From: a virus
DNA: 23,910 nucleotides
Direction: 5' to 3' (one strand)
IMG/VR virus record: IMGVR_UViG_3300020222_000179
Span: 1-23,910 of that record
Part shown: positions 1 through 23,910 of the stretch, piece after piece
How positions within the stretch are numbered: the stretch's first letter is position 1
How the letters are laid out: every line of letters begins with the position of its first letter
Translations under genes and position numbers: made by a program
The notes under the pieces: generated by a model
What the model was told of the DNA's origin: nothing
Databases searched by the model: none
What the model saw: the letters and a program-made list of their open reading frames with translations, nothing else

Positions 1-6
1 TGTACT

Positions 7-210
7 ATGAAACGTAAAATAACCTATCTTATCAAAGACTTTGACAAAATAATGCGTGAAATCCTACCACATACGGGTGATTTTAAAAGCGAAGTAATGT
101 TACTTAAACGTAAAGATGAATTTATAGTAATGATTGATCATATGGCAGAAAAATACGATAAAATTATACAATTAATAGAACAAGAAAAGGAATTACCAGA
201 TGAAGTATAA
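7..210 (+). CDS. Small hypothetical protein (67 aa)
   Basis: I do not recognise this 67-residue protein. It is charged, probably all helical, with no cysteine pair, signal peptide or membrane segment. It starts six bases from the window edge, so its ribosome binding site lies mostly outside the window and the start could be further upstream. Its last codons overlap the start of the next gene (200), the usual sign of translational coupling in a phage operon. Codon use is AT-rich like its neighbours. It is called real from orientation, coupling and composition only. Confidence 0.55.
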   Translation: MKRKITYLIKDFDKIMREILPHTGDFKSEVMLLKRKDEFIVMIDHMAEKYDKIIQLIEQEKELPDEV

Positions 211-454
211 ATTTTCTTTTATTCAAATAACTAACTGGTTAATGATTTGCCGTGATAATCTTAAAAAGATTCGTGAAGAAGCAAATGAAGGTTTTGATAA
301 TAAAGAGGAGGTTATACAAAAATTAAATAAACAAAAGCGAGATCTTTTGTTGGTTAAAGAGATATTAAATAGAAAAATAAAATTACATGGTATTAGTCCT
401 GATTTCTTGAAAAATTTAAACAATATTAAGAAAGAATACGGCATAGGAGAATAA
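200..454 (+). CDS. Small hypothetical protein (84 aa)
   Basis: An unrecognised 84-residue, lysine-rich protein predicted from its sequence to be mostly helical (long Lys/Glu/Leu stretches between residues 20 and 60). The ATG at 200 overlaps the end of the preceding gene by 11 bases, and a purine-rich AAAAGGAA lies just upstream as a possible ribosome binding site. Its stop is followed after 12 bases by the first of two fibre-like genes. No function can be assigned. Confidence 0.6.
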   Translation: MKYKFSFIQITNWLMICRDNLKKIREEANEGFDNKEEVIQKLNKQKRDLLLVKEILNRKIKLHGISPDFLKNLNNIKKEYGIGE

Positions 455-466
455 GGAAAGATAAAA

Positions 467-1906
467 ATGGCAGTTAAGCCAACAAAAGCGATTGCGGATT
501 TACTTGCGCGAAAGCAAATATTAAAAGTTGATAAAGACAATAATATTCTTTTCAAAGTATCAGGAACTTTAGGATCTGGTGCTGTTAGTTCTTCTTTACC
601 AATTACGGCTTCTAATATATTTTCTGCTTTTGATTCTTTTATTTCGGGCACATTAACTACTAAAAATTTAGTTATAACTGATGATAAAAGTTATGTAAAC
701 ATAAATCAACTAAGCAATGTATCTGCCTCTAATGCTACAGAAGGAAAATTTTTAACTTATGATGGAAATAATTGGGTTCCTTCAGAAATACAAGTAAACG
801 CTGGTATTGGATCGCAAGCATATTCATCTCTAAGATATCATTCAGATGGTTTATTTAATGGCAGTGAAACAATAGTTTTAAATCTACCATTATCTTCTGC
901 TTATGGTCCAAGTTTTCCTGTAGAATCAATTAATTATTTTACTTATAATCTTTTGATTCAAGAAGAATCTGGTTCAAATTGGAAAAATGATTTAGCAGTA
1001 CTTCAGTTTATTGTAACTGGTTCTGGTACTCCTTATGTTGCTGCTGTCATAGAAGCACAATTTGTACCATATGCTTATACATTTAACGCAACAAACGAAA
1101 ATACAGCGGATTTACGAACATCTGTAGCATTTAATGGTTTTGGTGTTTCGGAAGAATCTTATAATCGCTTAAGATTTCATGATCTTGGATATTTTACAAG
1201 TGACCAAGCAGAAATTCCTTTACCCGTATTTTCTACTTTTGGTGTTGCATTCCCAACCGGATCATTAAAATATATTACTTACAACGTTTTAATTAAGGAA
1301 ACTTCTGGTTCAAACTGGAAAAATGATTTAGCTTCTGTAGAATTTAAAATATCAGGTTCGCAAATATGGGCTGTTATATCCGCCCCGGCCAATCCTTATG
1401 CTTATACATTTAATGCGATAAATAATAATCCAATAGATGTACCATCTGATGTATCTATCGCAAATTATACAAATATTTATGTATCAAACAACGCAGAAAT
1501 ATTAGGAGATTTAACCGTTAAAGGGACAAACGAATTATCTAATATAGGTAATAACTTATTAGTTGATGATTTATATAATGTTGCCGATGTGTTTTCTGCT
1601 GTTGATACACGTTTTGCACAGATGGTGACAAATTTTAATAATTTACGAGAAGTTATTACAGGAAGTTTTGATATATATGGAGAAAAAATTGTTACATTAA
1701 ATAATTTTGCAGCAGCAGATATAGATTATTTGTCTCTTGATGTAATGATTAAGTATAGCGGCAGCACACAATATGTTAATGATTTAGTTAGTATACGTAT
1801 GTCTGGAACGTTTAGCGACAAAATAAACGTAGAAATAAGTGCGCCAAGTGTAACTAGTGAAGATTTTTATAGAATTATTGCAGTAAAAGAGACAGGAAGT
1901 TTATAA
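467..1906 (+). CDS. Repeat-containing virion structural / fibre-like protein (479 aa)
   Basis: Probable structural protein of the virion. The N-terminus (MAVKPTKAIADLLARKQI) is shared with the next gene, as is the following VSGT...SSSLPIT segment, so the two are paralogues. The rest holds three copies of a roughly 90-residue Ser/Thr/Gly/Asn-rich, likely beta-strand domain at about residues 119-210, 232-320 and 391-476. Hallmarks are YxxLR, a central SGSNWKNDL and a closing PYAYTFNA; the third copy is the most diverged. A fourth copy closes the next protein. No signal peptide or membrane segment is seen. A GGAAAG ribosome binding site precedes the ATG at 467. Composition and repeats suit a trimeric tail fibre, whisker or neck-attached protein, but the exact position in the virion is not evident. 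Confidence 0.72.
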   Translation: MAVKPTKAIADLLARKQILKVDKDNNILFKVSGTLGSGAVSSSLPITASNIFSAFDSFISGTLTTKNLVITDDKSYVNINQLSNVSASNATEGKFLTYDGNNWVPSEIQVNAGIGSQAYSSLRYHSDGLFNGSETIVLNLPLSSAYGPSFPVESINYFTYNLLIQEESGSNWKNDLAVLQFIVTGSGTPYVAAVIEAQFVPYAYTFNATNENTADLRTSVAFNGFGVSEESYNRLRFHDLGYFTSDQAEIPLPVFSTFGVAFPTGSLKYITYNVLIKETSGSNWKNDLASVEFKISGSQIWAVISAPANPYAYTFNAINNNPIDVPSDVSIANYTNIYVSNNAEILGDLTVKGTNELSNIGNNLLVDDLYNVADVFSAVDTRFAQMVTNFNNLREVITGSFDIYGEKIVTLNNFAAADIDYLSLDVMIKYSGSTQYVNDLVSIRMSGTFSDKINVEISAPSVTSEDFYRIIAVKETGSL

Positions 1907-1947
1907 AGAAACTATTTATTAAAAATTGTAAAAAGGAGAATTATTAA

Positions 1948-3042
1948 ATGGCAGTTAAACCAGTTAAAGTGTTAACAGATCTGCAAACAAATAAGCAGAT
2001 TACAAAAGTAGATCGCAATGCAGGAAACGCAGTATTATTTAATGTATCTGGTACAGTAGCTGGTGGTGGTCATGTTAGTTCTTCTTTACCTATTACAAGC
2101 TCTGGATTATTAATCAGCGGCGATGCGACAGTAAGTGGAACACTTTATGTTCGTACCTATCATTCCATTGAAACAACTGCTTCTGTTCTTTTTCAAAGTG
2201 GTTCAAGTAAATTTGGCAATAGCGCAGATGATACACACCAATTTACAGGTAGTGTTTCTATTAGCGGTTCTTTCTCTGCCGATTATTTAACTGCATCATA
2301 TGGTTTATATTCAGGTGGACCATCAGAATTATCAGGCGCTGTAACTGCCAATAATGGTCTAACAATACTTGGTGCGCCATTAAATGCATCAACGGTAGCT
2401 GTTAGCGCAAGTGCATTAAACGCTTCTACTGTTGCTAACGTGGGCGGTTTATTATCAGCGGGTAGTCTATCATCTTCAGCTGGTTTACAAGTAACTGGTT
2501 CTACTAGTTTATTAGGCACACTTAGTGGTAGTAGCACAGTATATGCTCCAATTGTTTCTGGTAATGTAGGTTCTTTTGTTACCAGTTCTGTTGCTACAAC
2601 AGCTAGCTTTAATAATATTCCTATAATTACCTCATCAATTCCAAATGGTTCTGGTGTTTATGATATGTACAGCATTGATCAAGCATTCCATGCCATTGAT
2701 GCCGTAATAGCCGATTCTAGCAAAACACAAAATGCTTATAAACGTTTACGTTATCAAACAAGTGGCACATTTGATGTAAGTGGTATTCAATTAATTTCTC
2801 TTCCAACAACACAATTTGGTGGCGCAGCATTTAGTACATCGTCATTAGATTATATTACAATTGATGTAATGGTTAAATTAGAGAGTGGTGATAACTGGAT
2901 GAATGATGTAGTGGCAATTGAAACATATGTTACTGGATCTCCCGGTTCAAAATATGTAGAAGTTGCTATTTACAGCGCTGATGTACCATATGCTTATCGT
3001 TTGATAGCATTAAATGAAGATCCAAGCAAATATGTGATATAA
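1948..3042 (+). CDS. Virion structural / fibre-like protein, paralogue of the preceding gene (364 aa)
   Basis: Second member of the paralogous pair. It begins MAVKPVKVLTDLQTNKQI, then VSGTVAGGGHVSSSLPIT, closely matching the upstream protein. The middle (about 55-230) is a low-complexity Ser/Gly/Thr/Ala/Val stretch with short repeats (NASTVAV, NASTVANV) and a DDTHQFTGSVSISG segment of a style I recall from phage fibre proteins. The C-terminal domain (about 264-358) is a single copy of the 90-residue repeat, with YKRLRY, SGDNWMNDV and VPYAYRLIALN. A good ribosome binding site (AAAGGAG) lies before the ATG. The stop codon lies inside an 8-bp inverted repeat that reaches the start of the next gene. 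Likely role: fibre or attached head/tail protein. Confidence 0.72.
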   Translation: MAVKPVKVLTDLQTNKQITKVDRNAGNAVLFNVSGTVAGGGHVSSSLPITSSGLLISGDATVSGTLYVRTYHSIETTASVLFQSGSSKFGNSADDTHQFTGSVSISGSFSADYLTASYGLYSGGPSELSGAVTANNGLTILGAPLNASTVAVSASALNASTVANVGGLLSAGSLSSSAGLQVTGSTSLLGTLSGSSTVYAPIVSGNVGSFVTSSVATTASFNNIPIITSSIPNGSGVYDMYSIDQAFHAIDAVIADSSKTQNAYKRLRYQTSGTFDVSGIQLISLPTTQFGGAAFSTSSLDYITIDVMVKLESGDNWMNDVVAIETYVTGSPGSKYVEVAIYSADVPYAYRLIALNEDPSKYVI

Positions 3043-3052
3043 TAATCACATA
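3031..3052 (+). promoter_or_regulatory. Inverted repeat spanning stop and next start codon
   Basis: TATGTGAT (3031-3038) and ATCACATA (3045-3052) form a perfect 8-bp stem with a 6-base loop. The stem-loop contains the stop codon of the fibre-like gene and reaches the first base of the ATG of the RuvC-like gene. No T-run follows, so it is not a typical terminator. It could restrain translation of the nuclease until ribosomes finish the upstream gene; that role is inferred. Confidence 0.4.
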
Positions 3053-3582
3053 TGATTCTTGGTTTAGACATATCAACTTCAATAACCGGCATTACTATCC
3101 TTGATGATACGGGTAATGTGTTGTTATTTGATATGGTTGATATGCGTTCTAAGAAATATAGTAGTTTTTTTCTTAAAGCCGACGCAGTAGAACGGCGGCT
3201 GGTACAATTAAAAAAAGACTATAATATAGATAAAATATTTATAGAGGAAAGTTTACAAGCATTTAGACCCGGATTAAGTAGTGCAAGTGTTATTTTGACT
3301 CTTGGACGTTTTAATGGTATAATAAGTTGGATATCTTATAAAATATTTGGCTTTGAACCACAATATATCGGCGCTTCGACTGCTAGGAAAGCTGTTGGCA
3401 TAAAGGTAGAGCGGGGTCAAAATGCCAAAGAAATCGTTTTAAAGCGCGTTATGGAGCTTGAAAAGGGCTTCCTAGTCGAGTATACTCCCCACGGCAATCC
3501 TGTTGCTGGCTGCTATGATAGAGCCGATGCATATGTTATAGCCCGTGCGGGGTATTTATCTTGTCAGACTCTAAAAAAATAG
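3052..3582 (+). CDS. RuvC-like Holliday junction resolvase (RNase H fold)
   Basis: A 176-residue nuclease of the RuvC type, an RNase H-fold family that cuts four-way DNA junctions. Acidic metal ligands are visible at the expected places: Asp6 in the opening ILGLDIST strand, Glu65/Glu66 in IFIEES, and Asp156 and Asp159 in the C-terminal GCYDRADAYVIA helix. The length is close to bacterial RuvC. In T4, junction resolution before packaging is done by an unrelated nuclease (gp49), so this would be the functional substitute. It overlaps the primase gene by 22 bases and belongs to a replication-recombination block with the primase and the Mre11-Rad50 fusion. No strong ribosome binding site is seen; a hairpin covers the start. 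Family call is good; the exact substrate is inferred. Confidence 0.82.
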   Translation: MILGLDISTSITGITILDDTGNVLLFDMVDMRSKKYSSFFLKADAVERRLVQLKKDYNIDKIFIEESLQAFRPGLSSASVILTLGRFNGIISWISYKIFGFEPQYIGASTARKAVGIKVERGQNAKEIVLKRVMELEKGFLVEYTPHGNPVAGCYDRADAYVIARAGYLSCQTLKK

Positions 3583-4502
3583 AGATTCTTAAGCAAATTC
3601 TTGGAGACTATTATTCTTCTGGGAATGAAAAGCTATTCTTTTGCCCAAAATGCTCGCATCATAAGAAAAAATTAAGTATAAACATTACTAAAGACGTATT
3701 TAAATGCTGGAAATGTGATTGGTCAGGTAAATCTATACGCCGCTTAATACAAAGGTATGGTAATTATGTCCAACAAAAGACATGGAATGAGCTTTCTGGT
3801 ATTGTCGAAATTACAGAATATGAGAAGATATTCCTTGCAGAAAAAAACGTTGAAGAAAAAGTACAATCAATCTTATTACCAACAGAATTCCAGACGTTAT
3901 GCAACAAGGATTCTAGCCTAACATCGTTACCAGCTCGTCGTTATCTGCGTGATCGCGGTATATCTAAACAAGATATACTTTATTGGAAAATCGGTTATGC
4001 AGTTTCTGGAGAATATTCTGGTCGTGTGATAATTCCATCTTTTAATTTAGATGGTAATATAGATTATTTTATTGCTAGAACTTATGAAAATGATTGGAAG
4101 AGATATTTAAATCCTCCAACACCAAAAGACATCATTTTTAATGAACTTTATATTGATTGGTCAAGCGATATAACAATAGTAGAAGGTGTATTTGATGCCA
4201 TTAAAGCAAAAAATGCTATTCCTATTCTTGGATCTACTTTGAGAGAAGGATCTAGATTATTTCGTGAATTAATAAAAAATGATCCTGCAATATATATCGC
4301 CCTAGATCCCGATGCAGAGAAAAAAGCTGAAAAACTTATTAATACACTTTTAGCATATGATGCAGAAGTGTATAAAATTCCCATCCCAGCTGAAAAAGAT
4401 GTTGGCGATATGAGTAATGAGGAATTTTTAGAGCGTAAGAAGGACGCTAAACTAATTAAAGATAGTGATTACTTTTTGATTAATAAAATCATGAGCATAT
4501 AA
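3561..4502 (+). CDS. DNA primase, DnaG type (zinc ribbon + TOPRIM)
   Basis: A 313-residue primase of the DnaG/T4 gp61 class, which makes RNA primers for lagging-strand synthesis. The N-terminal zinc ribbon has CPKC (Cys28, Cys31) and CWKC (Cys49, Cys52). The TOPRIM catalytic domain has Glu208 in TIVEGVFDAI and Asp249/Asp251 in ALDPD. A segment PARRYLRDRGIS-ILYWKIGY between the two is typical of primase cores. No helicase domain follows, so a separate helicase is expected elsewhere. The only sensible start is TTG at 3561, which overlaps the RuvC-like gene by 22 bases; no ATG in this frame lies before the zinc ribbon. The rare start codon and overlap suggest coupled, low-level translation. Confidence 0.9.
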   Translation: MSDSKKIEILKQILGDYYSSGNEKLFFCPKCSHHKKKLSINITKDVFKCWKCDWSGKSIRRLIQRYGNYVQQKTWNELSGIVEITEYEKIFLAEKNVEEKVQSILLPTEFQTLCNKDSSLTSLPARRYLRDRGISKQDILYWKIGYAVSGEYSGRVIIPSFNLDGNIDYFIARTYENDWKRYLNPPTPKDIIFNELYIDWSSDITIVEGVFDAIKAKNAIPILGSTLREGSRLFRELIKNDPAIYIALDPDAEKKAEKLINTLLAYDAEVYKIPIPAEKDVGDMSNEEFLERKKDAKLIKDSDYFLINKIMSI

Positions 4503-4503
4503 A

Positions 4504-4701
4504 ATGTCAGAAGGCAAAAAATATAATCCTAAAACGGTTATAGCATTATTAAAGTTAATGCTTTCTATGCGCAAAGATTTAACAAAAGAAGAAAAAGAAT
4601 CTGTTGTTAGATTAGCAGAACAAATGATACTTAAAGGTAAAAATAAAGACTATGAAGATAAACAAATCTTTTCTATCAAAGATTATAAAAGAAGAAATTA
4701 A
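4504..4701 (+). CDS. Small hypothetical protein (65 aa)
   Basis: An unrecognised 65-residue basic protein, mostly helical by composition, starting one base after the primase stop. Its last 50 bases overlap the start of the next gene in another frame, more than is usual in this operon. Either both are real or this ORF is shorter-lived; the downstream start is supported by a shared N-terminal motif, so doubt falls more on this one. No domain can be named. Confidence 0.5.
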   Translation: MSEGKKYNPKTVIALLKLMLSMRKDLTKEEKESVVRLAEQMILKGKNKDYEDKQIFSIKDYKRRN

Positions 4702-5836
4702 AAAAGTTTTGTATGATTCTCATAAACCTTGGGAAGTTGCTGTCGTGAGAAAAATGGTTGATATTTTTAATGATATTCATGACGGCAAGCAAAAATCAAG
4801 AGAAGAGTATATTGCCCATATACAACAGATAATTAACGACACCTCTAATAAAGAAACGCCAGAGCAAGCGTTTGATTATTTTAAAGAAGAAAACGCCGTA
4901 GATCCAGATATGTTTGAAGCTGTTGCAGGATATCTATATCCACGATTTTCCGATGATCAAATACCGGCATCTTATAAAGACATACATGCAAAGTATAAAG
5001 AAATGGCAAAAGGCTATGTCAAACATGATGCTGGACCCAGTTCTACGTTTTTAAGAAAGCCAAAGTCAATTGATCCACAAGATCAAGAAGACGTTAGAAA
5101 AAATAGAAAAACATTAATTCATGAAGAAGAGCAGCCTGATGCTAGAGAAGCAAAAGGAGAATTATATGTTAGAATGCCTCCGCAAAAGTTTTTACAATTA
5201 GCAGCTAGTGATGTGTCATGCGAAGAAAGAGTTTCAAAATTCTCTATCAAAAAATATGATGAAACCGGCTTAAGAGGCAATCCAGTTTTACGTATAGATG
5301 CGTTAAATAACAAAGTATTTTATCATGATGGTCGTGGTAGAGCTTGTTTAGCAATAAATAATAAATTATCAGAAATTAATGTAGCATTAGTCTTCTATAA
5401 AGAAGATCTAAAAACAAGAGCGATTAGAAGTTGGGATTATATAACTAAAATTGGTTATATTACTAATCAGGATGGGACAGAAAATATAGATTTATCTGGT
5501 ATTCGTTTAATAAATGAACCACCTGATTGGCCTAGAAGATTAAGAATATATGCTGTAAAATATATTGATAAAAGCGACAAGCAAACGCCATCAGAAAAAA
5601 TAGATTATAATATCAATAGTCTGATTATAGATATGTATTTAAATTATCCTAATATAAAACAACCAATAGAAGTTTATAGATTAATACCAAATAAAAGTGT
5701 AAAATCCGGCGAACCGCCTTATGAATTAGACAATGAAGGTCGTGTAGTATTAAAAAATAAAAATTTAGAAGATGAAAGTGTATGGGAAAAGGTTCCAAAA
5801 GATGAATGGGATAGTCTTCCTGCTCATCGTAAATAA
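4652..5836 (+). CDS. Hypothetical protein with N-terminal MKI-IIKEE helix and HDGRGRA motif (394 aa)
   Basis: Function unknown. Residues 1-20 (MKINKSFLSKIIKEEIKKVL) form a basic amphipathic helix closely like the start of the gene at 16024. This shared motif is the main reason for choosing the ATG at 4652 despite the 50-base overlap with the preceding ORF. Residues 25-160 are charged and look helical. A second domain from about 170 has FLQLAASDV, KYDETGLRGNPVLRID and FYHDGRGRACLA (HDGRGRA at 225-231), a pattern resembling the 'HEGRHRA' signature I recall from uncharacterised large phage and plasmid proteins. The C-terminal part is mixed and ends in a Trp/Asp-rich stretch. No membrane segment is seen. 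The helix contains IKE, fitting the (L/I)xE rule of T4-type prohead protease, so packaging into the capsid is possible. Confidence 0.75.
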   Translation: MKINKSFLSKIIKEEIKKVLYDSHKPWEVAVVRKMVDIFNDIHDGKQKSREEYIAHIQQIINDTSNKETPEQAFDYFKEENAVDPDMFEAVAGYLYPRFSDDQIPASYKDIHAKYKEMAKGYVKHDAGPSSTFLRKPKSIDPQDQEDVRKNRKTLIHEEEQPDAREAKGELYVRMPPQKFLQLAASDVSCEERVSKFSIKKYDETGLRGNPVLRIDALNNKVFYHDGRGRACLAINNKLSEINVALVFYKEDLKTRAIRSWDYITKIGYITNQDGTENIDLSGIRLINEPPDWPRRLRIYAVKYIDKSDKQTPSEKIDYNINSLIIDMYLNYPNIKQPIEVYRLIPNKSVKSGEPPYELDNEGRVVLKNKNLEDESVWEKVPKDEWDSLPAHRK

Positions 5837-5892
5837 TTAGCTATTTAACTTGTACTAGTAGTGTTGTATCATCTGTTCTGATTGGAGAACAA

Positions 5893-8800
5893 ATGAAAAT
5901 ATTGCATTTGGCTGACACACATATTAAAAATCTTAAGTATCATGATGAATATCGTCAAATTTTTAATGAAATTTATAAAATTGCTAGAGAACAAAAAGTA
6001 GAATTAATTATTCATTGTGGCGATATTGCTCACACTAAAACTCAAATCAGTCCAGAATTTGTTGAAATGGCTGGTGATTTTTTTAGCAATCTTGCCTCAA
6101 TCGCTCCAACGCATATTATTCTTGGTAATCACGATGTAAACTTAAAGAATGAATCGCGTCAAGATTCTATCTCTCCAATTATTAAAGCTCTTAATTTACC
6201 AAATCTTTTTCTTCATAAATATTCCGGCGAAGTCTCAATTAATGATCATTTTAGCTTAAACGTATTGAGCATTATTGATGAGGACAAATGGGTTAAGCCA
6301 AGTAACGCCGAAAAAATTAATATTGGTTTATATCACGGTGCCATTTCTGGTATTACAACTGATACTGGTTATCAACTTGAAAGCGATGTTCATCTTGTTG
6401 ATGTTTATGATGGACATGATTATGTTTTTCTTGGTGATATTCATAAAACAAATCAATCAGTGGATAAAGAGGGTAAGGTTCGCTATCCCGGTTCAACCGT
6501 TCAGCAAGGCTTCGCAGAGACAAACGATAAAGGATTTCTAATTTGGGACATACAATCAAAAAATGATTTTACATGTACACATTATGCTATCAAAAATCCA
6601 AAACCATATATTGATATTATTCTTGGAGATCAAGGTGAGGTTCCTAGCGTTGATATTGCTCCTAATGCTCGCATACGTATTATTGCCGACAAAAGTATAT
6701 CATTGGATAAAATTAAAAAGGCAACAGATATTGTAAAAAATAGTTTTAATCCTGAAAGTGTAAGCTTTGTTAGCAAGGCTATTATTAGTAAAAACAATAC
6801 CGCTTCTACAATACTTGATAATCAAGACAATTTACGCGATCTTGGAGTTCAAGAAAAGCTTATTCGTAATTATTTAAAAGAATATAAAGCAGAAGAAGAT
6901 ATATTACTGAAAGTATTAGAATTAAATAAAAAGTTTTCTTCTGCTATTGAAGATGGTGAAGAAACATATCGCAATATTAATTGGAAATTAAAATCTCTTG
7001 AATGGGATAATCTATTTAATTATGGAGAAGGTAATAAAATAGATTTTTCTAATCTAAATGGTATAGTAGGTATCTTTGGCAAAAACTATTCCGGCAAATC
7101 ATCAGTTATTGATGGCTTGTTATATACTGTTTTTAATACTACTTCTAAAAACAACAGAAAGAATCTTAACGTTATTAATCAAAACGCTGAGAGTGCTTTT
7201 GGTAAGGCTACGATAGATATTGATGGTGAAGAATATATTATTGATCGTAAAAGCGAAAAATATATTAAAAAGACAAAAGGCGTAGAGGTAATTGAAGCAA
7301 AAACAGATGTTCAATTTACAACAGATAGTGAATCTTTGAACGGTTTGGCTCGTAATGATACAGATAAAAACATTCGTCGCTTCTTTGGCACTGTAGATGA
7401 TTTTTTCTTAACATCTATGGCTAGCCAGTTTGGTTATTTATCTTTTATTACAGAAGGATCTACTAATCGTAAACAAATTCTTGCCAAGTTCTTGGATCTA
7501 GAGACATTTGAAAAGAAATTTAAAATGGCCAAAGAAGAAAGCTCAGAGTTAAAAACTCTCTTGAAAAAACTAGAGGGTGTTAATTATGAAAAAGACATTT
7601 CTCTAGCACAAGATGAAATTTCTAAGATTGAAATGGAAATTCAAAGTAAGAAAGTGTCGATTGATGATTTGAAAGAAAAAATTTCTATTGCCAATCAGGC
7701 TATTGCTGAATTGCAAGTAGCCATTAGCAGCATGCCTACTGAAGTAATAGATTATAAAATGACAGAAACATCTTTGCATAATTATCTAGGTAAGCAAAAA
7801 GAACTTCTAGACACCAATATTAAAGTTGAGATTGATACAGAAAAGAAAAATACATTATTAAATGAAATAAACAATCTTATTTCTAGTATCAACGAGGAAG
7901 AACTACGCAAAAAAGACGCTGAACTTGTTTCCTTGTCTAAGGAAGTAAACGCTTTAGAAAAAAAATATTCATTACTAAGCGGCGAGTTATCTACAAGAGA
8001 TAACAAAATTAAACTTTTAAATGAGATTCCTTGCGGGGATTCTTTCCCAAGCTGTAAGTTTATCAAGGATGCTTTTGCAGCTAAGGAGGGCTATAAGGGC
8101 ATTTTTGAAGAAACTATTGAACTTGGTAACTCTCTTAATGAAAAAAGGTCATCTGCTATATCTCTTGATGAAGAAAATAGAGAGCAAAACGATAGATTTA
8201 AGTCATTAGTGCAAAAATCCTTGATTCTTAAAGAATTTATTGCAAAGAATGAGCTTACGATTGAAAAGAATCGTGGCTCCCTACATATTATCGAAGGAAA
8301 CATACAGTCTTTACAAAAAAAACTAGAAGAATACGAAAAAAATAAACAAAAGATCGAAAGTTTCCAAGAGCTTTTATCAAAAAAAGACAATAAAAACAAT
8401 ATTTTGTTATCTTTAAATAAAAATTTGTCTGTTATTGAGAAAGAATTGTTAGAACTATATAAAAATCATGGTTCTATTACTCAAAAATATGAAATATTTG
8501 TCAAGCAAAAGGAAGAGTTAGAACAAATTCGTAAAGACTATGCAGCATACGAATTATATTTATCTTGTATGCATCCCAACGGTCTTTCATATGAGATTAT
8601 TAAAAGTAAACTACCAGACATTAATCAAGAAATATCTAAAATATTGTCTAATGTTGTAGATTTCTCTATTTATCTTGAGAATGACGACGATAAATTGGAT
8701 ATTATGATTAAACATCCGAAATATGATGCTAGGCCATTAGAAATGGGTAGCGGTGCGGAGAAAACTCTTGCGTCTACAGCTATTAGATTAGCTCTTATCA

Positions 8801-9018
8801 GCGTAACAACACTCCCCCGGCCCGATTTTTTTGTGATGGATGAACCGGGAACGGCTCTTGATGCTGAAAATCTTGATGGATTTATAAAAATATTAGAGCT
8901 AATTAAAGGATATTTTAAAACTGTTATACTTATCTCACATCTAGATAGTTTAAAAGATTGTGTTGATACGCAAATAGTTATTGAACAAAAAGATGGATAC
9001 GCATTTATTAACCAATAG
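5893..9018 (+). CDS. gp47-gp46: Fused Mre11/SbcD (gp47) nuclease - Rad50/SbcC (gp46) ATPase
   Basis: A 1041-residue protein uniting the two subunits of the recombination nuclease, which in T4 are separate genes 47 and 46. Residues 1-270 are the calcineurin-like nuclease: Asp8/His10 (ADTH), Asp44 (CGDIAH), Asn79/His80 (GNHD), His148 (YHG) and GDIHK at 181-185, then RYPGSTVQQGF. The fifth motif reads GDIH, not GHIH. A helical linker follows (about 310-365). The ABC ATPase starts near 368, with Walker A GKNYSGKS at 396-403. Long coiled coils flank a Cys714-x6-Cys721 hook, followed by a signature-like MGSGAE (951-956), Walker B FFVMDEP (Asp983, Glu984) and H-loop His1016. It would resect DNA ends for recombination-dependent replication. 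A GGAGAA ribosome binding site precedes the ATG. The frame is open throughout with no internal break. Confidence 0.93.
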   Translation: MKILHLADTHIKNLKYHDEYRQIFNEIYKIAREQKVELIIHCGDIAHTKTQISPEFVEMAGDFFSNLASIAPTHIILGNHDVNLKNESRQDSISPIIKALNLPNLFLHKYSGEVSINDHFSLNVLSIIDEDKWVKPSNAEKINIGLYHGAISGITTDTGYQLESDVHLVDVYDGHDYVFLGDIHKTNQSVDKEGKVRYPGSTVQQGFAETNDKGFLIWDIQSKNDFTCTHYAIKNPKPYIDIILGDQGEVPSVDIAPNARIRIIADKSISLDKIKKATDIVKNSFNPESVSFVSKAIISKNNTASTILDNQDNLRDLGVQEKLIRNYLKEYKAEEDILLKVLELNKKFSSAIEDGEETYRNINWKLKSLEWDNLFNYGEGNKIDFSNLNGIVGIFGKNYSGKSSVIDGLLYTVFNTTSKNNRKNLNVINQNAESAFGKATIDIDGEEYIIDRKSEKYIKKTKGVEVIEAKTDVQFTTDSESLNGLARNDTDKNIRRFFGTVDDFFLTSMASQFGYLSFITEGSTNRKQILAKFLDLETFEKKFKMAKEESSELKTLLKKLEGVNYEKDISLAQDEISKIEMEIQSKKVSIDDLKEKISIANQAIAELQVAISSMPTEVIDYKMTETSLHNYLGKQKELLDTNIKVEIDTEKKNTLLNEINNLISSINEEELRKKDAELVSLSKEVNALEKKYSLLSGELSTRDNKIKLLNEIPCGDSFPSCKFIKDAFAAKEGYKGIFEETIELGNSLNEKRSSAISLDEENREQNDRFKSLVQKSLILKEFIAKNELTIEKNRGSLHIIEGNIQSLQKKLEEYEKNKQKIESFQELLSKKDNKNNILLSLNKNLSVIEKELLELYKNHGSITQKYEIFVKQKEELEQIRKDYAAYELYLSCMHPNGLSYEIIKSKLPDINQEISKILSNVVDFSIYLENDDDKLDIMIKHPKYDARPLEMGSGAEKTLASTAIRLALISVTTLPRPDFFVMDEPGTALDAENLDGFIKILELIKGYFKTVILISHLDSLKDCVDTQIVIEQKDGYAFINQ

Positions 9019-9026
9019 GAGTTGTT

Positions 9027-9314
9027 ATGTCTAATATGGGCTTATCAGAAGAAGTTAAAGAAGAAATAAAAGATTTAGATAAACGCATGGAAGCAGAAAG
9101 AAATAAATTAGACGGATCACGTTTAGGATTAGTAGATTTAGTCACAGAAAAATTTGTATCTCGTAAATTATTAGTATGGTGTTTTGCTACTTGGCTTTTA
9201 TGGACAGCAAAAATCACACCAGATGAATGGACAGCTATTACTTTAGGATATGTAGGAATCGAAGGTATGGCGGATTTAGCTGTTAAATGGAAAAACGCAG
9301 GTAAAAAGGAATAA
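9027..9314 (+). CDS. Small membrane protein, holin candidate (95 aa)
   Basis: A 95-residue protein with a charged helical N-terminus (1-40), a hydrophobic, Trp-rich segment at about 48-64 (LLVWCFATWLLWTAKI) and a second moderately hydrophobic stretch at about 68-86, then a basic tail. This hairpin-like layout, small size and position ahead of two further membrane-anchored proteins fit a phage holin or holin-like protein. A GGAG-type ribosome binding site (TAGGAGTTGTT) lies between it and the nuclease gene. The holin call rests on topology and context only; no endolysin gene is seen in this window. Confidence 0.6.
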   Translation: MSNMGLSEEVKEEIKDLDKRMEAERNKLDGSRLGLVDLVTEKFVSRKLLVWCFATWLLWTAKITPDEWTAITLGYVGIEGMADLAVKWKNAGKKE

Positions 9315-9316
9315 TT

Positions 9317-9706
9317 ATGACTAAATTAACACAATATTGGAATAAGTTTCGTATTTGGATTGGACTTTTTGTTGCAGGAGCTGCTTTAAGTTTTCTTGTA
9401 CTTAGAAAATATGTTGGTGATGGTTTGGAACAACAAAGAGAGCAATATAAAAAAGAAGAAGATGCCAAAAAAGCTGCATCAGACAAATTGCAACAAGAAA
9501 CAGCTAAATTAGAAGAAAAGAAACAAGAAGAAATAAAAGTTGTTGATGAAGATAAAAAACAAAAACTTAAAGAAGCCGTGGAAAGAGCAAAAGAAGAAAA
9601 AAGACGTTTAGAAGAAGAAGCAAAACGAGATCCACAGGGTTTTAAAATAGAATTAAAAAAAGAGTTAGGGGTAAAAGAAAAAAAGAAGAAAGGCAAACGT
9701 AAATAA
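9317..9706 (+). CDS. Membrane-anchored coiled-coil protein, i-spanin-like (129 aa)
   Basis: One hydrophobic segment near the N-terminus (about residues 13-29, IWIGLFVAGAALSFLVL), then an almost uninterrupted Glu/Lys/Gln-rich coiled coil to a lysine-rich C-terminus. This is the general layout of an inner-membrane spanin (Rz type), which links inner and outer membranes during lysis, and also of some structural coiled-coil proteins. It starts two bases after the preceding gene, and the next gene starts on the last base of its stop codon, so the three genes are clearly one unit. The function is inferred from topology and neighbours. Confidence 0.6.
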   Translation: MTKLTQYWNKFRIWIGLFVAGAALSFLVLRKYVGDGLEQQREQYKKEEDAKKAASDKLQQETAKLEEKKQEEIKVVDEDKKQKLKEAVERAKEEKRRLEEEAKRDPQGFKIELKKELGVKEKKKKGKRK

Positions 9707-10212
9707 TGGGCTTTCTAAAATCTTTTATTAGTATTATTACGCTGCTAGCGTTCCTAGCGGCGCGGATACCTATTGCCTATGCGACACCAGTTGCTTTGGA
9801 TGCTGGAGTGGAAGCTACTGAGGAAGACGAATATGAAGATGGGGAATATGTTGTTTTAAAAGTAGGCGAAGAAGCTCCTTATGATGGTTTTTTATTTGAT
9901 TCTGAAGGTTTAGCTAAAGTAATTGCTAATAAAAACTTTCAATTAGATAAGTTAAGAATAGAAAAAGATAGTGAAATTACTAAATTAAATATAGAATTAA
10001 AATATCTTAAAGAACAACATAAACTAGAACTTAAAATAAATGAAGAATTAAAAGATAATATAATTTCTATTAAAGATAAAAGAATAGTTCAGTTAGAAGA
10101 TAGTAAAAGGTGGGATGATGTTAAACTTTTTACTTCTATGTTACTCGGCATGGCTTTATCAGTAACAATATTTTATGCAGCAGTAAAAATCACCAATGTC
10201 AACAGTCAATAA
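9706..10212 (+). CDS. Exported protein with C-terminal membrane anchor, spanin-like (168 aa)
   Basis: The N-terminus has a signal peptide (KSFISIITLLAFLAARIPIAYA) with a likely signal peptidase I site after the AYA at residues 24-26. An acidic patch follows, then APYDGFLFDSEGLAKVIA (about 57-74), a segment I recall from uncharacterised phage proteins near lysis genes. Then come a helical coiled coil (about 75-135) and a C-terminal membrane segment (about 140-160). An export signal at one end and a membrane anchor at the other, with a coiled coil between, resembles a unimolecular spanin. However, no lipobox cysteine is present, so an outer-membrane anchor is not evident. It overlaps the stop of the preceding gene by one base and the next gene by 17. 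Confidence 0.65.
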   Translation: MGFLKSFISIITLLAFLAARIPIAYATPVALDAGVEATEEDEYEDGEYVVLKVGEEAPYDGFLFDSEGLAKVIANKNFQLDKLRIEKDSEITKLNIELKYLKEQHKLELKINEELKDNIISIKDKRIVQLEDSKRWDDVKLFTSMLLGMALSVTIFYAAVKITNVNSQ

Positions 10213-10591
10213 AAAAGATCCAAATTATATTGCTGCTTTAGAGAAGGCAATAAAAGAAAAGTATGGAGAATTAGCAACTATGAATCCAAAATATTTTTGG
10301 AATCAAGAAAAAGAACGTGAATATTTAGCTGATACAAAAGAAATAGTAAAAAATCTGCTAAATAATGAAGAAACCAGAGAAAAAGTAGACTTAGGCGGTA
10401 TTTTAATACCTAAGAAACTAATTAATAAAAATACACAGAATATATGTTCTGTTTGTTCTGAATATAGCTTCAGCAAAGATGACGATGTATATTTTAATAA
10501 ATTTAATACATGTCAAAAATGCTATGTCCAGCACATAGAGGGAAGAGAAGAAAGATGGACTAAAGGTTGGCGTCCTAATGGAGAAAAATAA
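10196..10591 (+). CDS. Conserved phage protein with CxxC pair, adjacent to terminase (131 aa)
   Basis: A 131-residue soluble protein with KDPNYIAALEKAIKEKYG near the start and a zinc-binding-like pair, CSVC (84-87) and CQKC (106-109), followed by GREERWTKGWRPNG. I recall a similar small protein beside terminase genes in T4-like aquatic phages, but not its function. The CxxC pair suggests structural zinc. It overlaps the exported protein gene by 17 bases and its stop abuts the next start, so it is part of the same transcript. A DNA-packaging accessory role is possible from position only; it is not a recognisable small terminase. Confidence 0.72.
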   Translation: MSTVNKKDPNYIAALEKAIKEKYGELATMNPKYFWNQEKEREYLADTKEIVKNLLNNEETREKVDLGGILIPKKLINKNTQNICSVCSEYSFSKDDDVYFNKFNTCQKCYVQHIEGREERWTKGWRPNGEK

Positions 10592-11101
10592 ATGGCTAGT
10601 ATTTTAGATGTAGTAAATGGAATTTCACAAGCTATCTCAGCAAAACATCACGGTGGATCAGAAGTAGGTTTAAAGCGTGAAACAGAAGATTTACTACAAG
10701 GATGCTCAATCTATGACCCTAGAATGATGGATGGTTTTGGAGTTCAATATCAAGGCAATATGTTGATTCTAAAATATCATAGCGAAATGCCATTAACAGC
10801 TGTACATGATAAAAATTTTGAAACTGATATTCGTAGAACAGTAAAAGATGTAGCAGACTTTATTAAAAAAGAATATAAAAAAGTAACTAAAAAAAGCCTA
10901 GAACTTACTGAATTTGGCGATATACAAGTTATGGTACAAAGCGCTAATCGTAGAACAGCTTATGTTAACGCTGTGCAAACATATCAATTAGGTGGTATTG
11001 AAGGCTTTGATAAAGAAACTACTAAGCAAGAACAAAACTATTCTGATATAGCAAAACGTTGGTTAATGAACTGCCGTCAACCAAAAACATATTTAAAATA
11101 G
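10592..11101 (+). CDS. Conserved protein upstream of terminase, probable structural/packaging role (169 aa)
   Basis: A 169-residue soluble protein beginning MASILDVVNGISQAISAKHH, with GLKRE (about 26-30) and DPRMMDGFGVQYQGNMLILKYHSE in the first half. The second half has DIRRTVKDVADFIKKEYKKVT and a closing YQLGGIEGFD segment. This combination is familiar to me from genes next to the terminase in marine T4-like phages, where it is annotated as hypothetical or structural. No membrane segment or catalytic motif is visible. It starts directly after the previous stop and lies 16 bases before the terminase, arguing for a shared transcript. Confidence 0.7.
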   Translation: MASILDVVNGISQAISAKHHGGSEVGLKRETEDLLQGCSIYDPRMMDGFGVQYQGNMLILKYHSEMPLTAVHDKNFETDIRRTVKDVADFIKKEYKKVTKKSLELTEFGDIQVMVQSANRRTAYVNAVQTYQLGGIEGFDKETTKQEQNYSDIAKRWLMNCRQPKTYLK

Positions 11102-11117
11102 GTAATAAGGTAATGGC

Positions 11118-12695
11118 ATGGCGTATAAATTATCCAAAGAGGAAATTAGAGCCGAAATATTAAAATGTGGCAAAGACCCTGCACATTTTTTGGATAACTA
11201 TGCCAGAATCGTACATCAAGAACGTGGCTTAATACCTTTTAAGACTTTTAAATTTCAGAAACAATTATTAAAAGATTTTCATGATCATCGTTTTAATGTG
11301 ATATTAAAATCACGTCAGATGGGCATTTCAACAATTGTTTCTGGTTATATTGCTTGGATGATGTTGTTTTACAAAGAAAAAAACATTCTTGTAATGGCAA
11401 CAAAATTAAATACAGCAATAGAAATAGTAGAAAAAGTAAAAGATATCTTTAATTCTATACCTCCTTGGTTGCAAATAGCAGAAATAAGTGTTAACAACAA
11501 AACAAAATTAGAATTAGATAACGGTTCAAAAATACAAGGTGTTCCTACATCTAAAGATGCTGGTCGTGGTCAAACGCTTTCTTTATTGGTCCTTGACGAA
11601 GCAGCGCACGTGGAAGAAATGGATGATTTATGGACCGGCTTATTACCAACAATTTCAACAGGCGGTCGCTGTATAGCTCTATCTACTCCTAACGGTGTTG
11701 GTAATTGGTTTCACAAGTCCTACGCTGATTCAGAAGTAGGTGCAAATAACTTTAAACCAACTAAATTACCTTGGTATGTACATCCAGAATATACACAAGA
11801 ATGGTTTGATAATATGACGCGAAATATGAGTAAGCGTCAAATAGCACAAGAATTTGAATGTAATTTTAATGCATCTGGCGAAACTGTTATGAATCCAGAT
11901 GATATTAACAGAATTAAGAAAAATATTGTTGAACCTAAATATCGCACTTGGATAGATCGTAACTACCATATATGGAAAGAATTTGAAAATGGCGGTTCTT
12001 ATTTACTATCTGCCGACGTAGCCCGTGGTGATGGAAAAGACTTTTCTGTATTTCACGTATTAGATATTAAAAACATGGAACAAGTAGCAGAATATCAAGG
12101 AAAAATAGATCTTGATAGTTTTGCTCGTTTGCTTTTTGATGTTGGAAAAGAATATGGCAATTGTATGTTGGTAGTAGAAAACAACAACGTTGGTTATGCA
12201 GTATTAACTAAACTAGTAGAAATGGGATATCCAAATATATTCTATTCTGCCAAATCAACACATGAATTCGTTGATAGTTCTTCAGCGCAATATAATTCAA
12301 ACTCTGTTCCCGGTTTTACAACATCAATGAAAAATCGTCCATTGGTTGTTGCTAAGTTAGAAGAATTTATACGCAATAAAAGTATAAAAATTAATTCATT
12401 AAGATTTGCAAATGAATTAGATACATTTGTCTGGATTCATGGTCGTCCAGAGGCACAGAAAAATTATAATGATGATTTGGTAATGTCATTAGCAATAGGA
12501 TGCTGGGTTAGAGATACGGCGATAATTAACAACGAGCGTAATTTAGAGTATTCTAAGGCGTTTTTAGGTGCAATAGGAAAAATAGGTAATTATTTAGATA
12601 CTACTCCAAAAGGTTTTGCACAAGAAGAAAGAAAAATGAAACAACAACAAGTGCAACAAATGTATAAAGATTATAGCTGGATAATAAAAGGATAA
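11118..12695 (+). CDS. gp17: Terminase large subunit, gp17-like
   Basis: The DNA-packaging motor and headful nuclease, 525 residues. The ATPase domain has a P-loop-like SRQMGIST at 65-72 in which the usual lysine is replaced by isoleucine, Walker B LLVLDEAA with Asp160/Glu161, and a coupling motif ALSTPNGVGN. The RNase H-fold nuclease domain shows Asp300 (LLSADVARGDGKDFS), Glu354 (LVVENNNVGY) and Asp452/Asp453 (NDDLVMSLA), the expected acidic triad. It is somewhat shorter than T4 gp17. Here, unlike T4, the portal follows directly, with no tail sheath or tube genes between. The ATG at 11118 follows an AAGG-like ribosome binding site; the ATG five bases upstream is in another frame. Confidence 0.95.
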   Translation: MAYKLSKEEIRAEILKCGKDPAHFLDNYARIVHQERGLIPFKTFKFQKQLLKDFHDHRFNVILKSRQMGISTIVSGYIAWMMLFYKEKNILVMATKLNTAIEIVEKVKDIFNSIPPWLQIAEISVNNKTKLELDNGSKIQGVPTSKDAGRGQTLSLLVLDEAAHVEEMDDLWTGLLPTISTGGRCIALSTPNGVGNWFHKSYADSEVGANNFKPTKLPWYVHPEYTQEWFDNMTRNMSKRQIAQEFECNFNASGETVMNPDDINRIKKNIVEPKYRTWIDRNYHIWKEFENGGSYLLSADVARGDGKDFSVFHVLDIKNMEQVAEYQGKIDLDSFARLLFDVGKEYGNCMLVVENNNVGYAVLTKLVEMGYPNIFYSAKSTHEFVDSSSAQYNSNSVPGFTTSMKNRPLVVAKLEEFIRNKSIKINSLRFANELDTFVWIHGRPEAQKNYNDDLVMSLAIGCWVRDTAIINNERNLEYSKAFLGAIGKIGNYLDTTPKGFAQEERKMKQQQVQQMYKDYSWIIKG

Positions 12696-12698
12696 ATC

Positions 12699-14681
12699 AT
12701 GGCTCCCGATAACAAAACAAAAGAAAATAATCCAAAAAATAGACAATCACCACTATATGTTGGTTTAACTAGATTATTTTCTGGTCCATTAAGCAATTTT
12801 CGCGCTCAATCACAAATACGTTATAAGCGCCGCGATTTAGACCGTTATAAATTTACTAGCACCAGCGGACAAAGTTTTAAAAAGAAAAGTTACAATCCTT
12901 TTGAAGCAATACAAAGTAATATCATGGCTAACCAAAGCCGTGCTGAACGTTATAGCGATTTTGATCAAATGGAATTCATGCCAGAAATAGCTTCTTCGAT
13001 GGATATCTATGCCGATGAAATGACAACCAGTAACCAATTTAGAAATTTGTTATTTATTGATTGTAAAAATGATGAAATTAAAGGCATACTTCATAATTTA
13101 TATTTTAATGTTCTAAACGTAGAAACTAATTTATTTTCTTGGTGTAGAACAATGTGCAAGTTTGGTGATTTCTTTTTATACTTAGATGTTGATGAAAAAT
13201 TGGGCGTTAAAACTGTTCTTGGTTTACCATCGCCCGAAATAGAAAGAATTGAAGGAGAAGATGAAACTAATCCAAATTATGTACAATTTCAATGGAACAG
13301 CGCTGGTTTAACATTTGAAAATTGGCAAATAGCACATTTTCGTATCTTAGGGCAAGATAAATATTCTCCATATGGTACTTCCATTTTAGAGCCTGCACGC
13401 CGTATTTGGCGTCAGCTACAGTTAATGGAAGATGCCATGATGGCTTATCGCATTGTTCGCGCTCCAGAACGCCGTGTGTTTTATATCGATGTTGGTAACG
13501 TTGCCCCGCAAGAGGTTGAACAATTCGTACAAAAAGTTATTACTGGTTTAAAACGTAACATGATTGTTGATCCAACAACTGGTCGTGTAGATTTGCGTTA
13601 TAATCCCATGAGTATTGATGAAGATTTTTATATTCCAGTACGTGGTCAACAAAGTGGTACTAAAATTGAAAACCTACAAGGTGGCACATTTACAGGTGAC
13701 ATAGATGACGTACAATATTTGCGTGATAAACTATTTTCTGCTCTTAAATTACCACAAGCTTATTTAACAAATGGTAAAGATAAAGCAGCAGAAGATAAAA
13801 GCACATTAGCACAAAAAGATATACGTTTTGCAAGAACCGTACAACGTCTACAACGTGTAGTTATAGAAGAATTACGCAAGATTGGTATGATTCATTTGTA
13901 TACTCTTGGTTATCGGAATGAAGATTTATTAAAGTTTAGTTTAAAACTAAATAATCCTTCTAAAATATCTGAGTTACAAGAGCTAGAACATTTTAAGGCC
14001 CAATTAGAAGTGGCCGGTACGGCAAAAGAAGTTGGATTTAGCAAACGTTGGGTGTTTGAAAATGTCTTTAAGATGAGCGATAGAGACTTTTTACGTATTC
14101 AAAGAGACATATTCTATGATAAACAATTTGAAAAGTCTATTGAAGCTGGAGAAACTAGTGCAGATACTGCATCAGGTGGTGGTAGCGCATTAGGCGGGTT
14201 GGGAGGAAACGAACCTACACCACCTCCAGAGGGCGGCGAAACGCCGGGAACTGAAACACCATCAGCAGGCGGTGAAGCGGCAGGCAGTGAAGCAACAAAA
14301 CCAGAAGAAACTAGTCTATTAGCAGCTCCAGCTAGAAGAAGCAATGCCGCAGTTCCTCGCCAATATAGAAAAGATGGCTATTATAAGACTCCCGGCTCTA
14401 ATAATACATATCGTAAAGAAGAAGTGTCGGATAATCGTCCCGGTGGCGCTAGAAGTCGTGGAATCAATGCTACACATACGCCTTGGGCAGTCAATGGTGC
14501 ATCTAAAAATAGCACACTTCCCGGTAAATCAGCATTAAATACTCTCAGTAGAAATATAATGAGTGAAAACGAGGATGTTGACTTTGATAATGAAGAAAAA
14601 ATGCTTTTAGAAGTAGAAAATAAGCTTCAAACGCTTTCAAAAACACTACTTAAAGAAGATAAAGACGCGGAGAAAAAATAA
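12699..14681 (+). CDS. gp20: Portal protein, gp20-like
   Basis: The 12-subunit DNA entry ring, 660 residues. Recognisable stretches are AERYSDFDQMEFMPEIASSMDIYADE (about 80-105), the central RAPERRVFYIDVGN, and FTGDIDDVQYLRDKLFSALKLPQAYL (about 327-352), all typical of T4-superfamily portals. T4 gp20 is about 520 residues. The excess here is a C-terminal tail from about 485: first a Gly/Pro/Glu/Ala-rich low-complexity region, then a basic stretch (RRSNAAVPRQYRKDGYYKT) and an acidic end. The tail is probably disordered and may contact the core or be trimmed by the prohead protease. The gene follows the terminase by 3 bases and abuts the next gene. Confidence 0.94.
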   Translation: MAPDNKTKENNPKNRQSPLYVGLTRLFSGPLSNFRAQSQIRYKRRDLDRYKFTSTSGQSFKKKSYNPFEAIQSNIMANQSRAERYSDFDQMEFMPEIASSMDIYADEMTTSNQFRNLLFIDCKNDEIKGILHNLYFNVLNVETNLFSWCRTMCKFGDFFLYLDVDEKLGVKTVLGLPSPEIERIEGEDETNPNYVQFQWNSAGLTFENWQIAHFRILGQDKYSPYGTSILEPARRIWRQLQLMEDAMMAYRIVRAPERRVFYIDVGNVAPQEVEQFVQKVITGLKRNMIVDPTTGRVDLRYNPMSIDEDFYIPVRGQQSGTKIENLQGGTFTGDIDDVQYLRDKLFSALKLPQAYLTNGKDKAAEDKSTLAQKDIRFARTVQRLQRVVIEELRKIGMIHLYTLGYRNEDLLKFSLKLNNPSKISELQELEHFKAQLEVAGTAKEVGFSKRWVFENVFKMSDRDFLRIQRDIFYDKQFEKSIEAGETSADTASGGGSALGGLGGNEPTPPPEGGETPGTETPSAGGEAAGSEATKPEETSLLAAPARRSNAAVPRQYRKDGYYKTPGSNNTYRKEEVSDNRPGGARSRGINATHTPWAVNGASKNSTLPGKSALNTLSRNIMSENEDVDFDNEEKMLLEVENKLQTLSKTLLKEDKDAEKK

Positions 14682-15488
14682 ATGAAGCATAATAAGAAAA
14701 GAAATACCGCTTTTCTTTACGAAGTATTACTACGTGAAGGCACAAAAGCTACTTTAGAAAAAGATTTTAATCGTCTTAAAACCGTAAAAACATTTATTGT
14801 CAAAGCGTTTCATCCTGAAACAGAACTTGGCAAAGAATTAAGTTTGTATAAAGCCTTGCTGCAAGGCAAAATAGAAAAAGATATAGCAGAAAAATATTTA
14901 CAAGAAGTAAAAGATAGACACAACAAAATTGATAAGCGTGAACTCTTCAATGAGCAAACTTATTTAATTAATCGTATCAATAAGGCTCTTGGAGCAGATC
15001 TATATAATGTTTTTGTTCCAAGTTATAAAAATTTAGCTACGATAGCACAAATATTTAACGATACAACACCAATAAAAGAAAAAATATTACTAGAAAAAGC
15101 ATTTCTAGAAGGTGCTTGTGTATTGAACGAAAATAAAGAGTTAAAACCAATAGATAATTTAGTATTTAAAACATTTACTAAAAAGTTTAATGAAAAGTAT
15201 TCTTCTTTATTAAACGAACAAAAAGATTTATTAACAAAATATGTTAGTTCTTTTGCCGATGACGGAACTGAACTAAAAGTTTATTTAAATGAAGAAATAG
15301 AAAGATTAAAAACAAAAATCAATACTTCTTTGGAAATAGAAGAGATAAAAAGCGATTCAAGAATGCTAGAAAAAACAAACAAACTTTTAAATGTTTTAAG
15401 TGAATTTAAAAATAATAAACAAATATCTTCTGAAATGTTAGAAAGCGTATTAAAAATACAACAATTTGTTTATGAGGTGGAAAACTAA
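14682..15488 (+). CDS. Conserved head-cluster protein downstream of portal (268 aa)
   Basis: A 268-residue Lys/Glu-rich helical protein starting MKHNKKRNTAFLYEVLLREG. An N-terminus of this NxAFLYE type is familiar to me from the gene after the portal in distant T4-like phages, where no function is assigned. No catalytic motif, cysteine pair or membrane segment is visible. Coupling is tight: the ATG directly follows the portal stop, and the next gene starts two bases after this stop. A role in prohead core assembly, in the place T4 gives to genes 67 and 68, is possible but inferred from position only. Confidence 0.7.
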   Translation: MKHNKKRNTAFLYEVLLREGTKATLEKDFNRLKTVKTFIVKAFHPETELGKELSLYKALLQGKIEKDIAEKYLQEVKDRHNKIDKRELFNEQTYLINRINKALGADLYNVFVPSYKNLATIAQIFNDTTPIKEKILLEKAFLEGACVLNENKELKPIDNLVFKTFTKKFNEKYSSLLNEQKDLLTKYVSSFADDGTELKVYLNEEIERLKTKINTSLEIEEIKSDSRMLEKTNKLLNVLSEFKNNKQISSEMLESVLKIQQFVYEVEN

Positions 15489-15490
15489 AA

Positions 15491-16012
15491 ATGATTAAAG
15501 TTGTTATATCAAAAAGTGATGGCATTAAAAAAGAAATAATGATTAGCAAAACACTTGCTGGTCATTACATGCTTAAAGAGCATCCTGAAATAGATATTAT
15601 TGTTGTTCCCGACAAGCAAAAAGTTTTAGTATTCCCTAAAGATGATCAAACCGATCAAATATATAATCTTCAAGAACGCTTATTTAAATATATGGTTGGC
15701 AAAGGAGTTATTTTACCAGAAAGTGTTGTAGCTGGGAATGTATATGGCTCTTTACAAGGGGGTTATATACAAACCCCCCCAGATGGTCAAGACCCTGTGC
15801 AAGTAGTTATATATAATCTTGCTTCTTTTATAGATGATGAAATGCCTAAATATAATCGTGAAAAGTCATACGAAGATGCTCTTGAGAAAGAACTACTCAC
15901 TCCCTCTGTTGAAGTTTCTACAGAACTTGGCGAAATTCCTCAAGAACCATTTAAGGGATCGATTCCCAAATATGGTTTTCCCACCAGAGGCATTTACAGA
16001 TATAACTATTAG
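15491..16012 (+). CDS. Conserved head-cluster protein (173 aa)
   Basis: A 173-residue protein with a mixed alpha/beta N-terminal half (MIKVVISKSDGIKKEIMI, IDIIVVPDKQKVLVFP) and a conserved-looking ILPESVVAGNVYGSLQG segment (about 75-91). The C-terminal third is Pro/Gly/Glu-rich (STELGEIPQEP, ending YGFPTRGIYRYNY). No catalytic signature is seen. I recall similar genes between portal and prohead protease in aquatic T4-like phages, without known function. A run of seven C and an internal GGGGGTT/AACCCCC hairpin lie in its coding sequence (15758-15780), unusual in such AT-rich DNA. Confidence 0.68.
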   Translation: MIKVVISKSDGIKKEIMISKTLAGHYMLKEHPEIDIIVVPDKQKVLVFPKDDQTDQIYNLQERLFKYMVGKGVILPESVVAGNVYGSLQGGYIQTPPDGQDPVQVVIYNLASFIDDEMPKYNREKSYEDALEKELLTPSVEVSTELGEIPQEPFKGSIPKYGFPTRGIYRYNY

Positions 16013-16023
16013 AAATTTGTTTT

Positions 16024-16350
16024 ATGAAAATAACAAAACAACATCTTCAACAAATTATTAAAGAAGAAATATTAAAACAAAGTTTAATTGATAAAATTAA
16101 AAATTTATTTAAAAGAAAATATAGTAATTATTTAGAAAAATATTATGATGCTGTAAAAGCTGGTGTGTCAAAAGATCAAGCCGCCGAGCAATTTATAGAT
16201 CCGGTTGTAGATATAATAGCACAAGAAATACAAAATAATACATTAGGTAGGTCTATTGGTTGGAGAGAAGAAGATTTGGCAGCTACAGGTGGTAGAGAAG
16301 TGTTAAAACCCGGTGGTTTTGGTGGCGCAGAAATATCAGAAAGTGAATAA
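16024..16350 (+). CDS. Hypothetical protein with N-terminal MKI-IIKEE helix (108 aa)
   Basis: A 108-residue protein whose first residues, MKITKQHLQQIIKEEILKQ, match the start of the 394-residue protein encoded at 4652. The rest has a basic helix (IDKIKNLFKRKYSNYLEKYY), a VDIIAQEIQNN helix and a Gly-rich tail ending GGFGGAEISESE. The N-terminal helix carries IKE, a possible T4-type prohead protease site, so the protein could be a capsid-targeted internal protein; this is inference. No clear ribosome binding site precedes the ATG, and the spacing to the previous stop is 11 bases. Function unknown. Confidence 0.66.
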   Translation: MKITKQHLQQIIKEEILKQSLIDKIKNLFKRKYSNYLEKYYDAVKAGVSKDQAAEQFIDPVVDIIAQEIQNNTLGRSIGWREEDLAATGGREVLKPGGFGGAEISESE

Positions 16351-16352
16351 TA

Positions 16353-16619
16353 ATGGAATTACTAACTTTTATTCTTGCCTGTTACGGTATGACAATGATT
16401 GTCGTATATGGAAAAATATTTGAGCCTGTTCGACCAAATCATTATTTTTTCCGCTGCACATTATGCATGGGTTTCTGGATAGGACTGTTTAATTGTTTTA
16501 TGATCCAGTTACCATTCAATGCTTTTACTGCCGGATGCATAAGTGCAGGAACATGTTATTTGCTAAGTCGCCTAGTAGACGATGACGGTATAGTAATTAA
16601 AATGAAAAAAGATAAATAA
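16353..16619 (+). CDS. Small membrane protein with CxxCMGFW motif, DUF1360-like (88 aa)
   Basis: An 88-residue protein with a first membrane segment (about 4-20, LTFILACYGMTMIVVYG), then RPNHYFFRCTLCMGFWIGLF. Here CTLC (35-38) is followed by a hydrophobic stretch, and a further hydrophobic region lies at about 55-72. The CxxCMGFW signature and size recall the DUF1360 family and a similar membrane gene in head clusters of marine T4-like phages. Its role there is unknown; anchoring the prohead initiation complex to the membrane (as T4 gp40 does) is one speculation. It starts two bases after the preceding stop. Confidence 0.68.
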   Translation: MELLTFILACYGMTMIVVYGKIFEPVRPNHYFFRCTLCMGFWIGLFNCFMIQLPFNAFTAGCISAGTCYLLSRLVDDDGIVIKMKKDK

Positions 16620-16631
16620 ATAACTATTTAT
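16616..16631 (+). repeat. AT-rich palindrome ATAAATA-AC-TATTTAT
   Basis: A perfect 7-bp inverted repeat with a two-base spacer overlaps the end of the DUF1360-like gene, upstream of a micro-ORF. Its right half extends to TATTTATA (16625-16632), the complement of the T4 late promoter consensus TATAAATA, but no minus-strand genes would use it. It may be an operator or chance in AT-rich DNA. Confidence 0.25.
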
Positions 16632-16652
16632 AATTGATTGGAGGTGTTGCCA

Positions 16653-16724
16653 ATGAAAAAACAAATTACTTATGTAAGACGCTACATGCTACAACCTGTG
16701 AGGCGTTGCTGTAACGGTAGTTGA
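16653..16724 (+). CDS. Micro-ORF, 23 codons, basic with CC near the end
   Basis: A 23-residue reading frame starting MKKQITYVRR and ending VRRCCNGS. It is preceded by a strong ribosome binding site (TTGGAGGTG, 7 bases before ATG), better than that of most full-length genes here. It fills the gap between the membrane protein and the prohead protease and is followed within 7 bases by a hairpin. The peptide is basic (five arginines, two lysines) with two adjacent cysteines. It may be a real tiny protein or a leader whose translation affects the hairpin downstream. Not recognised with confidence. Confidence 0.5.
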   Translation: MKKQITYVRRYMLQPVRRCCNGS

Positions 16725-16728
16725 ATTT

Positions 16729-16753
16729 AGCCCCAGATAAAAACTGGGGTTTT
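16729..16753 (+). terminator. Intrinsic terminator-like hairpin before prohead protease gene
   Basis: CCCCAG (16731-16736) and CTGGGG (16744-16749) form a GC stem around an A-rich 7-base loop, extended by a G-T and an A-T pair, followed by TTTT (16750-16753). The T-run is short, so termination may be partial. It separates the micro-ORF from the capsid-maturation genes and could set the level of read-through into them. Confidence 0.6.
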
Positions 16754-16770
16754 AGCCTTAAAAATAAATT

Positions 16771-17382
16771 ATGTCAAAAGAATTACTTAGAGAATTTTAC
16801 GAATTATGCGATGGTGGACTTTGCCAAGATCTTCTTACAGAAGCGGAGAAGAAGAGCGTTAAAGAAGGTGTAGTTATACTTTCTGGCATCATGCAAAGAT
16901 GTGATTCTGAAAATGGTAATGGACGTATATATGGTCGTGAAATTCTTGAACGCGAAGTCGAAAACTATAAAAAAATGGTTAACGACAAAAGAGCATTAGG
17001 AGAACTAGACCATCCAGAAGATTCCGTTGTTAACTTACGTAATGTTTCGCATATCGTAACAGATATTTGGTGGAATGGCGATGCTGTGATGGGCAAAGTT
17101 CGCGTATTAGACACACCATCAGGTAGAATACTTAAATCTTTAGTAGAAAGCGGCGTTAAGTTAGGTATATCAAGTCGTGGCTTGGGAAGCACAAAAAAAC
17201 TTAATGGTAAAACAATAGTTGATGATGATTTCCAACTTATTTGTTTTGATTTCGTGCAAGAACCAAGTACCACAAATGCATTTATGATGAGTGAAGGCAA
17301 AAAACGCACTCTTGATCCAAGTAAAATATGGACCAAGGCAGATCGCTTAAATAGACTTCTAAATGAGATTGTAAAAGGATAA
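16771..17382 (+). CDS. gp21: Prohead core protease, gp21-like
   Basis: A serine protease of the T4 gp21 family, 203 residues, similar in length to T4 gp21 (about 210). It acts inside the prohead, cutting core, capsid and internal proteins after (L/I)xE before DNA entry. Visible family motifs are EGVVILSGIMQRCDSENGNGR-Y near residues 31-54, ALGELDHPED with likely catalytic His81, KLGISSRGLGS with Ser134/Ser135 as the nucleophile region, and FDFVQEPSTTNAFM toward the end. It lies in the T4 order ahead of core and capsid genes, although five reading frames intervene. The ATG at 16771 has only weak purines upstream; a hairpin terminator ends 17 bases before it. Confidence 0.93.
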   Translation: MSKELLREFYELCDGGLCQDLLTEAEKKSVKEGVVILSGIMQRCDSENGNGRIYGREILEREVENYKKMVNDKRALGELDHPEDSVVNLRNVSHIVTDIWWNGDAVMGKVRVLDTPSGRILKSLVESGVKLGISSRGLGSTKKLNGKTIVDDDFQLICFDFVQEPSTTNAFMMSEGKKRTLDPSKIWTKADRLNRLLNEIVKG

Positions 17383-17387
17383 ATAAA

Positions 17388-17789
17388 ATGGCAGAATTTC
17401 AATATAAAGCTGGATTACACAATGTAGGCAGTTATCAAGTCAGTGGTATACCATATGTAACAGGTTCTTTAACCGCCCCAACCAGCTCTGGTACGCCAAT
17501 TGTTATAGAATTTCCAAGCGTTACAAAGTTCGTAACTGTAACAAACAGCGCCGCAATAGGTGGAACACAATTAAGAGTTGGTTATAGTGAAAACGGCGTT
17601 AAAGGAACAAATTTTTGCCTAGTTAATCCGCAAGCTAGCGTAACATACGAAGTTAAAACAGACAAGATATATTTGCTTTCTAATGGTGCAGCTATAACTA
17701 ATTTAGTTAGCATTTGTGCTGGTTTAACTGGTATAGAGACAAATTACAGTTTAGCAGCAACATATTCTGGTAGTAATGGCATAGGATAA
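17388..17789 (+). CDS. Small structural protein in head cluster (133 aa)
   Basis: A 133-residue protein with mostly beta-like composition, starting MAEFQYKAGLHNVGSYQVSG. It has FPSVTKFVTVTN, LRVGYSENGVKGTNFCLV and a closing VSICAGLTGIETNYSLAATY segment. The pattern is familiar to me from small virion proteins in marine T4-like phages, possibly a head decoration or fibre-base protein, but no specific role is established. An AAAGGA ribosome binding site lies at the end of the protease gene, and the ATG is 5 bases after its stop. It sits next to the fibre gene, which suggests they may act together. Confidence 0.72.
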   Translation: MAEFQYKAGLHNVGSYQVSGIPYVTGSLTAPTSSGTPIVIEFPSVTKFVTVTNSAAIGGTQLRVGYSENGVKGTNFCLVNPQASVTYEVKTDKIYLLSNGAAITNLVSICAGLTGIETNYSLAATYSGSNGIG

Positions 17790-17795
17790 AATTAG

Positions 17796-19805
17796 ATGTC
17801 CACTTTTACTGATTGTTCTGATAATTTAACATGTGCAACACTTTCTGGGAGCAATGGCGTTGCTGTTGGTGTAATTGCTGGAAGCCCAAATAAAATTGTT
17901 GTTTCCGGAACAGGTAATTATACAGGGAATTTTGAAATAACTGGCAATTTAAGAAGTACCGGCACGATTGTTGGGCCAGCTATGCTATTGTCCAATTCTT
18001 CTGGCTATGCAAATATAGAAGTTGGTGGTCCAAGCGGCGGTCATATAGATTTAAGAAAACCATTCAGTGAACCAGATTTTGATATTAGATTTATAACCGA
18101 TAATACGATAGAAGGTGGGGGTTATTTACAGGCATCGGGTGGTGCCGTGTTAGCTTTATCTGGTAATAATGTTGGTATCGGTACTAAAAGTCCCGGCAGC
18201 AAATTGGATGTTCAGGGCTATACATCATATCGCGGTAATGAATATACAATAGCAAGTTTTGCTGCTAATAGTTCTTTAGCCCCATTAAATATAGTTCAAA
18301 GCGTTAATGGAACTAACCCTTCTATTTCTGCTGGTCGAGATATCGGTGGAACTTATGGCAGTTTAGAGCTTATAACCAGCGAATCCGTCAGGGCAACTAT
18401 ATTAAATAATGGCAATGTAGGCATTGGAGCAACAAGTCCCGGCAGCAAATTGCATGTTCAGGGCTTTACATCATATCGCGGTAATGAATATACAATAGCA
18501 AGTTTTGCTGCTAATAGTTCTTTAGCCCCATTAAATATAGTTCAAAGCGTTAATGGAACTAACCCTTCTATTTCTGCTGGTCAAGATAGCGATGGAACTT
18601 ATGGCAGTTTAGAGCTTATAACCAGCGAATCCGTCAGGGCAACTATATTAAATAATGGCAATGTAGGCATTGGTACTTCCTCCCCTACAAGTAAATTACA
18701 TGTTGATGGAACTGGTAGATTCACTTCTAATGTTGAGATAACCGGCACTTTAAAGGGCTTAACTCAATTAAGCTCTTCTGCCATTAGCGCATCAACTTAT
18801 ATTGGTTTACCATCTTCTACCGCTACTATAACTGTATATGAAGAAGGGTCTCCGTTAGGTACCTCATTTACTGGTGTTAACTTTAAAGGTTTAGGTATTA
18901 CTGCCGTAGCTAACGGTGCGACTGCTGATGTTACAGTAGCACAGGCAAGTGCAGAACTAGAAGGTGTTGTTTCTACTGGCACACAGACGTTTGCTGGCAA
19001 TAAAACATTTAGCGGCGATGTAAATATTCAAGGCAATACCACAATAGGCATTGGTACTTCCTCCCCTACAAGTAATTTACATGTTTATGGCACCTCATCT
19101 GTAGTAGCTGGTTCTGTATTTAGAGTCGATGGAAATACAGACGGCGATATAACTAATACTGGAAATATAGTTAAAATAAGAAACACAAGAAGTAGCGGAA
19201 GAACTTCAATAGAATTTCAAAACTATGACGGTTCTAAAGCAGCATCTATTGGTTATGGCAATACATCAATAAACAATGTTTATGATAATATCGCATACGT
19301 AGAATTAGAAAATACAGCAGAAGAATTTGCTATTATTAACAATACTAATAAATTATATTACATTGATAATGCAGGAAGCATGTGGGTATCCGGAAGTATA
19401 TATTTCCCTAATTTACCAGCAGGTGGTAGCGGCGAAAGACTTTATTGGGATAATGCTACCGGTGAATTATCTAGCGAAACTTCTGATTTTAGATTAAAAG
19501 AAAATATTGTCTCTCTAGAGAACAATGAACTATTAAATATAGCACTTAATTTAAGACCAGTAAAATTTGCTTGGAAAAATCGCATAAATGAAAATGATAC
19601 AGATGTTGGCTTTATAGCACAAGAAGTTTTACCAGTATTTCATTATGCTGTTGGTCCCGAGCATAATGGTTATTATACTTTTAAAATTGATAAAATAATT
19701 CCCGTAGCTATTGGCGCAATAAAACAACTTAAACAAGAAAATGATGAATTAAAAAATACATTAAATGAAGTATTGGCAAGACTATCAGCATTAGAAAATA
19801 AATAA
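17796..19805 (+). CDS. Fibre protein with C-terminal S74 intramolecular chaperone domain (669 aa)
   Basis: A fibre-type protein. Residues 1-130 are Ser/Gly/Asn-rich, with SGTGNYTGNFEITGNL. Residues 125-305 contain two near-identical 82-residue repeats, each opening with an NVGIG-SPGSKL-VQG motif, and two further GIGTSSPTS-LHV copies. The C-terminal domain from 563 is the S74/endosialidase-type chaperone: Ser563-Asp-Phe-Arg-Leu-Lys568 matches the Ser-Lys self-cleavage dyad, followed by LRPVKFAWKNR, DVGFIAQEVLP and a final coiled coil. In this family the trimer forms, then cleaves itself before the Ser and releases the roughly 107-residue chaperone. Its place between protease and core genes is unusual for a tail fibre, so it may be head-attached. 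The start is weakly supported by AGGAT upstream. Confidence 0.9.
   Translation: MSTFTDCSDNLTCATLSGSNGVAVGVIAGSPNKIVVSGTGNYTGNFEITGNLRSTGTIVGPAMLLSNSSGYANIEVGGPSGGHIDLRKPFSEPDFDIRFITDNTIEGGGYLQASGGAVLALSGNNVGIGTKSPGSKLDVQGYTSYRGNEYTIASFAANSSLAPLNIVQSVNGTNPSISAGRDIGGTYGSLELITSESVRATILNNGNVGIGATSPGSKLHVQGFTSYRGNEYTIASFAANSSLAPLNIVQSVNGTNPSISAGQDSDGTYGSLELITSESVRATILNNGNVGIGTSSPTSKLHVDGTGRFTSNVEITGTLKGLTQLSSSAISASTYIGLPSSTATITVYEEGSPLGTSFTGVNFKGLGITAVANGATADVTVAQASAELEGVVSTGTQTFAGNKTFSGDVNIQGNTTIGIGTSSPTSNLHVYGTSSVVAGSVFRVDGNTDGDITNTGNIVKIRNTRSSGRTSIEFQNYDGSKAASIGYGNTSINNVYDNIAYVELENTAEEFAIINNTNKLYYIDNAGSMWVSGSIYFPNLPAGGSGERLYWDNATGELSSETSDFRLKENIVSLENNELLNIALNLRPVKFAWKNRINENDTDVGFIAQEVLPVFHYAVGPEHNGYYTFKIDKIIPVAIGAIKQLKQENDELKNTLNEVLARLSALENK
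18189..18680 (+). repeat. Two tandem 246-bp repeats in the fibre gene
   Basis: Copy 1 is 18189-18434 and copy 2 is 18435-18680, an exact 82-codon period. I see only a few differences (for example GATG/CATG, TAT/TTT and a short variable patch near CGAGATATCGGT versus CAAGATAGCGAT), so the duplication looks recent. A separate perfect 31-base repeat occurs at 18664-18694 and 19045-19075, encoding the GIGTSSPTS motif. Confidence 0.9.
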
Positions 19806-19827
19806 TTTAGTAAACATATCTGCTTCT

Positions 19828-19853
19828 ACAATATACAATAAGCTATATATTGT
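19828..19853 (+). promoter_or_regulatory. Inverted repeat next to ribosome binding site
   Basis: ACAATATA (19828-19835) and TATATTGT (19846-19853) form a perfect 8-bp AT-rich stem with a 10-base loop, ending directly at the GAGGA ribosome binding site of the next gene. There is no T-run. It may mark an RNA-processing or translation-control site; the role is inferred. Confidence 0.35.
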
Positions 19854-19861
19854 GAGGACAT

Positions 19862-20266
19862 ATGAAAAAAGAACAATTAAAACAAATTATTAAACCATTA
19901 ATTAAAGAATGCCTAAAAGAAGTTCTTATTGAAGAAGGTTTTACTAAAATGTTGAGTGAAAGTGCAGTCATTTCTACCCAAGTATCAACAAAAAATAACA
20001 TTCAACCTGTAAAACAAAAGAATAATTTAGAAGAAATCACTGTTAAGCAAAATAAAGCTCTTCGTGAAATGCAAGAAAACAGAAAGAAAACACTTGATAG
20101 TATTGGCATGAGTGGTTTTGATGCCTTTGCTGGCACACAACCATTAAAAGAAGATGCTGAAATAACAAATAGCGACCCCGGAATTGATATTAGCAGGTTA
20201 TTAGAAAATAAACAAGTTTGGAAACAAACATTAAATGCCATGAATGGCAAGAAAGTAAAAGAGTAA
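19862..20266 (+). CDS. Hypothetical head-cluster protein with N-terminal amphipathic helix (134 aa)
   Basis: A 134-residue protein starting MKKEQLKQIIKPLIKECLKE, an amphipathic basic helix in the style of the IIKEE starts at 4652 and 16024 but less close. A Lys/Gln/Glu-rich middle follows, then DSIGMSGFDAFAGTQPLKED (about 80-99) and a final DISRLLENKQVWKQTLNAM. Several IKE, LKE and IEE triplets could be prohead protease sites. It lies in the head region before the core protein gene, so a core or internal-protein role is plausible. A GAGGA ribosome binding site precedes the ATG, beside a hairpin. Function not known. Confidence 0.68.
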   Translation: MKKEQLKQIIKPLIKECLKEVLIEEGFTKMLSESAVISTQVSTKNNIQPVKQKNNLEEITVKQNKALREMQENRKKTLDSIGMSGFDAFAGTQPLKEDAEITNSDPGIDISRLLENKQVWKQTLNAMNGKKVKE

Positions 20267-20269
20267 AGT

Positions 20270-20554
20270 ATGAGTAAGCGTCCCGTTAATTTAGAAACTA
20301 GATTACCAAAAGGTTTACAACCTTCTTTGGAAAACAATGAACTACTTATTAATCGCTTTTTAAAAGCATGTAGCAAAGAATCTTTAGTTCAATATCTTTA
20401 TGATTATAGTGCTTATACAAAGCGCTTTGACAAAGCTAGCGTTTTAGAACGTCAACGTCAAATGAAATATAAGCGGAATGCAAGATTAGCCAATATAGAA
20501 GCTTCAAAAGATCCTGAAAGCTCTCCAAAAAAGAAAAAAGCTAAAAAGAAATAA
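20270..20554 (+). CDS. Basic small protein, ribosomal protein bS21-like (tentative)
   Basis: A 94-residue, strongly basic protein. Residues about 22-72 resemble bacterial ribosomal protein bS21: NNELLINRFLKACSKESLV (compare the bS21 pattern RFKKACEKAGIL), an aromatic turn (YSAYTKRFDKASV, compare YEKPSV) and an RQRQMKYKRNARLAN basic helix, followed by a KKKK tail. bS21 helps the 30S subunit start translation, and virus-encoded bS21 is known. The match is by eye and the usual Gly after KACEKA is lost, so an alternative is a basic prohead-core protein fitting this position next to the gp22-like gene. It starts 3 bases after the previous stop. Confidence 0.55.
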   Translation: MSKRPVNLETRLPKGLQPSLENNELLINRFLKACSKESLVQYLYDYSAYTKRFDKASVLERQRQMKYKRNARLANIEASKDPESSPKKKKAKKK

Positions 20555-20568
20555 CACTTAAGCTATCG

Positions 20569-20603
20569 ATATGCTTCATTATATTTGTCATTTTGAAGCG
20601 TAT
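20569..20603 (+). promoter_or_regulatory. Stem-loop and TATAAT box upstream of core protein gene
   Basis: ATATGCTTCA (20569-20578) and TGAAGCGTAT (20594-20603) can form a 10-bp stem with one G-U pair and a 15-base loop. TATAAT at 20601-20606 begins within it, but no good -35 box lies 16-18 bases upstream. No T-run follows. This 103-base gap (20555-20657) is the longest untranslated leader inside the head operon, so it may hold a promoter or an RNA control site for the abundant core protein. Confidence 0.4.
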
Positions 20604-20657
20604 AATACTAATTAAGTAAAAGTATTGGACTTTTTCCTGCATACAGGAGATTTATTA

Positions 20658-21971
20658 ATGCAATCAGATTTGTTACAACAGGCTATCGTTGATGCAACAG
20701 CCTTAAAAGAAGCTGCTATCAAAAGTGCAGAGAATACATTAATTGAAAAATATTCTCATGAATTTCAACAAACAGTTGAAAAGTTATTAGAGCAAGAAGC
20801 AGCAGCAGTTCCTACACCTGAATTACCACCCGATGCAGCATTAACAGGAGCCCCAACAGCCCCTCCAGATGCAGCTGCCGCGCCAGATGCTACATCTGCC
20901 CTTGATATGTCTGCTGCCGGTGAAGAAAAAACAGATGGCGGTAAAGCATTGGATAACGTTGCAGTTTCTTTTCTTGATGGCGATGAAGATGAAAAAATCA
21001 TCATCAATTTTGATCAAATTAAAAAAACAATGAATGAAATGTTTGATCTTGATGAAGAAATATTATCCGAAAGAGATATTGCTTCTGTTGGTGAAACAAT
21101 TATGCAAGATGCATTAGCTCCCGGCGCTCCTGTAGAGGCTGGTCAAAATGAACTAGAAGAAGAATTAGAGCTTGAAGAAGGTTGGATGGAAGAAAACGAC
21201 GCTGATCCTGCTGCTATGCAACCTGATATAGAAGAAGGATTAGAAGAATTAGCACTTGAAGAAGATGTTCTTGAATTGGAAGAAGAAATTCTTCAAGAAA
21301 TGGCACCAGAAGAAGCGCAAAAACAATTAGAAATACATAATGCACAACGCGCCTCTCTAGAATCAGTATCGGAAGATATTGAAATCACAGAAGAAGAATT
21401 AGCCGAATTAGCAGAATCTTTAAAAGTAGATTTAAACATTGAATCCCAAGGACGTGGTTATATGGGTTCTACTACTACTACAAAACGTGAACAACGTAAT
21501 GTTGAATTAGCAGCAGCCCGTGATGATAAAGTAACTGAAGCGCGGGAAGAAGAAGCAGAAAAAATGGAAGATTTAATGAAGGAAAATGCTTCATTGAAAT
21601 CAACAAATGAGAAAATATTCTCTACTCTTGAGACATTAAAAGAGCAACTACAAAAAGTTAATCTTTCTAATGCCAAACTATTATACACAAACAAAGCTCT
21701 AGGAAATATCTCCTTGAATGAGCGACAAAAAAACCAAATTGTCGAATCAATTTCCAAAGCGGATAGTGTATTAGCGGCGAAAACCATCTATGAAACACTT
21801 CAAAATGCTGTAGAGGGCACAAAAGTTGAAAAACAAGCGCCACAATCTCTACGCGAAGCACTAAATAGAGCGGCAACGCCATTTGTAACAAAGAAGTCCC
21901 CCGCAAATAGCATTAATGATGTTATGGCGGAAAGATTGAAAGCCTTAGCTGGCATTAAATCAACTAAATAA
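20658..21971 (+). CDS. gp22: Prohead core (scaffold) protein, gp22-like
   Basis: The main internal scaffold on which the capsid shell assembles, later degraded by the prohead protease; 437 residues from the ATG at 20658. That start has a clear ACAGGAG ribosome binding site and is preferred over a TTG at 20625. After a helical N-terminus (MQSDLLQQAIVDATALKEAA) comes an Ala/Pro-rich linker (about 48-85), then very acidic Glu/Leu-rich helices (about 165-255) rich in LEE and LxE triplets suited to protease cutting. A helical C-terminal domain contains NLSNAKLLYTNKALGNISLN (about 345-364) and NQIVESISKADSVLAAKTIYE, typical of this family in distant T4-like phages. T4 gp22 is much shorter (about 270). 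It sits directly before the capsid gene. Confidence 0.9.
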   Translation: MQSDLLQQAIVDATALKEAAIKSAENTLIEKYSHEFQQTVEKLLEQEAAAVPTPELPPDAALTGAPTAPPDAAAAPDATSALDMSAAGEEKTDGGKALDNVAVSFLDGDEDEKIIINFDQIKKTMNEMFDLDEEILSERDIASVGETIMQDALAPGAPVEAGQNELEEELELEEGWMEENDADPAAMQPDIEEGLEELALEEDVLELEEEILQEMAPEEAQKQLEIHNAQRASLESVSEDIEITEEELAELAESLKVDLNIESQGRGYMGSTTTTKREQRNVELAAARDDKVTEAREEEAEKMEDLMKENASLKSTNEKIFSTLETLKEQLQKVNLSNAKLLYTNKALGNISLNERQKNQIVESISKADSVLAAKTIYETLQNAVEGTKVEKQAPQSLREALNRAATPFVTKKSPANSINDVMAERLKALAGIKSTK

Positions 21972-21991
21972 CTATCTTAAGGAGATATAAA

Positions 21992-23002
21992 ATGAGTAAC
22001 GTATTAGAAAAACTAACAGAAGGCGTTGTAGAACGCAACATGTTAGTAGAAACACAAGCAATCGTAGGTAAATGGCAAAAAAGCGGTCTTCTAGAAGGTC
22101 TAAAGGAAGGTCGTGAACAATCAACAATGGCAGTATTGCTTGAAAACCAAGCAAAAGAATTACTCCGCGAAGCTAACACAATGTCTTCTGGTGACGTACA
22201 AGGTTTCGCAACAGTAGCATTCCCTATCGTTCGCCGCGTATTCGCTGGCCTTATCGCCAACGATCTCGTAAGCGTACAACCAATGAGCTTACCATCCGGT
22301 CTTGTATTCTTCATGGATTTCAAGCGTGGTACAAACGTTGGTAACGTAGGCGACCGCGTATTTGAAACAGGTTCTTCCTTCTTTGGTGATCGTCTAGGTG
22401 TACAAATCACTGGCGGTGTACGTCTTGATGGCGATTACACAGAAAAAGGTTTCTATAACCTTGCAAACGGTTATAACACCTCACGTTATAACACCTTCGT
22501 ACCAACTGCTAGCGTAAGCGATTCTGCTCTATCAAACGTAACTATTGCTTCTGCAACAGACGCACAAAAAGCTCTTGTTCGTTGGGATCCAGACGTACTA
22601 GGTGATGCTACCTACACCAAGGCTTCCGTACTACGCGTTGCTCTTTCCGCTCTTTCACAAAGCGCGCTACTAGCAGAGAAAGATGTATTTGCAGTATCTC
22701 TAGCACAAGCAGCAGGTTATACCGCTGGTACCGTAGGTGATGCAACTGGTTCTGCAATGGAAAACGGCGCAAAACTAGTTCGTCGTCTAAACACCATCGT
22801 AGACGTAGCTGGCACTAAGCACCTACAAATGGTAGTTGTAGCACAAACCAGCGCAGCATTAGCAGCAGTTGTAACTGGTTCGCACGTATTACTTTCTTAC
22901 CCAATCAAGGATCGTCTTGAAGGAGTAGGTCAAGATGCACTTGGTGCAATCAAGGTGCAACACCTTGGACCTTTGAAGACTCTGCCGCAATTCCAGAAGT
23001 AG
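21992..23002 (+). CDS. gp23: Major capsid protein, gp23-like, N-terminal part (frame-interrupted)
   Basis: The shell protein of the head. The frame runs from the ATG at 21992 (strong AAGGAGAT ribosome binding site) to a stop at 23000-23002. Residues 1-60 look like the cleaved propeptide (GKWQKSGLLEGL, LLENQAKELLRE), with a likely prohead-protease cut after LRE at 60. The body then starts GDVQGFATVAFPIVRRVFAGLIANDLVSVQPM and LPSGLVFFMDF, clear gp23 hallmarks. Homology in this frame ends near residue 320; the last residues (QHLGPLKTLPQFQK) do not fit the family, while the continuation is in the -1 frame. Codons here are C-rich and optimised compared with neighbours, as expected for the most abundant virion protein. 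See the entries for the C-terminal part and for the break. Confidence 0.9.
   Translation: MSNVLEKLTEGVVERNMLVETQAIVGKWQKSGLLEGLKEGREQSTMAVLLENQAKELLREANTMSSGDVQGFATVAFPIVRRVFAGLIANDLVSVQPMSLPSGLVFFMDFKRGTNVGNVGDRVFETGSSFFGDRLGVQITGGVRLDGDYTEKGFYNLANGYNTSRYNTFVPTASVSDSALSNVTIASATDAQKALVRWDPDVLGDATYTKASVLRVALSALSQSALLAEKDVFAVSLAQAAGYTAGTVGDATGSAMENGAKLVRRLNTIVDVAGTKHLQMVVVAQTSAALAAVVTGSHVLLSYPIKDRLEGVGQDALGAIKVQHLGPLKTLPQFQK
22943..22967 (+). other. Frame break site in capsid gene: GGTGCA repeat and perfect hairpin
   Basis: The shift to the -1 frame must occur between 22921 (after a -1-frame TGA at 22918-22920) and 22999 (before the 0-frame stop). Within this interval, GGTGCAA occurs at 22943-22949 and again at 22954-22960, 11 bases apart. 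A perfect 7-bp hairpin CAAGGTG-CAA-CACCTTG spans 22951-22967. Deleting or skipping 11 bases joins the two frames. No standard X XXY YYZ slippery heptamer is present. Confidence 0.7.
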
Positions 23003-23760
23003 AATTAAAGGTAGACAGCTTCTCAATCACTGCTCGTACCCGCAAGCTTAAGGCAGCATGGACCCCAGAACTAGGTCAAGACCTAAATGCTTATCACAAC
23101 CTCGATGCAGAAGTTGAATTGACAAGCATTCTTTCTGAACAAATCGGTCTTGAAATTGATCAAGAAATCCTAAACGATCTAGTTAAGGGTGCAACCGCTG
23201 GCACCAAGTACTGGAGCCGTCGTCCCGGTAAGTTCGTTAACCGTGCAACTGGTGTAGGTATCAACACCACCGCCGCTGATGCCCCAGCTCCTCCAGACTT
23301 CACTGGTAACGTTTCAATGTGGTATGAAACACTTGTTGAAACAATCAACGATGTATCCGCAGCAATTCACCGTAAGACACTTCGCGGTGGTGCAAACTTC
23401 CTAGTTTGCTCCCCAGAAGTAGCTAACATTCTTGAATTCACCAGCGGCTTCCGTGCATCTGTAACAAGCGATGCAGAAAAAGGTGCAGTAGGCGCAGTTA
23501 AGGTTGGCGATATGAACAAGAAGTTTGACGTTATCGTTCACCCATACTTCCTACGCAACGTAATTCTCGTTGGTCGTAAGGGTGGCAGCTTCCTAGAAAG
23601 CGGTTACGTATATGCTCCATACGTACCACTACAATCCACACCAACCATCTTCGATCCAGACACCTTCTCACCACGTAAGGCTGTTTTGACCCGTTATGGC
23701 AAGGCGATGGTTCGTCCTGACATGTACGGTCTTGTAATCTGCGAAGATCTAGAAGGTTAA
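22957..23760 (+). CDS. gp23: Major capsid protein, gp23-like, C-terminal part (frame -1 relative to first part)
   Basis: Continuation of the capsid protein in the -1 frame. From 22957 it reads ATPWTFEDSAAIPEVELKVD, then SITARTRKLKAAWTPELGQDLNAYHNLDAEVELTSIL. This aligns with T4 gp23 NPW...EMGFRID and AKSRQLKAAYSIELAQDLRAVHGMDADAELSGIL. Later come LRGGANFLVCSPEVANILE, KFDVIVHPYF and SGYVYAPYVPLQSTPTIFDPDTF, ending PDMYGLVICEDLEG. The first standalone start would be a TTG at 23119 without a ribosome binding site and inside the conserved core, so independent translation is unlikely. If joined to the first part the product is close to 590 residues (T4 gp23: 521). Codon use is optimised as in the first part. 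A strong terminator follows. Confidence 0.9.
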   Translation, partial: ATPWTFEDSAAIPEVELKVDSFSITARTRKLKAAWTPELGQDLNAYHNLDAEVELTSILSEQIGLEIDQEILNDLVKGATAGTKYWSRRPGKFVNRATGVGINTTAADAPAPPDFTGNVSMWYETLVETINDVSAAIHRKTLRGGANFLVCSPEVANILEFTSGFRASVTSDAEKGAVGAVKVGDMNKKFDVIVHPYFLRNVILVGRKGGSFLESGYVYAPYVPLQSTPTIFDPDTFSPRKAVLTRYGKAMVRPDMYGLVICEDLEG

Positions 23761-23784
23761 AAAATAATTTAGAAGTCTATTTTG

Positions 23785-23814
23785 CCCCGCTACCGCAAGG
23801 TAGCGGGGTTTTTT
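23785..23814 (+). terminator. Strong intrinsic terminator after capsid gene
   Basis: CCCCGCTACC (23785-23794), a stable GCAA tetraloop (23795-23798) and GGTAGCGGGG (23799-23808) form a perfect 10-bp stem, followed by TTTTTT (23809-23814). This is a textbook rho-independent terminator 25 bases after the capsid stop and closes the head operon. Confidence 0.95.
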
Positions 23815-23857
23815 ATTGTCATAACATCATACTGCGCACTATTTACCTTGTCAACCC

Positions 23858-23886
23858 TTTACATGTCAACACAGCTCTAGTATAAT
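23858..23886 (+). promoter_or_regulatory. Sigma70-type promoter for a gene beyond the window
   Basis: TTTACA (23858-23863) and TATAAT (23881-23886) are separated by exactly 17 bases, nearly a perfect bacterial housekeeping promoter. It lies just after the head-operon terminator and points right. GATAAATAAA follows at 23896-23905. The transcript would read out of the window. A host-type promoter here suggests the next unit is expressed early by host RNA polymerase. Confidence 0.75.
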
Positions 23887-23910
23887 TTGCGATATGATAA
23901 ATAAAAACAA

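Follow-up and report, generated by a model that had tools for sequence, protein, structure and literature searches.

Fusions of the Mre11 nuclease and the Rad50 ATPase were described in 2011 by Yoshida, Claverie and Ogata, who reported them in Mimivirus (R555), Bacillus phage 0305phi8-36, plasmids, and several cellular organisms (PMC3175470). The nuclease of R555 departs from the canonical active site at two positions, where the third Asp of GDXXD is His and the residue known as His206 in Pyrococcus is Asp (PMC3175470). In the same study, abundant R555 relatives of marine and aquatic metagenomes were inferred to be phage-borne, in part because phage primases adjoin them (PMC3175470).

In the window, the 23,910-nucleotide stretch of viral DNA that we analyzed, ORF translation gives a single unbroken ATG-to-stop frame of 1041 codons (Table 1). 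An earlier note on this DNA had read the frame as Mre11 followed by a full Rad50, and Pfam agrees, with both domains above the curated cut-offs, a calcineurin-like nuclease at the N terminus and the halves of a Rad50/SMC ATPase flanking a long middle part. The protein also matches SbcD-like and SbcC-like PHROGs families, and its fold matches are solved Mre11-Rad50, SbcCD, and Mre11 structures. A motif check located the nuclease motifs (ADTH, 7 to 10; GNHD, 78 to 81; YHG, 147 to 149; GDIHK, 181 to 185) and the ATPase motifs (Walker A GKNYSGKS, 396 to 403; MGSGAE, 951 to 956; Walker B D983/E984; H1016), in agreement with the positions that the note had given for Walker A, Walker B, and the His. 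The ATPase part has the full Rad50/SbcC architecture, a long coiled coil flanked by two lobes that carry Walker A, signature, Walker B, and switch His.

In most Mre11 proteins motif V is GHxH, and the SbcD consensus is GDXXD. The claim that all Mre11 metal-binding motifs are present is not strictly correct, as the fusion protein has GDIH instead of the canonical GHxH and GDIAH (43 to 47) instead of GDXXD; a CX6C hook instead of CXXC is its third departure from canonical Mre11-Rad50. In our 119-row alignments, in which the window is counted twice, D8, H10, D44, N79, H80, H148, D182, H184, K402, D983, E984, and H1016 do not vary in any row, and H47 is invariant in alignment A2. H47 and D182 reproduce the GDXXD change and the Pyrococcus His206 change of R555, respectively. 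Like R555, the window protein is a single ORF with SbcD/Mre11 at its N terminus and SbcC/Rad50 at its C terminus, and in the predicted structure a capping and helix-loop-helix region and a short connector precede Rad50. Since both R555 active-site changes are present and fixed in the lineage, we class the protein by its sequence as an R555-type Mre11/Rad50 fusion, with R555 compared by its published description. Most of the best full-length matches among predicted viral structures are proteins of giant viruses; those of Tenacibaculum phage and Listeria phage come next.

Table 1. Positions in the window of the fusion gene, its parts, and the conserved neighboring genes
Feature	Position	Strand	Basis
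RuvC-like Holliday junction resolvase, syntenic upstream	3052..3582	+	PHROGs, synteny
DnaG-type primase, syntenic upstream	3561..4502	+	Pfam, PHROGs, synteny
Mre11/Rad50 fusion gene, 1041 aa	5893..9018	+	Pfam, PHROGs, full-length single-frame relatives
Mre11 calcineurin-like nuclease domain, about residues 1-220	5893..6552	+	Pfam, motifs, alignment
Mre11 capping-domain-like region, about residues 221-295	6553..6777	+	Predicted strands and helix; inferred from Mre11 architecture
Helix-loop-helix, residues 317-355, read as the Rad50-binding domain of Mre11	6841..6957	+	Predicted structure, alignment
Connector, residues 356-362	6958..6978	+	Predicted structure, alignment
Rad50 N-lobe with Walker A, residues 363-536	6979..7500	+	Pfam, motifs, predicted structure
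Rad50 ascending coiled coil, residues 537-709	7501..8019	+	Predicted structure
Coiled-coil apex with CX6C hook, residues 710-724 (Cys714, Cys721)	8020..8064	+	Motifs, predicted structure, alignment
Rad50 descending coiled coil, residues 725-893	8065..8571	+	Predicted structure
Rad50 C-lobe with signature MGSGAE, Walker B, and switch His1016	8572..9018	+	Pfam, motifs, alignment
Syntenic downstream genes for the T4-type large terminase subunit (11118-12695) and for portal gp20 (12699-14681)	11118..14681	+	

The junction and the frame among relatives

An AlphaFold2 monomer model built from 32 aligned lineage members (mean pLDDT of 78.6 and pTM of 0.48, moderate values) places two helices (317 to 331 and 335 to 355), a loop (356 to 362), and the first Rad50 strand (363 to 372) after the capping-like region. 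The helix-loop-helix of Mre11 binds the root of the Rad50 coil (PMC3175470), and the two helices are predicted to occupy its place. In 118 of the 119 alignment rows the helix-loop-helix is 39 residues long and the connector 7, with Q320 and R360 invariant; the stretch that varies, over 20 to 23 residues, is the one preceding the helices (296 to 316). By the estimate of Yoshida and colleagues, the gap of 28 Å found in the Thermotoga complex could be bridged by 9 to 12 residues in extended form (PMC3175470), so that the phage proteins are at or just under that minimum. The earlier description of a helical linker of perhaps 50 residues was therefore mostly mistaken: what it called linker appears to be largely the Rad50-binding region, a functional domain, and only the connector joins the two proteins. 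The fusion should add little further constraint, because this short connector would follow a helix-loop-helix already docked on the base of the Rad50 coil.

The earlier note had proposed a search for two-domain homologues and had supposed that related phages may share the fusion. Our scan of IMG/VR confirmed 390 relatives out of 394 pattern matches. Of 164 loci with a match, 161 have the entire protein in a single frame; these yield 118 distinct full-length sequences, among them that of the window. Relatives with 84% and 77% identity keep the frame unbroken over the junction, differing from the window across residues 350 to 366 by 3 and 7 silent codons, respectively, and by one amino-acid change each. 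It could be supposed that an assembly or sequencing artifact joined two neighboring genes, as the major capsid gene on this contig is itself broken in frame near 22,990 and single-base errors may therefore occur. We give this practically no weight, since nearly all of the 118 proteins with the same one-frame fusion come from other contigs and samples, their connector is 7 residues long in all alignment rows but one, and the isolates Mel-JY01 and XacN1 also have single-chain forms. The natural single-chain fusion is real, as the relatives with the same frame bear out, and it is widespread, but such fusions, including the R555 type, were already described in 2011. The author of the note did not know of a characterized example and would have counted it against the proposal if the fusion proved common and already described in this phage group; taken together, the relatives and the 2011 study (PMC3175470) largely establish both. 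A biochemically characterized Mre11-Rad50 fusion was not found in the open-licence literature.

Three loci are exceptions to the single-frame pattern as counted above (L167, L002, and L085). The copy in the 735-kb phage LR756501 (L002) is a single-frame fusion that is very diverged. In the 484-kb phage LR756508 (L085; LR756508.1, 16564 to 20789), an inserted frame interrupts the fusion right after the GDIHK motif. The insert encodes a TnsA-like endonuclease domain and has the look of a homing element; a search of Rfam placed no known intron family above threshold in this copy. The third, on a bacterial-bin scaffold (L167), was considered as a cellular fusion because of its WOR-3 bacterial match; the stretch concerned includes 300 unread bases, and the gene is disrupted by a run of them. 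Its neighbors are phage genes, so it gives no evidence for a cellular fusion. A plasmid search returned only distant, split, or partial matches.

Gene neighborhood and proposed role

The gene order RuvC-primase-fusion-terminase-portal is kept in nearly all testable loci, with the upstream primase and RuvC found in 48 of 49 and the downstream TerL in 61 of 64. Besides the terminase and portal gp20, the window encodes a T4-type prohead protease and the major capsid protein gp23. The gp23 gene (21992 to 23760) is read in two frames, 21992 to 23002 and 23119 to 23760; an intron was ruled out, as translation simply changes frame near 22,990, and the split is probably a simple frame shift due to sequence error. 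After the fusion gene, at 9027 to 9314, we found a 95-aa protein, possibly a holin, that includes a hydrophobic segment of membrane type and is present in 77 of 80 related loci. Between the primase and the fusion lies a 394-aa frame (4652 to 5836) that gave no family match and is present in only 3 of 80 related loci, a variable insertion within the conserved block.

Separate gp46 or gp47 genes were not found in eleven long IMG/VR records (119 to 204 kb, none rated at least 90% complete) or in Microcystis phage Mel-JY01. In each of these, no place other than the fused gene matched Mre11 and none gave a substantial Rad50 match; the other Rad50 matches were few, weak, and short. Flavobacterium phage immuto has a similar terminase and portal, but neither the Mre11 nor the Rad50 family was matched in it. 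We consider it quite likely that the R555-type fusion is the only gp46/gp47-type recombination nuclease of this T4-like aquatic phage lineage, a role suggested by homology and by the neighboring genes. By homology to SbcCD and T4 gp46/gp47, the protein most likely works as a homodimer, in which two chains would pair via their Mre11 parts, Rad50 heads, and coiled-coil hook to form M2R2 from one gene. ATP-driven head closure would gate the nuclease, as in SbcCD and T4, and the enzyme would resect or process DNA ends in recombination-dependent replication and might also help to break down host DNA. The fusion would also fix a 1:1 supply and pair each nuclease with its own ATPase.

A nuclease dedicated to anti-defense or to degrading the host genome, rather than to phage recombination, would fit with the annotation of T4 gp46/gp47 as also acting in host DNA degradation and with an active site that departs from canonical Mre11 at two positions. 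We regard such a nuclease as unlikely, given that in the records searched these phages have this Mre11/Rad50 only and that RuvC and primase adjoin it, as expected for core recombination and replication. Still less probable, in our judgment, is a mainly structural DNA tether, with a nuclease that the change of His206 to Asp has weakened. All rows have D182 where canonical Mre11 has His, as R555 does, but all other metal ligands are invariant, Asp can bind metal, and a GDLH motif also occurs in D12 of Vibrio phage PG07. What the recombination nuclease that we favor adds to the 2011 study is genome context: R555-like fusions of aquatic metagenomes lie complete in T4-like phages, where in the records searched they are the only Mre11/Rad50. 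A single chain of about 1040 residues would lend itself well to structural studies of Mre11-Rad50.

The coiled-coil apex

The coil is predicted to turn at residues 710 to 724, and the hook cysteines, 714 and 721, are at the positions given in the earlier note, with a spacing of CX6C and not that of the CXXC zinc hook. Among the 118 distinct proteins, this spacing is found in 100 (window included), CX2C in 9, CX7C in 6, and others in 3. CX2C is present in the split phage Rad50s that we checked (T4, NIT1, PG07, RaK2, and SRM01) as well as in XacN1, Mel-JY01, LR756501, and LR756508. No report of a CX6C hook was found in the open-licence literature, a search that could miss subscription papers. 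The CX6C tip, we infer, may bind zinc.

In general, the distal coiled coil has changed much more rapidly than the heads; loci L100 and L149 share 97 to 99% of head residues and about 22% around the hook. We also observed that hook spacing varies (CX6C, CX2C, CX7C, and CX3C) among the close relatives L039, L068, L078, L100, L149, L154, and L161. Mapped onto the head tree, the four hook labels require 11 changes, compared with 17.7 for shuffled labels, which is fewer but still many. Recombination as the source of hook switching is not needed for the pair L088/L004, in which silent divergence of the coil is about equal to that of the heads, so that a fast-evolving coil is explanation enough. In most informative pairs silent divergence has reached saturation, and recombination and fast evolution are not separable there. 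We tentatively raise, as a possibility that we would not bet on, that CX6C is a working noncanonical metal clasp and that the hook types have been repeatedly exchanged or converted among close relatives of this lineage while the heads stayed nearly constant. If so, hook type could set which molecules dimerize during coinfection by related phages.

Comparison with split and fused systems

Phage T4 is of the same kind as the window phage, sharing gp17, gp20, gp21, and gp23 homologues, and its gp47 and gp46 have the same two functions in the same order (47 then 46 in transcription). Unlike the window, T4 has two genes with 46.1 and 46.2 between them, a GHFH motif, a CPTC hook, and a distant sequence. 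Bacterial SbcCD (Escherichia coli 6s6v and 7yzp) shares fold and domain architecture with the window protein, and differs from it in having two subunits and canonical motifs.

The nearest isolate to the window lineage, for which close isolates are lacking, is Mel-JY01, at 31% identity. Its "AAA domain containing protein" (PP395634) is a single-chain fusion beside a primase, in the same clade and with GDIH, but it differs from the window in sequence (about 30% identity) and in its CX2C hook. ORF305 of the Xanthomonas jumbo phage XacN1 (AP018399; L170, AP018399.1, 3126 to 6425), annotated as a recombination endonuclease subunit, also has Mre11-Rad50 in a single chain, of 1099 aa, but with GHFH and a CPYC hook. 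Five split pairs were included in trees built for the Mre11 part and for the Rad50 heads. In these the XacN1 protein groups with split pairs, that of RaK2 (gp47/gp46) and the T4-like ones, and away from the window lineage; at least two changes on branches with good support are required to account for the fused forms, long branches limiting finer statements. By sequence, XacN1 is an independent fusion, and a second origin is in line with the 2011 proposal that such fusions arose recurrently (PMC3175470).

The closest described system is Mimivirus R555, with which the window protein shares an N-terminal Mre11 and a C-terminal Rad50, GDXXH, the His206-to-Asp change, a retained capping and helix-loop-helix region, and a short connector. 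Like the R555 relatives of the metagenomes, which have neighboring phage primases on their scaffolds, it is aquatic and lies near a primase. It differs from Mimivirus R555 in length, 1041 aa compared with 1351 aa, and in that its gene lies in a T4-like tailed phage.
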